A program made the translations under genes and the position numbers. Of a stretch of DNA of 64,000 bases, positions 1 to 64,000 are shown piece by piece; the stretch's first letter is position 1, and the number at the start of each line of letters is the position of its first letter. The notes under the pieces were generated by a model. It was not told where the DNA came from, made no database searches, and was given only the letters and a program-made list of their open reading frames with translations. The stretch is from positions 3,474,001 through 3,538,000 of the forward strand of contig NZ_CP119566.1 in assembly GCF_029277445.1 (NCBI RefSeq), read 5' to 3'. The stretch comes from Pararhizobium qamdonense. GTDB lineage: Bacteria; Pseudomonadota; Alphaproteobacteria; Rhizobiales; Rhizobiaceae.

Positions 1-1
1 C

Positions 2-241
2 GAACCCCTGTCCGACGCGCAGACGGCTGCCGTCATGCGCGCCGTCAATCCCGCGATCATCCCGCGCAACCACCGGATCGAGCAGGCGATCCGCGCGGCG
101 GAGGACGATGGAGATTTCTCATTGTTCGAGGCGCTGAACGACGCCCTTGCCAGGCCCTACGAGGACCGGCCGGGCTTTGCAGCCTACGCGGCGCCGCCCG
201 CGCCGTCGGAAGAAGTTTTGAAGACGTTTTGCGGGACGTGA
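2..241 (+). CDS. selO: Protein adenylyltransferase SelO (YdiU/UPF0061), C-terminal fragment
   Basis: Open from the left edge; only about the last 79 codons are present. The tail reads NPAIIPRNHRIEQAI, then a Pro-rich segment, then the ending TFCGT. This matches the very conserved C-terminus of the SelO/YdiU pseudokinase family, whose characterised members transfer AMP from ATP to protein Ser/Thr/Tyr residues. The Cys three residues from the end is where eukaryotic homologues carry selenocysteine. The catalytic part lies outside the window. The first Met seen (position 35) is internal and not the start. Confidence 0.85.
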   Translation, partial: EPLSDAQTAAVMRAVNPAIIPRNHRIEQAIRAAEDDGDFSLFEALNDALARPYEDRPGFAAYAAPPAPSEEVLKTFCGT

Positions 242-319
242 GGGGCGTCGCGCTTTAGGCTTTCGGATTGCTGCCAACGCTGAATGCGATTCTCTGGCGG
301 GGTCATCACCCCGCTCTCC

Positions 320-435
320 GTCATCCTCACCCCTGTGGTGGGGATCCAGCGACCCGGCGTCTGCCGGGTCAAAAGACTCCTTCAGCTCAAGGACTTGAGC
401 TGGCTGGATTCCTGTGACAGGCACAGGAATGACGG
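320..435. repeat. RIME-like palindromic intergenic element, copy 1
   Basis: About 116 bp made of four consecutive short inverted repeats. The arms include CACCCCTG/TGGTGGGG, GACCCGGC/GCCGGGTC, CAGCTCAAG/CTTGAGCTG and ATTCCTGTG/CACAGGAAT. Related copies occur near 10795, 13037, 35489-36534 and 63468. It sits between selO and a minus-strand gene and leaves no coding potential in that gap. The composite hairpin organisation resembles rhizobial intergenic mosaic elements; formal identity with RIME1 was not tested. Confidence 0.8.
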
Positions 436-517
436 AAGTTTTGCCAATCGAATATTTCGCAAATGACCTGCCGGATGCTGCGAAAATCAATCTCACAGCC
501 GCCCACGCAATCCCCCG

Positions 518-757
518 TCACTCCCAGCCCGTTCCCCCAGCAACAGCGCAGCCATAGGGCGGCAGGCGGTTTTCGAAATTGGATTTCAGCTGGGCGCAGC
601 CCCATTTGCGAAGCGGTTCCGGCATGCGGCTGTTGAGTTCGATGCCGACCTCGTCCAGCGGATCGCTGGTATTGGTGACATAGAGCAGCCAGCGCCCGCC
701 GATCACGCCGATGACGGCTACGACGACAACCAGCAGAACCGTCAGCAATTTCTTCAT
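518..757 (-). CDS. Small conserved-looking membrane-anchored hypothetical protein
   Basis: 79 residues. Residues 1-25 (MKKLLTVLLVVVVAVIGVIG) form a strongly hydrophobic N-terminal helix after two lysines, so it is an inner-membrane anchor or uncleaved signal. The remaining ~50 residues are polar and contain two cysteines (in KWGCAQL and PYGCAV) that could form a periplasmic disulfide. I do not recognise a family. The next gene on the right runs the other way, so this is a single-gene unit. Confidence 0.6.
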   Translation of the reverse strand: MKKLLTVLLVVVVAVIGVIGGRWLLYVTNTSDPLDEVGIELNSRMPEPLRKWGCAQLKSNFENRLPPYGCAVAGGTGWE

Positions 758-1109
758 GTCAGACCTCGATATGATAAACCTTGCCGCTGACCTATCCTAT
801 TTTTCCGCGCTGCCGAAATCCTTTTGCAGGCCGTCCGCCGGCCGTGCGCCAGACGCCTGCCTGCCATGCCGAATTTTGATGGCTGTGGGCAATTGTGGCC
901 ATTGAAAGGCGGCGCCCGTGCGATATGTTCGGTGATATCGCGCGCGGCGATTGAACCCTTTGCGCGCCACCGATTGAGGTTCACCGCGCACAGCACCATC
1001 CGGCGCGATGGCCAGCCCCAAGACCAGACGGCCTTTTCCCTGAGGCCCCAGATGCCCACCGCAAGCGAGACGTTCCGCGCGGCGCGGCTTTCCATAACGG
1101 GAGATATTC
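758..1109. other. Intergenic region between divergent genes, nothing recognised
   Basis: About 350 bp separating the minus-strand small membrane protein from the plus-strand glucose dehydrogenase. The reading frames crossing it continue as antisense of neighbours and show no family resemblance. It presumably holds both promoters. I could not find a confident operator or RNA element. Confidence 0.5.
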
Positions 1110-3452
1110 ATGTTGATTTTGTTGACGGCCATCGTCTTCGCACTGATCGGGCTTGGGCTCGGCGGCGGCGGGCTTTGGCTCATCGTGCTCGGCGGCAGCT
1201 GGTATTATGCCATTGCCGGCCTCGGCTTCCTCATCACCGCCTTTCTCCTGTTGGCGCGGCGCGGCGCAGCACTCACCGTCTATGCGCTTTTGATCATCGG
1301 CACGCTCGCCTGGGCGATCTGGGAAGTCGGCTTCGACTGGTGGCAGCTTGGACCGCGCGGCGGCGTCATCATCCTGCTCGGCCTCTGGCTGCTGTTGCCG
1401 GCCATCCGCCGCGGCCTTGGCTTTGTCAGCCCGACCGGCCAGGTCTACAAGGCCAGCGCCCTGCCGCTCGGCCTTGCCGTGATCGCCTCGATCGCCGTTG
1501 CCGGCTACTCGATGACGCAGGACCCGCTTGATCTTGCCGGCGAACTGCCGGTTGGAACGGCGACCGCAGCTGCCGATCTCGGCGGCAATGTCCCCGACGG
1601 CGAATGGCACCAATATGGCCGCACGCCCTATGGCCAGCGCTATTCGCCGCTCTCGCAGATCACGCCTGGCAATGTGGGCACCCTGCAGGAGGCCTGGCAA
1701 TATCAGACCGGCGACGTGAAGCGCCCCGACGATGTCGGCGAAACCACTTATCAGGTGACGCCGCTGAAAATCCACGACACGCTCTACATGTGCACGCCGC
1801 ACAACCTGGCAATTGCGCTCGATGCGGCGACCGGCAAGGAAAAATGGAAGTTCGACGCCAATTCCGGCATGAACCCGGACCGGCAGCACCAGACCTGCCG
1901 TGGCGTGACCTATTATGCCGATCCGGCCGCCGTGGCCGGCAGTGCCTGCGCCGAACGGGTCTATCTGCCGACCGCCGATGCACGGCTGATCGCGCTCGAT
2001 GCCGCCAATGGCAAGGTCTGCGAGAGCTTTGCCGAAAAGGGGACGCTGCATCTTGAAAAAGGCATGCAGTACAATCCGGCCGGCTATTATTACTCTACCT
2101 CGCCGCCGGTGATCACCGCCGGCAAGATCATCATCGGCGGTGCCGTCAACGACAACTATTCGACGCAGGAACAATCCGGCGTCATCCGCGCCTTCGACGT
2201 CAACAGCGGCGCGCTGATCTGGAACTGGGACAGCGGCAATCCGGACGTAACGACGCCCCTGCCGGAAGGCCAGACCTACACGACCAACTCGCCCAACAGC
2301 TGGTCCGTGTTCAGCTATGACGACAAGCTCAACCTTGTCTTCATCCCGCTTGGCAACCAGGTGCCCGACCAGCTCGGCATGAACCGAAGCGAGCATGTGG
2401 AGAAATATTCCTCGTCGATCGTGGCGCTGGATATCACCACAGGCGCCGTCCGCTGGGTGCGCCAGACCGTGCATCACGATCTCTGGGACATGGACGTTCC
2501 CGCCCAGCCGGTGCTGCTCGACATTACCGGCAAGGACGGCCAGCCGGTTCCGGCCCTTGTCGGCCCTACCAAGCAGGGTGATATCTACGTGCTCGACCGG
2601 CGCACCGGCGAGCCGATCATCCCGGTCAAGGAGATCCCGGCCCCGACCGGCGCAATCGCCGAGGATTTCACCGCGCCGACACAGCCGATCTCCGACCTCA
2701 CCTTCTCGCCGCCACCCTTGACGGACAAGAACATGTGGGGCGTGACGATGTTCGACCAGCTCGCCTGCCGGATCGACTTCAAGCGGCTGAAATATGAAGG
2801 CCGCTACACGCCGCCATCGCTGCAAGGCAGCCTGATCTATCCCGGCAATTTCGGCACGTTCAACTGGGGCTCGGTCGCGGTCGATCCCGAACGGCAGGTG
2901 ATGTTCGGCATGCCGACCTATCTGGCCTTCACCTCCAGGCTCGTGCCGCGCGACCAGATCCCGGCCAAGGGGCAGGATGAGAAGGGTTCCGAACAGGGCC
3001 TCAACCGCAATGACGGCGCACCTTACGGCGTCTTCATGGGGCCGTTCCTCGGGCCGCTTGGCATTCCCTGCCAGGCGCCGCCATGGGGCTATGTCGCCGG
3101 GGCCGATCTCAAGACCGGCCAGATCGCCTACAAGCACAGGAACGGCACCGTGCGGGACATGACGCCGCTGCCCCTGCCCTTCAAGGTCGGCGTGCCCGGC
3201 ATCGGCGGCCCGATGATCACCAAGGGCGGCGTCGCCTTCCTGGGAGCTGCCGTCGACAACTATATCCGCGCCTATGAGCTGACCACCGGCAAGGTGCTGT
3301 GGGAAGGCCGACTGCCCGCCGGCGGGCAGTCCACCCCGATGAGCTACGCCACCGATGACGGCACCCAGTTCGTCCTGATCGTCGCCGGCGGCCACGGCTC
3401 TGTCGGCACCAAGCCGGGCGACTACGTGATCGCCTACAAGCTGGCGAAGTAA
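1110..3452 (+). CDS. gcd: Membrane-bound PQQ-dependent glucose dehydrogenase
   Basis: 780 residues, the usual length of quinoprotein glucose/quinate dehydrogenases. It oxidises glucose to gluconolactone in the periplasm and passes electrons to ubiquinone. Residues 1-145 hold about five membrane helices. The rest is the eight-bladed quinoprotein propeller, with the signature stretch HHDLWDMDVPAQP near residue 452 and repeated blade motifs (GKEKWKFD, GALIWNWD, GKVLWEGR). A GGGAGA ribosome site lies 7-8 bases before the ATG. No pqq biosynthesis gene is in the window, so the cofactor must come from elsewhere. The fine substrate (glucose versus quinate/shikimate) is inferred from overall similarity. 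A strong terminator follows directly. Confidence 0.9.
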   Translation: MLILLTAIVFALIGLGLGGGGLWLIVLGGSWYYAIAGLGFLITAFLLLARRGAALTVYALLIIGTLAWAIWEVGFDWWQLGPRGGVIILLGLWLLLPAIRRGLGFVSPTGQVYKASALPLGLAVIASIAVAGYSMTQDPLDLAGELPVGTATAAADLGGNVPDGEWHQYGRTPYGQRYSPLSQITPGNVGTLQEAWQYQTGDVKRPDDVGETTYQVTPLKIHDTLYMCTPHNLAIALDAATGKEKWKFDANSGMNPDRQHQTCRGVTYYADPAAVAGSACAERVYLPTADARLIALDAANGKVCESFAEKGTLHLEKGMQYNPAGYYYSTSPPVITAGKIIIGGAVNDNYSTQEQSGVIRAFDVNSGALIWNWDSGNPDVTTPLPEGQTYTTNSPNSWSVFSYDDKLNLVFIPLGNQVPDQLGMNRSEHVEKYSSSIVALDITTGAVRWVRQTVHHDLWDMDVPAQPVLLDITGKDGQPVPALVGPTKQGDIYVLDRRTGEPIIPVKEIPAPTGAIAEDFTAPTQPISDLTFSPPPLTDKNMWGVTMFDQLACRIDFKRLKYEGRYTPPSLQGSLIYPGNFGTFNWGSVAVDPERQVMFGMPTYLAFTSRLVPRDQIPAKGQDEKGSEQGLNRNDGAPYGVFMGPFLGPLGIPCQAPPWGYVAGADLKTGQIAYKHRNGTVRDMTPLPLPFKVGVPGIGGPMITKGGVAFLGAAVDNYIRAYELTTGKVLWEGRLPAGGQSTPMSYATDDGTQFVLIVAGGHGSVGTKPGDYVIAYKLAK

Positions 3453-3471
3453 GGCAGCGTCGACACAACGA

Positions 3472-3507
3472 AAAAGCCGGCGGAGCGATCCGCCGGCTTT
3501 TTGTTTT
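3472..3507 (+). terminator. Rho-independent terminator of gcd
   Basis: Perfect GCCGGCGGA/TCCGCCGGC stem (3476-3484 with 3489-3497), tetraloop GCGA, followed by TTTTTGTTTT. A-run before and T-run after also make it usable from the opposite strand, where the convergent beta-lactamase gene ends at 3558. Confidence 0.9.
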
Positions 3508-3557
3508 CCGGTTAGGGGCTGATGAATCGGGCAGCGCCGCCATCGCCGCCGCCAGTC

Positions 3558-4442
3558 TTAACCCACCATGGCGGCGATCAGTTTGCCCACGTCGGCGAAA
3601 ACCGGCTCCAGCTCCTTCGTCGGCTTCTTGCCCTCGGCGATATAGACGGAGACGAGGATGGTGTGGTTTTCGGAGGGCCGCACGAAGCCGATGTCGCCGG
3701 CTTCGCCGTGGCCGCTGGTGCCGGTCTTTTCACCGATCGTCCAAGTTTTCGGAAGCCCTGCGCGCAGGCGTTTGGCACCCGTCGTATTGGCGACAAGCCA
3801 GGCGGTAAACTGGTCGCGGGACGCTGTCGATAGCGTGTCGCCGAGTAGGAGCTTGCCGAGCGTCTCCGTCATCGCCTTTGGCGTCGTCGTATCACGGGGA
3901 TCGCCGATCTTGGCCTCGTTGAGTTCCGGCTCCCAGCGGTCGAGGCGGGTGGTGGCGTCACCGATCGTGCGCAGCCAGTCCGTCAGCCCCTTGGGGCCGC
4001 CGAAGCTTGCCAGAAGCAGGTTGGCCGCCGCATTGTCGCTCAACGTGACAGCGGCATCGCAGAGTTCGCGCACCGTCATGGCGCCGCCGACACGCTTTTC
4101 GACGGCGGGCGAATAGGTCAAAAGATGCTTCTTGGTAATCTGCACCTTGCGGTCGAGCTTTTCCTCGCCCTTGTCGGCGCGCGCGAGCACGCAGGCCGCC
4201 GCCAGCGCCTTGAAGGTCGAGCACATGGCAAAGCGCTCGTCCGGCCGGTGGGAAAAGGATGCCTTGGTTTTCGTATCGAGGACGTAGACGCCGAGACGTC
4301 CGCCAGTTTGTTTTTCGAGTGCTGCCAATTGCTTTTCGATGTCTTTTCCAGCCGCAAGGACCGTTTGCGGCGCAAGGCCGATGCCGGGCAGCAACAGGCC
4401 GGAGCCGATGAGGAAGGAGCGGCGATTGAACGTGAACGACAT
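3558..4442 (-). CDS. Class A beta-lactamase, Tat-exported
   Basis: 294 residues. Serine hydrolase that opens penicillin/cephalosporin rings in the periplasm. All class A landmarks are present: S75-T-F-K78 (active serine), S135-D-N137, E171-P-E-L-N175 (the general-base Omega-loop glutamate) and K239-T-G-T242. The N-terminus NRRSFLIGSG is a twin-arginine signal, so export is by Tat, as for several chromosomal alphaproteobacterial and mycobacterial enzymes. Cys74 precedes the serine, but the residue aligning with Ambler 238 is Ser, so the carbapenemase-type 69-238 disulfide is absent. No adjacent ampR-like regulator is seen. GGGAGA ribosome site upstream of the ATG. Substrate spectrum cannot be read from sequence. 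Confidence 0.93.
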   Translation of the reverse strand: MSFTFNRRSFLIGSGLLLPGIGLAPQTVLAAGKDIEKQLAALEKQTGGRLGVYVLDTKTKASFSHRPDERFAMCSTFKALAAACVLARADKGEEKLDRKVQITKKHLLTYSPAVEKRVGGAMTVRELCDAAVTLSDNAAANLLLASFGGPKGLTDWLRTIGDATTRLDRWEPELNEAKIGDPRDTTTPKAMTETLGKLLLGDTLSTASRDQFTAWLVANTTGAKRLRAGLPKTWTIGEKTGTSGHGEAGDIGFVRPSENHTILVSVYIAEGKKPTKELEPVFADVGKLIAAMVG

Positions 4443-4671
4443 GCGATGGGGTCTCCCTGGATCATTGTGCGCGCAGCCAAGAGCTTGATTGTGATCACTT
4501 ATATAAGCAATTACTCAATCAGATATGATGCGCTGGAGGCCATGGGTAGGGAGCGAATGTGGCCGGTCTTGGCCGGAAAGATGGCCGTTCAAAATCTTGT
4601 TTCCGCCGCAAAAATTAACAGGCCTCAGAATCCCCGTTGACATTTGTGCGGAAAAGGCGACATTGCCCGCC

Positions 4672-4722
4672 ATGATCAGAACCGCAAACATCGCCCGCTG
4701 GTATTTTACGCTGCTCCCATAG
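4672..4722 (+). CDS. Leader peptide MIRTANIARWYFTLLP with consecutive Trp-Tyr-Phe codons
   Basis: A 16-codon reading frame. Codons 10-12 are TGG TAT TTT (4699-4707), one of each aromatic amino acid in a row. It ends with TAG at 4720-4722, one base before the first strand of a set of competing hairpins and 27 bases before a terminator stem. This is the layout of a transcription-attenuation leader, in which ribosome stalling at scarce charged tRNAs decides antitermination. The ribosome site is weak (AAAGG about 15 bases upstream). Peptide expression is an inference. Confidence 0.7.
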   Translation: MIRTANIARWYFTLLP

Positions 4723-4776
4723 GTGCGGCTGTCTGATCTCGTTCAAACAAGCCGCCATCAGGCGGCTTTTGTTTTT
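4682..4776 (+). promoter_or_regulatory. Ribosome-dependent transcription attenuator upstream of the GNAT gene
   Basis: Four strands can be assigned. Strand 1 is CCGCA 4682-4686; strand 2 is TGCGGCT 4724-4730; strand 3 is AGCCGCC 4750-4756; strand 4 is GGCGGCT 4761-4767, followed by a T-rich run. 1:2 leaves 3:4 (terminator) free to form; 2:3 (GCGGCT with AGCCGC) is the antiterminator. A ribosome stalled on the WYF codons would cover strand 1 and favour 2:3. A ribosome reaching the stop codon would cover strand 2 and favour termination. The control signal would therefore be aromatic aminoacyl-tRNA supply. Confidence 0.68.
4749..4776 (+). terminator. Attenuator terminator hairpin
   Basis: AAGCCGCC/GGCGGCTT eight-base-pair stem with an ATCA loop, followed by TTGTTTTT. 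It lies 41 bases before the acetyltransferase start codon and after the leader peptide, with no larger gene upstream on this strand for it to terminate. Confidence 0.8.
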
Positions 4777-4817
4777 GGACGGCACCTGATGGCGGGAAAG
4801 CCATAAGGAGCCATCAT

Positions 4818-5309
4818 ATGCTGCAGACCCTTCCTCTTGCGCCCGCCATCCGCGCCCCGATGGTCACCATCCGCACCGCCAAGCAGCGCGACTTGCCTGC
4901 ACTGCGAGAACTGATCAGCGAACTTGCCGCCCATCACGGCGACGCCGCCGCCGTGACACCCGAAAATCTTGAGCGCGACCTGTTCGGCCGCATGCCGTGG
5001 ATCACGGCGCTGGTGGCCGAGGCTGCGGGCGAACTGATCGGCTACGCCATCCTCGTGCCGCTCTACCGCGCCCAGCAGGGTGCGCGCGGCATGGAACTGC
5101 ACCATCTCTACGTGCGCAGCGCCCATCGCGGCACCGGCATCGGCCGCCACCTCGTTGCCAAGGCCCGCGAGCAGGCACGCATGGCCGGCGCCACCTATCT
5201 CTCCGTCAGCGCTGCCACCGGCAATTTCCAGGCGCACCGCTTCTACGAATCGGAAAACTTCACGCCCGGCCCAGTTACCGGCATGCGCTACCTGCAGACG
5301 CTGGCGTAA
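4818..5309 (+). CDS. GNAT-family N-acetyltransferase
   Basis: 163 residues. Transfers acetyl from acetyl-CoA to an unidentified amine. Motif A of the Gcn5 fold, R104-G-T-G-I-G-R110, binds the CoA pyrophosphate. The preceding strand MELHHLYVR and the following HRFYESENF are typical of small-molecule acetyltransferases. The start at 4818 is supported by AAGGAG 8 bases upstream, although the family core begins at MVTIRTAK (residue 15). It is preceded by the WYF attenuator, which suggests induction when an aromatic amino acid is limiting. The substrate could therefore be linked to aromatic metabolism, but that is inference. Confidence 0.85.
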   Translation: MLQTLPLAPAIRAPMVTIRTAKQRDLPALRELISELAAHHGDAAAVTPENLERDLFGRMPWITALVAEAAGELIGYAILVPLYRAQQGARGMELHHLYVRSAHRGTGIGRHLVAKAREQARMAGATYLSVSAATGNFQAHRFYESENFTPGPVTGMRYLQTLA

Positions 5310-5423
5310 GGGCGGGTCCGGCAGCATGATGGCGATGGGCGCGTTCGATGGAACGCGCCTTGGCCGCCTCGGCGCAGAGCATCTGCCAAGCGTAGCCGTC
5401 TCCAGCCGGAAAGCTTCCGATTG

Positions 5424-5449
5424 ATTTATACACATCGATGTGTATAAAT
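5424..5449. promoter_or_regulatory. Perfect 26-bp palindrome, candidate HicB operator
   Basis: A fully symmetric palindrome with arms ATTTATACACATC/GATGTGTATAAAT. It overlaps TTGATT and TATAAA hexamers 16 bases apart (5421, 5443) and the first ATG of the hicA frame (5438). The HicB protein encoded downstream has a ribbon-helix-helix-like C-terminus, which suits autorepression here. Confidence 0.7.
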
Positions 5450-5644
5450 TCCCATATACTTAGCTCCGATGTCATTTCCAATCTGAGGAAGGACGGCTGG
5501 TACGAGGTGGCTAGAAAGGGCAGTCATGTCCAATTCAAGCACCCCGGCAAGCCTGGTCGAGTGACGGTTCCCCACCCTAGGCGTGACATTCCCATCGGAA
5601 CGCTGAAAAGCATCGAAAAGCAGGCCGACTTAAAACTGAGGTAG
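5438..5644 (+). CDS. hicA: HicA-family mRNA interferase toxin
   Basis: 68 residues. Double-stranded-RNA-binding fold with the conserved active histidine in KGSHVQF, followed by the family pattern GRVTVPHPRRDIPIGTLKSI. HicA toxins cleave mRNA independently of ribosomes. The start is uncertain. The only in-frame ATG (5438) lies inside the operator palindrome and has no ribosome site, while the residues matching family N-termini (SSDVISNL) begin about 8 codons later with no ATG/GTG there. Either it is translated from a near-leaderless message or the original start was lost. hicB follows after 4 bases. Confidence 0.85.
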   Translation: MCINSHILSSDVISNLRKDGWYEVARKGSHVQFKHPGKPGRVTVPHPRRDIPIGTLKSIEKQADLKLR

Positions 5645-5648
5645 CTCC

Positions 5649-6053
5649 ATGCGCAATTATATCGGACTGATCCACAAGGACCCCGGCAGCGACTATGGCG
5701 TGTCCTTTCCCGATTTTCCCGGCGTGATCTCGGCAGGCACCGATCTCGACGACGCCCGGCAGATGGCGAGCGAAGCTTTGGCATTTCATTTGGAAGGTCT
5801 GGTTGAGGATGGATCCAACATTCCAGAGCCCTCCAGCCTCGAAAACATCATGGCCGATGCGGACAACAGAAAAGGCGTTGCCATTCTTGTCGGAGTGAGG
5901 ATGGAGACGAAGAAGGCTGTGCGTGTCAATGTCACGCTTCCGGAAGATGTTCTTCGCCAGATTGACCGGTTTGCCGAATCCAAGGGATTGACGCGGTCCG
6001 GGTTCATCGCGCTTGCCGCCCTGCACGAGATCGACCGGGACGATGCGGCCTGA
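5649..6053 (+). CDS. hicB: HicB-family antitoxin
   Basis: 134 residues. The N-terminal part (DYGVSFPDFPGVISAG, residues ~15-30) is the partially degraded RNase-H fold that masks HicA. The C-terminal part (VRVNVTLPEDVLRQIDRFAESKGLTRSGFI, shown in segments near residues 92-122) is a ribbon-helix-helix DNA-binding region. A TGAGGT ribosome site overlaps the hicA stop, so translation is probably coupled. It is expected to neutralise HicA and repress from the 5424-5449 palindrome. Confidence 0.88.
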   Translation: MRNYIGLIHKDPGSDYGVSFPDFPGVISAGTDLDDARQMASEALAFHLEGLVEDGSNIPEPSSLENIMADADNRKGVAILVGVRMETKKAVRVNVTLPEDVLRQIDRFAESKGLTRSGFIALAALHEIDRDDAA

Positions 6054-6068
6054 TTACGCCAAGCTGGT

Positions 6069-6278
6069 TCAGGCTGCCTTTTGTGGCTCCTTGCCGATCT
6101 TGCCGCAGGTTTCGAGATAATCATCCACGGCCTCACGGAACGCCACCTCCATATCCTCGATCGAATCGGCATGAAAGCCGATGCCATCGGTGATACCGGC
6201 AATCCTTCCATAAAAGATTCCGTCCTGTGCATCCCTATCGGTCCGCGCAGCATAACCTTTGTAGGACATGGTGTTCAT
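6069..6278 (-). CDS. Orphan HicB-like antitoxin-fold protein
   Basis: 69 residues from the ATG at 6278, chosen because AGGAG lies 8-9 bases before it; an upstream ATG at 6338 lacks one. Residues MSYKGYAARTDRDAQ and FYGRIAGI...GIGFHADSIEDMEVAFREAVDDYLE (in segments) match the HicB N-terminal fold. There is no ribbon-helix-helix tail and no hicA gene on either side in this orientation. It lies 15 bases from, and convergent with, the intact hicAB module. It may be a solitary regulator, a decoy antitoxin or a decayed module. Confidence 0.7.
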   Translation of the reverse strand: MNTMSYKGYAARTDRDAQDGIFYGRIAGITDGIGFHADSIEDMEVAFREAVDDYLETCGKIGKEPQKAA

Positions 6279-6353
6279 GCACTTGCTCCTATCCTGCGGC
6301 GAGAAAGGACATTTTACGGTTGCATCCGGCAGAAGCAAGCCGGTGCAAAAAAC

Positions 6354-7271
6354 TTACTCCACCGCCGGCACCGCTTTCAAATAAGCCGCGATCGCCTCGC
6401 GGTCGGATGCGGGCAGTTTTGCCATGTTCTGCTGGACCTCGACCATCGAGCCGCCGGCCGAATCGAAATCGGGGGTGAAGCCGGTTTCGAGATAGGTGAC
6501 GATATCGCCCTCGCTCCAGGCGCCGATGCTTTTTGAACCTGACGTGATGTTGGGGATGCGGCCCTCGCCTTCCGGGTTTGGCGCGCCGCCGAGCCATTGC
6601 GCGGTCTCGAAGCCTCCAAGCCCGTTGCGCGGCGTGTGGCATTCGCCGCAATGGCCGGGGCCTTCGACCAGATACTGGCCACGGGCAATTTTCGGATTGC
6701 TGGTATCGAGGCTCACGCGCGGCGTGCCGGTGAAGAACAGCAGCTTCCAGCCGCCGAGCGCCAGGCGGATGTTGTAGGGAAACGGCAGATCATGCGGCGG
6801 CGCGACATTGGTACTCTTCGGCAGGGTTTTGAGGAAGCCCCAGAGATCGTTGATATCCTTGGCCGTCATGCGGGCATAGGAACCATAGGGAAAGGATGGA
6901 TAGAGGTGTTCGCCCCGCTTGCCGACGCCGCGCGTCATCGCATCGCCGAATTGCGCCAGCGTCCAGCTGCCGATCCCGGCGGTTTCATCCGGGGAGATAT
7001 TGGGAACATGGAACGTGCCGAACGGGCTTTTGAGCGGCAATCCCCCGGCCAGAACCAGCTTGGCATCGCCCTCGGATTTCGCCGCCGCGTGACAGCTGGT
7101 GCAGCCGCCTGCCCAGAAAATCTGTTGGCCATTGGCGATATCCGCGTCGCCCAGCCCCTCCCAATGGGAGGCCGGCCACGGCTCGGGCTTGGTCAGGAAC
7201 CAGGCGGCACCGCCCGCAAGCGCGCCGAACAGAACCACCGCCGTTACCAGTTTTCGAACCCTGACACCCAT
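6354..7271 (-). CDS. Diheme c-type cytochrome (membrane-anchored or periplasmic)
   Basis: 305 residues with a hydrophobic N-terminal segment (residues 8-25) and two haem-binding motifs: C57-T-S-C60-H61 and C208-G-E-C211-H212. Each is followed by a cytochrome c domain ending in PNISP/PNITS-type loops, where the distal ligand region lies. The pattern matches the diheme subunits that take electrons from periplasmic dehydrogenases, such as alcohol or sugar dehydrogenase cytochrome subunits. No dehydrogenase gene is adjacent; gcd lies 3 kb away and is normally quinone-linked. The next gene upstream on the same strand encodes another cytochrome, separated by a strong hairpin. Confidence 0.88.
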   Translation of the reverse strand: MGVRVRKLVTAVVLFGALAGGAAWFLTKPEPWPASHWEGLGDADIANGQQIFWAGGCTSCHAAAKSEGDAKLVLAGGLPLKSPFGTFHVPNISPDETAGIGSWTLAQFGDAMTRGVGKRGEHLYPSFPYGSYARMTAKDINDLWGFLKTLPKSTNVAPPHDLPFPYNIRLALGGWKLLFFTGTPRVSLDTSNPKIARGQYLVEGPGHCGECHTPRNGLGGFETAQWLGGAPNPEGEGRIPNITSGSKSIGAWSEGDIVTYLETGFTPDFDSAGGSMVEVQQNMAKLPASDREAIAAYLKAVPAVE

Positions 7272-7318
7272 CGGTCTCTTCCTTCCGCTTCATCCGGCTG
7301 CCTCATCCGGAAAACACA

Positions 7319-7346
7319 TTTGGCGCGCCGGGACGGGCGCGCCAAA
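7319..7346 (-). terminator. Hairpin between the two cytochrome genes
   Basis: Perfect 11-bp arms TTTGGCGCGCC/GGCGCGCCAAA with a six-base loop. It sits downstream of the cytochrome c-prime stop and upstream of the diheme cytochrome start, both minus-strand. There is only a short T tract after it in that direction, so it may be a partial terminator or an RNA-processing/stability element. Confidence 0.6.
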
Positions 7347-7378
7347 AAATCAACATGTGAGGGGCAAGGCCCGCCGGG

Positions 7379-7819
7379 TCATTTCTTGACGCGGTAGGCC
7401 TGATGACAGTCGCCGCAGCTTTTGCCGATAATGCCAAGTGCTGCACCCACGCCGGCCTGGTCTGCCGGAAGCTGGGCAAGCGCCACATCGGCGTCAGCGC
7501 CGAGCTTGGCGGCCTTGGCCTTGAAGTCGTCCATGTTCTCCCAGATTTTCGGGGAAGCTTCGGAATTGGCCTCGGAGCCTGCCGGGAACTGGTCCGGAAA
7601 CGCCTTGATATTGGTGCTGATCGTCGTCAGCGACGCCTTGACGATCTCGGCGTCATAGGGCTTTTCGCCCTTGGCGATGCCGGCAAGCGCGCCCATCGAT
7701 CCGCCGATCTGCTTCATCAGCCCTTCGCGGACCTTGACCGGATCATCCGCAGCGATGACGGCGCTTACGCCACAGCCTGCAATCACGAGTGCCGTCAGTA
7801 TCATTTTCAGCTTCATCAA
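7379..7819 (-). CDS. Cytochrome c-prime (class II cytochrome c)
   Basis: 146 residues: signal peptide (about residues 1-23, cleaved after VIAA), a four-helix-bundle-type sequence, and a single haem motif near the C-terminus (C135-G-D-C138-H139), the hallmark of class II cytochromes. c-prime cytochromes have a pentacoordinate haem that binds NO or CO and are thought to buffer nitric oxide. The motif FKAKAAKLGADAD and late CXXCH fit the family. Either Met1 or Met2 can start. The downstream cytochrome gene suggests a joint periplasmic electron-transfer or NO-protection role. Confidence 0.88.
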   Translation of the reverse strand: MMKLKMILTALVIAGCGVSAVIAADDPVKVREGLMKQIGGSMGALAGIAKGEKPYDAEIVKASLTTISTNIKAFPDQFPAGSEANSEASPKIWENMDDFKAKAAKLGADADVALAQLPADQAGVGAALGIIGKSCGDCHQAYRVKK

Positions 7820-7999
7820 AGTCTCCAGCTTTGGCGAGACGCCGCCCGGACTGGCGAAGCGGTTCTCTCAATCGATGCGCGGGCATGATTGCATGTTGTG
7901 ATCCCGAGGGAAGTAACTTTTTTTTGAGATCGATATTATTGCACCCGCCGCAACAGCTTGAATTAACAGGAGTATTTTACTCATGTTAGGTCAACTGCC

Positions 8000-8630
8000 C
8001 TATGCCATCCAGCCGTGCCACGCCGTCAGTGCCGCCACCGCAATCAGAACCACGCCCACTGTCTTGCCCAGCATGGCGGTCGCGCGGGGGCTCGCGACGA
8101 TGACATCGCGGCTGCGGCCGGCGGCCAGCGCCAGGCTGCCATAAACGGCAAGCTGCATCAGCGAGATCATGATCGCCATGATCAGCGCCTGCGACCACAG
8201 CGGACCGAACTCAGGTTTCAGGAATTGCGGATAGACGGCCAGCATGAACAGATAGGCCTTGGGGTTGAGGAGGCTTGTCAGTGCTCCCCGGCGGAAGCTG
8301 GCCCAGAGCGACAGCCGCGCCCCGGGCTCGAGAGGCGATGGAAATATGGCTTCGCGCCAGCGACAGGCCGATCCAGGCGATATAGGCAGCGCCGGCGAGC
8401 AACAGCACGTTGAACAGCTGCGGCACCAGATGCAAGAGGAAGCCGACGCCGAGTGCCGCATAGAGCGTGTGGAAGACGCCGCCCGCCATGATGCCGGCGG
8501 TTGCCGTCAGCCCGGACGCCCGTCCCCCCGTCAGCGCATTCGCCATCACGAAGACCATATCCATGCCGGGAACGATGATGATGCCGAAGAGGAGTGTGGA
8601 GAATAGCCAGAGATTTTCCGCATAGGTCAT
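8000..8630 (-). pseudogene. LysE/RhtB-family amino-acid exporter, frameshifted
   Basis: Two overlapping frames together make one LysE-type protein. The first (start 8630, MTYAENLWLF) gives the N-terminal helices through LLAGAAYIAWIGLSLAR. The other frame continues with EAIFPSPLEPG, then RRGALTSLLNPKAYLFM, the diagnostic LysE motif, and the C-terminal helices. One base appears to be missing near 8351-8356. As written the first frame ends early at 8211 and cannot make the second half. Substrate would be an amino acid. It could be a true pseudogene or a sequencing error. The YafY-type regulator is divergent. Confidence 0.8.
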
Positions 8631-8717
8631 GTCAGTTATCCGTTGGTGAAGAGTGATGAGCATTGGACACAGCGCTTGTTTTTCAAGCGCTTGCCGTCAT
8701 GCTATAGCCTCAACCAA

Positions 8718-8735
8718 CTGACAGGGTTCTGTCAG
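8718..8735. promoter_or_regulatory. Inverted repeat CTGACAG-N4-CTGTCAG
   Basis: Perfect 7-bp arms separated by GGTT in the gap between the divergent exporter remnant and the YafY-type regulator, 32 bases before the regulator start. It is the natural candidate operator for that regulator. A second small inverted repeat TTTCAC-TTG-GTGAAA follows at 8741-8755. Confidence 0.65.
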
Positions 8736-8766
8736 GAGCATTTCACTTGGTGAAAGAAAATCGCCC

Positions 8767-9483
8767 ATGCGCAAGGCATCGCGACTGTTTGAGATCATCC
8801 AGATCCTGCGGCTTGCAACCCGGCCCGTCACGGCGGCAACGATCGCCGGAACGCTCGAGGTGACGGTGCGCTCGATCTACCGGGATATTGCCGCACTTCA
8901 GGGAATGCGGGTGCCGATCGAGGGCGGGCGCGGCATCGGCTATATCATGCGGCCGGGCTTCGACCTGCCGCCGCTGATGTTTTCGATCGAGGAGACGGAG
9001 GCAATCGTGCTGTCGCTGGCGCTGCTGGAGCGCACCGGCGACGACGAATTGAAGGAGGCGGCGCGCCGCGTCAACCAGAAGATCGCCGGCGCGATACCGG
9101 CGCCGCTGCGCCAGACCCTGCACTCCAAGGCGCTGCACGCCTGGGGCACGATCGCGCCGTCACCGTTGGGACTTGATCTTGCGCTGGTGCGCCGGGCGAT
9201 CCGCGACGAGCAGAAACTGATGCTCGACTACCGCGACGAGGCCGGCCGTGCCACGCAGCGCACGATCCGGCCCCTGGCGCTGATCTACTATTCCGCCACC
9301 GCCGTCGTCGTCGCCTGGTGCGACTTGCGCCAGGCAATGCGCAATTTCCGTGCAGACCGGGTGGAAAATTGCGGTCTGAGCGCGGACTATTTTCGCGGTG
9401 AAGGGGATGGATTGCGGGATCGCTGGATCAGCGGATGGCGGACCAGCCCGCCACCCGGCCCGCCACCATCATCGAGTAGATAG
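8767..9483 (+). CDS. YafY-type transcriptional regulator (HTH + WYL domain)
   Basis: 238 residues. Residues 1-60 form a DeoR-like winged helix (SRLFEIIQILR, recognition helix EVTVRSIYRDIAAL). The C-terminal half (IRDEQKLMLDYRDEAGRATQRTIRPLALIYY, in segments near residues 140-180) is a WYL sensor domain. Such regulators usually repress a neighbouring gene, here the divergent LysE remnant. The extreme C-terminus is rich in Pro and Ser (SPPPGPPPSSSR), unlike the family. Ligand unknown. Confidence 0.85.
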   Translation: MRKASRLFEIIQILRLATRPVTAATIAGTLEVTVRSIYRDIAALQGMRVPIEGGRGIGYIMRPGFDLPPLMFSIEETEAIVLSLALLERTGDDELKEAARRVNQKIAGAIPAPLRQTLHSKALHAWGTIAPSPLGLDLALVRRAIRDEQKLMLDYRDEAGRATQRTIRPLALIYYSATAVVVAWCDLRQAMRNFRADRVENCGLSADYFRGEGDGLRDRWISGWRTSPPPGPPPSSSR

Positions 9484-9484
9484 T

Positions 9485-9715
9485 TTATTTCGTGGCGCCA
9501 TGCGCAGGCGCCTCTTCCTTGACGGAACGCGGCGTGGGTGCGGTGATGGCACCGTGATCGGGATCCTGCACATCCTGGCCCTTGGAGCCATCGACGGCGG
9601 TCGGACGCTCCAGTTCCCGGCTGTCGCGGCGTGTCTGGCGAAGGCGCGTTGCCTCGTCGATCAGAGTGGTCAATTCCTGTTCGGACAGGTCGGAAATGTC
9701 AAAGGTCGTCGCCAC
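9485..9715 (-). CDS. Small hypothetical protein, acidic/polar
   Basis: 76 residues, no membrane segment. The N-terminal half (DLSEQELTTLIDEATRLRQTR) is predicted helical and amphipathic. The C-terminal half is disordered and rich in Asp, Pro, Thr and Ala. It is convergent with the YafY-type regulator, one base apart. I do not recognise the family. Confidence 0.5.
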   Translation of the reverse strand: MATTFDISDLSEQELTTLIDEATRLRQTRRDSRELERPTAVDGSKGQDVQDPDHGAITAPTPRSVKEEAPAHGATK

Positions 9716-9809
9716 GATGGCCTCCTTGGCTGGTTTCGATACCTGCTAAACGCGCGACTTGGCAAAACGGCGCATCCGTCCGCAAATTTACCCGCAACCG
9801 CCATGACGC

Positions 9810-10655
9810 CTATGCGCTCAGCACCCGGCTTTCTTCCCGGCCAAATCCGTTGATCTCGATCCGGTCCTCAAAGACATCGACGATCGCAAAGGTGTTTTCA
9901 TCGGGCGTATCGACCACGCCCTTGAACGTGACGAACGGACGGCCATCGACCGCGCCGAAATTGCCCTCGTGATTATGGCCGTTGAAATAGCCGCGAAAGC
10001 AGGCAAAACCGGTGATGAGCGCGATGATACGCTCGCTGTCCCACATATTGTGGCTGTTGGGCGGGAAGAGCGGGTAGTGACCGAAGACGAACACGGTCTC
10101 GCCGCTTGCCTGCGCCGTCTCCATGACGCCTGCCAGCCATGCGAATTGCGTTTCACTCAGCGAGCCGTTCCAGGTCTGGGCGTTGATGGCGCCATCTTCC
10201 ACAAGCGCTGCGAGCCGCTCCGTTGCCAGCACCGTGCGCGGATCACCGGGAGGGGCGGAAAAGGTAGAGATATCGCTGCCATCCAGCACAACGAACCGAA
10301 AGCGGCCGATGGCAAAATCATAATAGCGGCCGGGCATGCCCAGCCGTTCTGCGACTGCGCCCAGATATTCCGGCGCCACGGCAAAATCATGATTGCCGAG
10401 CAGGAACAGCGCCTTGTGGCGCAGCGGCCGATAGACCGGCAGGATATCGTCGAAACTCTTCCAGTCGCGGTCAATAATATCGCCAAGCGTCATGACGAAA
10501 TCGAGCTCCGTCGCATTGAACACGTCAATGGCCACAGTGAGCTTGGCAAGGCTGCTTGCATAATGCCGGTTCATTGCCGTGTGCGGCGCGATATCGGCAT
10601 ATTGCGGATCGGCGATGATGCCGAAGCGCAGGATGGGGGAGGATGTGTATGTCAT
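9810..10655 (-). CDS. Calcineurin-like metallophosphoesterase, ADPRibase-Mn type
   Basis: 281 residues with the metallophosphoesterase metal-binding motifs in order: IADPQYAD (D...), LGDIIDRDW (GDxxD), LLGNHDFA (GNHD), VFGHYPLF (GH) and GYFNGHNHEG (GHxH). The spacing and the signature FGIIADPQYADI match Mn-dependent ADP-ribose/CDP-alcohol diphosphatases, which hydrolyse ADP-ribose, CDP-choline or CDP-glycerol. A role in nucleotide-diphosphate turnover is known for the family; the substrate here is inferred. No signal peptide, so cytoplasmic. Confidence 0.85.
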   Translation of the reverse strand: MTYTSSPILRFGIIADPQYADIAPHTAMNRHYASSLAKLTVAIDVFNATELDFVMTLGDIIDRDWKSFDDILPVYRPLRHKALFLLGNHDFAVAPEYLGAVAERLGMPGRYYDFAIGRFRFVVLDGSDISTFSAPPGDPRTVLATERLAALVEDGAINAQTWNGSLSETQFAWLAGVMETAQASGETVFVFGHYPLFPPNSHNMWDSERIIALITGFACFRGYFNGHNHEGNFGAVDGRPFVTFKGVVDTPDENTFAIVDVFEDRIEINGFGREESRVLSA

Positions 10656-10794
10656 GCGCCGCTGATTAGATCAGGTCTGTGACGGAGGGGTGACAGGAAG
10701 GTTGGCTCTCTGCTTGAACGAAGTGCTCCGGATCCGCTGACGGCCTTCGCCAGTGGCGTTGCCAGCGTTTGACGAAAGCGCTACCAAACGCCCC

Positions 10795-10909
10795 GTCATT
10801 CCTGTGCCTGTCACAGGAATCCAGCCAGCTCAAGTCCTTGAGCTGAAAGAGTCTTTTGACCCGACAGACGTCGGGTCACTGGATCCTCGCCACAAGGGCG
10901 AGGATGAGG
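10795..10909. repeat. RIME-like palindromic element, copy 2 (inverted relative to copy 1)
   Basis: Same hairpin modules as copy 1 but in reverse order: ATTCCTGTG/CACAGGAAT, AGCTCAAG/CTTGAGCT, GACCCGAC/GTCGGGTC, CCTCGCC/GGGCGAGG. It fills the gap between the phosphoesterase start and the SDR remnant's end. Confidence 0.8.
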
Positions 10910-10982
10910 GGAGTTTTGGCAACCGGATCAATACCTGCGTTAGCACCCTGACCTGTCATCGACCCCGGCTTCGACCGGAACC

Positions 10983-11819
10983 TTATTTCGGTGGCGCTGA
11001 CTTTGCCGCCTTGATCATGGCGGCAACCGCATCGTCCTTGAATTCGAACGTCTCGATCACTTTCCGGAAGAACCGGGGCAGATGCGCGACCAGCGAATTG
11101 TTGCGCGGCACGAAGATCATTTCGGAACGCTTTTCGATCCCTTTCACGATGCCCTTCACGACGTCTTCGAGCGGCGCCATCTTAAAAAACACCGAGGTGT
11201 TTCCGTTCCAGATCTGTTTGCCGGCCGGATCGTTGAACGTTCTTTCCATCATCGGCGTTTTGAAAAACGTCGGATGGACGCTGCCGACCCCGACGCCCGA
11301 ATGACGCAGTTCCAGCCGGATGCTGTTGCACATTGCCCAGACGCCAGCCTTGCTCGCCGTGTAGGCTGCCTGGAGAGGCTAATGGCTGAAGGCGGCCATC
11401 GACGAGATCGCCATCAGATAACCCTTGCGCTTCTGGACATGCCCGGCGGCGGCGTGGAAGGTTCGCCACACCCCGAGAAGGTTGACATCGACCACCCGCT
11501 CGAAATGTCCGGGGTCTACGGTGTCAAGCGGTTCGAATGCGGTGATCCCCGCATTGGCGATGACCACATCGATGCCGCCAAAATGGTCTGCTGCTTCATC
11601 CATGGCCTGCTGGAGCGAGTCCAGCGACCGGACATCCACTTTCCAGCCCCGCGCATTGGCGCCCAAGGTGGACGCCTGCGCCTTGACCGCAGCCTCGTCC
11701 ATGTCGAACAAGCCGACTTTTGCGCCCTTGGCGATCAGCGCCGCGCAGACGGCCGTGCCAAGGCCGCCGGTCGAACCGGTAATGACGGCAACGCGCCCGT
11801 TGAGATCGTAGTGAGCCAT
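10983..11819 (-). pseudogene. Short-chain dehydrogenase/reductase interrupted by an in-frame TAG
   Basis: The frame from 11819 gives an SDR N-terminus (VAVITGSTGGLGTAV NAD-binding motif, NAG at VIANAGI, catalytic-Ser region ISSMAAFSH) and then hits TAG at 11379-11381. The same frame resumes at once with PLQAAYTASKAGV, which holds the catalytic Tyr and Lys, and runs to 10983 as a normal SDR C-terminus. A single substitution would restore a ~278-residue enzyme. Without readthrough the product lacks the Tyr-Lys pair. It is 12 bases downstream of the hydrolase gene and presumably in its operon. Confidence 0.85.
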
Positions 11820-11830
11820 GTCTTTTTCCT

Positions 11831-12724
11831 TCAGATCACGGGAACGGTGCGGGAAAGGAAGCCGATCTGATCGCCGGTCGCCCGCTCAAAGGCCTCACCG
11901 GTGTAAATGTCGAAATGCCCCTCCTGGTAGATCCTGATCTCGCCTTTCCGGGCACGGCGGGCATGGCGCAGCGTGGCGCCGGATGGCGCCACCGTATCGC
12001 TGGCGCAGACACAGAACAGCACCGGGCAATCCAGGTGCGCCACCCTTTTGCCCGGCGCATGAAAGAAGAGCTGGAGTGCGATCCGCGCGGCGACCGCGTT
12101 TCGGAACCGGCCGCGCTCTTCATCGGGAACAAGGCGCAGATAGCCGCTTTCGCAATCGGGCGCCGACATCAGGGCCGTCGAGCCCGGCTTTCCAACCAGC
12201 GCCACGGTGACAGGTGCTGCCCCCAGCCAGGAGCCGATGATGTCCCGGAGTGCCGCGATGGAGATCCTGATCGATGTCATCGGCGCAACGGCAAAGCTTG
12301 AGGCCAGCCCACTGGTGAAGGGGCACTGGACCACCACGGCCTTGACGGTCTGATCAGCGACGGCGATGACATGGCCTCCGCTGAAAGATGTGCCCCACAG
12401 GATCACGCGTCCCGCATCCACATCGCTGCGGCCGCGCGCAAAGGCGATGGCCGCTTTCCAGTCCTGCAGTTGCTTGTTCACATCGACAATCTGACGGGGC
12501 TCGCCGTCGCTGTCGCCGAAATGCCGGTAGTCGAACACCAGGCAGGCATAACCGGCCGTGCTGAAACGCTCTGCATAGGCATCGAGCCGCATCGTGCGGA
12601 CGCTGCCCAGACCATGGGCCATCACGACGACAGGGGCCGGCTTTGCATTGTCCGGCAGGTAGAGCCACGCCCTGCAGCGCGTGCCATCGGAATAGAATTC
12701 AACGTCCAGGCGGTGTGTGGTCAA
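11831..12724 (-). CDS. Alpha/beta hydrolase
   Basis: 297 residues. Catalytic triad visible: nucleophile in G-T-S-F-S-G-G (about residue 113), acid in CVCASDTVAP and His in EGHFDIYTG. Oxyanion stretch VVMAHGLGSVRTMRLD and strand LVFDYRHFGDSDGEPR place it among dienelactone/acetyl-xylan-type hydrolases acting on small esters. Cytoplasmic, no signal peptide. The interrupted SDR lies immediately downstream, suggesting a former two-step ester hydrolysis/alcohol oxidation unit. Substrate unknown. Confidence 0.85.
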   Translation of the reverse strand: MTTHRLDVEFYSDGTRCRAWLYLPDNAKPAPVVVMAHGLGSVRTMRLDAYAERFSTAGYACLVFDYRHFGDSDGEPRQIVDVNKQLQDWKAAIAFARGRSDVDAGRVILWGTSFSGGHVIAVADQTVKAVVVQCPFTSGLASSFAVAPMTSIRISIAALRDIIGSWLGAAPVTVALVGKPGSTALMSAPDCESGYLRLVPDEERGRFRNAVAARIALQLFFHAPGKRVAHLDCPVLFCVCASDTVAPSGATLRHARRARKGEIRIYQEGHFDIYTGEAFERATGDQIGFLSRTVPVI

Positions 12725-13191
12725 GGTCCTCGCCTATGTGACAGCATGGTCCAGCAGCGCCTCCCCTGGGCGCGCCATTCCTCAACGCGCCGGCACCCGG
12801 TCGCTGCTGATTGCCGGATATGAGTTGCATAGAGGAAAAACTACACGCAAGTCAAACAAAATTGCTCGCTATGGCTGTGCCAAAGGTCGAGTTTCGCAAT
12901 CGGGGCCTCTATCGGAGGTAGAGGTTTGTGGTTGGACGAAAAAAACAGAATCGCCGCCGGATTGAGAGTGCGGATGACGTAATTTTCTGGGTATTGAGCC
13001 GGTAATGTGAGGAATTGTGCAAGTGCGCAATGCTCTGTCATTCCTGTGCCTTTCCCAGCTCAAGTCCTTGAGCTGAAAGAGTCTTTTGACCCGGCAGAGG
13101 TCAGGTCACTGTATCCCCGCCACAAGGGCGGGAATGACGGAGTGGGGTATCGCTCTCGTCAAACACTTAAAGTTCGGGTTTGCCAGCCACG
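12725..13191. other. Non-coding gap containing RIME-like copy 3
   Basis: The first ~300 bp (12725-13030) are more A/T-rich than their surroundings and hold no convincing gene; frames crossing it lack family features. The remainder is the degenerate repeat at 13037-13140. Confidence 0.5.
13037..13140. repeat. RIME-like palindromic element, copy 3 (degenerate)
   Basis: Same orientation as copy 2, but the first hairpin has lost its right arm: GTCATTCCTGTGCC runs straight into TTTCCCAGCTCAAG. The later hairpins are present with mismatches (CCGGCAGAGGTCAGG). It lies between the hydrolase and sodB. Confidence 0.75.
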
Positions 13192-13218
13192 AAAAAACCC
13201 GGCATCGCTGCCGGGTTT
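13192..13218 (-). terminator. Terminator of sodB
   Basis: AACCCGGCA/TGCCGGGTT stem with a TCGC loop. Read on the minus strand it follows the sodB stop (13244) and is followed by TTTTTTC. Confidence 0.85.
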
Positions 13219-13243
13219 CATCGAAATTCAGACCTGAAAAATC

Positions 13244-13843
13244 TTATGCGGCTTTTTCGTAAAGCTCGAGCACGTAATCCCAGTTGATCAGGCTGTCGAC
13301 GAAGGCTTCGAGGTACTTCGGGCGGGCGTTGCGGTAGTCGATATAGTAGGAATGTTCCCAGACATCGACGCCGAGGATCGGCGATGCGCCGTGGACCAGC
13401 GGGTTTTCACCGTTCGGGGTCTTGGAGATTTCCAGCTTGCCGCCCTTGACGGAGAGCCAGGCCCAGCCCGAGCCGAACTGGCCAGCGCCGGCCGCGAGAA
13501 AATCGCTGCGGAACTTGTCGTAGCCGCCGAGATCGGACTTGATGGCTGCGTCGAGCTTGCCCGGCAGCTGCGTGCCGCCGCCGCCCTTCTTCATCCACTT
13601 CCAGAAATGCAGGTGGTTGTAATGCTGGCCTGCATTGTTGAACAGCGGCTGGTTGGTGCCGTAGGATTTCTTGACGATGTCTTCCAGCGACAGATCGGCC
13701 AGACCGGCTTCTTCAGCCAGCTTGTTGCCGTTGGTCACGTAAGCCAGGTGATGCTTGTCGTGGTGATACTCGAGCGTTTCGCGCGACATGTAGGGCGCCA
13801 GCGCGTCGTAGTCGTAAGGCAGGTTCGGCAATTCGAAAGCCAT
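13244..13843 (-). CDS. sodB: Fe/Mn superoxide dismutase
   Basis: 199 residues, full length. Converts superoxide to oxygen and hydrogen peroxide. Metal ligands are visible: His in EYHHDKHH (27/28), His77 in QHYNHLHFW, Asp160 and His164 in DVWEHSYYIDY. The Gly-rich KKGGGGTQLP and GSGWAWL stretches are typical of the rhizobial enzymes, where metal choice (Fe, Mn or either) is not obvious from sequence. No signal peptide, so cytoplasmic. GGAGATACC ribosome site before the ATG. Confidence 0.95.
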   Translation of the reverse strand: MAFELPNLPYDYDALAPYMSRETLEYHHDKHHLAYVTNGNKLAEEAGLADLSLEDIVKKSYGTNQPLFNNAGQHYNHLHFWKWMKKGGGGTQLPGKLDAAIKSDLGGYDKFRSDFLAAGAGQFGSGWAWLSVKGGKLEISKTPNGENPLVHGASPILGVDVWEHSYYIDYRNARPKYLEAFVDSLINWDYVLELYEKAA

Positions 13844-14088
13844 GATGGTATCTCCTCTTGTTGGCGGGGTCCATGAAAGCCGGGTTGGAATTCATGAAAG
13901 AAATCTGTGAGGCGGAACATAGGGACCACCGCTGCAACAGGCAACCGGCACCATGCCAAATTTCGCCACAGGTATGGAAAATACTTTCACCGCCGGAATG
14001 TTCCACAGGGATGCGCCGGGCACAGAATGGACATGATCGTCTTACAGGGTCGATGCCGTCCATACATGTCATAACGCAAGGAAATCAG

Positions 14089-14418
14089 ATGTCTTTTCAC
14101 ACTCGCACCGCCGTGATCGCTCTTCTCGCCGCTGGCCTTTTGCCATCGGTTGCCACCGCGTCATCCGATGATGCCTGGGACGTGATGCGCGCGGACGTTT
14201 CGGCGAAATGCCTGAAGGCTGCGGCCGGATCCATCGAAAAACCGAGGGCTGCCGTCGATCCGTTCGGCTCGGAAAGCTTCGGCCTGGCGCTGGTCAGCGG
14301 CAAGCCCAAGGGCGCCAAGGGAAAGATCACGCAGATCTGCGTCTACAACAAGCAGAGCAAGACCGTGGAGCTTGGCGGAGAATTGACCGAAGACATGCTG
14401 AAAGCCAAGGCGAAATGA
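14089..14418 (+). CDS. Periplasmic hypothetical protein
   Basis: 109 residues from the ATG at 14089, which has AAGGA 6-7 bases upstream. Residues 1-23 (RTAVIALLAAGLLPSVATA) form a cleavable signal peptide. The mature part has two cysteines (AKCLKAA, TQICVYN) likely joined by a disulfide, and ends with the strand KTVELGGELTEDMLKAK. I do not recognise a named domain. About 245 bp separate it from the divergent sodB. Confidence 0.7.
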   Translation: MSFHTRTAVIALLAAGLLPSVATASSDDAWDVMRADVSAKCLKAAAGSIEKPRAAVDPFGSESFGLALVSGKPKGAKGKITQICVYNKQSKTVELGGELTEDMLKAKAK

Positions 14419-14522
14419 CGCGAAAATGATACGAAAATGATACCGGGACAATCGCGCCATTGACCTTCGACAGGCGGATGGTCACAGCTTGGCGGAACGA
14501 TTGATTACGCGCGAGACCCGAT

Positions 14523-15413
14523 ATGCTGTTTCATGGCCTGTCCGCCTTTCCGATTACCCCGAGCGACGCGGCCGGCCGCGTCGATACCGGGGCGCTAAGC
14601 GCTCTTCTCAAGCGCATCGACGCTGCGGGGGCCGATTCGATCGGCCTCCTGGGCAGCACCGGCTCCTACATGTATCTGAGCCGGGCGGAAAAGCGCCGCG
14701 CCATTAAGGCCGCCGCCGATTGCCTTTCCGGCCGCACGCCTGTGATCGTTGGCGTCGGCGCGTTGCGGACCGACGAGGCGGTGGCGCTGGCACAGGATGC
14801 CCGCGATGCCGGCGCTCAGGGGCTTCTGCTTGCGCCCGTTTCCTATACGCCGCTTGGCGACGACGAGGTGTTCGAGCATTTTTCAGCCGTCGCTGCAGCG
14901 ACGCAGCTGCCACTCTGCATCTACAACAATCCCGGCACCACGCATTTCTCCATCAGCCCGGCGCTTCTATCAAGGCTTTCGGCCATCCCCTCCATCGCCG
15001 CCGTCAAAAACCCGGCGCTGCCCGCTGCCGATATCGCCGCCGCCCATCAGGCAACGCTATCGGCCGTTCCCGCCGGTTTCGCCGTCGGCTATAGCGGCGA
15101 CTGGCTGGTGGCCGATGCTATCCTGGCCGGAGGCGTGGCCTGGTACAGCGTCGTCGCCGGCATCCTGCCGGAGCCCGCCGTCAAGTTGATGCGGGCCGCA
15201 GAGGCCGGTGACCGCGCTGAGGTTCAGCGCATCAATGCACTGTTCGAGCCGCTCTGGACGCTGTTTCGCGAACTGAGCAGCTACCGCACCGTGCATGCCA
15301 TCGCCAACCTCCTGGAACTCAGCACGTTCGATCCGCCGCTGCCGATCCGCCCGATATCGCAGACTGACCGGGCAAGGGTGAAGGCGGCGCTTGAGGTTTT
15401 GGCGGGGGTTTAG
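14523..15413 (+). CDS. DapA-family (dihydrodipicolinate synthase-like) aldolase/lyase
   Basis: 296 residues, a complete TIM barrel of the class I DapA family. The Schiff-base lysine is in AAVKNPALP (about residue 162) and the catalytic tyrosine in CIYNNPGTT (about 135); the oxyanion motif is GLLGSTGSYMYLS (normally GTTGE). The altered GSTGS and loss of the usual glutamate argue against true lysine-pathway DapA and for a relative acting on other keto acids or sugar acids. It stands alone, with no lysine or sialic acid genes nearby. Confidence 0.82.
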   Translation: MLFHGLSAFPITPSDAAGRVDTGALSALLKRIDAAGADSIGLLGSTGSYMYLSRAEKRRAIKAAADCLSGRTPVIVGVGALRTDEAVALAQDARDAGAQGLLLAPVSYTPLGDDEVFEHFSAVAAATQLPLCIYNNPGTTHFSISPALLSRLSAIPSIAAVKNPALPAADIAAAHQATLSAVPAGFAVGYSGDWLVADAILAGGVAWYSVVAGILPEPAVKLMRAAEAGDRAEVQRINALFEPLWTLFRELSSYRTVHAIANLLELSTFDPPLPIRPISQTDRARVKAALEVLAGV

Positions 15414-15654
15414 CAGGCTGCTGAAGACGTCAATTTTCTCGGCAGTCGATAGGTCATTTGGGACATAGACTATAATGAATACCCTGCCGGTCCATTCCCT
15501 TGTACGGCCAAGCGGCATAGGATTTCGATTGCGCTGATCGCCCGAAATGATCAAAATCCCATAAAGCCGCAGCCACTGGCGCATCTGCGCCCGGCTGACG
15601 GCGAACCGGCTGATTTTTCTGCGCATTGATTCTGATCATTCAAGGGGAAGTTTC

Positions 15655-16161
15655 ATGGCCAATCCACTGTCCACGCTCGGCATCGTCCATACCATCATCA
15701 GCGTCGCGCCCATTGTCGCGGGGCTCTATTCCTTTTCCAAATATGCCGCCATCGTGCCGAAATCTAATTCCGGCCGGATCTACATCATCACGCTGTTTCT
15801 CTCGGCGATCACCTCGTTCGGGCTTTCGAGCACCGGCGGTTTCAATGCGGGGCATGCGATCGGCATCATCGCCATGGCGGCGGTGATCTTTTCCATCGTC
15901 ATCGGCAAACTCGGCTGGTTCGGTCGTCTCAACCGCTATCTGCAGGCGCTGTCGATGTCGTTCACCTTCTTTCTCCTGATGATCCCGGGCATCAACGAAA
16001 CCCTGTCGCGCCTGCCGCCCTCAAGCCCGATCGGCAACGGTCCGGATTCGCCGCCGGTACAGACGGTCACCGCGATCTGGGCCGTGATTTTCCTTGCCGG
16101 CATCTGTCTTCAGGCCTTTATCATGCACCGCCGCGCGGGCTCATCCGCCCTGCCCGCCTGA
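15655..16161 (+). CDS. Integral membrane protein, four helices
   Basis: 168 residues with hydrophobic segments near residues 10-28, 41-60, 68-86, 97-112 and 138-155. A conserved-looking histidine lies in GFNAGHAIGI. The arrangement recalls small predicted membrane proteins of the DUF2306 type, but I am not certain. AAGGGGAA ribosome site before the ATG. It precedes the coupled pair at 16244 by 82 bases and could share its transcript. Confidence 0.65.
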   Translation: MANPLSTLGIVHTIISVAPIVAGLYSFSKYAAIVPKSNSGRIYIITLFLSAITSFGLSSTGGFNAGHAIGIIAMAAVIFSIVIGKLGWFGRLNRYLQALSMSFTFFLLMIPGINETLSRLPPSSPIGNGPDSPPVQTVTAIWAVIFLAGICLQAFIMHRRAGSSALPA

Positions 16162-16243
16162 GACATTCGGTCAAAGCGCTTCAAGCCTTGATTTCGCCGG
16201 TATTTTAAGGGTTTGTTAAGCCACCCCCAGCCGGAGAAACACC

Positions 16244-17524
16244 ATGGCGCTTGGCGCATCGCATCGCTTGCAGGACGGCATCGAGGCCGTCGAGACCATG
16301 ACACGCTTTGCCCTTGCCACGCTGGCGCTGGCATCGGGGGTCTATACTTATCTCGGCGTCCGCTCGATTCTCGATGGTTCCGCAACCGCCGTGTTCTTTG
16401 CGGCACTGATTTATTCCTGCGCCGTCTCGGTGGCGATCTATGCCTTCTGGACCTATATGGCGCGGTTTTATCCGCATATTATCGGGGCTGCGGCCCGGAC
16501 CGCGATGCTCGGCATCATGGCGCTGGGATGCCTGATGATCATCGCCATGGCGAGCTGGCTGAATGCGGCCGCACTTGCAGGCTCGGCCGCGCTCGAACAG
16601 CATCTGGCCGAAACGGTCGAGGACTATACCGCCGATCTCGACCGCGCCCACCAGAATGCCCTTGCCGCCCAAAGCCTGTTGCCGGATATCCAGCGCACCT
16701 CCGAACGCTTCCAGCGCCTTTCCGATCAGGAGCGCGAAAGCGGCGCCCTGACCGGCACGACGGGTGCGGGCAGCGTCGTGCAGTTGCTTGGACAGATGGC
16801 AGCGCAGCTGAACGAGCTGGAAACCGGCATTACCGCCTCGCGCGAGCGCGTCACCACCCTGTTCGACGAGGGCCGTGCGCATCTGGCCACCATGCGCGGC
16901 CTCGTTTCCGCACCCGGCGCCATCGATCCGCGCGCCGACCAGTTTGCCGCCGAAGCCGTAGCGCTGACCGGCACGATCACCGCGCTGGAGCAGACGTCGA
17001 TCGCAGCCTCCGTCAAGCGCGCGGCCGAAGACCTGTCGCTCGGCTTCATTGCGCCGGTTGCCAGCGGCCTGGAGGCGGATCTTGCCAACCGGCAGGATCA
17101 GGTGATGGAAACCATCCGCACCTCGGTGGCCGCGCAATCCAAGGTGCTTTCGGAAGCCGCCGACCAGATCCTGACCCGCGAGCCTGTCGGAGAGCGCCGC
17201 TTCGTGCCTTTGTCTTCGGCTGCCGCCGTGTTGCGCTATGCATCCGATTTCATTCCAAGCTGGGCCGGCGCCATCGCCATCGATCTTCTGCCTGCCGTTC
17301 TCGTCTTCATGCTGTCGATCGCGCATGCGGCACTGCGGCGGCAGGAACAGAGCCTGCCCTTTGCCGAACGCATCACCGCAGCCGAACTGCTGGAAGCGCT
17401 CGAGGTGCAAAAGGCGCTGCAGCGCAGCGGCTTCGATATCCAGACGGCGCTCAGCGAGGCGGAAGCACGCGAGCAATCCAACATCACCAATCTCGACCTT
17501 GCCGGCAAAGGTCCGCGCAAATGA
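16244..17524 (+). CDS. Membrane protein with large helical periplasmic domain, unknown function
   Basis: 426 residues. Three hydrophobic segments in residues 20-105, then a ~220-residue, alanine-rich, charged helical region with coiled-coil character (EDYTADLDRAHQNAL, LNELETGITASRERV), then a fourth membrane segment (about 340-358, IDLLPAVLVFMLSIAHAAL) and a ~65-residue cytoplasmic tail. The topology resembles a receptor or scaffold without a recognised signalling domain. Its stop overlaps the next gene's ATG (ATGA), so the two products are probably made in fixed ratio and act together. Confidence 0.75.
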   Translation: MALGASHRLQDGIEAVETMTRFALATLALASGVYTYLGVRSILDGSATAVFFAALIYSCAVSVAIYAFWTYMARFYPHIIGAAARTAMLGIMALGCLMIIAMASWLNAAALAGSAALEQHLAETVEDYTADLDRAHQNALAAQSLLPDIQRTSERFQRLSDQERESGALTGTTGAGSVVQLLGQMAAQLNELETGITASRERVTTLFDEGRAHLATMRGLVSAPGAIDPRADQFAAEAVALTGTITALEQTSIAASVKRAAEDLSLGFIAPVASGLEADLANRQDQVMETIRTSVAAQSKVLSEAADQILTREPVGERRFVPLSSAAAVLRYASDFIPSWAGAIAIDLLPAVLVFMLSIAHAALRRQEQSLPFAERITAAELLEALEVQKALQRSGFDIQTALSEAEAREQSNITNLDLAGKGPRK

Positions 17525-18336
17525 CCGCGAGCGCCCGGCTGCAAGGGTTCGGACAGCGGCTGAAAACCTATCTGCTGTCGGCCAATGACGGCATGCTGAT
17601 GCGCCATTTCTTTCACGGGCTGGTGGTCACATCGCTGGTCTTCATCGTCATCGACTGGAGCGAGCTGAACACCGCCAACCAGGCCCATCCCGGCTTCGAC
17701 CCGGTGCAGCCGGAAACAGCCCCCGTTTTGCCGCCGGCGCTGACCGAGGGCGAGCCGCAAAATGCGCCCTCCGAAATCACCGCCGATCCCGGCACGCTGA
17801 AACAGGCGATCCGCTTCGAGCTCAAGCCCGGCGGCATCCTTCTGGCCGAAGGCTCGATCGAGCCGGGGGCCGCAGGGCGGTTTGCCGGCGAGATCGAGGC
17901 ACGCGGCGAATATGTGAAAACCGTACTCTTGAATTCCCCCGGAGGGTCTGTGGGCGATGCGCTCGCCATGTCGAAGCTGATCCGGGAGAAAAAGCTCGGC
18001 ACGCGGGTGGCGGCCGGCGCGCTCTGCGCCTCCTCATGCCCGATCGTCATGGCCGGCGGCCTGACCCGCGAGGCCGAAAAAGGCGCCGTCATCGGCGTTC
18101 ACCAGATCTTCAACGGGTCGAAGGAAAAGCTTTCCCCCGAACAGGCAATGTCGGATGCACAGCGCACCACAGCCGATGTCAGCCGCCATCTGGAAGAGAT
18201 GGGCATCAAATCCGGCCTCTGGCTGCACGCGCTGGAAACACCCCCGGACAGGCTCTATTACCTGAAGCCCGAGGAATTGCAGGACTTTGCGCTGACGACG
18301 GATACCGGCGCGCCGGTGGCGGCCGTGAAGGAGTAG
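17521..18336 (+). CDS. Membrane-anchored ClpP-like periplasmic protein
   Basis: 271 residues. One N-terminal membrane anchor (HGLVVTSLVFIVIDW, residues 31-45), a Pro-rich linker (AGHP...PVLPPALTEGEPQ), then a ClpP/crotonase-fold domain. Landmarks are oxyanion strand LNSPGGSVGDALAMS, the candidate nucleophile in GALCASSCPIVMAGG and a histidine in VIGVHQIFNG, in ClpP order. This resembles the COG3904 group of predicted periplasmic ClpP-like proteins, whose activity is poorly characterised. The start is the ATG overlapping the upstream stop; longer readings upstream are antisense-like and lack hydrophobic segments. Coupled to the upstream membrane protein. Confidence 0.8.
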   Translation: MTASARLQGFGQRLKTYLLSANDGMLMRHFFHGLVVTSLVFIVIDWSELNTANQAHPGFDPVQPETAPVLPPALTEGEPQNAPSEITADPGTLKQAIRFELKPGGILLAEGSIEPGAAGRFAGEIEARGEYVKTVLLNSPGGSVGDALAMSKLIREKKLGTRVAAGALCASSCPIVMAGGLTREAEKGAVIGVHQIFNGSKEKLSPEQAMSDAQRTTADVSRHLEEMGIKSGLWLHALETPPDRLYYLKPEELQDFALTTDTGAPVAAVKE

Positions 18337-18346
18337 CGGCGGCGGT

Positions 18347-19297
18347 TTACTCCGCCGCGTCCGCCTGACCGCCGGCGCTCGCAAGCGCCTCGGCAACCGC
18401 CAGATCAGCCATGGCAAGTGCCGCCTCGCGCGTCTTGGCTGCGGCGACGAAGCGGCCGTTGTGGCAGAAGCTTGCGCCCTTCACGCCGGATACCGCTTCC
18501 AGATCGGCATTGGTGAGCCCGGCCCAGGCGGCAGGCAGATCGGCGCGGACCTCGAAACCTTCGTCGGCGCGGCGGATGGTGGTCAGGCACCAATCCTTGT
18601 CGCGCGGATGGACGACGAACAGGAGCTGATCGGCGCCGGCCTTGACGATGGCCGGACGGAAGGGCATGCCCATCGGCAATTCGAGAATGTGGCCCGTTCC
18701 GGCAGCAATGATGGCCTGATGCACCAGGGCCTCGGCGCGCAATTTCGCAGCGCTCTTACCGATCCTCGCCTCGACGAAGGCGCGCGCGATGGCGAGTGCG
18801 GCATGGAAGGCGCGATCGTCGGCGTCCGGGTCCGTCTCATCGAACACGGGTTTCAGCGTTTCCAACAGAACAGGCAAAGTCAGGCCGCCCAGAAGCCCGG
18901 CCACCGACGGGCTGAGCGCACCATTGTCAACGAGATCGATGGGCAGCACGAAGCTTGCATCAAAGGCGGCATGAATATCGGCGGCATGATCGTCCGGAAC
19001 GCCGGAGGCTGCGAGATAGTCGCGGCCAAAATGCTTCCAGACCAGTCCGAACGAGCTGTAGGGCTGGCTGTCGTCGCGCAGCGGCGCGCCGCGCTGGTGG
19101 TGATCGAAGATGCGCGCCCCGGCATCATAAGCGCCGCCGACATCGTAGATGATCCGGTCTTCACCGGGCGTGATCCATTCCGGCGCGCGGCTGCGCACGA
19201 TGCGCGCCTGCGGGAAAAGCCGTGTGAGAATGACGCTGGACAACAGTTCGTCAGCATGGAAGCCACCGGAATGGGTGACGAGGAATTCTGGGGTCAT
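18347..19297 (-). CDS. MYG1-family protein (UPF0160, predicted DHH-like exonuclease)
   Basis: 316 residues from the ATG at 19297, which starts the family signature FLVTHSGGFHADELLSSVIL. The second metal-binding motif is IFDHHQRGAP. The fold is related to DHH phosphoesterases, and eukaryotic MYG1 is reported as a 3'-5' RNA exonuclease. The bacterial role is unclear. Convergent with the ClpP-like gene, 10 bases apart. Met at 19390 is also in frame but lacks homology before the signature. Confidence 0.85.
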   Translation of the reverse strand: MTPEFLVTHSGGFHADELLSSVILTRLFPQARIVRSRAPEWITPGEDRIIYDVGGAYDAGARIFDHHQRGAPLRDDSQPYSSFGLVWKHFGRDYLAASGVPDDHAADIHAAFDASFVLPIDLVDNGALSPSVAGLLGGLTLPVLLETLKPVFDETDPDADDRAFHAALAIARAFVEARIGKSAAKLRAEALVHQAIIAAGTGHILELPMGMPFRPAIVKAGADQLLFVVHPRDKDWCLTTIRRADEGFEVRADLPAAWAGLTNADLEAVSGVKGASFCHNGRFVAAAKTREAALAMADLAVAEALASAGGQADAAE

Positions 19298-19491
19298 GCC
19301 GGGATACGCCTTGTTGCTTGCGGATGTCCGCTTTTGTCTGAGAGTGTTTGGAGGTTTGCACCAGATAGCCATTGCCGGGCGGCATCTCAACCCGTCATCG
19401 GCGTGCTGGACGCGTCGAAGAGGGTTTTCCTGTCAAAGCGATGCCGGTTTACCGTCCATCGCCCTCACGATAGCGGCCCTTCATAACCGGG

Positions 19492-20559
19492 CTATGAAGG
19501 GCGCCTTGCAGGCAGCGGCACGTCGGACAGGTTTTCATTCGGTGCCGTGCTGATCGCGTGCACCTGGCCGGGGATCTCGTCGCGCAGATAGCTTTCATTG
19601 CCGGGCAGGCCCATCGGGTAGAGCGCATTGCGGCTTGCCTCATAGGCGACGCTCTCGCCGGTGCACAACCGAAGGCGCATATCCTGCGGCGCCACATCCA
19701 TGCGGTTTTGTACAGCATCGACACGCTCTGCAGTGGCCGGCAGCCGGCCGTCGAAGGCCTGCGTCAGATATTGCGCCGACCGTTCGTTGCGCTCGCGCTC
19801 CGTGGTCGCACCCAAAACCACCACCATCACGCGGCGTCCGTTGCGCGCGGCAAGCCCGACAATATTGCGGCCGGAGGCGCAGAGAAAACCGGTCTTCATG
19901 CCGATCGTGCCGGAAAAGCGGGTCAGGAGCAGATTGTTGGACTTGATCTCCTTGCCATCGATCGTGACCGCCGAGGCGAGGAAGAACCGGCGATATTGCG
20001 GAAACAGCCGGTCCACTTCCATGCCCAGAATGGCAAGGTCGCGGGCGGTCGTATAGTTTTCCCGGTTGAACAGGCCATTGGGATTGGCAAAATGCGTGCC
20101 GGTCAGCCCAAGGCGAACCGCCGCATCGTTCATTTTCCGGACAAAACCGGCTTCGTCGGGAGCCAAGGCTTCCGCCACCGCGACAGCGACATCATTGGCC
20201 GAGGCAGCGATCATGGCAAAAAGCGCATCTTCCAGCGTCATCGTGCGCCCGAAGGTGAGGCCGGATTCGAGGAAGGCCTGTTTCGTAGCGTTGCGGGTCA
20301 TGGTGACGGGGGTCGCAAGGGTTACCTCGCCCGAGCGCAAGGCTTCAAACACCACAAAGGCTGTCATCAGCTTGGTGGTCGAGGCCGGATACCAGGGCAC
20401 GCCGGCATCCTCCTGGTACAGCACCTGCTTGCTATCGGCATCGACAACCAGCACCGGCGTTGCATGCGCGGGTACGCACAGAACAGGCGCCGCCAGCAAA
20501 AGCGAGGCCATCAACGCCCATTTTTTCCAATGCCATCCGGCCAAAATGCTTCCGGTCAT
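19492..20559 (-). CDS. dacA: D-alanyl-D-alanine carboxypeptidase (S11, DacA-type)
   Basis: 355 residues from the ATG at 20559 (GGAG 8-9 bases upstream). Signal peptide to AHA (residue 33), then the penicillin-binding motifs S60-T-T-K63, S120-A-N122 and K222-T-G. Removes the terminal D-Ala of peptidoglycan pentapeptides in the periplasm and so limits cross-linking. The C-terminal domain after about residue 250 is short and lacks an obvious amphipathic membrane anchor, unlike E. coli DacA. The stop codon lies in the loop edge of a 9-bp hairpin (arms 19476-19484 and 19494-19502). Confidence 0.9.
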   Translation of the reverse strand: MTGSILAGWHWKKWALMASLLLAAPVLCVPAHATPVLVVDADSKQVLYQEDAGVPWYPASTTKLMTAFVVFEALRSGEVTLATPVTMTRNATKQAFLESGLTFGRTMTLEDALFAMIAASANDVAVAVAEALAPDEAGFVRKMNDAAVRLGLTGTHFANPNGLFNRENYTTARDLAILGMEVDRLFPQYRRFFLASAVTIDGKEIKSNNLLLTRFSGTIGMKTGFLCASGRNIVGLAARNGRRVMVVVLGATTERERNERSAQYLTQAFDGRLPATAERVDAVQNRMDVAPQDMRLRLCTGESVAYEASRNALYPMGLPGNESYLRDEIPGQVHAISTAPNENLSDVPLPARRPS

Positions 20560-20692
20560 CTGCCAGTCTCCGCGAAAGACGTCCTCATGCCATGATGCAC
20601 CACGAAAGGACAAGCGTTTGCTGCGAATGCGCATGCTGAAATGGGTGGGCTGCAACGTGCCTGCCCTGCCCCATAACGCAAAAAGGCCGGCC

Positions 20693-20726
20693 GCGTTGCA
20701 AGGCGGATGGCTGTTTTTTGCAACGC
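20693..20726. repeat. Inverted repeat next to the aminotransferase stop
   Basis: GCGTTGCAA/TTGCAACGC, nine perfect base pairs with a 16-base loop, immediately downstream of the minus-strand aminotransferase gene (stop at 20728). It may act as an RNA 3'-end or terminator. There is no clear T run after it on the minus strand. Confidence 0.4.
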
Positions 20727-20727
20727 C

Positions 20728-21624
20728 TTACAAATCCGAAGCCGAGGAATGCGCCCAGTCCATGTAGAGGTCCTTGGCCTTTGCGGCGATCGGGCCGGGT
20801 TGGAGGTCGCGGTCTTCGAGTTTGGTGACGGGCACGACCTTGGAATAGTTGCCCGACGTGAAGATCTCGTCGGCGCCTTCGAAATCAGAAAGCGTCAGCG
20901 ACGTCTCGACCACGTCGAAGCCGGCGTCGCGCAAAAGCGCCATGACGCGGAAGCGGGTGATGCCGGCCAGGAAGGTCTTGTTGGAGGCGGGCGTGAAGAC
21001 GACGCCGTCCTTGACCATGAAGATGTTGGAGGAGCCGGTTTCGGCGATATTGCCGAGCATGTCGCGCACCAGCGCATTGGAAAAGCCGCGGGCGCGGGCC
21101 TCCATCAGGATGCGGCCATTGTTGGGATAAAGGCAGCCGGCCTTGGCGTCGGTCGGCATGCATTCGATCGTCGGGCGGCGAAAGGGCGAGATGGTCAGCG
21201 ACTGGCCGCCCTTGCCTGCCGGCCCCTCGCCCATCGGCGCTTCGAACAGGCTCAGCGCAAAGCGGGTCGAATCGGGATCGGCGGCAACGACGCTGCCGGG
21301 CATGCCATGTTCGGCCCAATACATCGGCTTGATATAGATGGCGGTCTGGCCGTCGAATTTCTTCACGCCCTCCCAGGCCAGCGCCTCGATATCCTCTGCC
21401 GTGACCACCGGCTTCAGGCCGAGCGCCAGGGCCGAGCGGTTGATACGCTGGCAATGCAGATCAAGATCGGGCGCGATTCCGTCAAACCAGCGGGCGCCGT
21501 CAAACACCGTCGAGCCCAGCCACATGGCATGCGAGGTCGGGCCGATCAGCGGCGGATTGCCCGAAAGCCACTCGCCATCGACATAGGTCCAGGTGGTGCT
21601 GCGCGCGGATGTATCGACGGCCAT
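20728..21624 (-). CDS. ilvE: Branched-chain amino-acid aminotransferase, class IV
   Basis: 298 residues. PLP-dependent class IV transaminase; exchanges amino groups between Leu/Ile/Val and 2-oxoglutarate. The PLP lysine is K161 in TDAKAGCLYPN, with the family stretch ETGSSNIFMVKDGVVFTP (about residues 195-212) and substrate loop YIKPMYWAEHG. Monocistronic, divergent from the alcohol dehydrogenase. It could instead act on other amino or keto acids; a second ilvE elsewhere cannot be excluded. The symbol is therefore tentative. Confidence 0.82.
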   Translation of the reverse strand: MAVDTSARSTTWTYVDGEWLSGNPPLIGPTSHAMWLGSTVFDGARWFDGIAPDLDLHCQRINRSALALGLKPVVTAEDIEALAWEGVKKFDGQTAIYIKPMYWAEHGMPGSVVAADPDSTRFALSLFEAPMGEGPAGKGGQSLTISPFRRPTIECMPTDAKAGCLYPNNGRILMEARARGFSNALVRDMLGNIAETGSSNIFMVKDGVVFTPASNKTFLAGITRFRVMALLRDAGFDVVETSLTLSDFEGADEIFTSGNYSKVVPVTKLEDRDLQPGPIAAKAKDLYMDWAHSSASDL

Positions 21625-21785
21625 GATGGTCTCCTATTCGTCTTTGTTTGACTTTCTTTGTCCGGGCATAACCGGAAAATCGACAAGTGGGGTAAATAGG
21701 TACATCAAAAAAAGTCATGCCGTCCAATCTGGATCGCAAACTGGGCCTCGCATAGTGTGCCGCCAGAAGCAAAAGGACCTGTTCG

Positions 21786-22826
<1,041 letters not shown>

Positions 22827-23005
22827 GCTCAAGATCGAGGCCGTGTCTCTGAACCGGTGGCACGCTCCCGCAACCGGAGCAGCGTTGCCGTTCGCCTCTA
22901 TATCACCGTACGATTATATTCTGCCGGCGGCAGCTTCCCAAAATCGATCAGCGCCCTATTTCACGTTTTACCGCGTTAAAGCGGGTTTTTTTAGGAGTGG
23001 GATAA

Positions 23006-23173
23006 ATGGCATCTTCCGCGCTGATCAGTATCTTGATCACGTTTCTCGTCATCGTACTTGTTTTGTATCTTATTGCGCGCCTGCCGATCGATGGCCGCGC
23101 CAAGCAGATCGTCCAGATCATCGTGATCATCATCGGCGTTATTTCGCTCTTGAAATATCTCGCTGTCTTCTAG
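23006..23173 (+). CDS. Small two-helix membrane protein (Thivi_2564-like)
   Basis: 55 residues: two hydrophobic helices (ISILITFLVIVLVLYLIARL and IVQIIVIIIGVISLLKYL) joined by the short polar turn PIDGRAKQ. AGGAG lies 9 bases before the ATG. The pattern matches a widespread family of tiny bacterial membrane proteins named after Thivi_2564, of unknown function. A hairpin follows the stop. Possible roles include membrane stress or phage-holin-like behaviour, but nothing here shows it. Confidence 0.8.
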   Translation: MASSALISILITFLVIVLVLYLIARLPIDGRAKQIVQIIVIIIGVISLLKYLAVF

Positions 23174-23177
23174 CGCA

Positions 23178-23197
23178 ACGGGAGAGTAATCTCCCGT
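23178..23197 (+). terminator. Hairpin after the small membrane protein
   Basis: ACGGGAGA/TCTCCCGT eight-base-pair stem with GTAA loop five bases after the stop codon, followed by CACCTGCTTTT. The weak T tract makes it a probable but not certain terminator. Confidence 0.6.
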
Positions 23198-23300
23198 CAC
23201 CTGCTTTTGGGGATCGCCGGTTCAGACCGTCCCCATCAGATGTGCGCACCATCAGATTTGCGCGCTACCAGTTTTGCGCCCCACCAGTTTTGCAAAGTGA

Positions 23301-23513
23301 GTGTACAGATTGACCAGCAAAAATGACACGAAGACCGCCGTCAAGCCAACCGTGCGGCGCAGCCCGGACGAAACCTCTGCGGCGGCTCTGCATATCATCA
23401 ACACGGAGCTGGCGGCACGAAACAAGAAAACCGCAATGCTGAAAGCCCTGCGGCTTGCCCAGGAACCGACGGAAGCCAAGCCTGTAAAGAAGGCTGCCGC
23501 GAAGAAGAAATAG
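23301..23513 (+). CDS. Small basic hypothetical protein with lysine-rich tail
   Basis: About 70 residues. The middle segment DETSAAALHIINTELAARNKKTAMLKALRLAQE is helical (given in pieces: residues ~24-56). The end is KPVKKAAAKKK, typical of small nucleic-acid-associated proteins. The start is unclear: GTG at 23301 or TTG at 23310 (MTSKNDTK). Neither has a strong ribosome site. No family recognised. Confidence 0.5.
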   Translation: MYRLTSKNDTKTAVKPTVRRSPDETSAAALHIINTELAARNKKTAMLKALRLAQEPTEAKPVKKAAAKKK

Positions 23514-23737
23514 CGGCGCGCTGCTGATGTTGCCGGGGGCCGAAAGGGCCTCCTTGTTGTATGTTGTGTTTTCATAAGCTTTGCTACCCCCGCTCCTATG
23601 TCCCGTTGCGGACCGGATGGCCCGTTGCGGCACACCGGCACAAGCCGGACATCACGCCGCAAAATCCCTCTTCCCCCGCCCCCGTCGCAGCTGATATTTT
23701 GTTGGCCTTCATGGCAACGGAATCACGAGGCGATCCC

Positions 23738-24307
23738 ATGGGACAGGTGGCGGAAAGGCAGGGGAAGTTGGCGGATGCGCTCTATGCGCCTTTGCTTGCG
23801 GCCAATACAGTGCATCCGAATGGCTGGCCGGTGCGGGTGATCGTCGCGTCGCAGACGGAGGCGCGCCATAACAGGGGCGTCTGGGCGCCGAGCCATCTGA
23901 TCTCGATCCGGGCGCCGGGGACGAAGCTTCTGTCGATGATCGAACTGCCTGCGGAGCGGCATCTGGAGCTTCTGTTTGGCGATGTCACCGATCCGGAGGA
24001 GCCGGATGCGGCCACGGCCGCCGATATCGACCGGGCCTTTGCCTTTGTCGACGGTTTGCCTGAAGATGCGCATCTGCTGATCCATTGCCTGCGCGGCATC
24101 GGCCGTTCGACTGCCCTGACGCTCGGTATACTCGCCCGCTATATGGATCCGGAGGAGGCTGCCGCCGCGCTGCATGGCTTGCGGCCCGAGGCAAAGCCCA
24201 ACCGGCATGTGACCGGGCTTTGCGACGCGACGCTTGGGCTCAAGGGACGGCTTGCCCGGCAGGCGCTGCGTTTTCCCGCCAAGGTCTGGAAACCGGCAAA
24301 GAATTGA
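23738..24307 (+). CDS. Tyrosine/dual-specificity phosphatase-like protein
   Basis: 189 residues from the ATG at 23738, chosen for GAGGCG 7-11 bases upstream; in-frame ATGs at 23711 and 23561 add low-homology residues. The phosphatase loop is C117-LRGIG-R123 (CX5R), preceded by AHLLIHCL. The general acid is probably an Asp in GDVTDPEEPD (82-90). Likely removes phosphate from protein tyrosine or a small phosphorylated ligand in the cytoplasm. Confidence 0.78.
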   Translation: MGQVAERQGKLADALYAPLLAANTVHPNGWPVRVIVASQTEARHNRGVWAPSHLISIRAPGTKLLSMIELPAERHLELLFGDVTDPEEPDAATAADIDRAFAFVDGLPEDAHLLIHCLRGIGRSTALTLGILARYMDPEEAAAALHGLRPEAKPNRHVTGLCDATLGLKGRLARQALRFPAKVWKPAKN

Positions 24308-24506
24308 TTGACCGCCTGAGATAATATTGTGCATTGCACAAATTTTTGACATGATCCCGGCCAAGAACCGTATGCAAGCGGCGATTGCGTCATGCCTTCA
24401 GGCCTCACTGGAACGGCGGGAGGAAAAAACGCAATCAATCGAGGTGTTGCTTCTTCTGTTTGGTGTATGGAAGGAGGCAATACTAAGGGAATGACGGGAG
24501 AGTTCG

Positions 24507-25157
24507 ATGTCTCATGCGGCCTATGTGTTCGATGCCTATGGTACGCTGTTCGACGTGCATGCCGCCGTTCGCAGGCATTCGGCCGCGATCGGGCCCGATG
24601 GCCAGGCTTTTTCCGATCTTTGGCGCGCCAAGCAGCTGGAATATTCCTGGATCCGCACCCTGATGGGGACCTATACCGATTTCTGGGCGCTGACCGAGCA
24701 ATCGCTGGACTATGCCTTTGCGCGCTTTCCCTCGGCCGACAAGACGCTCAAGGCCGCATTGCTCGATGCCTATTGGCACCTGGATTGCTATCCGGAGGTG
24801 CCTTCCGTCCTCAAGCACCTGAAGGATCAGGGTGCCCGCATCGCCATCCTGTCGAACGGCACGCCGCAAATGCTGCAATCGGCCGTCAAGAAGGCAGGCC
24901 TCGACCTGATCATCGACGACATCTTCTCCGTGGAAGCCGTCAAGGCTTTCAAGACCGTGCCGTCCGTCTACGACATGGTGACGACCACCTACAGGTTGTA
25001 TCCAGATGCTGTCTCCTTCCAGTCGTCCAACCGATGGGACATTGCCGGCGCCACGAAATTCGGCTTCCGCACCGTCTGGATCAACCGCACCAACATGCCC
25101 GACGAATATGCCGATTTCGGCCCGGCGCTGATCCTGCCCTCGCTGGAAAGCCTCTAA
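24507..25157 (+). CDS. Haloacid dehalogenase, type II
   Basis: 216 residues, HAD superfamily. Nucleophile D9 in YVFDAYGTLFD, then the motif-II ILSNGTP (about 111-117), motif-III lysine region EAVKAFKTVPSVYD, and motif IV SNRWDIAGATKFGFRTVWINR (about 176-196). This arrangement is the L-2-haloacid dehalogenase subgroup, which replaces halide by hydroxide with inversion. The usual VSSN reads FQSSN here. Phosphatase side-activity cannot be excluded. Followed after 29 bases by tam, probably one transcript. Confidence 0.87.
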   Translation: MSHAAYVFDAYGTLFDVHAAVRRHSAAIGPDGQAFSDLWRAKQLEYSWIRTLMGTYTDFWALTEQSLDYAFARFPSADKTLKAALLDAYWHLDCYPEVPSVLKHLKDQGARIAILSNGTPQMLQSAVKKAGLDLIIDDIFSVEAVKAFKTVPSVYDMVTTTYRLYPDAVSFQSSNRWDIAGATKFGFRTVWINRTNMPDEYADFGPALILPSLESL

Positions 25158-25186
25158 CGTTTTTTGTTTCATCCAAAGGACACGCC

Positions 25187-25957
25187 ATGTCTTGGTCTGC
25201 CGAACAATATATGAAATTCGAAGACGAGCGCACCCGGCCGGCCCGCGACCTGCTCGACCAGATCCCCAATCTGCCCGATGGCGCGCTCTACGATCTCGGC
25301 TGCGGCCCCGGCAATTCCACCGAACTGATCCATGACCGTTTCCCCGCCTATATGCTGACCGGCATCGACAGCGACGAAAACATGCTGGTGGCGGCGCGCA
25401 AGCGCATGACCAATACGCGCTTCGACAGGGGCGATCTCACGCAATGGGCGCCGCCCAAGCCCGCCGTGCTGTTCTTTGCCAATGCCGTGTTTCAATGGCT
25501 GCCGGATCATCTCGCCACGATCGAGCGGCTGATGGGCGAACTCATTCCCGGCGGCACGATCGCCGTACAGATGCCGGACAATCTTGACGAGCCGTCGCAT
25601 GTGGCGATGCGGGAGCTCGCCGACGATCCGCGTTTTTCGAAATATTACCCGAATGGCGGCAAGCGCCGCTCCGCCCTGCCGCCGCCAGACGTCTATCTCG
25701 ACCGGCTGGACGCCAGATGCATCCGGATCGATGTCTGGCACACGATCTATTATCACCGGCTGGCCAATGCCGAGGCGATCGTCGAATGGGTCAAGGGCAC
25801 CGGCCTTCGCCCCTATCTCGACGCCCTGCCGGCGGATGCGCGCGAAGCCTATCTGGCGGCCTATCTCAGGCGCATCCGCGAAGCCTATCCACCGCTTGCC
25901 GATGGCCGCGTGCTGTTGAAATTCCCGCGCCTGTTCGTGGTGGCGGTGAAGCGCTAG
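25187..25957 (+). CDS. tam: Trans-aconitate 2-methyltransferase
   Basis: 256 residues. SAM-binding motif LYDLGCGPGNSTELI (about 34-48), with acidic residue in TGIDSDENML. Family-specific FANAVFQWLPDH and the C-terminal YPPLADGRVLLKFPRLFVVA agree with Tam, which methylates trans-aconitate and so relieves aconitase inhibition. AAAGGA 7 bases before the ATG. Follows the haloacid dehalogenase. Confidence 0.9.
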   Translation: MSWSAEQYMKFEDERTRPARDLLDQIPNLPDGALYDLGCGPGNSTELIHDRFPAYMLTGIDSDENMLVAARKRMTNTRFDRGDLTQWAPPKPAVLFFANAVFQWLPDHLATIERLMGELIPGGTIAVQMPDNLDEPSHVAMRELADDPRFSKYYPNGGKRRSALPPPDVYLDRLDARCIRIDVWHTIYYHRLANAEAIVEWVKGTGLRPYLDALPADAREAYLAAYLRRIREAYPPLADGRVLLKFPRLFVVAVKR

Positions 25958-25960
25958 CGC

Positions 25961-26677
25961 TCAGCGCGCCTGCGGCGCCAGCGCCTCATGGTGGATGCTG
26001 CGGATTTCTTCGGCGACGAGGTGTTGCAGCCGCCAGAGGTTGCGGTCGTGAATGCCGAAATCCTCCAGATGCGACACGGTGTTGTAGAGATATTCCGCGC
26101 AGGACCCGAAATGGCCGCAGGCCCGCGCCAATATGCCTGCGACCTGTTCCAAAGGTTGGCGCGAGACAATGCGCTCGCCCGTGGCGCCGACCCAGAAGCC
26201 AAGAGCCCGGCAGGGGCCGCTTTCGGACTTGACCGGCAACCAGCGCACCGCATCGATATTTTCATAGGCGCTGACCTCGCGGCGCAGCATGCGTTCGATC
26301 TGGGCGGCGCGGTCATCGTCCGGCAGCCTGTAGATGACGCCGTCGCAGCGGCCGCCGCGCTCCAGCGCCATCATCAGGCCCGGCTGCTCATGCGATCCGC
26401 GCCAGCGGTTGATATGCAGGCAAAACGACCGGTGCCAGCCAAAGGCGGTTGCCCGCTGTCGGTCGATCGCCTCGAATTCAGGCTTCCAGATCAGCGATCC
26501 ATAGGCAAAGACCCAGAGCGGCTCGCCATGGCTTTCGCGCTCCAGAGTTTGCGCAAGGGTGCGGTATTGCTCATCGGTGATCGGGGTAAAGCGTCCGTCC
26601 GGCCCCGGATCGGTGACATCGCGATGGCAAAGCGCCACCAGATCCGGCGTCAGGGACATTTTTCTTGAATGCGGCAT
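25961..26677 (-). CDS. Gamma-glutamylcyclotransferase (ChaC-type)
   Basis: 238 residues from the ATG at 26677. Signature LWVFAYGSLIWKPEF (substrate-binding YGSL) and catalytic acid in MLRREVSAYE. ChaC enzymes split glutathione into 5-oxoproline and Cys-Gly. An in-frame ATG at 26701 exists, but GAGAG precedes 26677. Convergent with tam, 3 bases apart. Confidence 0.88.
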   Translation of the reverse strand: MPHSRKMSLTPDLVALCHRDVTDPGPDGRFTPITDEQYRTLAQTLERESHGEPLWVFAYGSLIWKPEFEAIDRQRATAFGWHRSFCLHINRWRGSHEQPGLMMALERGGRCDGVIYRLPDDDRAAQIERMLRREVSAYENIDAVRWLPVKSESGPCRALGFWVGATGERIVSRQPLEQVAGILARACGHFGSCAEYLYNTVSHLEDFGIHDRNLWRLQHLVAEEIRSIHHEALAPQAR

Positions 26678-26814
26678 AAAACTCTCGTCTTGGCAGGACA
26701 ATGTCGGGAGGAAGCATGTGGGGCCTGCCTGCCCAAACTGCCAGAGAGAATTGATCAGTCAAGCAATTCGGCCGCCACCCGATACCCGCAAAGCGTTAGC
26801 ATTCTCGAACCTGC

Positions 26815-27408
26815 TCAAACCGGCCGGTAAATCTGCGCGACCGAGCCGCCCGGAAAGGCCGTGGCACTGACCAGTTTGAGACGCCTTGGCGGAACGACGC
26901 CGGAGAAAATCGGCGCGCCCCTGCCAAGTACCACCGGGTGCACCAAAAGGACGTATTGATCGACCAATTCCCCGGCAATCAGGCTGCGGGCGAAGGTTGC
27001 GCCACCATGGGCAATGATCGGCTTGCCATTGCGGGCCTTCAGCGCGGCGACTTCACTGATGAGATCGCCGCTTGCTACAGTGGCTTCGTTCCAACTTTCA
27101 GCACCTGGTTGCAGTTGCACCAATTGCGTGACCGCCAAAGCTTTCAGAAGCAACGGGTCTTGTTTTGAGAAAACGGCCTTCGGAATCTGATTCATCGCAG
27201 GCGCGAACGCCATGGTGGAGACCGGCCAGAAAGCGGCCATGGCCTGGAAGGTCCGGCTGCCCATGATATGCAGGCTGGCGTTCGACACGGTCTTGACCGA
27301 CCAGGCAATGGCCTCCTCGTCACCGCTGAACATCCAGTCGCTTTCGCCGTCCGGGCCGCTGACGAAACCGTCGAGCGACATGGACATTTTCAGGATCAAC
27401 TCTTTCAT
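26815..27408 (-). CDS. Dihydrofolate reductase-like (RibD C-terminal) protein
   Basis: 197 residues from the ATG at 27408 (GAGGAGAAAACG just upstream). Sequence LKMSMSLDGFVSGPDGESDW and IMGSRTFQAM match the RibD_C/DHFR-like reductases; IIAHGGATFARSLI is the NADPH-binding Gly motif. These bind NADPH and reduce pterin- or pyrimidine-like compounds, with the real substrate mostly unknown. Start of the LysR gene's stop is 51 bases upstream, same strand. Confidence 0.8.
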   Translation of the reverse strand: MKELILKMSMSLDGFVSGPDGESDWMFSGDEEAIAWSVKTVSNASLHIMGSRTFQAMAAFWPVSTMAFAPAMNQIPKAVFSKQDPLLLKALAVTQLVQLQPGAESWNEATVASGDLISEVAALKARNGKPIIAHGGATFARSLIAGELVDQYVLLVHPVVLGRGAPIFSGVVPPRRLKLVSATAFPGGSVAQIYRPV

Positions 27409-27459
27409 CGTTTTCTCCTCGCGCTGGTTGCTCCCCTGTGAATAGACGGCAGCATGCAC

Positions 27460-28362
27460 TCATTCGCCCATCTTTGCGGCAAGAAAATCGATGAAGGCAC
27501 GGATGCGGGCTGCGAGATGTTCGTGGCCGGTGAAAACCGCGTGGACTTCCTCCGGTTCATGCGGATTGTAATCCTGCAGCACTTCCACCAGCCTGCCGCT
27601 GTCGATGTCCGGTTCGACATCGAATTTGCCGATGCGGGCAATGCCGAGCCCTGTCAGGCACAGATTGCGGGCGATCGAGCCGCTGGAGGCCTGGACGTTG
27701 CCGGGCGCGGGGCGCGTATAGCGCGCGCTGGAGGCCGGATCGCGAAACAGCCATTCGCCGGGATTGCGGCCGAAGGTGAAGGTGATGCAATTGTGCGCGG
27801 CCAGATCTTCCGGGCGCTCTGGCATGCCGCGGCGCGCGAGATAGTCCGGCGTGGCGACCGTGATGCGGTGGCTGTGAAGAAGCTTTCGCGCCTTGAGGCT
27901 CGAATCGCGCATCGGCCCGACCCGGATGGCGATATCGGTGCGTTCCTCGATCAGATCGATGATGCCGTCGGTAAAGGACAGTTCGAGACGCACTTCGGGG
28001 TAAAGCGCCAGGAATTCGTCCGCAAGCGGGATGATGAAGCGCTCGCCGAAGCCGACGGTCGCGTTGACCCGCAAAAGTCCGCGCGGGGTTGCAAGGCCGC
28101 CGCCGGACACGAGTTCTTCGGTCTCGGTGATATCCGAGAGTATCCGCTGCGCCCGCGCCAGATAGATCTCGCCTTCAGGCGTCAGGAGTAGCGAGCGGGT
28201 GGTGCGCACCAGAAGGCGGGTGCCGAGCCGGTCCTCGATGCGGGTGACGAGCTTGCTGACCGCCGATGGCGACAGTTTCAGGCGCCGGCCGGCCGCAGAA
28301 AAACTCTTGGCCTCGGCGGCTGCCACGAAGACTTCCATTTCGCCCGCCCGGTTGTCCATCAC
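27460..28362 (-). CDS. LysR-family transcriptional regulator
   Basis: 300 residues. N-terminal winged helix (EVFVAAAEAKSFSAAGRRL, recognition helix SPSAVSKLVTRIEDRLG), then the substrate-binding domain from about residue 90 (GLLRVNATVGFGERF). Belongs to the CrgA/DsdC-like group common beside exporters. It is divergent from the MFS gene at 28524 with two palindromes in between, the standard LysR target layout. Confidence 0.88.
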   Translation of the reverse strand: MMDNRAGEMEVFVAAAEAKSFSAAGRRLKLSPSAVSKLVTRIEDRLGTRLLVRTTRSLLLTPEGEIYLARAQRILSDITETEELVSGGGLATPRGLLRVNATVGFGERFIIPLADEFLALYPEVRLELSFTDGIIDLIEERTDIAIRVGPMRDSSLKARKLLHSHRITVATPDYLARRGMPERPEDLAAHNCITFTFGRNPGEWLFRDPASSARYTRPAPGNVQASSGSIARNLCLTGLGIARIGKFDVEPDIDSGRLVEVLQDYNPHEPEEVHAVFTGHEHLAARIRAFIDFLAAKMGE

Positions 28363-28371
28363 CGCCCCTTA

Positions 28372-28409
28372 TGAATTCAATTCACAGGCATTTATCCATT
28401 CCTATGGAT
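28372..28409. promoter_or_regulatory. Two palindromes between lysR and MFS, candidate LysR sites
   Basis: TGAATTCAATTCA (28372-28384) is a T-N11-A palindrome. ATCCAT-TCCT-ATGGAT (28394-28409) follows 9 bases later. Both lie in the divergent promoter gap, where a LysR tetramer would bind a recall and an activation site. Confidence 0.6.
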
Positions 28410-28523
28410 TATCACGCAAGTGGCTTTAATCCATATTCCGCTCAACGAAACCCATGACGGCCCGGATCACCGGTGTGCCGCCACCAACACGTCCGGTCTC
28501 CCACCGGCGATAAAGGTGCTTCC

Positions 28524-29717
28524 ATGCCTCTTGCCCTGTTTGCCCTCACGATCGCGGCCTATGCGATCGGGACCACGGAATTCGTCATCGTCGGCCTGTT
28601 GCCGACCGTCGCCAACGATCTCGGCATTACTTTGCCGCTTGCCGGGTTGATCGTCTCGATCTACGCGCTCGGTGTCACGTTTGGTGCGCCGATCCTGACG
28701 GCGCTCACCGGCCGGATCGAGCGCAAGCCGCTGCTCCTTGGGCTGATGGCGCTGTTCATTGCCGGCAATACCATGGCGGCCCTCAGCCCCTCCTATGAAA
28801 TGCTGCTGGTCGCCCGCGTGCTTTCGGCCTTTGCGCATGGCGTGTTCTTCTCCGTCGGCGCCACCATTGCCGCCGATCTCGTGCCGGAAAACCGCCGCGC
28901 CTCGGCAATTGCGCTGATGTTCATGGGCCTGACGGTTGCGATCGTTACCGGCGTGCCGCTTGGCACCTTCATCGGCCAGACATTCGGCTGGCGCGCCACG
29001 TTCTTTGCGGTCGCGGGTCTCGGCGTCATCGCGCTTGCCGCCATTGCAGCACTCCTGCCCTCCACCCTGTCGAAGGCAGCACCCGCCAGCATTCTCGATC
29101 AGGTCCGCGTGCTGGGGTCCGGCCGCCTGCTCCTGGTCTTTGCCATGACGGCGCTTGGGTACGGTGGCACATTCGTCACCTTCACCTTCCTTGCGGCAAT
29201 GCTTGAGGATGTCACCGGCTTTGCCGCCTCGTCCGTCAGCCTCGTGCTGGTGCTCTATGGCCTGGCGATCGCTGCCGGCAATATCATCGGCGGCCGCCTT
29301 GCCGACCGCAATCCGGTGAAGGCGCTGAGCTGGCTGTTTGCCCTGCAGGCCGCCGTTCTGGTGATCTTCACCTTCACCGCCGCCTCGCCGGTCCCGGCCC
29401 TGATCACGCTTGCCGCACTCGGCTTCCTGTCGTTTGCCAATGTGCCGGGCCTGCAGCTTTATGTGGTGCAGCTTGCCAAGCAGCACCGTCCGGGCGCCGT
29501 CGATGTCGCCTCCGCACTCAACATCGCCGCCTTCAACCTCGGCATTGCGGCGGGCGCCTGGATCGGCGGTCTGGTGGTTGCCTCGCCGCTCGGGCTGCAG
29601 GCAACCCCGTGGGTCGGCGCGATCCTGGTGGCGGGTGCGCTGGTGCTCACCCTCATCAGCGGCATGCTCGACCGCAAGCCGGAACCGGCGGCGGCGGCGG
29701 CCTGCACCACCGCTTGA
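28524..29717 (+). CDS. MFS exporter, DHA1/AraJ-like
   Basis: 397 residues from the ATG at 28524 (AAAGGTG before it). Twelve hydrophobic segments. Motif A-like loop GAPILTALTGRIERKPLL between helices 2 and 3, FVIVGLLPTVANDLG near the N-terminus and GVPLGTFIGQTFGWRATF (antiporter motif C) are typical of drug/arabinose efflux transporters. Probably regulated by the divergent LysR. It ends with an Ala-rich tail ending in Cys-Thr-Thr-Ala. Confidence 0.88.
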   Translation: MPLALFALTIAAYAIGTTEFVIVGLLPTVANDLGITLPLAGLIVSIYALGVTFGAPILTALTGRIERKPLLLGLMALFIAGNTMAALSPSYEMLLVARVLSAFAHGVFFSVGATIAADLVPENRRASAIALMFMGLTVAIVTGVPLGTFIGQTFGWRATFFAVAGLGVIALAAIAALLPSTLSKAAPASILDQVRVLGSGRLLLVFAMTALGYGGTFVTFTFLAAMLEDVTGFAASSVSLVLVLYGLAIAAGNIIGGRLADRNPVKALSWLFALQAAVLVIFTFTAASPVPALITLAALGFLSFANVPGLQLYVVQLAKQHRPGAVDVASALNIAAFNLGIAAGAWIGGLVVASPLGLQATPWVGAILVAGALVLTLISGMLDRKPEPAAAAACTTA

Positions 29718-29763
29718 CCAAACCGGCGCACGCCACATCTATTCGTCTAAGACATCATTCCAG

Positions 29764-29786
29764 ACCCGGCCGCGTGCCGGGTTTTC
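29764..29786 (+). terminator. Terminator between MFS and aldo-keto reductase genes
   Basis: ACCCGGC/GCCGGGT seven-base-pair stem with loop CGCGT, then TTTCTCCC. It separates the exporter from the reductase, which may therefore have its own promoter or depend on read-through. Confidence 0.65.
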
Positions 29787-29805
29787 TCCCTGAAAGGACA
29801 TTTCC

Positions 29806-30639
29806 ATGCAGACAGTCAGCGCCAATGGCGCACATATCCCCGCTCTCGGCTTCGGCACCTTTCGCATGCCCGGCCCCGACGTGCTGCGCATCGTGCCGCA
29901 GGCAATCAAGCTCGGTTTCCGCCATATCGACACCGCGCAGATCTATCGCAACGAGGCTGAGGTCGGCGAAGCGATCGAGGCATCCGGCGTTGGCCGCAGC
30001 GATATCTTTCTGACCACCAAGGTCTGGGTCGATCACTACAAGCATGCCGATTTCCTCGCCTCGGTCGATGAGAGCCTGAAGAAGCTGCGCACCGATTATG
30101 TCGATCTCCTGCTTCTGCATTGGCCCAGCAGCGGCGTGCCGCTGGCCGAGCAGATCGGCGCGCTCAACGACGTCAAGACGGCCGGCAAGGTGAAGAATAT
30201 CGGCGTCAGCAATTTCAACACGGCGCTGATGGCGCAGTCGGTTGCGCTCAGCCAGGCGCCGATCGCCACCAACCAGATCGAATATCACCCCTATCTCGAC
30301 CAGACGAAGGTGCTGGATGCGGCCCGCGCAACCGGCATGTCGATCACCGCCTATTATGCCATGGCCGATGGCAAGGTGCCGAACGAGCCGCTTCTGAAGG
30401 ATATCGGCACCAGGCACGGCAAGACCGCAGCCCAGGTGGTGCTGCGCTGGCTCACCCAGCAAAAGGACGTGATCACGCTGTCGAAAACCGCGACGGAAAG
30501 CCGGCTGACGGAAAATTTCGACATTTTCGATTTCGATCTCTCCAGCGAAGAGATGGCCTTAATCCACAAGCTTGCCCGCCCCAACGGCCGCATCGTCAGC
30601 CCCGGCGGCCTGGCGCCGGACTGGGACCGGGCGGATTGA
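29806..30639 (+). CDS. Aldo/keto reductase (2,5-diketo-gluconate reductase type)
   Basis: 277 residues. Catalytic tetrad D42, Y47, K72, H105 in DTAQIY, TTKVW and LLHWP. NADPH-binding C-terminal loop SKTATESRLTENFDIFDF. Cytoplasmic; reduces aldehydes or keto sugars such as methylglyoxal or 2,5-diketo-gluconate. Lies behind the LysR-controlled exporter, so both may handle the same toxic carbonyl or drug; this is inference. AAAGGA ribosome site. Confidence 0.88.
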   Translation: MQTVSANGAHIPALGFGTFRMPGPDVLRIVPQAIKLGFRHIDTAQIYRNEAEVGEAIEASGVGRSDIFLTTKVWVDHYKHADFLASVDESLKKLRTDYVDLLLLHWPSSGVPLAEQIGALNDVKTAGKVKNIGVSNFNTALMAQSVALSQAPIATNQIEYHPYLDQTKVLDAARATGMSITAYYAMADGKVPNEPLLKDIGTRHGKTAAQVVLRWLTQQKDVITLSKTATESRLTENFDIFDFDLSSEEMALIHKLARPNGRIVSPGGLAPDWDRAD

Positions 30640-30651
30640 TTATCACAGTTT

Positions 30652-30679
30652 CACCCTGTCGCGTTCATGCGACAGGGTG
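30652..30679. terminator. Bidirectional hairpin between convergent genes
   Basis: CACCCTGTCGC/GCGACAGGGTG, 11 perfect base pairs and a six-base loop GTTCAT. It lies between the reductase stop (30639) and the stop of the minus-strand gene (30698). T/A tracts are short (GTTTC on one side, GAAAC on the other, which extend the pairing with a bulge). Confidence 0.65.
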
Positions 30680-30697
30680 GCGAAACCTTGAAGCGGA

Positions 30698-31315
30698 TCA
30701 CATCGGCGGAACGACGCCGTTGGTGCCGACCACGATCCGCGCGGTGGAGACAGTGCCGTCGGCGGCTTTCTCGGAGGGCACGAACACGGTTGCGCCCGGC
30801 TTCAGGTCGGCTTTCGTGGCCTCGGCAAACGTGACGACCGGGGTTGCCGTGGGGATGTCGATCTTCTTTTCCTGTCCCTGGAATTCGACCGTCACCGTTC
30901 GTCCCTCGACGGATTGGACCGCATCGGCAACCGTGGCATTGGTCATGGAACTGTTGGGCTTCAGGTCCCAGGCGTAACTGCCCTCGCCCGTCCCTTTCAT
31001 TGCGGCGGGAAAGATCAGCACTTCCAGCGCGCCGTCGCCGCCCTGCGCCTTCGGCAGAGAGGCAATGCCGACATAATCGCCCGGCTTGATATCCTCGATC
31101 GAGGCCTTGGTGACGCCGGAAACCTTCCAGTCCGGCTTGAGCGTGATGCTCTGATCCGTCCCGTCCCTGGTTTTGACGACAAGCGCCGTATCGCTGATGC
31201 TGGCAATGGTTCCGCGCACGCGGATGCTGTCGGCCGCGTTTGCCGTCTGGGCGGTGACGGCTGATGCGACCAGCAGACCGGCCGCTGCCGCGCTTGAGAG
31301 GAAGCTGCGTTTCAT
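30698..31315 (-). CDS. Periplasmic beta-rich hypothetical protein (DUF5666-like)
   Basis: 205 residues. Signal peptide through TANAAD (about residue 28). Two copies of a short beta-barrel motif: VRGTIASISDTALVVKTRDG with DIKPGDYVGIAS, and VEGRTVTVEFQGQEKKIDI with LKPGATVFVPS. This repeat is found in DUF5666/OB-fold-like exported proteins. Function unknown. Divergent from the MFS gene at 31560. Confidence 0.72.
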   Translation of the reverse strand: MKRSFLSSAAAAGLLVASAVTAQTANAADSIRVRGTIASISDTALVVKTRDGTDQSITLKPDWKVSGVTKASIEDIKPGDYVGIASLPKAQGGDGALEVLIFPAAMKGTGEGSYAWDLKPNSSMTNATVADAVQSVEGRTVTVEFQGQEKKIDIPTATPVVTFAEATKADLKPGATVFVPSEKAADGTVSTARIVVGTNGVVPPM

Positions 31316-31559
31316 GGGATGGTCTCCGTTGGTTGAGGCTGCGATGCAGGCGGCACGTGCGGCCTGTCATCTGAAACGATGTAGTGCCGGCGGGCGGCCA
31401 GCACAGCACCGGCGCGATCACGATGACGCGATCGGTTTTGAACCCGTACCGTCCGCCGGAAATTGCTGTCAGCGCCCAATCCGCCGGGATTTCCAATCTC
31501 CAGCAGATCGGATAGAGAGGCGTACGCCCGGCACCAGCGGGCGGCGGAGGGGATTTTTC

Positions 31560-32726
31560 ATGCAGGGCCACCAGACGACGGTCACCGACTTCATGCCGGA
31601 CTGGGCCGCTATCGTTGCCGTCATTCTCGGCGCGTCGGCCTTTTCGGTGGCGCAGGGGATTACCTATCCGCTGATTTCGCTGACCCTGGAAAGCCGGGGC
31701 GTGACGCCGGCGGTCATCGGGTTCAATGCGGTCGGGTTCGCGCTCGGTCTCGCCACGTCGACGCTGTTGATCGGCCAGTTGACGGCGCGGCTGCGCACCG
31801 ACAAGCTGATCATCATCAGCCTTGCCGGCTGCTCGCTCTGCCTTGCGACCTTTGCGGCGACATCCTCGCTGCCGGTGTGGTTTCTGGCGCGGTTTCTGCT
31901 GGGTTTCTTTGCCAGCCTGATCTTTATGCTCAGCGAAGCCTGGATGAACTCCGCCTGCCCCGACCGGCTGCGCGGCCGGGTTTCGGGCCTTTACGGCGCG
32001 GGCATTTGCGGTGGGTTTGCCGCCGGTCCGCTGGTCATTCCGCTGATGGGCACCGAAGGCGGCTTCGGGTTTGCGCTGACCGCCGTCTATGTGGCGCTCG
32101 TCGCCTTTGCCACCGCGCTGTTGACGCTTTCGACCCGCACGACGCCGGAGGCTTCCTCGACGCGCGACGTGTTCCGCTTCCTGCGCAAGGCGCCGGTGCT
32201 GATCGCCATGGTGCTGGCCTTCGGCTTTTCGGACATTGCGGCGATCTCGGTGATGCCGGTCTATTTCGTCAAGACCGGGCATTCGCAGGCCTTTGCGGCG
32301 CTCAGCGTCACGGTTCTGGCGCTGCCGACGGCGCTGGCGCAGCCGTTCATCGGCGTGCTGCTCGACCGGCTGCCGCGACGAAAGGTGGCGATCGCCATGG
32401 GCGGGCTCGGCGCCTTCGCCTTCCTGATCATTCCGTTCCTGACCTCGCCAATTGCCATTCTCGCCGATTTCGCGCTGATCGGCGCTGCGAGCTTTTCGCT
32501 CTATACCTGCGCGCTGACCATGCTGGGCGAACAGTATCGTGGCGGCATGCTGGTGGCGGGCAGCGCGGCCTTCGCGCTCGCCTATGCACTCGGCAGCGGT
32601 TTGGGCTCGGGCGCGACGGGATCGATCATGGATCTCTTCGGCGCTCACGCAGCGCCGGTCAGCGTCGGCCTGATCCTGGTGATCTTCACGCTGTTCCTGT
32701 CATTGGCCCCACCGAAAGCGGCCTGA
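31560..32726 (+). CDS. MFS transporter (YfkF/YcaD-like)
   Basis: 388 residues from the ATG at 31560 (GGAGGGGA upstream). Twelve membrane segments; signatures FLLGFFASLIFMLSEAWMN and RGRVSGLYGAGICGGFAAGP (about 140-160) are those of the YcaD/YfkF group of predicted exporters. Substrate unknown. Longer readings from 31173 overlap the divergent promoter and lack homology. Confidence 0.85.
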   Translation: MQGHQTTVTDFMPDWAAIVAVILGASAFSVAQGITYPLISLTLESRGVTPAVIGFNAVGFALGLATSTLLIGQLTARLRTDKLIIISLAGCSLCLATFAATSSLPVWFLARFLLGFFASLIFMLSEAWMNSACPDRLRGRVSGLYGAGICGGFAAGPLVIPLMGTEGGFGFALTAVYVALVAFATALLTLSTRTTPEASSTRDVFRFLRKAPVLIAMVLAFGFSDIAAISVMPVYFVKTGHSQAFAALSVTVLALPTALAQPFIGVLLDRLPRRKVAIAMGGLGAFAFLIIPFLTSPIAILADFALIGAASFSLYTCALTMLGEQYRGGMLVAGSAAFALAYALGSGLGSGATGSIMDLFGAHAAPVSVGLILVIFTLFLSLAPPKAA

Positions 32727-32731
32727 GCTGC

Positions 32732-33103
32732 CTATTCTTTCATCGGGGTTCCCTGATGAAAGGCCATGCGCCATTGACCCTTGGAACAACGCCAGATCGA
32801 TGAGCGCAGCACACGGCAGTTTTCCCTTGCCGTTTCATAGGTGAGCAGCGCCACCGTTTCCGACAGGCGCGTCAGCCGGTAGTTCTCCGATCGCACCGCC
32901 GGCCCTGCCTCAGCGGCCTCGGCAACCAGGGCTGCGATGATGCCGGCACGGGTATAGACCGCACCGGAACTGCCGAACTCGGTAAAATCCGCGTCCAACA
33001 ATTCCCCTGCGAACAATGCAGAACCGCGCACCTGCGGGTCGTGGAGACGTTCCTCCAGTTGCCTCAGGTGCGCGGCCAAATCGCTATCGGACATCGCGTC
33101 CAT
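32732..33103 (-). CDS. DUF4440/SnoaL-like small protein
   Basis: 123 residues. The stretch LRQLEERLHDPQVR, then LDADFTEFGSSGAVYTRAGIIAAL, and the final WRMAFHQGTPM match the NTF2-like DUF4440 fold, a conical pocket used by various isomerases and binding proteins. No catalytic assignment is possible. Convergent with the MFS gene, 5 bases apart. Confidence 0.78.
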   Translation of the reverse strand: MDAMSDSDLAAHLRQLEERLHDPQVRGSALFAGELLDADFTEFGSSGAVYTRAGIIAALVAEAAEAGPAVRSENYRLTRLSETVALLTYETARENCRVLRSSIWRCSKGQWRMAFHQGTPMKE

Positions 33104-33115
33104 GGCTTGACGCTG

Positions 33116-33514
33116 TCAGACGAACTGGCTGAGGCCCGGAACCGAGGCGACGACCTCATCGACCACATCCGGGCCGGCCTTTTCCTTGGCGTAACCGATG
33201 GTTTCCTTGGCAAGAGCGGTGATTTCGCCCATGCCGAGACCCTGCGCCATCAGCTGCTGGCCAAGCGCCATGACACCGCCACCGGCGCCGACGGCACTCA
33301 GCAGGCCGCCGAGCAGGCCACCGCCGCCGCCGCTGCCTGCGCCATTATATTGCGCAACCAGCGCGTCAGCACCCGGAATGGCTTCGATCATCTTGGCAAC
33401 CGGGCCGTCGGCGGCTTCGCGCTGCAGAAAGCCGAGCATCATGCCAATGGCTTTTTCAGCCGTTGCCGGGTCGATGCCGACATTTTCCGCGACGCGGGTA
33501 ACCAGTTCGTTCAT
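33116..33514 (-). CDS. Gly-rich hypothetical protein (DUF2780/DUF2267-like)
   Basis: 132 residues from the ATG at 33514 (GAGGAGAATCACCC upstream). N-terminal helix NELVTRVAENVGIDPATAEKAIGMMLGFLQ, a middle glycine stretch GAGSGGGGGLLGGLLSAVGAGGGV, and a C-terminal helical end VVDEVVASVPGLSQFV. The pattern resembles DUF2780/VcgC-type proteins. Function unknown; immediately upstream of the DUF4440 gene on the same strand (12 bases). Confidence 0.72.
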   Translation of the reverse strand: MNELVTRVAENVGIDPATAEKAIGMMLGFLQREAADGPVAKMIEAIPGADALVAQYNGAGSGGGGGLLGGLLSAVGAGGGVMALGQQLMAQGLGMGEITALAKETIGYAKEKAGPDVVDEVVASVPGLSQFV

Positions 33515-33534
33515 GGGTGATTCTCCTCGTTTAT

Positions 33535-33550
33535 TTGACGTGAACGTCAA
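33535..33550. promoter_or_regulatory. Palindrome TTGACGT-GA-ACGTCAA
   Basis: Perfect 7-bp arms around GA, 21 bases before the minus-strand start at 33514 and in the 300-bp gap to the plus-strand ATPase gene. Candidate operator; binding protein unknown. Confidence 0.5.
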
Positions 33551-33816
33551 GGTAAATTATCTCGGATTGAAACTCAAGCACGTGCGGAACGGGTATCCAC
33601 TGCGCGAGAACCTGAGCATCGTTTCATGCCTTGGTGGCAAAGACAATGCGGCCAAGCCGCACGCCCAGCCTCATGCCCAACCGTGTGCCAAGCCCTGGTT
33701 TGCCCCCAATCCATCTGTTGCCGGTGGCCGGTACTCCTCCTATAACAGTCATGGGAAAACAATATGATGAAGGCCGGCGCTACTGCTTTCATCGGCGCAA
33801 CGGAGACAAGGCCCAC

Positions 33817-35376
33817 ATGCTTGAGGACGGGAAGCTCTATATCGGCACCAGCCGGAAACCGGACGATACGATCGACAAGGGCGAATATCTGGATTTCAAA
33901 TTCGGCAACCGCCACGGGCTCGTCACCGGCGCCACCGGTACCGGCAAGACCGTAACGTTGCAGATCCTGGCCGAAAGCTTTTCCAATGCCGGCGTGCCCG
34001 TCTTCTGCGCCGACGTGAAGGGCGACCTGTCGGGCATCGGCGCCATCGGCGAGCCGAAGGGCTGGGTCACCCAGCGTGCCGAGCAGATCGGCTTTACCGA
34101 TTTCGCCTTCCAGGAATTTCCGGTGATCTTTTGGGATCTCTACGGCGAAAAAGGCCACCGCGTGCGCACCACCATGTCGGAGATGGGGCCGCTGCTGCTC
34201 TCCCGGCTGATGAGCGCCACCGATGCCCAGGAAGGCGTCATCAACATCGCCTTCAAGATCGCCGACGAGGGCGGGCTGCCGCTTCTGGATCTGAAGGATT
34301 TCCAGGCGATGCTGAATTACATGGCCGAGAACGCCTCTGCCCTTTCGGGCAAATACGGGCTGATCTCCAAGGCCTCGGTCGGCTCCATCCAGCGCGAGCT
34401 TCTGATCCTCGAGCAGCAGGGCGCCAAGAATTTCTTCGGCGAACCGGCGCTCAAGGTCTCCGACATCATGCGCACCACCCGCGATGGCCGCGGCGCCATT
34501 TCGGTGCTGGCCGCCGACAAGCTGATGATGAACCCGCGCCTTTACGGCACGTTCCTCTTGTGGCTGATGTCGGAACTGTTCGAGGAACTGCCCGAGATCG
34601 GCGATCCCGACAAGCCGAAGCTGGTCTTCTTCTTCGACGAGGCGCATCTGCTCTTCAACGATGCGCCGAAGGTTCTGCTCGAGCGCATCGAGCAGGTCGT
34701 CCGGCTGATCCGCTCCAAGGGCGTCGGCGTCTATTTCGTCACGCAGAACCCGCTCGACGTGCCGGAAACGGTGCTTGCCCAGCTTGGCAACCGCATCCAG
34801 CATGCGCTGCGCGCCTATACGCCGCGCGAGCAGAAGGCGGTAAAGACTGCGGCCGACACGTTCCGCCCCAATCCGGATTTCGACTGCGCCACCGTCATCA
34901 CCAATCTGGGCACCGGGGAAGCGCTGGTCTCGACGCTCGAAGGCAAGGGCTCGCCCTCGATGGTCGAGCGCACGCTGATCCGTCCGCCGTCGAGCCGCGC
35001 CGGTCCGCTGACACCGGCCGAGCGCGCCAACATCATGAGCATCAGCCCGGTGGCCGGGCAATATGACGAGGATATCGACCGGGAATCCGCCTACGAAATC
35101 CTTGCCCAGCGCGCTGCAAAATCGACGCAGCAGGCAGAGGAAAGCCGCGAAGCCTCCGAAGCCCCCGCCCCGGCAGCCCCCGGCGGCAGCCGCTGGACCC
35201 TGCCCGGCTTTGGCGATGACGACGCGCAGGCACCGGCACAGCCCAAGCCAAAGGCCCGCTCCGGCTACCAGCGTGAAAGCGTGGCCGAGGCCGCGATGAA
35301 ATCCGTGGCGCGCACGGTCGCCTCCTCTCTTGGCCGGGCTTTGGTGCGCGGCATATTGGGGAGCCTGAAGCGGTAG
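33817..35376 (+). CDS. HerA-like P-loop ATPase (DUF853 family)
   Basis: 519 residues from the ATG at 33817 (AAGG upstream). Walker A G38-A-T-G-T-G-K-T45, Walker [14 protein letters not shown] (about 268-280), sensor motif [12 protein letters not shown] and arginine-finger-like [14 protein letters not shown]. This is the DUF853/HerA_C helicase-like group, ring ATPases of unknown cellular role. The C-terminal ~70 residues are Ala/Pro/Gln-rich and disordered, then a conserved helix ([23 protein letters not shown]). Cytoplasmic. Confidence 0.88.
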
Positions 35377-36612
35377 GCAGGGCTTGATATGGAAAAGGCG
35401 GCTCGGGATGGGCCGCGTTTTTCGTGTTTGTTGCGGGGATAGGTTTCGGGAGGGGCGCTGCCGTTTGCGGTCGCGATGCGGGGTTTGGATCCTCGCCTCA
35501 AGGGCGAGGATGACGGAGGGTGGGGTTTCGGGCCCGCCAAAAGGCCACACTTGTACAGTTGTCGGCGTTTAAAGGACGGCCTGCGGTGCGTCATCCCGAA
35601 TTGTGGGCAACGCTCAGATTGCTGAAAACCACTGAAGCCAATTGTCTGGCAAGAGGCCTACCCCACCCGCCGTCATCCTCGCCCTTGAGGCGAGGATCCA
35701 GTCAGCGCAAGGCCCGCTGAAAGAGTTTTTTGAGCCAACGGACGCTGAGGCCCTGGATCCTCGCCTCAAGGGCGAGGATGACGGAGGGTGGGGTTTCGGG
35801 CCCGCCAAAAGGCCACACTTGTGTAGTTATCGGCGTTTAAGGGACGGCCTGCGGTGCGTCATCCCAGATTGTTGGCAACGCTCAGATTGCTGAAAACCTC
35901 TGAAGCCAATTGTCAGGCAAGATGCCTACCCCACCCGCCGTCATCCTCGCCATTGAGGCGAGGATCCGGTCAGCGCAAGGCCTTGCGCTGAAAGAGTTTT
36001 TTGACCCGATAGCGGCTGGGGCCTGGATCCTCGCCTCAAGGGCGAGGATGACAGAGGGTGGGGATTTCGGGCCCGCCAGACAATTGGCTTCAGTGGTTGT
36101 CAGCACTCCGAGTGTTTCAGGAATCTGCGGGTTGCCAACAATCTGAGATGATTGAACGCAGGCGGCCATCTGAACGCCGTCAGATGCACAGTTGGGTCTT
36201 TTTGGCGGGCGCGAAACCCCAACCTTCGTCATCCTCGCCCTTGAGGCGAGGATCCAGTTAGCTCAAGTCCTTAAGTCGAAAGAGTTTTTTGAGCCGACGG
36301 ACGCCGGGGTGGATCCTCGCCTCAAGGGCGAGGATGACGGAGGGTGGGGGCGCTCTCGCCAGACAATTGGCTTCAGTGGTTGTCAGCACTCTGAGTGTTT
36401 CAGGAATCTGAGTGTTGCCAACAATCTGAGATGATTGAACGCAAGCGGCCATCTGAACGCCGTCAGACAGGTGGGTTTTTTTGGCAGGCGCGAAACTCCA
36501 CCCTCCGTCATCCTCGCCCTTGAGGCGAGGATCCAGGGACCCGGCCAAGAGTGGGCAATCAAACACTTCGAAAACAACCTGCAGAAACCGACAAACCACC
36601 GTCCCGGCAGCA
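35377..36612. repeat. Composite, mirror-arranged repeat array
   Basis: A 1.2-kb gene-free stretch with three full RIME-like elements (35671-35785, 35938-36055, 36228-36345) and a half element at each end (35489-35525, 36506-36534). Between them are spacers of 145-172 bp. Spacers 1 and 2 (35526-35670, 35786-35937) are near-identical direct copies. Spacers 3 and 4 (36056-36227, 36346-36505) are copies of the same unit in inverted orientation (for example, GACAATTGGCTTCAGTGGTT matches the reverse complement of AACCACTGAAGCCAATTGTC). The array is thus roughly symmetric about the middle element. Confidence 0.85.
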
Positions 36613-36640
36613 AAACGGCGGCCCCATGGAGCCGCCGTTT
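36613..36640. terminator. Terminator hairpin downstream of ohr
   Basis: AAACGGCGGC/GCCGCCGTTT, ten base pairs with an eight-base loop. It lies just after the minus-strand ohr stop (36664) and is followed on the minus strand by TTTTGCTG. Confidence 0.75.
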
Positions 36641-36663
36641 CTTTTATCCGGACCTGTCTCAGA

Positions 36664-37086
36664 TCAGGCGAGCTTGGCTTCGACTTCCGTCGATGTGCGC
36701 AGGGCGTGGCTGTAGGGGCAGACGATATGGGCGGCGGCGACGAGTTTTTCGCCGACTTCGCGGTCAACGCCCGGCAGGCTGACGGAGATGGATGGGGTGA
36801 TGTAGAAGCCGGTGCCATCGTCGCGCGGGCCGATGCCGACGGTGGCGGTCACCGTTGCGTCTTCCGGGATCTTCACCTTTTCCTTGCCGGCGACAAATTT
36901 CAGCGCGCCGAGGAAGCAGGCGGAATAGCCGGCTGCAAACAGCTGTTCGGGATTGGTGCCGGTCGCGCCATCGCCGCCGAGTTCCTTCGGAACGGTCAGC
37001 GTCACATCGAGAACACCGTTTTCACTGACGGCATGGCCGGCGCGGCCACCGGTTGCGGATGCCTTGGTCGTGTAAAGAATTGGCAT
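36664..37086 (-). CDS. ohr: Organic hydroperoxide resistance protein
   Basis: 140 residues. Thiol peroxidase that reduces organic hydroperoxides, with redox cysteines C57 (AGYSACFLGAL) and C123 (HIVCPYSHALR), plus R15 and E47 that activate the peroxidatic cysteine. Cytoplasmic. It is divergent from its MarR-type regulator with the operator region between them, the standard Ohr/OhrR layout. Confidence 0.95.
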   Translation of the reverse strand: MPILYTTKASATGGRAGHAVSENGVLDVTLTVPKELGGDGATGTNPEQLFAAGYSACFLGALKFVAGKEKVKIPEDATVTATVGIGPRDDGTGFYITPSISVSLPGVDREVGEKLVAAAHIVCPYSHALRTSTEVEAKLA

Positions 37087-37148
37087 TGTCTGTCTCCTTG
37101 GTTCAGCGGTTGATTGCGGGGCGGTAGAGTGCCTACATTTCTAATAGC

Positions 37149-37191
37149 GCAAAATTTAATTGGACGCAATATAATTTTGCAAATTGCAAAA
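37149..37191. promoter_or_regulatory. OhrR operator region
   Basis: Contains the perfect palindrome TTTTGCAA-A-TTGCAAAA (37175-37191) and a wider inverted pair GCAAAAT (37149)/ATTTTGC (37174) in the divergent ohr-ohrR gap. The A/T-rich sequence also supplies -10 elements for both genes. OhrR, when its sensor cysteine is reduced, is expected to bind here and repress. Confidence 0.7.
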
Positions 37192-37219
37192 TCCTGCTAA
37201 AACTGCGAGAATACGCAGT

Positions 37220-37705
37220 ATGACCAAGGATCAAGACATGCGTAAGGACGATCTGAAAGAAGGCGATGCGCTGGCGCTTGGCCAGCAGCTCTGTTTCGCC
37301 GTCTATTCGGTCGCCCATGCCTTCAACCGCACCTATAAGCCGCTCTTGGAAAAATTCGGCCTCACCTATCCGCAATATCTGGTGCTCTTGGCGCTGTGGC
37401 AGAAGGACAGGATGACGGTGAAGGGAATTGGCGAAGAGCTTGGGCTGGATTCCGGCACGCTGTCGCCGCTGCTCAAGCGGCTGGAAACCGCAGGCTTCGT
37501 CAGCCGCATCCGCGACAAGGGCGACGAGCGCCAGGTGATCGTCACGCTGACGGACAAGGGCGAAGCGCTGAAGGGCGATGCTTTCGGCATTCTGACGGAG
37601 ATCGGCAAGGCGACGGGGTGCAGCATGGCGGAAGCCGCCGCCCTGCGCTCGGCACTGCACGATCTCAACACGCATCTTGGGGATAATCAGGCGTCCGGGG
37701 ACTAG
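37220..37705 (+). CDS. ohrR: OhrR, MarR-family hydroperoxide sensor
   Basis: 161 residues from the ATG at 37220. Sensor cysteine C25 in GQQLCFAVYS aligns with the reactive Cys of OhrR proteins; winged helix at GEELGLDSGTLSPLLKRLETAGFVSR (about 70-96). The second cysteine in the TGCSMAEA segment could form the disulfide of the two-Cys class. Divergent from ohr. An upstream in-frame ATG at 37184 lies in the operator and is not favoured. Confidence 0.92.
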   Translation: MTKDQDMRKDDLKEGDALALGQQLCFAVYSVAHAFNRTYKPLLEKFGLTYPQYLVLLALWQKDRMTVKGIGEELGLDSGTLSPLLKRLETAGFVSRIRDKGDERQVIVTLTDKGEALKGDAFGILTEIGKATGCSMAEAAALRSALHDLNTHLGDNQASGD

Positions 37706-37745
37706 CATGCCCGGTTGGCCCATCTCGTGACGGGCGCGCAGGAAA

Positions 37746-37765
37746 GCCCGCCTTAGGCGGCGGGC
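37746..37765. terminator. Hairpin between convergent ohrR and L,D-transpeptidase genes
   Basis: GCCCGCC/GGCGGGC seven-base-pair stem with loop TTAGGC, followed by CTCTTCATTT. A likely shared 3' end of the two genes. Confidence 0.6.
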
Positions 37766-37793
37766 CTCTTCATTTCGAAAGTTCAGACCCCGC

Positions 37794-38582
37794 TCAGATC
37801 ACCAAAATCGGTGCCTTATCGCGCACGCGGTCGTAGAGGTCGATGACGTCCTGGTTGATCAGGCGGACGCAGCCCGACGAGACGGCCTTGCCGATCGATT
37901 GCCATTCCGGTGAGCCGTGCAGGCGGTAGAGCGTGTCTTCGCCATTCTGGAAGATGTACATGGCGCGCGCGCCGAGCGGATTGTCGAGGCCCGGCGCCAT
38001 GCCGCCATTGGCGATCGAGTATTTTTCCAGATGCGGCTGGCGGGCCACCATCTCGTTCGGCGGCTTCCAGCGCGGCCATTTCTGCTTCCACTGCAGGACG
38101 CCCCTGCCCGACCAGGCAAAGCCCTCGCGGCCGATGCCGACGCCGTAGCGCATCGCGGAGCCGTTGGAGAGGATAAGATAGAGGAACCGCTCGCCGGTAT
38201 CGACGATGATGGTACCGGGTCTTTCGCCAAACGTGTTGTCCACCTCCTGGCGATAGAAGCGGGCGTCGATCTGCTGGTAGGGCACGGCCGGGATGTTGAA
38301 GCCGCCATCGAATTTCGGGCCGTACATTTCGGCATAATAGGCCGATTGCAGCGGCAGGCCGGTCGGGGTCATGCCATCGCCCACCGGGCCTTCAAGCTCG
38401 GCCCCATAGCGCGGATCGGCAAAACGGCCCTCGAGTGCCGGGTTGCGAAAATAAGGTGCGGTTTCGGCGCGGAAGCGGTCGGTGTTCATCGAGGACGTAC
38501 AGCCGGCAAGGCCAGCGGACGCGACCGCAAGTCCGGACATGTTGAGAAACTGCCGGCGGGAGAGTGCTTTTGAAGGGGTCAT
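37794..38582 (-). CDS. L,D-transpeptidase (YkuD), Tat-type lipoprotein signal
   Basis: 262 residues from the ATG at 38582. N-terminus SRRQFLNMSGLAVASAGLAGC combines a twin-arginine motif with a lipobox cysteine (C28). The YkuD domain holds H222-G-S and the catalytic C238 in SSGCVRLINQDV. It makes or rearranges 3-3 peptidoglycan cross-links or attaches proteins to the wall, typical of Rhizobiales. The start is not certain; an ATG at 38609 (MRQTEIQSS) is in frame, and neither has a strong ribosome site. Confidence 0.88.
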   Translation of the reverse strand: MTPSKALSRRQFLNMSGLAVASAGLAGCTSSMNTDRFRAETAPYFRNPALEGRFADPRYGAELEGPVGDGMTPTGLPLQSAYYAEMYGPKFDGGFNIPAVPYQQIDARFYRQEVDNTFGERPGTIIVDTGERFLYLILSNGSAMRYGVGIGREGFAWSGRGVLQWKQKWPRWKPPNEMVARQPHLEKYSIANGGMAPGLDNPLGARAMYIFQNGEDTLYRLHGSPEWQSIGKAVSSGCVRLINQDVIDLYDRVRDKAPILVI

Positions 38583-38797
38583 TGAACTCTGTATTTCCGT
38601 TTGACGCATAAAGGCGAAAGCGCGGCGAAAGTTCCGCACAGGTATTCTATCCCGGCAGACAATACCGATCTCTTGCCACAAGTATGGCAATTGCGGCTGG
38701 ATCGGGGCTTGTGGGCTCCGCAAACCATCACGACTGCGCGAGGGTGCAGATGCGATGCAAAAACGACACAGAACCCGCTGCTGACAGGCTTGTCAGC

Positions 38798-41155
38798 CTA
38801 TTTCGACAGCAGGGAAACGAAGGCTGCAGGGGCGACCGGCCGGCTGAAGAAATAGCCCTGGATGTCGTCGCAGCCGCTGGCTGCCAGGAAATCCACCTGC
38901 TCCTGTGTTTCCACGCCTTCGGCAATGACCTGCATCTGCAGCTTCTGCGCCAGCGAGATGATCGCGCCGGTAATCGCCCGGTCGTCGGCATCGCCTGGAA
39001 TATCCTGGACGAAGGAGCGGTCGATCTTCAAACGGCGCACCGGAAAGCGCTTGAGAGCACTCAGGCTGGAATAGCCGGTGCCGAAATCGTCGATGGCAAG
39101 ATGGACACCAAGCGCTTCCAGTTCGTGCATGGTGGCGACTGCGGAGGCGACATCCTGCATGATCAGGCTTTCCGTCAGCTCCAGCTCGAGATAACAGGCC
39201 TCAAGCCCGCTGTCCTCCAGCGCTTCGGCCACCTTCGACACCCAGTTGCGCTCTTTGAACTGGCGGGCCGACACATTGACGCTGACGACGATCGGCGCCA
39301 GGCCGGCATCCTGCCAGGCCTTGTTCTGGCGGCAGGCTTCGTTCAGCACCCAATCCCCGATCGGCACGATCAGGCCGGTTTCTTCGGCAAGCGGAATGAA
39401 ATCACCGGGCGAAATCAGCCCGCGCTCGGGATGCTGCCAGCGCAGCAGCGATTCGGCTGCGAAAATCCGGCCGGACTTCAGGTTCATCTGCGGCTGATAA
39501 TGCAGCACGAATTCGCTGCCGATCACGGCATCGCGCAGTTCCTCGTGACGGCGCAATTGCTCGTGCGCGGCGGCGGCCATCTCGGCGTCGAACACCTGCA
39601 GATTGTTGCGGCCGGCCTCCTTGGCGCGGTACATGGCGGAATCGGCATTGGCGAGCAGTTCGGTGGCGCTGTCGCCATGTTCGGGATAACAGACGACACC
39701 CATCGAGCAGCTGACCTGCAGGCTGCGGCCGGCCAGCACCACCGGCGCGCCGATCGCCGCACGGATCGCTTCCAGCCGCGCCAGCATGACGCCGCTTTCA
39801 GGCGGCAGGCTGTTGATGAGAATGATGAACTCGTCGCCGCCGACCCGCACGATCATGTCCGATTTGCGCACGCAGGCGAGCATCCGGCCGGCAACCACGC
39901 GCAACAATTCGTCGCCGGCATGATGACCGAGCGTATCGTTGATCAGCTTGAAATTATCGAGATCGAGGAAGGCCAGCGCCACCCACTGGCCGGACACACG
40001 CGCCTTTTCCAGGGCAATGGCGACGCGCTCGTCGAACATGGCCCGGTTCGGCAAGCCCGTCAGCGCATCGTGATGCGCCATGAACTGGATGCGCTCTTCC
40101 GACTGGCGCCGCTCGATGGCGATGCCGGCCAGATGCGCCGCCATGGAAATGAGATCGACCTTCTCCGGCGAGGGCAGCCCCGGCTGATGCGAGTAAAGCG
40201 CGAAGGTGCCGAGCACCTGGCCTTGATACGCAAGGATCGGCATCGACCAGCAGGACCGGTATCCGAGCGGCCGCACCAGACCGGCATAGTCTTCCCACAA
40301 CGGATCCGACTGGATATCGCTGACGAAGACCGGCTCGCCCCGAAAGGCCGCAGTGCCGCAGGAGCCAACCTTCGGCCCGATGGCGATGCCGTGGATGGCG
40401 TTGCAATAGCTGCCGTCGAGCCCAGGTGCCGCACCCGTCAGAAGATGCCGCCCGTCGGGCGACAGAAGCAGGATCGAGCCGATAATGCCGGGCAGATGCG
40501 CCTCGATCATCAGGATCAGCTCATTGAAGAACTCCGACAGAGGCGTGCTCGTGGCAATTAGTTCCAGAAGACGGGCCTGGCCGAGCAGAAGCCGCTCCGC
40601 CCGCTTGCGATCGGTAATATCGCGCGAGATGCCGACAACGCCGATGGTGACGCCCTGCTGGTCGCGCAGCGGCACTTTCGATGTCATCAGCCAGCGCTCG
40701 TCCTTGCTGACCGCATTCAGCTCCTCGATGCCGAACATCGGCTCGCCGGTTTCGATCACCCTGCGCTCGGCCTGCTCGAAATGACGGGCGTTTTCCAGCG
40801 TGTGGATATCGTAGTCGGACTTGCCGACGATCTCATGCGCCTCACGGAAGCCGTTTTCGGTCACCGTCGCCTGATTGGCGATGAGAAAGCGGCCGTCGAG
40901 ATCCTTGGCATAGATGTAATCGGGAATATGGTTCATCATCGTTTCCAGCCAGTAATGGCGATCGGCGATGGCGGGTTCGGGGGCGAACATGCGCGAGACT
41001 TCGGCCGCAAGCCGCTGGCTTGCCGCAATCAGTCGCTGCGTGTCGTCGTTGCTGACAATCCTGGCTCCGCTATCCCTTCGATAGCGGCTGAAATTCTTCG
41101 TCAAACGCGCCTCCAAAGACGGACATTCAGTCCGTCTCTCTATTCCCCGCGTCAA
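38798..41155 (-). CDS. PAS-GAF-GGDEF-EAL cyclic-di-GMP protein
   Basis: 785 residues, no membrane segment. PAS domain (about 65-185, HIPDYIYAKDLDGRFLIANQ), GAF domain (about 200-350), GGDEF with intact RVGGDEFII at about residue 437, and EAL with signature AAESLLRW near 565, DDFGTGYSSL and KIDRSFVQDIPG. Position two of EAL is Ser instead of Ala, while other catalytic residues (ELTES, DDFG) are kept, so both diguanylate cyclase and phosphodiesterase activities are plausible. The PAS/GAF part would sense redox, light or a small ligand. Single gene. Confidence 0.88.
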   Translation of the reverse strand: MTRGIERRTECPSLEARLTKNFSRYRRDSGARIVSNDDTQRLIAASQRLAAEVSRMFAPEPAIADRHYWLETMMNHIPDYIYAKDLDGRFLIANQATVTENGFREAHEIVGKSDYDIHTLENARHFEQAERRVIETGEPMFGIEELNAVSKDERWLMTSKVPLRDQQGVTIGVVGISRDITDRKRAERLLLGQARLLELIATSTPLSEFFNELILMIEAHLPGIIGSILLLSPDGRHLLTGAAPGLDGSYCNAIHGIAIGPKVGSCGTAAFRGEPVFVSDIQSDPLWEDYAGLVRPLGYRSCWSMPILAYQGQVLGTFALYSHQPGLPSPEKVDLISMAAHLAGIAIERRQSEERIQFMAHHDALTGLPNRAMFDERVAIALEKARVSGQWVALAFLDLDNFKLINDTLGHHAGDELLRVVAGRMLACVRKSDMIVRVGGDEFIILINSLPPESGVMLARLEAIRAAIGAPVVLAGRSLQVSCSMGVVCYPEHGDSATELLANADSAMYRAKEAGRNNLQVFDAEMAAAAHEQLRRHEELRDAVIGSEFVLHYQPQMNLKSGRIFAAESLLRWQHPERGLISPGDFIPLAEETGLIVPIGDWVLNEACRQNKAWQDAGLAPIVVSVNVSARQFKERNWVSKVAEALEDSGLEACYLELELTESLIMQDVASAVATMHELEALGVHLAIDDFGTGYSSLSALKRFPVRRLKIDRSFVQDIPGDADDRAITGAIISLAQKLQMQVIAEGVETQEQVDFLAASGCDDIQGYFFSRPVAPAAFVSLLSK

Positions 41156-41290
41156 TTTTTAGCAGGCATAAGTTATTCTTCCCTAAAGATAGAAGGGCGA
41201 AATAAACGCATTCCGATTTCCATCAAAATAAAATCAATCCAAGATTGCACTCCTTCTCCACTTTGTGTGCCGCTTTGGCACATCGCAACC

Positions 41291-41306
41291 TGGCACGATC
41301 CATGCT
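41291..41306 (+). promoter_or_regulatory. Sigma-54-like promoter TGGCACG-N4-ATGCT
   Basis: TGGCACGATCCATGCT matches the -24/-12 consensus TGGCACG-N4-TTGCT with one mismatch, and the GG and GC doublets are correctly spaced. The ATG of the beta-helix gene lies at 41329, giving a predicted leader of only about 13 bases, with the AAAGGA ribosome site at its 5' end. An inverted repeat TGTGCC-N5-GGCACA lies just upstream (41266-41282). Confidence 0.6.
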
Positions 41307-41328
41307 TCGTCAACCCAAAGGATTTGTC

Positions 41329-42702
41329 ATGCTGAACCGCCGCCTGCTCCTGTCTTCGATCACCGCCATGGGCTTTTGCGCAGGCGTGAGCCGCGTTTCG
41401 AGTGCCGCATCGATGAAACCGCAGCAGGATGGCCTGCGCGGCACGATCGATATTTCCGGCTATGGCGTCGCCCCCGATCGCCAAGGCGAGCAGAGCGACG
41501 CCATCAACCGTCTATTCAGGGAGGCGGCGGAACAGGGCATGCCGGTGTTTCTGCCGGCCGGCGATTACCGGGTGTCCGGCATTACCCTGCCCGACACGCT
41601 GTTTGTCAGCGGCGTCCCCGGCCGCACCCGGCTGATCCACACCGGCAGCGGCCCGTTTCTGAGCGGACAGGCGCTTGGCAGGCTGACTTTGTCCGATCTC
41701 GTTTTCGATGGCAAAGCAGAGGCGCTCGCCCCTGAAACGGGCGGGCTTTTGCATCTGAGCGATATTGCCGATCTCACCATCGAGAACTGCACGGTCACCG
41801 GCGCGTCGAAACATGGCATCCATGCAGAGCGCTGCGGCGGCCGCATCACCAGCAACAGCATTTCGAAGGCGGCCTTTGCCGGCCTCTATGCCGTCGATAG
41901 CGCGCGGCTTTCGATCACCGCCAACACCGTGTCGGATTGCGGCAATGGCGGCATTCTCGTGCATCGCTGGGAGGCCGGCGAGGATGGCACGATGGTGAGC
42001 GGCAACCGGGTGTTCAAAATCTCAGCGGACGACGGCGGCACCGGCGAAAACGGCAATGGCATCAATATTTTCCGTGCCTGGAATGTGATGGTGTCAGACA
42101 ATCATGTTTCCGACTGCGCCTTTTCGGCCATCCGCGCCAACGCCGCCACCAATGTGCAGATCTCGGATAATCAGTGCCTGCGCTCTGGCGAAACGGCGAT
42201 CTATTCTGAATTCGGTTTTCAGGGCGCCGTGGTTTCCGGCAACCTGATCGACGGCGCGGCCAACGGCATCCTGATCGTCAATTTCGACGAGGGCGGACGG
42301 TTGGCCACCGTCAGCGGCAATATCGTCCGCAACCTGCACCTGACCGGTCCCTATGTGCATGATGGCGCCGGTTTCGGCTTCGGCATTGCTGCGGAAGCCG
42401 ACACGGTCATATCCGGCAATGTCATCGAGAACGCGCCGAGATGGGGCCTGATGCTCGGCTGGGGACCTTTTATGCGCGCGGTTGCGGCGAGCGGAAATCT
42501 GGTGCGCGGCGCCGGTGGCGGCTGTGCCGTCACTGTCGTGGAGGGGGCCGGCACGGCGCTGATTGCCAACAACCTGTTTCAGGACGTGCGGGACGGCGCG
42601 ATCCTCGGCTACCGCTGGAACGACAAGGCGACCGGCGATCTTTTGAAAGGTGGCAGCGAAGCCTTCGCGCATCTCACACTGTCCGGCAACCGGCTGGCCT
42701 GA
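41329..42702 (+). CDS. Tat-exported parallel beta-helix protein (TIGR03808-like)
   Basis: 457 residues from the ATG at 41329. Twin-arginine signal NRRLLLSSITAMGFCAG. The rest is a right-handed beta-helix built of repeated ...xNxVxxxxxxGI.. rungs: LTIENCTVTGASKHGIH, ITSNSISKAAFAGLY, ITANTVSDCGNGGIL, VMVSDNHVSDCAFSAIR and QISDNQCLRSGETAIY among others. This matches a rhizobial family of Tat-translocated repetitive proteins with a pectate-lyase-like fold. It could bind or cut surface polysaccharide; no catalytic residues are assigned. The sigma-54-like promoter suggests nitrogen- or stress-linked control. Confidence 0.85.
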   Translation: MLNRRLLLSSITAMGFCAGVSRVSSAASMKPQQDGLRGTIDISGYGVAPDRQGEQSDAINRLFREAAEQGMPVFLPAGDYRVSGITLPDTLFVSGVPGRTRLIHTGSGPFLSGQALGRLTLSDLVFDGKAEALAPETGGLLHLSDIADLTIENCTVTGASKHGIHAERCGGRITSNSISKAAFAGLYAVDSARLSITANTVSDCGNGGILVHRWEAGEDGTMVSGNRVFKISADDGGTGENGNGINIFRAWNVMVSDNHVSDCAFSAIRANAATNVQISDNQCLRSGETAIYSEFGFQGAVVSGNLIDGAANGILIVNFDEGGRLATVSGNIVRNLHLTGPYVHDGAGFGFGIAAEADTVISGNVIENAPRWGLMLGWGPFMRAVAASGNLVRGAGGGCAVTVVEGAGTALIANNLFQDVRDGAILGYRWNDKATGDLLKGGSEAFAHLTLSGNRLA

Positions 42703-42808
42703 TCGCCGTCACATCAAAAGATTTCATGGCTGGCATCAACGCCATGCGCTTCAAGCGCCGGTGCGCATGCCATAGCGTGCGCTGAAACGCAGCCAAAGGG
42801 GAACGGAC

Positions 42809-43474
42809 ATGCTGACGATCTATGGAGTGTACTGCTCGCGCGCCTCGCGCAACTATTGGATGGCGGAGGAACTCGGCCTTCCCTTCCAGTCCGTGCCGGT
42901 CATCCAGGCGCGGCGCCTTGCCGATCCGTTTTCGGCCAGCGCTCCGGTCAACACGAAATCGCCCTCTTTCCTTGCGGTCAACCCGATGGGGCTGATCCCG
43001 GCGATCGAGGATGACGGGCTGGTGCTGGCGGAATCGCTCGCCAACAATCTCTATCTCGCCCGCAAGCATGGCGGCCCGCTCGCCGGCGCAAACGTGCGCG
43101 AAGAGGGCGAGATGATCGCCTGGACGCTCTGGGCGGCGACCGAGGTCGAGCCACATAGCGTGAAGATCGTGCTGACCTATGATAACGGGCAGGACAATAC
43201 GCCGGACGGCAAGGCCCTGATCGAGACCTGCGTCAGGGGGCTGGAGCGTCCGCTGGCGCGGCTGGAACAGCATCTGCAAACACAAGACTATGTTGTCGGC
43301 GGCCGCTTCACCGTCGCCGATCTCAACCTGGCCGAAGTGCTGCGCTACGCAATGAGCGAAACCGATCTGTTTGACCGGCATCCCGCCGTCAAGGCCTGGC
43401 TTGGGCGCTGCCATGCACGCCCGGCCTTCGAAGCCATGATGGCCGGGCGGCGCAAGGAGGTTGAGGCCGCCTGA
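42809..43474 (+). CDS. Glutathione S-transferase family protein
   Basis: 221 residues. N-terminal thioredoxin-like domain ([16 protein letters not shown] with a possible catalytic Ser/Cys, and [25 protein letters not shown], the cis-Pro and glutathione gamma-glutamyl binding ES). Alpha-helical C-terminal domain with [12 protein letters not shown]. Conjugates or reduces electrophiles with glutathione in the cytoplasm. Convergent with the LysR gene. Confidence 0.87.
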
Positions 43475-43495
43475 CGACCCGCTGAAATCTGGCGT

Positions 43496-44398
43496 CTATT
43501 CAAAATCGAGACGCCGCATGCTTCCGGCAATTTCGTCGCGCACCCATTGCTTGAAGGCCGTGACCGTCTTGGTTTCCCGGCGCGATGGCGGCGTGACGAA
43601 ATAATGCGCCAGGCCCGTCTTGGCGCGCACGGGAAACGGCCTGACCAGCCGCTTCTCGATCAGCGAATAGGCCGCCAGCGTCTGCCAGGCGAGCATCACG
43701 CCCTGCCCGGCAATCGCCGCATCGAGACAGAGCGAGGCATCGTTGAAAACGTGGCGCGTCACCATCTTTTCTCCCGACAGGCCGACCTGGCGCAGCCACA
43801 TCTCCCAGCTGAGCGTGGAATGGCCATCGATGATGGCGGGGATATCGAGGATATCCCGAGGCTCCTTCAACTGCGCGGCAATCGCCGGCGAGCAGACCGG
43901 AAAAGCTTCCTGCGCAAGCAGAAGCTCGGCTTTCACGCCCGGCCAATCACCGGCGCCGACACGGATGCCGATATCCACGCCGGTGCTTTCCAGATTGACC
44001 AGCGCCGTGGTCGCATCGATACGCAGGCGGATATCCGGGTGTTTTTCGGTAAACCGATCCAGCCTGTGCACCAGCCAGCGTGCGGCAAAAACCGGCGCCA
44101 CCGAAATCGTCAGGATGGTCTCGTCCCGCCGCCTCGCCGAGACGACAGCCTGATCGAGCGTTTCGAAACCGCCGGTCAGGCGCGGCAGAAAGCTTTCGGC
44201 AAAGGGCGTAGCCACCAGACCGCGCGGAGCGCGCTCGAACAGGACGCGGCCAAGCTGCTTTTCGGTCTTGATGATCTGCTGGCTGACGGCACCGATGGTG
44301 ACGCCCAGCTCACCGGCCGCCGCCTGCAGCGAACCGAGACGGCCAGCCGCCTCGACCGCGCGCAACCCATTCAGGTGAATACCGTTCAGCTCTTTCAT
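43496..44398 (-). CDS. LysR-family regulator (GcvA-like)
   Basis: 300 residues. Winged helix at LHLNGLRAVEAAGRLGSLQAAAGELGVTIGAVSQQI (in segments, 8-44), sensor domain from about residue 92. The LNALR-type N-terminus and the PRGLVAT stretch place it in the GcvA/AmpR-like branch. Neighbouring GST at 42809 is convergent; divergent small gene at 44491. A TATAG-N5-CTATA palindrome overlaps its start codon. Confidence 0.87.
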   Translation of the reverse strand: MKELNGIHLNGLRAVEAAGRLGSLQAAAGELGVTIGAVSQQIIKTEKQLGRVLFERAPRGLVATPFAESFLPRLTGGFETLDQAVVSARRRDETILTISVAPVFAARWLVHRLDRFTEKHPDIRLRIDATTALVNLESTGVDIGIRVGAGDWPGVKAELLLAQEAFPVCSPAIAAQLKEPRDILDIPAIIDGHSTLSWEMWLRQVGLSGEKMVTRHVFNDASLCLDAAIAGQGVMLAWQTLAAYSLIEKRLVRPFPVRAKTGLAHYFVTPPSRRETKTVTAFKQWVRDEIAGSMRRLDFE

Positions 44399-44412
44399 AT
44401 AGTTTTTCTATA
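44398..44412. promoter_or_regulatory. Palindrome TATAG-TTTTT-CTATA over the LysR start
   Basis: Perfect 5-bp arms around five T residues, containing an A-N11-T core, directly adjacent to the lysR start codon. Typical position for autorepression by a LysR protein. Confidence 0.5.
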
Positions 44413-44490
44413 CCGGACACGCGGCAATCTCAATTGAAATCGCTGATCAGAAGAAGGATGATGCAGATATCGAAGAAGGATGGTGATCCC

Positions 44491-44688
44491 ATGTTGAAGA
44501 TTTTCTCGATACTCGACCAGCTCCTTGCCGCCCCCGCTGACGAAGACACGCAGGCAAGCTGGAGCCGCGACCTCCTGCGCCACCCCGATATCGCCCGGAT
44601 GGACACACGCGAACTGGGCGACCTGCCCTTTCCGGGGAAGATTGTGCGGGTGCCGGCAAACCGCCGCTGCGAGGCGTGCCAGGCTTGA
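44491..44688 (+). CDS. Small hypothetical protein
   Basis: 65 residues from the ATG at 44491 (AAGGATGGTG upstream). N-terminal helix LKIFSILDQLLAAPADED, central HPDIARMDTRELGDLPF, and a C-terminal NRRCEACQA with two cysteines spaced CxxC. I recall similar short rhizobial proteins but no function. Divergent from the LysR gene; an in-frame ATG at 44434 exists but lies in the promoter gap. Confidence 0.55.
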   Translation: MLKIFSILDQLLAAPADEDTQASWSRDLLRHPDIARMDTRELGDLPFPGKIVRVPANRRCEACQA

Positions 44689-44733
44689 ACTCTATCCCAA
44701 TGACGGCGGCCGGCACGTCGGGCTCTTACCGCA

Positions 44734-45351
44734 TCAGCCGGCGGTGGACAGGACCTTTTGTACGGCGGGGCGTTCCGCCATGCGCTGGCTGTGCGCATAG
44801 ACTTTGGGAAAGCGCCTGGGATCGACGCCGTCGCCTTCCAGCCAGCCGGTGAAGGTCAACAGGTAGGGATCGGCGATCGAGTATGTCTCTCCCATGACCC
44901 AGGGACCAGTGAACATGGTGGTTTCGATCAGCTCGAAACAATCGCTCATATTGCTGGCGACCTTCAAGGTCATGGCCTCGATGACGGCGGGATCATCGGC
45001 CCAGCGGCTGCCACGGCGCTTGTGTGCATGCGCGACATGCACCGTCGAGCAGAGATAGGCGTTGAACGACTGGATGCGCGCAAACTCGAACGGGTCCTGC
45101 GGCAGACTGACCGGGGTGCCGGCAAAGCGCTGGCCGATATAGGTGAGGATGGCGGGCGATTCGGTGATGATACCGCGCTCGGTGACGAGCGCCGGAACGC
45201 GGCCCTTCGGATTGAGCCGCAGAAACTCTTCCGACCGTTGCTGCTGGCCGGCAAAATCGATTCGTTCGGCCTCATAGACCGCACCGGCTTCCTCGAGGGC
45301 GATATGGGATGCCTGCGAGCAGCTTCCCGGTGAAAAATAGAGTTTTAACAT
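44734..45351 (-). CDS. Glutathione S-transferase (beta/Gst-like)
   Basis: 205 residues from the ATG at 45351 (GGAAAGCCTGG upstream). LKLYFSPGSCSQASHIALEEAG is a beta-class GST N-terminus with the catalytic Cys region SPGSC; NPKGRVPALVTERG is the cis-Pro loop and TESPAIL the glutathione-binding ES. C-terminal ADPYLLTFTGWLEGDGVD. Cytosolic detoxification. Confidence 0.87.
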   Translation of the reverse strand: MLKLYFSPGSCSQASHIALEEAGAVYEAERIDFAGQQQRSEEFLRLNPKGRVPALVTERGIITESPAILTYIGQRFAGTPVSLPQDPFEFARIQSFNAYLCSTVHVAHAHKRRGSRWADDPAVIEAMTLKVASNMSDCFELIETTMFTGPWVMGETYSIADPYLLTFTGWLEGDGVDPRRFPKVYAHSQRMAERPAVQKVLSTAG

Positions 45352-45506
45352 CCAGGCTTTCCATCGATTGTTGACCGGCGCACCGCGTGATCCCGCGCTG
45401 ACCATAACGATGGCGCCGGCCGTTTTCCAGCCTGCGATCCCGCCGTTCCGGTCGGGTGCCGCCGCGCTCGCAACTCGGTGGGCCTAAGCTCACGCATGAT
45501 CGAGGC

Positions 45507-45824
45507 TTAGGCGGCCCTCGGCGTGATGCGATCAAGCTCTGCGCCCAGCGTCCGGCGTGTCTGCATGATATCGTGGTCCGTCTGCAGCCGCAGGAAAAAT
45601 CCTTCGGACAGGCCGAAATAGCGGGCGAGCCGCAGATCGGTATCAGCCGTCACGATCCGCTTTCCCAGCACGATTTCATTGATCCGGCGCGGCGGCACCC
45701 GGATGGCGCGCGCGAGACCGTTCTGGCTTAGAGCCATCGGCACCAGAAAGTCGTGCAGGAGGATTTCACCCGGACGCGGATTGGGCAGCAAATCCTCCTC
45801 AGTGATAGTCTGCAATTTGGACAT
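45507..45824 (-). CDS. higA: HigA-family antitoxin
   Basis: 105 residues from the ATG at 45824. Helix-turn-helix VPMALSQNGLARAIRVPPRRINEIVLGKR (in segments) of the Xre/VapI type, preceded by PNPRPGEILLHDFL, the HigA hallmark. It neutralises HigB and represses the operon. Its start overlaps the end of higB by 26 bases, so the toxin gene comes first, as in other higBA modules. Confidence 0.88.
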   Translation of the reverse strand: MSKLQTITEEDLLPNPRPGEILLHDFLVPMALSQNGLARAIRVPPRRINEIVLGKRIVTADTDLRLARYFGLSEGFFLRLQTDHDIMQTRRTLGAELDRITPRAA

Positions 45825-46080
45825 CTCTTGCCTCACCTTCCTGCCATCGAAAACAAATGCGCCACTGATCATTGATCCGGATGGAATATTGCCCTGCACG
45901 GCTTCCCTTCAGCATTTCGAGCCGGTTTCCCGGAGGAATGCGCAGGTCGTTCAGATTGCTGGCAGCATTGATCAATCGCAGCTTGCGCAGTGCGATCACC
46001 TGAATTTCGCCGGGCAGCTTGCAGCTGCGCCGACCGTCCCAGATACTTTCGGTCTCACGATCAGCGAAACTCTTGATCAT
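45799..46080 (-). CDS. higB: HigB-family toxin (RelE superfamily)
   Basis: 93 residues. MIKSFADRETESIWDG and LRKLRLINAASNLNDLRIPPGNRLE..LKG..GQYSIRINDQWRICFRW are typical HigB sequences; Arg and His-containing ends (QIADYH) carry the ribonuclease function. Cleaves mRNA at the ribosome. A perfect palindrome ATAACGCA-T-TGCGTTAT lies 9 bases before its start. Confidence 0.88.
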   Translation of the reverse strand: MIKSFADRETESIWDGRRSCKLPGEIQVIALRKLRLINAASNLNDLRIPPGNRLEMLKGSRAGQYSIRINDQWRICFRWQEGEARDVQIADYH

Positions 46081-46088
46081 GATAGACT

Positions 46089-46105
46089 ATAACGCATTGC
46101 GTTAT
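46089..46105. promoter_or_regulatory. higBA operator
   Basis: Perfect 17-bp palindrome ATAACGCATTGCGTTAT immediately upstream of higB, in the gap to the asparaginase gene. The expected binding site for HigA or the HigBA complex. Confidence 0.75.
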
Positions 46106-46122
46106 GGCTTTCAAGCCTGCGC

Positions 46123-47130
46123 TCAAGCCGCAAAAGCGCTGGTCACCCTGACATCGCCGACATGGATGCCGTTCCAGTTTTTCATCGCGTGATTGGCCTG
46201 CGCCATCAGGTTCTCATGCAATTCCGGCTCATCGGTGAAGAAGCGGGCGAGCGTGGCGGCGATCATGGCTTCGGCGGCGCGAGTGGTGCCGTCCTCGCAC
46301 TTCAGTGCGATGGCAATGCCCTGTTCCGGGATGGCAGCGCAGAAGACGCCCTCGGCGCCGGTCTTGGCGAAAATCCGGCCCGGTGCGGTCTGCATCAGCC
46401 GGGTGCAGGCGCGCCGGCTGCCGGCGACATAGAAGGGTTCGGCCATGCAGGCTTCGATGAGGCGCTTCGAGGCTTTGGCGCGCAGCGGCTCCAGGCCGTT
46501 GCCGGTCGCCATCTTGGCAAAGCCATGGGCAAGGCTCTTCAACGGCACGGCATAGGTCGGGATCGAGCAGCCGTCGGTGCCGCAATTGTCATGGGCGAGC
46601 ACGGCACCTGTCAGGCTTTCCATGACGCCACGGATATCGCGCTGCAGCGGGTGATCATAGGTGACATAGCCTTCCGGCTCCTCGCCGCTATGGCAGCAGG
46701 CGCAGATGAAACCGGCATGTTTGCCGGAGCAATTGTTATGCAGCGCCGTCGGATGATCGAGCATGCGCGCCTGGTTGATGATCGTATCCTGTTGGAACGA
46801 CCAATGGGCGCCGCATTCCAGCGTCGAGACATCCCGGCCGGCTGCCGCCAGCATTTCGGCCGCCAGCGCCACATGTTCCGGCTCGCCATTATGCGAGGAA
46901 CAGGACAGCGCCAAAGCCCGCTTGTCAAAGCCATAGGCATCGGCGGCCCCCGTCTCCATCAAGGGCAGCGCCTGCATGGCCTTGCAGGCCGAGCGCGGAA
47001 AGACGCCGACATCGGTCTCGCCGAGCGAAAACACCGTCTTCCCATCGCCATCGACAACGATCACCATGCCGCGATGGCGGCTTTCGACGAGATTACCGCG
47101 CGTGACTTCAACAAGAACCGGGTTCGACAT
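46123..47130 (-). CDS. ansA: Asparaginase, class 3 (Rhizobium etli type)
   Basis: 335 residues. Hydrolyses L-asparagine to aspartate and ammonia. Key residues of the rhizobial zinc-containing class are visible: S47-A-C-K50 (catalytic Ser/Lys pair), zinc ligands C134 and C188 and K137 in NNCSGKHAG and DGCS. Numbering is shifted by one relative to the R. etli enzyme. No signal peptide, so cytoplasmic. Stands alone; the higBA pair is downstream on the same strand. The symbol follows rhizobial use and is tentative. Confidence 0.85.
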   Translation of the reverse strand: MSNPVLVEVTRGNLVESRHRGMVIVVDGDGKTVFSLGETDVGVFPRSACKAMQALPLMETGAADAYGFDKRALALSCSSHNGEPEHVALAAEMLAAAGRDVSTLECGAHWSFQQDTIINQARMLDHPTALHNNCSGKHAGFICACCHSGEEPEGYVTYDHPLQRDIRGVMESLTGAVLAHDNCGTDGCSIPTYAVPLKSLAHGFAKMATGNGLEPLRAKASKRLIEACMAEPFYVAGSRRACTRLMQTAPGRIFAKTGAEGVFCAAIPEQGIAIALKCEDGTTRAAEAMIAATLARFFTDEPELHENLMAQANHAMKNWNGIHVGDVRVTSAFAA

Positions 47131-47205
47131 GGTTGTGCCCTCAAAAATCCAACTTCTCCCTTGTCTTTAGACGAAGACAAAGCAACGCAAAACCCGGACG
47201 GACCC

Positions 47206-47943
47206 ATGAAATTTTTTCGCTGGCTGCTTCTTGCCATCCTGTTCGTCTATCTCGTACCGGCGCTGGCCTCGGCCGGCTGGTGGTATGTCAAGGAAAGACC
47301 GGCAAACTGGCGCGAGGCGGATTGGACCTCGGCCCGGATCCTGCCCAGGCCGGCAGACGACCAGGACGCGGCCATCTATATCTTTTCCGCCACGACAGGC
47401 GGCATGAAAGGGGCAGTCGCCAGCCATTCCTGGATCGTCACCAAGGGACAGGGCGATACGGTTTATAACCGCTATGACAAGGTGGGCTGGGGTTCACCGA
47501 TCCGCCGCAATGGCTATCCTGCCGATGCACGCTGGTATTCGAACACGCCGAACCTGGTTGCTAGCGTCAAGGGCGAGACCGCCATCAGTTTGATTGCCAA
47601 GGTCGAACAGGCCATTCAGTCCTATCCCTATGCGACGCCGGGCGCCTACAGGATCTGGCCGGGACCGAACTCGAATACATTCGTCGCCCATGTGCTGCGC
47701 TCGGTGCCGGAGCTCGGCGCCGTCCTGCCGCCGGACGCGGTCGGCCGCGACTATCTGCCGGAGGGCAAGCTGTTTTCGGTCGATGCCGATGGACTGGATA
47801 TGCACGCGACGCTCTACGGCCTGCTCGGCATTTCGGCGGGCGTGCGCAGCGGTCTGGAGGTGCATTTCATGGGGCTGGTGGCGGGTATCGACGTGATGCG
47901 TCCGGCGGTGAAAATCCCGGCGCTGGGGCGGTTTGGGGTTTAG
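47206..47943 (+). CDS. DUF3750 protein
   Basis: 245 residues. N-terminal membrane helix (WLLLAILFVYLVPALASAGWW). The soluble part has the DUF3750 pattern: AAIYIFSATTGGMKGAVASHSWIV, YRIWPGPNSNTFVAHVLR (with a Cys/His-protease-like NxFVxHxLR) and YGLLGISAGVRSGLEVHFMGLVAG. Such proteins are exported and of unknown function, sometimes compared with cell-wall amidase-like folds. Confidence 0.78.
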   Translation: MKFFRWLLLAILFVYLVPALASAGWWYVKERPANWREADWTSARILPRPADDQDAAIYIFSATTGGMKGAVASHSWIVTKGQGDTVYNRYDKVGWGSPIRRNGYPADARWYSNTPNLVASVKGETAISLIAKVEQAIQSYPYATPGAYRIWPGPNSNTFVAHVLRSVPELGAVLPPDAVGRDYLPEGKLFSVDADGLDMHATLYGLLGISAGVRSGLEVHFMGLVAGIDVMRPAVKIPALGRFGV

Positions 47944-48038
47944 AGCCAACAGGAAACGCAGCCCTCTGATGGCTGACAACTCTCGAAACCGGTTTCGCTT
48001 CATGCTAAAGAAAGACAATATATCTTCGGAGCAGTCCA

Positions 48039-48266
48039 ATGACGCTGTCAATTCGCCTTTCTGACGCCGATGAAAAGCAGCTGGAACAGCTTGCCCGCGA
48101 AACAGGGCAAAGCAAGGAATTCCACGTTCACCAGTTCATCAGGCAAGGTCTTGAGGACATCGAAGACTACAATATCGCCGCAGAGATCGCCAAGCGCGTC
48201 CGAAACGGCGAAGAAGCCGTTTACTCTTTGGCCGAGGTAAGGAAAGACCTTGGCCTGGACGATTGA
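48039..48266 (+). CDS. relB: RelB-family antitoxin (RHH)
   Basis: 75 residues. LSIRLSDADEKQLEQLARETGQSKEFHVHQFIRQGLEDIEDY is a ribbon-helix-helix antitoxin N-terminus; the acidic tail binds the toxin. Overlaps the next gene by 17 bases, so the toxin is translationally coupled. Represses its own operon. Confidence 0.8.
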   Translation: MTLSIRLSDADEKQLEQLARETGQSKEFHVHQFIRQGLEDIEDYNIAAEIAKRVRNGEEAVYSLAEVRKDLGLDD

Positions 48267-48516
48267 GATTACCGCCAGAGCACGGAAAAATATCAGCAGC
48301 CTCGACAAACAAGCCGCAAGCCGCATCCTCTCGTTTCTCTCGGACAGGTTGGCTGCGTCTGACAACCCACGCCAACTCGGCAAACAATTGGCCGGCCCGC
48401 TCAAGCACTATTGGAGCTACCGGGTCGGCGACTACCGTCTGCTGTGCGAAATCAAAGATGATAGGTTGATTGTGCTGGTTCTCGAGGTTGGAAATCGCCG
48501 GGACATCTACCGGTAG
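48250..48516 (+). CDS. relE: RelE/ParE-family toxin
   Basis: 88 residues from a TTG start at 48250, inside the antitoxin gene; no ATG fits. WTIEITARARKNISSLDKQAASRILSFL, RQLGKQLAGPLKHYWSYRVGDYRLLCEIKD and VLEVGNRRDIYR are the RelE pattern with the catalytic Arg/Tyr end. Cleaves mRNA in the ribosome when freed from RelB. A terminator lies 40 bases after the stop, but its T-run is on the opposite strand. Confidence 0.85.
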   Translation: MAWTIEITARARKNISSLDKQAASRILSFLSDRLAASDNPRQLGKQLAGPLKHYWSYRVGDYRLLCEIKDDRLIVLVLEVGNRRDIYR

Positions 48517-48557
48517 CACGTCGCCAAATCCAGTAGCAGTGCGGCAGACAAACAAAA

Positions 48558-48580
48558 AGGGCCGCTTAAAAAGCGGCCCT
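48558..48580 (-). terminator. Strong minus-strand terminator
   Basis: AGGGCCGCTT/AAGCGGCCCT, ten base pairs with loop AAA, followed on the minus strand by TTTTTGTTTG. On the plus strand it is followed by CCATGAG without T residues. It therefore ends a minus-strand transcript coming from 48580-48800. Confidence 0.85.
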
Positions 48581-48650
48581 CCATGAGTTTTGGCCAGGTA
48601 AGATGCCCGGACCGTATCTTCTCAAAGACACGACCCGCCGGAAGGGTGGT

Positions 48651-48725
48651 TCAGATCGAGGGCTGCCTCGTTCCGACCATCACAACTCCCATGCCCGTTA
48701 CGAGGTTTAAAATCTCATTAGACAC
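48651..48725 (-). CDS. Candidate 24-residue small protein or leader peptide
   Basis: GTG start at 48725 preceded by GGAAGGTGATCC, a near-ideal ribosome site 6-7 bases upstream. Product begins with N-formyl-Met, then SNEILNLVTGMGVVMVGTRQ and PSI. Hydrophobic middle. It lies within the unit that ends at the terminator 48558-48580, so it would be the only coding part of a ~220-base transcript. Size alone could be chance. Confidence 0.45.
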   Translation of the reverse strand: MSNEILNLVTGMGVVMVGTRQPSI

Positions 48726-48781
48726 TGGATCACCTTCCTTTCGTTTCGTTGAAGATGAGATAAAGGTAATCCGATTCTTTT

Positions 48782-48823
48782 CGATTGCAAGAGGGCGATT
48801 GCAAGAGAGCGATTGCAAGAGCA
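48782..48823. repeat. Three tandem 14-bp repeats CGATTGCAAGAG(GG/AG/CA)
   Basis: Three direct copies in a row between the candidate small-ORF promoter and the stop of the quinone oxidoreductase gene. On the minus strand the unit reads as repeated TCTTGCAATCG. Could be a regulatory binding array or chance. Confidence 0.6.
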
Positions 48824-48836
48824 AGACGATCAGACT

Positions 48837-49835
48837 TTAGAATGTCATGACGATCTTGCCGATATGATCGCCGGCTTCCATCAGGCGGTGCGCTTCGGCC
48901 ACTTCAGAGAACGGCACGATCGCGTGCATCACCGGCGCCACTTCGCCATCTTCCAGCAACGGCCAAACATTGTCTTCCAGATCGTCGCGGATCGCCTCCT
49001 TCTCGACTGCCGTGCGCGGCCGCATGGCGGAGCCCATGATGTGCAGGCGCTTGGCAAGGACGGCTGCGATATTGGCTTTTTCGACGGTGGCGCCGCCGAG
49101 GAAGGCGATGATCGACAGGCGGCCGTCCTTGGCGAGCGAGGCGATGTTGCGGTCGAAATAGGGAGCGCCGACCATGTCGAGGATGACATCCACGCCGTTG
49201 CCGCCGGTTTCCTCGAGGATGACCGACTTGAACTCTTCCTCGCGGTAGTTGATCGCCCGCTTTGCGCCGAGCGACACGCAGGCGTCGCACTTGTCCTTGC
49301 TGCCGGCCGTGACGAAGACCTCGGCGCCGAAGGCGCGGGCAAGCTGGATGGCGGTGGTGCCGATGCCGCTGGAGCCGCCATGGATGAGGATCTTTTCACC
49401 TTCGACCAGATCGGCCATCTGGAAGACATTGGCCCAGACGGTGAAGAAGGTTTCGGGAAGTGCCGCCGCGCGCGCCGCGTCATACCCTTTCGGCCAGGGC
49501 ATGGCCTGCGTTGCCGGAAGCGCGCAGAATTCGGCATAGCCGCCACCGTTGGCAAGGCCACAGACCTTGTCGCCGACGATGAAGCCTTCGGCCCCCTCGC
49601 CCATGGCCACCACTTCGCCGGCCACTTCCAGGCCAAGAACAGGGCTCGCGCCTGGCGGCGGCGGATAATTGCCAAGCCGCTGCAACACATCGGGACGGTT
49701 GACCCCGGAAGCCTCGACCCGGATCAGGATATAGCCGGGTTTCATCTCCGGCAGCGGCCCGCGTGCCAAAACCATCTTTTCCGGGCCGCCGGGGGACGGA
49801 AGATCGACATAGGTCATTTCGCTCGGCAGGGTCAC
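48837..49835 (-). CDS. NAD(P)H-quinone oxidoreductase / zeta-crystallin-like
   Basis: 332 residues starting at the GTG 49835, preceded by AAGGAG 7 bases away; the ATG upstream at 49910 is poorly supported. Medium-chain reductase without zinc ligands. Rossmann motif [27 protein letters not shown]. Motif [19 protein letters not shown] is typical of quinone oxidoreductases/TIGR02824 family. Reduces quinones or enones with NAD(P)H. Confidence 0.87.
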
Positions 49836-50149
49836 GGTGTTCTCCTTGGTGGATGTTGACCGGTTATCTAGCGCGCCGCATCGAAACAGCAAAGCGGTTG
49901 TTGCCGCCACCAGCCGGAGCAGCTCGATTCGGAAGTCTTAAGCGGCAGGCCCAGCGCCGCATCATGGCGAAATTGCGCCGTCTTCAGCCTTGGAAAGATT
50001 AAGTTTCTTTAATTTGAAATGGTGTGACACCGGGCCTAGCGTCACAATCGAACCGGGAGCCGCCGGCAGCTTCAGGCTGCGACGCGACGGGCTTCGGACG
50101 GTTTCAAGACGACCGGCCCCGATGCGGGGACCAACCAAGGACGACACCC
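49836..50149. other. Intergenic gap with a TGTGAC/GTCACA inverted repeat
   Basis: About 310 bp between the quinone oxidoreductase and the divergent DUF1344 gene. The only recognisable structure is GTGTGAC...GTCACAA around 50020-50045. No gene seen. It must carry both promoters. Confidence 0.5.
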
Positions 50150-50410
50150 ATGCGTGCTCTTCTGACCTCATTGACGATCCTTTCCGCCATCACCCTGTCA
50201 TCCGCCGCCTTTGCGGCCAGCACCACCACGGGAACCATCCGCGCCTATGACATGAAGGCGATGACGGTAACCTTGAAAAACGGCACCAAATACATGCTGC
50301 CGGCGGCATTCAAGAACCCGGGCCTGAAGATCGGCGAGAAAGTCACGATCGCCTATCAGACGATGGGCAAGAAGCATCAGGCCACGTCGATCACGCCGGT
50401 CATGTACTGA
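50150..50410 (+). CDS. DUF1344 periplasmic protein
   Basis: 86 residues from the ATG at 50150 (AAGGA upstream). Signal peptide ending at AFA (about residue 22), then one small OB-like domain TTTGTIRAYDMKAMTVTLKNGTKYMLPAAF...LKIGEKVTIAYQTMGKKHQATSI, the DUF1344 pattern. Similar in layout to DUF5666 repeats in the 30698 gene. Function unknown. Strong terminator follows. Confidence 0.82.
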   Translation: MRALLTSLTILSAITLSSAAFAASTTTGTIRAYDMKAMTVTLKNGTKYMLPAAFKNPGLKIGEKVTIAYQTMGKKHQATSITPVMY

Positions 50411-50466
50411 TACCGTCAGCATGAGCGTACCCGCCGCGGTTCGCCGCAATCGGGATCATGCAGAAG

Positions 50467-50505
50467 CGGGCTGGAACCCATGATGGGTTTCAGCCCGTTT
50501 TCGTT
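50467..50505 (+). terminator. Terminator of the DUF1344 gene
   Basis: CGGGCTGGAACCCA/TGGGTTTCAGCCCG, 14 base pairs with a G.T wobble and loop TGA, then TTTTCGTTTC. The minus-strand c-di-GMP gene ends at 50530, so it may serve both. Confidence 0.85.
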
Positions 50506-50529
50506 TCATACAGGCTGGTGAATTGCTGG

Positions 50530-52344
50530 TCAGCCCTCGACGGCACCAAATGTCTCGAAGACCAGGCCGTCGTCGCTGTCCTTGGCCAGGCTCTTGATCT
50601 CGGCAATGCGGGCGCTGACGGCCTGGGCGTCGGAAAAGACGAAACCTTCCGGCAGGATGAGGACGGCAATCGAGCAGCGCATCAGCGCAAAGACCGAGGT
50701 TTCGCCGCTGCGGCCATGGCCGGTCATGTAGCCGGCCTCGCGATGCTCAGCCGAATAGAGCTGGCGCACGTCGCTGCGGAATTCCGACAGGACGCGGAAG
50801 AGCACGGTGGAAACCTCCTCGCGCGTCCAGCCGCTGACGCCGATGAAGAAATCGTCGCCGCCGACATGGCCGAGGAATTTTTCCTCGCCGATGAAATGGC
50901 GGCGCATCAGGGCGGCAAACAGCGAGATCGCCAGATCGCCTTTCTGGAAGCCGTAGTGATCGTTGAACGGCTTGAAACTGTCGAAATCGCAATAGCAAAA
51001 ATAGCGCGCCTCGTCGGCGTCGAGCACGGCGCCCTGCACATAGTCGCGGATGGCGCGGTTGCCGGGAAGGCCGGTAAGCGGGTTCTGCTCCTGCGCCGTC
51101 TTCAGCTGCTTTTCGCTGATGATCTTCAACAGCGATGACGCCGACAGGATGCCGGCATAACGCATGTTTTCGGTCAGGATCACGCAGTCGCTGCCGTCCA
51201 TGCCGGCAAAGATCTTCAGCATCTCGTCGGCCGGCGTTTCCAGATCGGCGATCGGCGCCGGGCTGACGAAATGCGAGATATGGCGCTGGTAAAGATGGTT
51301 CTTGAGGAGATCGCGGCCGAAGGGATGATAGATCATTTCCTTGACGTGATATTCATGCAGGACGCCGCGCGGCTCGCCATTGGCGTTCAGGACCGGAAAG
51401 AAGCTGCGCTGTGGCGAGCGGCGGAACAGTTCGAACACCGAGTCCAGATCGTCGTTTTCGCGCAGGGCCGGCACCTGTTCGATCTGTTTGCGGATGAGGA
51501 TACTGTCGAGCGAGGTCGATTGGCGCCTTGCGCCGGCGGTCTGTTCCAGATGCGGATAGGCCGGTTGCAGATCGGCGAAATGCACGGTCGGCCGGGCGAC
51601 GAAATAGCCCTGGACGAGATCGCAGCCGAGGTCGCGGCAGGTGGCAAATTCCGCTTCGGTCTCGACCCCTTCGGCAATCACTCGCGTGCCCAGCACATGG
51701 GCGGTGTTGACCGTGTGGCGCACCATATGGCGCTTGCGCGGGCTGGATTCGATGCCGGAGATGAAATGCCTGTCGATCTTCAGATAATCCACCGGCTGGT
51801 CGCAGAGCAGCTTCAACCCGTTGAACCCGACGCCGAAATCATCAATCGCCAGTTTGAAACCGGCCAGCCGCAGCCTTTTCACCAGGCCGGAAAAATCCGG
51901 CATCTTGCCGCTGTCGAAGCGTTCGGACAATTCGAAGCAGATCGACGATGGCGGGATATTGGCGCGTTTCAGGTGATTGCCGAGCCGCTCGACGAGATCG
52001 CCTTCCAGGCCGATCAGCCGGCTGTCGAAATTGACGAACAGGGTGCGCGCAGCAAAATCCGGCAGGCTGGCAAAACCGGCAAAGGCGCGGGTGTTGATCA
52101 TATGCTCCAGCGCCAGAAGCTGCCCCGCCTCCTCGGCCTTGTCGAGCAGTTCGACCGGCGACTTGAAGCCCAGACGCTCGAAGCCGCGCATCAGCGTTTC
52201 ATAGCCGAACACCGCCCCGGTGGCGATCTCGGCAATCGGCTGGAAGGCATTTTCGATCGCAAGCTTCGCCAGCGTAAGGATCTGGTCGTCACCAAAGCGG
52301 CGCAGCGACAGCATTTCGGCAGGGACGGCGGACAGGGCGGACAT
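50530..52344 (-). CDS. EAL-(CBS-like)-GGDEF protein
   Basis: 604 residues, no membrane segments. Domain order is reversed compared with most: EAL first (GYETLMRG about 46-53, ETL instead of EAL; DDFGVGFNGL), a central region with CBS-pair-like repeats (about 290-410), then GGDEF with a VGGDDF version (D for E) near residue 494. Substitutions at key positions in both catalytic motifs suggest at least one domain is a nucleotide sensor rather than an enzyme. Cyclic-di-GMP signalling; target unknown. Confidence 0.82.
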   Translation of the reverse strand: MSALSAVPAEMLSLRRFGDDQILTLAKLAIENAFQPIAEIATGAVFGYETLMRGFERLGFKSPVELLDKAEEAGQLLALEHMINTRAFAGFASLPDFAARTLFVNFDSRLIGLEGDLVERLGNHLKRANIPPSSICFELSERFDSGKMPDFSGLVKRLRLAGFKLAIDDFGVGFNGLKLLCDQPVDYLKIDRHFISGIESSPRKRHMVRHTVNTAHVLGTRVIAEGVETEAEFATCRDLGCDLVQGYFVARPTVHFADLQPAYPHLEQTAGARRQSTSLDSILIRKQIEQVPALRENDDLDSVFELFRRSPQRSFFPVLNANGEPRGVLHEYHVKEMIYHPFGRDLLKNHLYQRHISHFVSPAPIADLETPADEMLKIFAGMDGSDCVILTENMRYAGILSASSLLKIISEKQLKTAQEQNPLTGLPGNRAIRDYVQGAVLDADEARYFCYCDFDSFKPFNDHYGFQKGDLAISLFAALMRRHFIGEEKFLGHVGGDDFFIGVSGWTREEVSTVLFRVLSEFRSDVRQLYSAEHREAGYMTGHGRSGETSVFALMRCSIAVLILPEGFVFSDAQAVSARIAEIKSLAKDSDDGLVFETFGAVEG

Positions 52345-52490
52345 GCAAAGCTCCGGGCGGATTTTCGAGATCGCGCGAAGGATCGTCCGGAAGCCTGAAT
52401 TTTCCGTTTCCAGAGCATGACAGTTTGATGAAAGTTCAATGACTGCGGTATGTTAGCGATACAATGCAGAGATAGTACCGCAACCCGTTG

Positions 52491-53039
52491 CTACCCTTTG
52501 GCGAGCACTCCGAAGGCGATGAGGGCGAGGCCCTGCATGACCAGATCGATCGCCAGGAACAGGCCGAGGATCCACAGGCTGTTGACCGGCCAGCCGGCGG
52601 CAATGATCAGGCCCGCGATCAGCGTGACGAGACCGCCGAGCGCAATCCATCCCCAGCCGGCAAGCGGCCGCAGCTTGAATGCCGTCCAGATCCGCAAGGC
52701 CCCGGCGATAACCAGCGCGACGGCCATCAGCAATGTCAGGGCGGCAGAGGCAAGCAACGGATTGAGGAACGCAAAGACGCCGGCGACCGTGTAGCAGGCG
52801 CCGCTGAGGATCCAGTACAGAGCGCTTTCCCACGTCTTGACCCGGAAGGCCTGCACCAGATGCAGCGCTCCGCCGATCAGCATGATCATGCCGACATAAT
52901 AGACGGAGGCGACGGTTGCCGCCAGCACATTGCCGAACGCGATGCCGCCGCCCATGATCAGCGCCACGCCCAGGGCGACGAACCACCCCCATTTTTCCCG
53001 CAGCGGCGGGCGCAGGGCGACATTGACGGCTTCAACCAT
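52491..53039 (-). CDS. HdeD-family acid-resistance-like membrane protein
   Basis: 182 residues with six hydrophobic helices in three pairs (GWFVALGVALIMGGGIAF, AATVASVYYVGMIMLIGGALHLVQAF, etc.), the DUF308/HdeD repeat. HdeD in E. coli confers acid resistance at high cell density. Function otherwise unclear. Followed by 110 bp of A/T-rich sequence before the EamA gene region. Confidence 0.82.
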   Translation of the reverse strand: MVEAVNVALRPPLREKWGWFVALGVALIMGGGIAFGNVLAATVASVYYVGMIMLIGGALHLVQAFRVKTWESALYWILSGACYTVAGVFAFLNPLLASAALTLLMAVALVIAGALRIWTAFKLRPLAGWGWIALGGLVTLIAGLIIAAGWPVNSLWILGLFLAIDLVMQGLALIAFGVLAKG

Positions 53040-53159
53040 GATGCAACCTCCAGCTATTTGATCATTTTATATGTAATCCTGAATAGAATAACAGGATTTT
53101 AAAATGCACTGCCAGGCTGCGAATTTCGGCTTTTAGAGCCTCGTACGATCAATGAGGCT

Positions 53160-53603
53160 CTAAATCTTCAGCGCCAGAAGCACGGCGCCGCCGGCAATCA
53201 TGCAGACGCCCAGCCAGTGGGCGGGCGACAGGCGTTCGCCGAGGAAGAGCACGGCAAAAAGCGCGACGAGAACCACGCTCAGCTTGTCGACCGGGGCCAC
53301 CTGCGCCGCATGTCCCATTTTCAAGGCCCGGAAATAGCATAGCCAGGACGCGCCGGTGGCAAGACCTGACAGAACCAGAAACAGCCAGCTTTTCCCCGAG
53401 ACCGTCGAAGGCGCCTGCCAGTTGCCCGTCAGGAACAGCATCAGGGCGATGGCGAGAAGAATGACGATCGTACGGATGAAGGTAGCGAAGTCGGAATTGA
53501 CATTCTCGATGCCGATCTTGGCAAAGATCGCCGTCAAAGCCGCAAAGGCGGCCGATAGAAGCGCCCATGCCTGCCAGGACGAAAACAGCATTTTCATGGG
53601 CAT
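53160..53603 (-). CDS. Short EamA/DMT transporter
   Basis: 147 residues, four membrane helices (one EamA domain, half the usual double-domain size). Helices LLSAAFAALTAIFAKIGI, FATFIRTIVILLAIALMLFL, SWLFLVLSGLATGASWL and a last one ending LLALKI. Start at 53603, with AAAGGA 6 bases upstream; ATGs at 53597 and 53591 follow in frame. Divergent from betI with the BetI operator between, so it may transport a quaternary amine; that is inference. Small single-domain DMT proteins often work as dimers. Confidence 0.82.
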   Translation of the reverse strand: MPMKMLFSSWQAWALLSAAFAALTAIFAKIGIENVNSDFATFIRTIVILLAIALMLFLTGNWQAPSTVSGKSWLFLVLSGLATGASWLCYFRALKMGHAAQVAPVDKLSVVLVALFAVLFLGERLSPAHWLGVCMIAGGAVLLALKI

Positions 53604-53701
53604 CCATTCCTTTCGCGGCGCCGCGTGACGCGGCCATCGCCAGTTGAGGCCGCAGTCCTGCGAATGGCAAGAAAATCCTTGGGTGCAGCATTTATTTTTT
53701 A

Positions 53702-53721
53702 TTGATTGATGGATCAATCAA
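53702..53721. promoter_or_regulatory. BetI operator (20-bp palindrome)
   Basis: TTGATTGATGGATCAATCAA, nine-base arms around GG, in the gap between the divergent EamA gene and betI. Known BetI repressors bind such palindromes and dissociate in the presence of choline. It also overlaps A/T-rich promoter hexamers for both genes. Confidence 0.75.
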
Positions 53722-53753
53722 AAATACAGTGACGGCAACGAAGGGAACAAGGA

Positions 53754-54356
53754 ATGCCGAAAGTCGGAATGGAACCGGTGCGCCGCAAGGCGCTTGTGGA
53801 TGCGGCGCTGCATGTGATCGGCGACCAGGGCACGCTGTCGGTGACCATGTCCGACATCGCGCGCCAGGCCGGCGTTTCGGCGGCTTTGGCGCATCATTAT
53901 TTCGGCAGCAAGGAGCAATTGCTGGTCGAGACGGTCCGCTCCCTTTTGAAGCAGTTGCGTGACGATACGGTGAAGGCCCTCACGGCAGCCGCGGCGCCGC
54001 GCGAGCGCCTGTCGGCGATGGTCAGGGTGAGCTTTCAGGCCGACCAGTTTTCGCCGGAAACCATCGCCGCCTGGCTTGCCTTCTACAGCGAGGCGCAACG
54101 TTCCGAAGAGACGCGCCGGTTCCTGGTTATCTATGCCCGGCGGCTGCATTCCAATCTCGTCGCCAACCTGAAGGCGCTCTGTGTCGCAGATGATGCGCAG
54201 CGCATCGCAGAGGGTACGGCTGCCATGATCGACGGACTTTATATTCGCCGGGCGCTCGGTTCCTCGCCGGTGACGGCGCAAGCCTCGATCGCGCTGACCG
54301 ACGATTACATCACGCTCAATCTCCATGCCTGCCAGACACAGAAAGATGCCGCATGA
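53754..54356 (+). CDS. betI: BetI, TetR-family choline-responsive repressor
   Basis: 200 residues. TetR helix-turn-helix (MSDIARQAGVSAALAHHYFGSKEQLLVETV, about 31-60, in segments). Long sensor domain rich in aromatic residues as in BetI (SETIAAWLAFYSEAQRSEETRRFL). Represses the bet operon until choline is present. ATG at 53754 with AAGGGA upstream. Overlaps betC by 4 bases (ATGA). Confidence 0.92.
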   Translation: MPKVGMEPVRRKALVDAALHVIGDQGTLSVTMSDIARQAGVSAALAHHYFGSKEQLLVETVRSLLKQLRDDTVKALTAAAAPRERLSAMVRVSFQADQFSPETIAAWLAFYSEAQRSEETRRFLVIYARRLHSNLVANLKALCVADDAQRIAEGTAAMIDGLYIRRALGSSPVTAQASIALTDDYITLNLHACQTQKDAA

Positions 54357-55876
54357 CCCGGCCGAACATTCTCATCATCATGGTCGACCAGTTGAACGGA
54401 AAGTTCTTTCCCGATGGTCCGGCGGACTTTCTGCATGCGCCGCATATGAAGGCGCTGGCGAAGCGTTCGGCGCGTTTTCGCAACAATTACACATCCTCGC
54501 CGCTCTGCGCGCCTGCCCGCGCCTCGCTGATGGCCGGGCAATTGCCAAGCCGCACGCAGGTCTATGACAATGCCGCCGAATATGTTTCGTCGATCCCGAC
54601 CTATGCGCATCACCTGCGCCGCGCCGGCTATTACACCGCGCTGTCGGGCAAGATGCATTTCGTCGGACCCGACCAGCTGCATGGCTTCGAGGAGCGGCTG
54701 ACGACGGATATCTACCCCGCCGATTTCGGCTGGACGCCGGATTACCGCAAGCCCGGCGAGCGGATCGACTGGTGGTATCACAATCTCGGCTCCGTCACCG
54801 GCGCGGGCGTGGCCGAGATCACCAACCAGATGGAATATGACGACGAGGTGGCCTTTCTCGCCAACCAGAAGCTCTATCATCTCAGCCGCGAACACGGCGA
54901 CGAAGCCCGCCGCCCCTGGGCGGTGACGGTCTCGTTCACCCATCCGCACGATCCCTATGTGGCGCGCCGCAAATTCTGGGATCTCTACAATGATTGCGGC
55001 CAGTTGCTTCCCGACGTCGGCGATATCCCGCTCGCCGACCAGGACCCGCATTCGCAGCGGCTGATCCATGCCTGCGACTACCAGAACTTTTCGGTGTCTG
55101 AGGAGAATGTCAGGCGCTCGCGCCAGGCCTATTTCGCCAATATTTCCTACCTGGATGAAAAGGTCGGCGAACTCGTGGATACGCTGACCCGCACCCGGAT
55201 GCTCGACGATACGCTGATCCTGTTCTGCTCGGATCATGGCGACATGCTCGGCGAGCGCGGGCTCTGGTTCAAGATGAACTTCTTCGAGGGCTCAGCCCGC
55301 GTGCCGCTGATGGTCGCCGGTCCCGGCATCACCCCCGGCCTGCATCTGGCGCCGACATCCAATCTCGATCTCACGCCGACGCTATGCGACCTCGCCGGAA
55401 TTTCGATGGACGAGATCATGCCCTGGACCGACGGCGAAAGCTTGGTGCCGCTGATCAACGGCGCAGAGCGTATCGCGCCGGTGCTGATGGAATATGCCGC
55501 CGAAGGCTCCTATGCGCCGCTGGTTTGCATTCGCGAAGGCAAGTGGAAATATATCCACTGCGTGCTCGACCCCGACCAACTCTACGATCTCGACGCCGAC
55601 CCGCTGGAGATGACCAACCTGGCGGCGGTGCCTGCCCAGGCGCCGACGCTGCGCGCCTTCCAGGCAATGCGCGACAGCCGCTGGGATATGGAGGCGTTCG
55701 ATGCCGCCGTGCGCGAAAGCCAGGCGCGCCGCTGGGTGGTCTACGAGGCGCTGCGCAACGGCGCCTATTACCCCTGGGACCACCAGCCGCTGCAAAGGGC
55801 CTCCGAGCGCTACATGCGCAACCATATGAATCTCGACAATCTCGAAGAATCCAAACGCTTTCCGCGAGGGGAATAA
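54353..55876 (+). CDS. betC: Choline sulfatase
   Basis: 507 residues. Type I sulfatase: formylglycine Cys52 in C-A-P-A-R56 ([16 protein letters not shown]), metal-binding IIMVDQLNG, plus [21 protein letters not shown]. Hydrolyses choline-O-sulfate to choline, feeding BetA/BetB. Needs a separate FGE or anaerobic activator not seen here. Rhizobia often include betC in this operon, which enteric bacteria lack. Ends one base before betB. Confidence 0.93.
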
Positions 55877-55877
55877 G

Positions 55878-57341
55878 ATGAAAGCCCAGCCACCAGCCTC
55901 CCACTTCATCGACGGCGAATACGTCGAGGATACTGCGGGCACCGCCTTCGACAGCATCTATCCCGCCACCGGCGAAGTGATCGCCCGGCTGCATGCCGCC
56001 ACGCCCGCCATCGTCGATAGGGCGATCGCGGCCGCCAAGCGGGCACAGGGCGAATGGGCCGCGATGAGCCCGACGGCGCGCGGCCGCATCCTCAAGCGCG
56101 CCGCCGACATCATGCGCACCCGCAACCGCGAACTGTCGGAGCTGGAAACGCTCGATACCGGCAAGCCGATCCAGGAAACCATCGTCGCCGATCCGACCTC
56201 GGGCGCTGATGCATTCGAATTCTTCGGCGGCGTCGCGGCAGCGGCGCTGAACGGCGATTACATCCCGCTCGGCGGCGATTTTGCCTTTACAAAGCGCGTG
56301 CCGCTCGGGGTCTGCGTGGGGATCGGCGCCTGGAACTATCCCCAGCAGATCGCCTGCTGGAAGGGCGCGCCGGCGCTGATCGCCGGCAATGCGATGGTGT
56401 TCAAGCCATCGGAAAACACGCCGCTCGGCGCCCTGAAGATTGCCGAGATCCTGTTTGAGGCCGGCCTGCCGAAGGGCCTCTACAATGTCATCCAGGGTGA
56501 CCGCTCGACAGGTCCGCTGCTGGTCAACCACAAGGACGTCGCCAAGGTCTCGCTGACCGGCTCGGTCGAGACCGGCCGCAAGGTGGCTGGCGCTGCCGCG
56601 TCCCAGCTGAAGCATGTGACGATGGAACTGGGCGGCAAGTCGCCGCTGATCGTGTTTGACGACGCCGATCTCGAGAGCGCCATCGGCGGCGCCATGCTCG
56701 GCAATTTCTATTCGACCGGTCAGGTCTGCTCCAACGGCACTCGCGTGTTCATTCAGAAGGGCATCAAGGAACGCTTCCTGTCGCGGCTGAAGGAGCGCAC
56801 CGAAAAGATCATTATCGGCGATCCGATGATTGAAGAAACCCAGCTCGGCCCGATGGTCTCGCGCGCCCAGCTCGACAAGGTGTTCGCCTATATCGAAAAG
56901 GGCAAGGCCGAGGGCGCAACACTTCTGACCGGCGGCGGCATTCCCAATGACGTTTCTGCCGAAGGCACCTATATCCAGCCGACCGTGTTTGCTGATGTCA
57001 CCGACGAAATGACCATCGCGCGCGAGGAAATCTTCGGGCCGGTCATGTGCGTGCTCGATTTCGACCATGAGGACGAGGTGATCGAACGCGCCAACGGCAC
57101 CGAATTCGGGCTTTCGGCCGGAGTATTTACCTCGGACCTCACCCGCGCGCACCGGGTCGCAGACCGGCTGGAAGCAGGCACGCTGTGGATCAACACCTAT
57201 AACCTGGCGCCGGTGGAGGTGCCGTTCGGCGGTTCCAAACAGTCTGGCTTCGGGCGGGAAAACTCGCTGGCGGCGCTCAATCACTACACGGAACTGAAGA
57301 GCGTCTATGTGGCAATGAGCCCGGTTCAATCGCCGTATTGA
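55878..57341 (+). CDS. betB: Betaine aldehyde dehydrogenase
   Basis: 487 residues. NAD-dependent aldehyde dehydrogenase with catalytic C284 (GQVCSNGTR) and E250 (ELGGKSP). The Rossmann Gly motif [10 protein letters not shown] and cofactor stretch FKPSENTPL are typical. Converts betaine aldehyde to glycine betaine, an osmoprotectant. Length agrees with other rhizobial BetB proteins. Separated from betA by a large palindromic repeat. Confidence 0.95.
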
Positions 57342-57357
57342 TCGAGGTCTGCGGCTG

Positions 57358-57482
57358 ATCTCCCCCCCTTGCGGGGGAGATGTCCCGGAGGGACAGAGGG
57401 GGGTGGCTCCCTCGCATTCCGGGCCGGCCTAACCGCCCTCTGTCGGCGACGCCGACATCTCCCCCTCAAAGGGGGAGATCAC
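57358..57482. repeat. Palindromic repeat between betB and betA
   Basis: Left arm CTCCCCCCTTGCGGGGGAGATGTC..., right arm ending CGACATCTCCCCCTCAAAG plus a GGAGAT tail; together an imperfect inverted repeat of about 125 bp with inner hairpins (GTCCCGGAGGGAC, GTCGGCGACGCCGAC). I know this CTCCCCCTTG...GGGGGAGATGTCGGCG type as very common in Rhizobiales genomes. No gene fits in it. Confidence 0.85.
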
Positions 57483-57520
57483 CGACCCACCGCATGCCGG
57501 AAACAAAAGAGGCCCAGTCC

Positions 57521-59173
57521 ATGCAAAGCGCAGATTTCGTCATCATCGGTTCGGGCTCCGCAGGCTCCGCACTTGCATACCGCCTGTCCGAGGACGGCAA
57601 GAATACGGTGCTGGTGCTGGAATTCGGCGGCAGCGATTTCGGGCCGTTCATCCAGATGCCGGCAGCGCTCGCCTGGCCGATGAGCATGAGCCGCTACAAC
57701 TGGGGCTATCTTTCCGAACCGGAGCCGAACCTCAACAACCGGCGCATCACCGCGCCGCGCGGCAAGGTAATCGGTGGCTCGTCCTCGATCAACGGCATGG
57801 TCTATGTGCGCGGCTCGATGGAAGACTATAACGAGTGGGAGGGGCTCGGCGCGCGCGGCTGGGGCTATGCCGATGTGCTGCCCTATTTCAAGCGGATGGA
57901 AAATTCGCATGGCGGCGAGGACGGCTGGCGCGGCACCGGCGGGCCGCTGCATGTGCGGCGCGGCTCCTACAAGAACCCGCTGTTCAAGGCCTTCGTCGAT
58001 GCCGGACAGCAGGCCGGCTTCGAGCTGACCGACGACTATAACGGCTCCAAGCAGGAAGGTTTCGGCCTGATGGAGCAGACGGTGCACAATGGCCGGCGCT
58101 GGTCGGCGGCATCCGCCTATCTGAAGCCGGCCCTCAAGCGTCCCAATGTCGAACTGCTGCGCTGCTATGCGCGCAAGATCGTCATCGAGAACGGCCGGGC
58201 CGTTGGCGTCGAAATCGAGCGCGGCGGCAAGATCGAGGTGGTGAAGGCCAATCGCGAGGTGATCGTTTCGGCCTCCTCGTTCAACTCGCCCAAGCTCCTG
58301 ATGCTATCGGGCATCGGCCCGGGCGCGCATCTCAAAGACATGGGCATCGAGGTGAAGGCCGACCGGCCAGGCGTCGGCGCCAATCTGCAGGACCATATGG
58401 AATTCTATTTCCAGCAGGTCTCGTTGAAGCCCGTGTCGCTCTATTCCTGGCTGCCCTGGTTCTGGCAGGGTGTTGCCGGCGCACAGTGGATGTTCACCAA
58501 ATCCGGGCTCGGCACGTCCAACCAGTTCGAAGCCTGCGCTTTCCTGCGCTCAGCCCCTGGCGTTAAGCAGCCGGATATCCAGTATCACTTCCTGCCGGTG
58601 GCGATTTCCTACGATGGCAAGGCGGCGGCCAAGAGCCACGGGTTCCAGGTGCATGTCGGCTACAACCATTCGAAATCGCGCGGCTCTGTCACGCTGCGCT
58701 CACCCGATGTGAAGGCCGATCCGGTCATCCAGTTCAACTATATGAGCCATCCGGAAGACTGGGAAAAATTCCGCCACTGCGTGCGCCTCACCCGCGAGAT
58801 CTTCGGCCAGCAGGCCTTTGACCAGTATCGCGGCCCGGAAATCCAGCCGGGCGAAAGCATCCAGACCGACGACCAGATCGATGCCTTCCTGCGCGAGCAT
58901 CTGGAAAGCGCCTATCACCCCTGCGGCACCTGCCGGATGGGTGATAGAAACGATCCGATGGCGGTGGTCGATCCGGAAACAAGCGTCATCGGCGTCGATG
59001 GCCTGCGTGTCGCCGATTCATCGATCTTCCCGCACGTCACCTACGGCAACCTCAACGGCCCCTCGATCATGACCGGCGAAAAGGCCGCCGACCACATCCT
59101 CGGCAAACAGCCCCTGCCCCGCAGCAACCAGGAACCCTGGATCAATCCGCGCTGGGAGCTGAGCGACCGGTAG
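57521..59173 (+). CDS. betA: Choline dehydrogenase
   Basis: 550 residues from the ATG at 57521 (AGAGG 9 bases upstream); the earlier ATG at 57380 reads through the repeat and is not credible. GMC flavoenzyme: FAD-binding [15 protein letters not shown] (residues 9-23) and the PROSITE-like GMC stretches [14 protein letters not shown] and [19 protein letters not shown]. Catalytic His region [10 protein letters not shown] and C-terminal NLNGPSIM. Oxidises choline to betaine aldehyde and on to betaine. Last gene of the unit. Confidence 0.95.
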
Positions 59174-59175
59174 GT

Positions 59176-59475
59176 TCAGTGGTAGTCGTCTCCGCGCTGG
59201 TGGCGGACGGCCAGAATGGTGACCGTTTCGCTGTCCTCGATTTCGAACAGCGCAACATAGCCGGACGTGCCGAAAGAGATGACGAATTCGCGGAAAAATG
59301 AATTGTCGCCGGGCGCCTGGCGGCAGCTGAACGGAAAGCTTTCGAGCACCGTCACCGCTTTTTCAATCGCATCAAGGGCACGCCCTGCTGCCGGCTCATC
59401 GCGATCCAGCAGATAGGCATAGAGCCGCTTGATATCCTCCCGTGCCTTTGCCGTGAGCCTGACCGAATAGCTCAT
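59176..59475 (-). CDS. parE: ParE/RelE-family toxin
   Basis: 99 residues. VRLTAKAREDIKRLYAYLLDRDEPAAGRALDAIEKAVTVLESFPFSCRQAP is the ParE signature, ending ILAVRHQRGDDYH. Inhibits gyrase or, as RelE-like, translation; which one cannot be told from sequence. Its start overlaps the antitoxin stop by 4 bases (ATGA). Confidence 0.85.
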   Translation of the reverse strand: MSYSVRLTAKAREDIKRLYAYLLDRDEPAAGRALDAIEKAVTVLESFPFSCRQAPGDNSFFREFVISFGTSGYVALFEIEDSETVTILAVRHQRGDDYH

Positions 59476-59747
59476 TTCGAACGGTTTTCAGCACGCTTGG
59501 TCTCAAGCATCCCCTTTAGCTCTCCCAGGACCTCGTCTGCGCTGTAGTAAATTCCGGTGCGCTTGGCCTCTTCGCGTGATGCAAGACCGCGGGCGATGAA
59601 TTCAGCCTGTGTCTTTCTATAACGCACCTGCGCCTTGACGGCATTTTCCACGAAGGCCGATAGTGTCTCGCCCTTTTCCAGCACGCCTTCGGCGGCGGCT
59701 CGCAATTCCGGATCGACCCGGAGCGAAGGAAGCGTGGCAGTTTTCAT
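59472..59747 (-). CDS. parD: ParD-type antitoxin (YlcI/YnfO-like)
   Basis: 91 residues from the ATG at 59747 (TTTCAT on the plus strand); the upstream frame from 59828 lacks a ribosome site. TLPSLRVDPELRAAAEGVLEKGETLSAFVENAVKAQVRYRK is a ribbon-helix-helix antitoxin N-terminus; the acidic C-terminus EELKGMLETKRAEN interacts with the toxin. Upstream gene of the pair on the minus strand. Confidence 0.82.
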   Translation of the reverse strand: MKTATLPSLRVDPELRAAAEGVLEKGETLSAFVENAVKAQVRYRKTQAEFIARGLASREEAKRTGIYYSADEVLGELKGMLETKRAENRSK

Positions 59748-60060
59748 GACCGGACCCGATGCGTTGCAATTGCGATGCAGGATAGCAAAAGCGGCAAACG
59801 GATTCAACGTACCGGACAAAGCGGTCAACGGGCGCCATCATGGAGGGAACGGAAGCCTGCAAAAATCGGTGGTTTCTAAAACAATAAACTATAAATTTGA
59901 TAGATTTTAGCCGTTAACTCTGTCATTTCAGAGAGTATTCTGCGTTTTTTGCTGTTCGGAGAGATATTTGCTCTGAACCTCCAACATTAGAAATCCGTTT
60001 TTCTGTCTTTTGTCACACATGGCTGCGATATTCCCTGACAACAGAACAGGATATCCTCCC

Positions 60061-60870
60061 ATGACGTCCGCATCGCTTGAACATCGCGCCAGCGCGCTCA
60101 ACAGCCAATTGGAGAGCCTTGATCTCTCCGGCCGGCTGGCGCTGATCGCGTCGCTTGACGGCAAATCGGTTTTTACCACCAGCGTTGGCATTGAAGATCA
60201 GGTCATTACCGCTGCCATCGGTACCGGCAGGCATCCGATCGAGGTTTCGACGCTCGAGACCGGCCGGCTCTTCAACGAGACCGTGGCGCTGATCGACAAG
60301 ACCGAGCAGACCTATGGCATCCTGATCAAGCGGTTTTATCCCGAACAGGACGATATCGACGCCTATGCCGCGAAATATGGCCTGAACGGTTTCTACGACA
60401 GTATTGAAGCCAGGCATGCCTGTTGTGGTGCGCGCAAGGTGAAGCCGCTTGCGCGCGCACTTGAGGGTGCATCCTTCTGGATCACCGGCCTGCGCCGCGG
60501 CCAGTCCGGCAACCGTGCCGAAACGCCGTTTGCCGAGGCCGATACCGACCGTGGCCTGATCAAGATCAATGTGCTTGCCGACTGGGACATCGAAAAGATC
60601 CGCGCCCATGTCGCCGATGAGGCTATCCCGATCAATCCGCTGCATGCGCGCGGCTATCCTTCGATCGGCTGCGAGCCCTGTACGCGCGCGATCAAGCCGG
60701 GCGAGCCCGAGCGTGCCGGCCGCTGGTGGTGGGAAAACGACGAGACGCGCGAATGCGGCCTGCATGTCGCAGAGGCTTCCACCTCGGTCATCCCGCAGAC
60801 GACCGCAAGCAGCCCGATTTCCAGCAGCCCCCTTTCCAGCGGCCCCCTTTCCAGCAGCATTGCGCGATAA
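60061..60870 (+). CDS. cysH: Adenylyl-sulfate (APS) reductase, CysH
   Basis: 269 residues from the ATG at 60061 (AGGATAT upstream). Iron-sulfur cysteines C121-C122 (HACCGARK) and C204-x-x-C207 (IGCEPC), and the catalytic C232 in ECGLH. The two CC/CxxC pairs mark the APS-using, [4Fe-4S] form rather than the PAPS form. Reduces adenylyl sulfate to sulfite in assimilatory sulfate reduction. The C-terminal ~35 residues form a repetitive [11 protein letters not shown] tail encoded by three 15-bp tandem units, not part of the family. Confidence 0.92.
60813..60857. repeat. Three 15-bp tandem repeats in the 3' end of cysH
   Basis: Units CCCGATTTCCAGCAG, CCCCCTTTCCAGCGG and CCCCCTTTCCAGCAG in frame encode the Ser/Pro/Leu-rich tail. 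They can expand or shrink by replication slippage without frameshift. Confidence 0.75.
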
Positions 60871-60911
60871 TCCGCGCAGGCCCGCCTCACAGACACTCCC
60901 GGAGACTTGAA

Positions 60912-61865
60912 ATGCCCAGTACTCTTCCGGAAACGGAACTGCATAATCCGCAGACTGCAAAGACACCGCTCGACCCGCATCTGAAGGCGCTCGAGAACGA
61001 AGCGATCCACATCTTCCGCGAAGTGGCGGCCGAGTTCGAAAAGCCGGTCATGCTTTATTCCGTCGGCAAGGATTCTTCCGTCCTGCTTCACCTGGCGCGC
61101 AAGGCGTTCTATCCCGGCCGCGTGCCGTTTCCGCTGCTGCATGTGAACACCGGCTGGAAATTTGCCGAGATGATCGCGTTCCGCAACGATATCGTCAAAA
61201 AATACGATCTCGACTTCATCGAACATATCAATCCGCGCGGCAAGGCCGAGAACGTCACGCCGTTTACCCATGGTTCGGCGCTGTTTACCGATATCATGAA
61301 GACGGAAGGCCTGCGCCAGGCGCTGGATGCCGGCGGTTTCGACGCCGCATTCGGCGGTGCGCGCCGCGACGAGGAAGCCAGCCGCGCCAAGGAGCGCATC
61401 TATTCCTTCCGCACGCCCGAGCATCGCTGGGATCCGCGCGCGCAGCGCCCGGAACTTTGGAACGTCTATAACGGCATGATCCGCAAGGGCGAAAGCGTGC
61501 GCGCCTTCCCGCTGTCGAACTGGACCGAGGTGGATATCTGGCGCTACATCCAGGTGGAAGAAACCCCGCTGGTGCCGCTCTACTATGCCAAGGAACGCCC
61601 CTATATCGAGCGCGACGGCATGATGATCCTGGCTGAGGATCCGCGGCTCGAATTGCAGCCGGGCGAAGAGATACAGCACGGCTCGATCCGTTTCCGCACC
61701 CTTGGCGATTTCCCGCTGACGGGCGCCATTCCGTCTCAGGCCACCAACCTTGAAGAGGTCATTGCCGAACTGGAGATCGCCACGGTTTCCGAACGGCAGG
61801 GCCGCGCCATCGACCGCGATCAGTCCGGCTCGATGGAAAAGAAGAAGCGCGAAGGATATTTCTGA
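60912..61865 (+). CDS. cysD: Sulfate adenylyltransferase subunit 2
   Basis: 317 residues. PP-loop-like motif [21 protein letters not shown] (about 46-66) for ATP pyrophosphate. [21 protein letters not shown] is the conserved CysD stretch. Forms ATP sulfurylase with CysN and makes adenylyl sulfate from sulfate and ATP. GGAGACTTGAA ribosome site; ends with TGA overlapping the CysN ATG. Confidence 0.95.
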
Positions 61866-63370
61866 TGACCGTTTCCGCAATCGCTCAAAACACGATCGAG
61901 CCGTCCACCGGCACCGTGACCGCCTTCCCGGCGACTGAGGCCACGCGCGTTGTGCGCGACACCCGGCCGCTGCGGCTGATTACCTGCGGCAGCGTCGATG
62001 ACGGCAAATCCACCCTGATCGGCCGGCTGCTGTGGGATACCAAGGCGGTCAAGGAAGACCAGGCGGCAACGCTGCGCCGCGATAGCGGCAAGCAGAACGA
62101 TCTCGGCCTGCCCGATTTCGCGCTGCTGCTCGACGGGCTGCAGGCCGAGCGCGAACAGGGCATCACCATCGATGTCGCCTATCGCTATTTCGCCACCGGC
62201 AACCGCTCCTTCATCGTCGCCGACACGCCCGGCCACGAGCAATATACACGCAACATGGCAACCGGCGCTTCCACCGCCGATCTCGCCATCCTGCTCGTCG
62301 ATGCCCGCACCGGCCTGCTTGAACAGACCCGCCGCCATGCGACGATCGCCTCGCTGATGGGGATCAAGCAGTTCGTGCTGGCCGTCAACAAGTTCGATCT
62401 CGTCGGCTATGACCGCGCCCGCTTCGATCAGATCAGCCATGAGTTCCGCGAACTGGCTCTGTCGCTCGGCGTGCGCCAGATCACCGCCATCCCGATGTCG
62501 GCGCTGAAGGGCGAGAACGTCGTTTATGACGGCAAGGCGTCGATGCCCTGGTATGAGGGCCAGACGCTGGTTGAGGTTCTGGAACTGGCCACGGTCCGCT
62601 CTGCCCAGACGGTCGGCTTCCGCTTGCCCGTCCAGCGCGTCTCGCGTCCGGGCGAAAGCTTTCGCGGCTATCAGGGCACGGTTGCCGGTGGTTCCGTGAA
62701 GCCCGGCGATTCGGTCGTCATCCTGCCGTCGGGCATGGTTGCCAATGTCACCAAGATCGTCACCTTCGATCTCGTGCGCAATGCCGCCGTTGCCGGCGAT
62801 GCGATCACGCTGGTGCTTGACCGCCAGGTCGATGTCTCGCGCGGCGACATGATCGTTTCTCTGGAAAGCCAGCCACAGACAGGCCTTGCCTTCGATGCCC
62901 ATCTTGTTGCCCTGCAATCGGACGGCATCCAGCCCGGCAAGCGCTATTGGCTGAAGAGCGGCTCGCGCCGCCAGCGCGTCACCGTGCAGCCATCGAGCCA
63001 GCTGGACTTGAAGAGCCGCAAATGGAGCCATCACACGGACGGCCTTGCGATGAACGCCATCGGCAAGGTGCATCTCTCCTTCGACGAACAGGCCGTGTTC
63101 GACGCCTACGAGCAGAACCGCACCACCGGCGCCTTCATCCTGATCGATCCCGACACCAACAATACGGTGGCCGGCGGCATGATTACCGCCAAGCGCTCGT
63201 CGCTGGGCGGCATCCATACCGAAGAAAGCCGGGTTCTCCTGTCGCTGCCGGCCGATCTCGCCGACCAGTTGATGGCGACCGAACTCTTCGCCGCCCGCCG
63301 CGAGGAAGCCGACATCCGCCGCATCTCCGCCGGCAGGGCCTCCGACGTCCTGAACGGGCTTGATGGGTAA
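61865..63370 (+). CDS. cysN: Sulfate adenylyltransferase subunit 1 (GTPase)
   Basis: 501 residues. GTP-binding motifs G42-SVDDGKS (G1), D120-TPGH (G3), N175-KFD178 (G4), as in EF-Tu-like translational GTPases; the hydrolysis drives APS synthesis by CysD. The length and ending TRISAGRASDVLNGLDG show that the APS-kinase domain found in CysNC/NodQ fusions is absent. This agrees with the APS-type CysH next door. Co-transcribed with cysD (TGATG overlap). Confidence 0.95.
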   Translation: MTVSAIAQNTIEPSTGTVTAFPATEATRVVRDTRPLRLITCGSVDDGKSTLIGRLLWDTKAVKEDQAATLRRDSGKQNDLGLPDFALLLDGLQAEREQGITIDVAYRYFATGNRSFIVADTPGHEQYTRNMATGASTADLAILLVDARTGLLEQTRRHATIASLMGIKQFVLAVNKFDLVGYDRARFDQISHEFRELALSLGVRQITAIPMSALKGENVVYDGKASMPWYEGQTLVEVLELATVRSAQTVGFRLPVQRVSRPGESFRGYQGTVAGGSVKPGDSVVILPSGMVANVTKIVTFDLVRNAAVAGDAITLVLDRQVDVSRGDMIVSLESQPQTGLAFDAHLVALQSDGIQPGKRYWLKSGSRRQRVTVQPSSQLDLKSRKWSHHTDGLAMNAIGKVHLSFDEQAVFDAYEQNRTTGAFILIDPDTNNTVAGGMITAKRSSLGGIHTEESRVLLSLPADLADQLMATELFAARREEADIRRISAGRASDVLNGLDG

Positions 63371-63392
63371 GGCGGCCAAAGGCCTATGATAA

Positions 63393-63412
63393 AAGGGGCT
63401 GCGAGGCCCCTT
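63393..63412 (+). terminator. Hairpin after cysN
   Basis: AAGGGGC/GCCCCTT seven-base-pair stem, loop TGCGAG, 22 bases after the stop. Only a short T tract (TTCAGATT), so probable but weak. Confidence 0.4.
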
Positions 63413-63467
63413 CAGATTGCGACAACCCTGTGGACGCTTGTTTGACGAGAGCGATAACCTACCCTCC

Positions 63468-63601
63468 CTCATTCCCGCCCTTGTGGCGGGAATCCAGCGA
63501 CCCGACGTCCGTCGGGTCAAAAAACTCTTTCAGCTCAATGACTTGAGCTGACTGTATCCCCGCCACAAGCCCTCGGGTTAAACCCGAGGGGAGGATGAGG
63601 G
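63468..63601. repeat. RIME-like palindromic element, last copy (diverged)
   Basis: Contains the familiar GCCCTTGTGGCGGG, GACCCGACGTCCGTCGGGTC and CAGCTCAATGACTTGAGCTG hairpins, but the final module carries an insertion CCCTCGGGTTAAACCCGAGGGG forming an additional perfect hairpin. Fills most of the gap between cysN and the partial gene at the right edge. Confidence 0.8.
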
Positions 63602-63735
63602 GAGTTTGGGAGCAAGCTCAATTTCCCAGTTGGCCTGCAGAGTTGTGAGATGAGACCTTTGTCAGCAGCCTGAAGGGGCAGCGATACCCCTTCAAATTCC
63701 CGATCAAACACCAAAGCCGCAGCCAATCCGCCTGC

Positions 63736-64000
63736 TTACCGCAGCCGCCCCACGGAAAGCCCGGCCGGAGCGGCCTGCGCTGTTGCATCGGCAACCGCCT
63801 TCAGCTTTTCCAGATCCGTAGCCTTCATCGCATCCGGCTCCATATCGCGCAGCGGCCTGAACCAGGCGGCGGCATCCGTCAGCGGTTGCGCATAGGGCGC
63901 CGGATAGCCGCCGAGCCCCAGGACCCATTCGCGCACGGTTTCGCGCTCCATGCGGCCGGCCTTGTAGCGGTCGTGAATGCTGGTCACGGATGCGATGAGG
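63736..64000 (-). CDS. Partial hypothetical protein, C-terminal part
   Basis: The frame is open to the right edge, so the start is outside; a GTG at 63987 is possible but not required. The visible 87 or so residues (SIHDRYKAGRMERETVREW, GGYPAPYAQPLTDAAAWFRPL, AVADATAQAAPAGLSVGRLR) show no recognised domain. Predicted mostly helical and soluble. Confidence 0.5.
   Translation of the reverse strand, partial: LIASVTSIHDRYKAGRMERETVREWVLGLGGYPAPYAQPLTDAAAWFRPLRDMEPDAMKATDLEKLKAVADATAQAAPAGLSVGRLR

Follow-up and report, generated by a model that had tools for sequence, protein, structure and literature searches.

Among the closest described systems is the trpL-trpE(G)/rnTrpL attenuator of Sinorhizobium meliloti, which comes from the same bacterial family as the DNA analysed here and likewise combines a leaderless short open reading frame (ORF), control codons near the end of that frame, an antiterminator and a terminator. 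It differs in that its control codons are three Trp codons only and in that its target gene is biosynthetic. The pheA, pheST and trp leaders of Escherichia coli also differ, since they respond to a single amino acid each, and they are not known to have a downstream strand that reports to the Shine-Dalgarno (SD) sequence. T-boxes bind tRNA directly. As described in the available text of PMC11802643, the E. coli leaders work by ribosome-mediated attenuation through charged aromatic tRNAs, the mode of control proposed below, and the AroR leader of Corynebacterium glutamicum, which lies before aroF and carries Phe-Tyr-Phe, works by ribosome stalling (Neshat et al. 2014). AroR resembles the leaders considered here in its mixed aromatic codons and gates entry into aromatic synthesis, but no Trp is among its named residues, it is reported to respond to Phe and not to Tyr, and its target is a DAHP synthase in an unrelated bacterium (same portion of PMC11802643). 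An earlier note on the present DNA, which had held that every known attenuator senses either a single amino acid or a branched set, was thus too strongly worded.

Amino-acid control tied to masking of the SD sequence has been predicted for the LEU element of Actinobacteria and for translational ileS T-boxes (PMC1262725, in its accessible sections). In the LEU element, however, the Leu codons themselves pair with the SD sequence, and their mutation is said not to alter regulation; relay of a leader-peptide terminator decision to the SD sequence is not described in those sections of PMC1262725. In the open literature, no account of the leader analysed here or of a three-aromatic attenuator was found in the texts as available, and the available main text of a terminator survey (PMC2965389) lacks rhizobia and acetyltransferase terms.

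The window (the whole 64,000-nucleotide stretch of Pararhizobium qamdonense DNA that was analysed) contains a 16-codon ORF with adjacent Trp, Tyr and Phe codons, followed by strands of the trp attenuator type and a GNAT gene (Table 1). The ORF had been described in the earlier note, and the observation is confirmed: among the 489 short ATG ORFs (10-25 codons) of the 64-kb window it is the only one in which the three codons are adjacent, and the adjacency does not occur in any of 11,089 short ATG ORFs from 20 first-order Markov random windows. The leader features in Table 1 very probably constitute a ribosome-mediated attenuator that senses the charging of the three aromatic tRNAs and controls one GNAT gene, which apparently is monocistronic. 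They suggest that this gene would be switched on when any aromatic amino acid runs short.

Table 1 Features of the leader, the acetyltransferase gene and their neighbours in the window.
Feature	Position	Strand	Remarks
Membrane-bound PQQ dehydrogenase, glucose/quinate/shikimate family	1110-3452	+	TIGR03074
Class A beta-lactamase	3558-4442	-	NF033103, 329.8 bits (cut-off 200); divergent from leader promoter
-35 element TTGACA of leader promoter	4637-4642	+	Conserved position upstream of ATG
Putative -10, ACATTG	~4660-4665	+	Weak in the window
Leader ORF MIRTANIARWYFTLLP	4672-4722	+	16 codons, stop TAG; TGG TAT TTT are codons 10-12
Strand 1, GATCAGA	4674-4680	+	Overlaps codons 1-3; pairs with strand 2b
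Strand 2a, GCGGCT	4725-4730	+	Antiterminator arm directly 3' of stop codon; pairs with 4750-4755
Strand 2b, TCTGATC	4732-4738	+	Partner of strand 1
Strand 3, AAGCCGCC	4749-4756	+	Common to antiterminator (2:3), terminator (3:4) and 3:5 hairpin
Terminator loop ATCA	4757-4760	+	Covaries with strand 5
Strand 4 GGCGGCTT and U-tract	4761-4776	+	Intrinsic terminator
Anti-SD strand GGCACC	4781-4786	+	Overlaps 5' end of strand 5; covaries with SD region
Strand 5, CCTGATGGCGG	4785-4795	+	Complement of CCGCCATCAGG (4752-4762), which takes in the core of strand 3, the loop and two strand 4 bases
SD region of GNAT gene, AAGGAGCC (strand 6)	4805-4812	+	
GNAT-family N-acetyltransferase, 163 aa	4818-5309	+	Pfam PF00583, 60.2 bits (gathering cut-off 20.7)
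HicB-like antitoxin	5649-6053	+	PF15919

Conservation of the leader was assessed at related acetyltransferase genes. Scanning with one genome for each species yielded 89 confirmed relatives, and a short upstream ORF with an aromatic cluster precedes the gene at all 80 of the best 80 loci that were kept. With 33 further loci and the window itself, the leader is present at 112 of 114 loci, a count that includes redundancy because several of the added loci repeat genomes of the 80-locus set. The additions comprise 30 of the 31 loci of a family set and three loci from an order-wide search (297 genomes, seven matches); 31 of these 33 carry the leader, and no leader was found at the other two (L119 and L120), both of which are 38-39% identical homologues in other families. 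The GNAT gene itself occurs in 31 of 151 evenly drawn genomes of the family (E up to 1e-25). Strong matches to an RNA model (R1) that was built from the GNAT leaders and used to find similar layouts (E up to 6.3e-11; 152 genomes) coincide precisely with these 31 loci, apart from one further copy, most of the matched sequences, or close kin, having contributed to the model. A strict WYF-leader pattern has a single match in the window's own genome, and a search of the window against Rfam gave zero matches at the gathering score. The tie between leader and orthologous GNAT genes, which the earlier note had left for comparison among rhizobia, is therefore borne out.

The control codons are retained in a flexible order. 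Trp, Tyr and Phe are all present in 111 of the 112 leaders, arranged as WYF, YFW or WFYY; the sole exception (L111) has Tyr-Phe without Trp. Among 70 distinct leader ORFs, 69 contain all three residues (56 as YFW and 13 as WYF), the third order being that of L118, which lies outside this count, and at least three changes of order are required on the gene tree. The triad occupies codons 10-12, 11-13 or 12-14 of 16-17 in 69 of the 70 distinct ORFs, and most other leader residues vary while it is kept; conservation at the N-terminal end of the leader is partly explained by strand 1. The synonymous choice is also distinctive. In the same 70 ORFs, Phe within the cluster is always encoded by TTT (70 of 70) and Tyr within it by TAT in 68 of 70, whereas outside the cluster Phe is TTC (37/37) and Tyr is TAC (20/20). 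The GNAT genes prefer TTC (320, against 11 TTT) and TAC (251, against 68 TAT). The cluster thus retains non-preferred codons, which are presumably slow, and the leader codons do not vary freely.

Because the triad is reordered yet retained, sensing of tRNA charging is favoured over a nascent-chain arrest motif. An arrest leader of the erm/cat type was considered and rejected: it calls for a fixed peptide motif, and the aromatic codons here are permuted as listed above. A wider version of that idea, in which the leader senses a ribosome-targeting compound through nascent-chain arrest and the GNAT protein is an inducible resistance enzyme on erm/cat logic, is improbable. It draws on drug-induced leaders before resistance genes, which are a known class, on the antibiotic acetyltransferases included among GNAT families (to which the matches are weak) and on the class A beta-lactamase gene that adjoins in the window. 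However, an arrest motif would hardly tolerate reordering between clades, the TTT/TAT choice kept at the cluster alone points to codons and not residues, Tyr-Tyr is found on the same RNA scaffold upstream of tyrS (see below), and no NCBIfam resistance model is reached at its cut-off. We regard as very improbable the suggestion that what counts is the peptide product of the leader, or the general speed of translation, and that the aromatic codons are incidental; the peptide peTrpL is an example of a leader product with its own functions (PMC7298713, in the part available), but the near-universal triad persists here while most of the surrounding peptide changes.

The leader appears to be transcribed from its own promoter. 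TTGAC is found 34-36 nt upstream of the leader ATG in all 111 parsed loci of the 114 examined, with a parser tolerance of 33-37 nt before the ATG, and this fixed spacing suggests that the transcript is probably leaderless. A leaderless transcript has been reported for trpL of S. meliloti (PMC10117765 and PMC7298713, in the sections available). A scan for the sigma-70 consensus found no promoter, so the call of the -35 element rests on its positional conservation. In Ensifer aridi (L026) the -10 place is taken by AATCTA.

The RNA at 4650-4820 folds at -65 kcal/mol, compared with -51.9 (sd 4.3) for shuffled sequences (z -3.08), and none of 200 dinucleotide shuffles is as low. The terminator hairpin (AAGCCGCC-ATCA-GGCGGCTT at 4749-4768, then the U-tract) agrees with the good terminator noted earlier and was parsed in 111 of 114 loci; L118 was aligned by hand, and L119 and L120 are the leaderless loci. 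One of the 111 (L114) has kept the hairpin and is missing the U-tract. In a 48-sequence alignment, the covariation score of the whole off-state exceeds that of all 500 shuffles. Loci L096 and L112, which have long spacers, are absent from alignment A2.

When the pairings among strands 1-4 are taken individually, the covariation that had been proposed as a check is found for 1:2. The 1:2 pairing (4674-4680 with 4732-4738) shows rare two-sided changes, at least four over three varying pairs on the gene tree, and its first four pairs are formed in 98.4% of cells and the fifth in 56.3% of cells of the 48-sequence alignment. In contrast, the five core pairs of 2:3 are possible in 99.2% of cells of the same alignment and are nearly invariant, so that covariation speaks neither for nor against 2:3; the core of 3:4 likewise hardly varies and gains no covariation support. 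Such near-invariance is expected if one strand has three partners, although it is not proof.

Two further elements, strand 5 and an anti-SD strand, are new here and come on top of strands 1-4; both of their pairings covary. Strand 5 changes along with the terminator loop. The anti-SD strand pairs with 4807-4812, with one A.A mismatch in the window, and GGCACC/GGAGCC at these positions is replaced by GCGTCC/GGACGC in the R. tropici group. Across the 48-sequence alignment, 86.7% of cells are paired for 3:5 and 75-78% for 5:6. For 3:5, three of five covariation measures are reached by 0 of 500 shuffles and the other two by 18 and 6 of 500. When partners are swapped among 75 representatives, within-locus pairing is stronger than pairing between loci both for 3:5 (mean -20.5 vs -18.4) and for 5:6 (-14.3 vs -12.5), and in each case none of 5000 permutations, which ignore relatedness, reaches the observed mean; L084, for which no start was parsed, was dropped, and the gene start of L116 is wrong in this comparison, which weakens its 5:6. 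On the gene tree, the minimum number of two-sided changes is 13 over four varying 3:5 pairs and five over three 5:6 pairs, with rows lacking a Watson-Crick pair at a column pair omitted (37 of 48 rows used at 105:149, for example). The tree is a quick one in which 18 of 45 inner branches are weak and, as the permutations ignore relatedness, these counts are supporting and not exact. In the window itself, the pairing energy of strand 5 is reached by 0 of 300 tail shuffles. No printed account of a strand like this was found in the open literature, as far as its texts were available.

The overlap of strand 5 with the anti-SD strand suggests that formation of 3:5 would open the ribosome-binding site of the GNAT gene, and since both strands covary, control probably extends to translation. 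When the alternative states are forced in silico, 3:5 leaves the SD sequence more open than 3:4 does in 45 of 48 sequences, and more open than 2:3 does in 44 of 48. Computed stability places 3:4 above 3:5 in 46 of 48 sequences. The energies of 3:5 and 2:3 are near even, with 3:5 favoured in 31 of 48 and a tie in the window, where 3:5 comes out ahead of 2:3 by 2.4 if a longer stretch is folded. The 3:5 pairing has decayed in L111 (-7.6 kcal/mol) and is also weak in L085 and L105. L114, having lost its U-tract, keeps both 3:5 and 5:6, with a perfect SD-masking pair (ACGTCCC/GGGACGT). Such retention would follow if the downstream part had a use of its own, and the L114 leader is possibly a purely translational version.

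The attenuator claimed in the earlier note is strongly supported through its conservation, but the word classical is incomplete, since strand 5 and the anti-SD strand covary as well. One could nevertheless suppose a plain four-strand transcription attenuator, in which strand 5 and the anti-SD strand do no more than reduce basal translation or stabilise the mRNA. This alternative is somewhat doubtful. Strands 1-4 are enough for control of the trp type, and the greater computed stability of 3:4 over 3:5 agrees with it, but the terminator loop, which would be free in a four-strand model, covaries with strand 5, and a strand 5 recurs in some of the leaders before tyrS, prephenate dehydrogenase and isochorismatase-family genes. 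In another alternative, the terminated leader would be released as a small RNA and its terminator loop would act in trans, in the manner of rnTrpL, by pairing with strand 5 on full-length mRNA. Complementarity between strands 3 and 5 fits action in trans as well as in cis, and rnTrpL is an attenuator RNA that starts at the trpL ATG and acts in trans on trpDC (PMC7298713, in the part available). We consider action in trans unlikely, because in the window 22 nt separate the two strands on a single RNA, an arrangement that favours pairing in cis, and because L114 keeps the pairing even though little small RNA would be expected to be released without a U-tract.

The attenuator with a strand hand-over in cis would work as follows. 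With Trp-, Tyr- and Phe-tRNA charged, the ribosome would proceed to the stop codon and cover strand 2, and the 3:4 terminator would form. With any one aromatic tRNA scarce, the ribosome would stall at codons 10-12, 2a would pair with strand 3 and RNA polymerase would read on. These stall and read-through steps are drawn from the strand anatomy and the established trp mechanism. In a putative new step, strand 5, once transcribed, would invade at the loop as a toehold and displace strand 2a from strand 3; if strand 3 were left with strand 2a, the stalled 2:3 state would keep the SD sequence masked. In the event of leaky read-through past a formed 3:4 hairpin, strand 3 would be locked, the anti-SD strand would pair with the SD sequence and the leaked mRNA would be poorly translated. 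A single stalling decision would in this way set transcription and translation together. We hold the combination of attenuator and hand-over to be a probable explanation as a whole, while for the hand-over from 2a to strand 5 with opening of the SD sequence, taken as a step of its own, the chances seem about even.

In other Hyphomicrobiales, the RNA model places the same scaffold upstream of tyrS, prephenate dehydrogenase, DAHP synthase and an isochorismatase-family gene. A search with the model gave 16 matches away from GNAT genes, all of which were examined: five at tyrS, four at prephenate dehydrogenase, two at DAHP synthase, two at the isochorismatase-family gene and three unclear. Weak matches are mostly ordinary terminators: the 10 examined among 36 comprise two prephenate dehydrogenase leaders (L124 and L127), two trpE leaders (L129, assigned by eye, and L131) and six plain terminators or unclear cases. 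Gene identity was checked with HMMs for L124, L127, L131, L135, L159, L163, L165, L166 and L169, and for the others by eye from similar sequence. Leaders with Tyr-Tyr precede tyrS at L135, L136, L137 and L141, all in genus g72 (of these, L135 is among the HMM-checked loci), and also at L157 and L158; they precede prephenate dehydrogenase at L124, L127 and L159 as well as, by eye, at L161, L162 and L170. The DAHP synthase (aroG type) of genus g74 (L169 and L171 (501-668)) has a Phe-Trp-Tyr-Phe-Tyr leader, MIHLTASFWYFYY..., which puts an all-aromatic leader at the first step of aromatic synthesis. The isochorismatase-family gene (L165 and L167) has a Phe-Tyr-Trp leader (MTTIAAPMLAKFYWRFL), and a trpE leader (MIKMMNIAKWWWAR, L131) is matched by the model with E 0.002. 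Of the arguments for amino-acid sensing, this match of codons to gene function, seen at tyrS, prephenate dehydrogenase, DAHP synthase and trpE, is the strongest.

Strand 5 recurs in part of this wider set. When compared with 300 shuffled tails, it is reached by at most 15 shuffles in 10 of 17 leaders, the window included, and it is not significant in the remaining seven (L157, 22 of 300; L166, 36; L170, 93; L169, 104; L124, 105; L171, 131; L162, 167). In L165, strand 5 is a perfect match to strand 3 over GCCGCCGTG/CACGGCGGC. For L131, 5 of 300 shuffles reach its complement resembling strand 5, on a tail with no gene start assigned.

More than one tyrS match is present in seven of the eight genomes of genus g72 that were examined, one copy in G452 being in two pieces, which makes the leader-controlled tyrS an accessory copy. 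This accessory second tyrS looks decayed in some genomes. In G071 the leader persists near a transposase-like ORF, which we take to be IS66-like, and tyrS is gone. In the window's own genome, no plausible aromatic leader was found before prephenate dehydrogenase, prephenate dehydratase, the class II DAHP synthase or the single tyrS; with these four genes leaderless, the aromatic leader logic is not pathway-wide there.

The controlled enzyme was compared with known families and structures. The GNAT protein falls below the cut-offs of all 23 NCBIfam families that it matches, the best being a HaaN-type family (58.4 bits vs a cut-off of 250), with PhnO at 39.4 vs 142, and PADLOC returned nothing for the gene. 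The nearest solved chains by profile are SSAT2 (diamine acetyltransferase 2; 2bei, E 8.5e-21), a probable N-acetyltransferase (2fe7, 1.4e-19) and a thialysine acetyltransferase (12jc, 3.2e-19). This likeness to diamine and thialysine acetyltransferases is a resemblance only and says nothing firm about the substrate. With these as its nearest relatives by profile, the aromatic-amine or aromatic amino-acid chemistry at which the earlier note had hinted finds no support in the protein sequence.

Gene neighbourhoods were compared by sequence clusters at 42 loci, over about 2.5-3 kb on each side, with profile searches for the neighbours in the window. A cytochrome c gene on the opposite strand is the commonest downstream neighbour (32 of 42 loci), a PQQ dehydrogenase of the glucose/quinate/shikimate family recurs near the GNAT gene in 12 of 42 and a relative of the beta-lactamase is near it in 11 of 42. 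Immediately upstream of the HicB-like gene in the window, a possible small HicA-like frame was seen by eye.

On the mechanism proposed above, failure of aromatic supply or of aromatic tRNA charging would lead to production of the enzyme. As a guess, the most economical role for it is the inducible removal of an amine-bearing inhibitor or metabolite. A fuller proposal is more tentative: that a six-strand attenuator with hand-over forms a scaffold reused across Hyphomicrobiales, with codons fitted to each gene, and that the rhizobial GNAT enzyme clears a compound that starves aromatic tRNA charging, for example one that bears an amine and inhibits either the shikimate pathway or an aromatic aminoacyl-tRNA synthetase. 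A leader that answers to any one of Trp, Tyr and Phe would act as a natural gauge of the output of the shikimate pathway. As it would here control an enzyme outside the known pathway, the leader offers a direct handle on the role of that enzyme. The covarying strands 5 and 6 suggest that leader-peptide attenuators can govern translation of the full mRNA besides termination, which, if true, would change the annotation of attenuators in this bacterial order.
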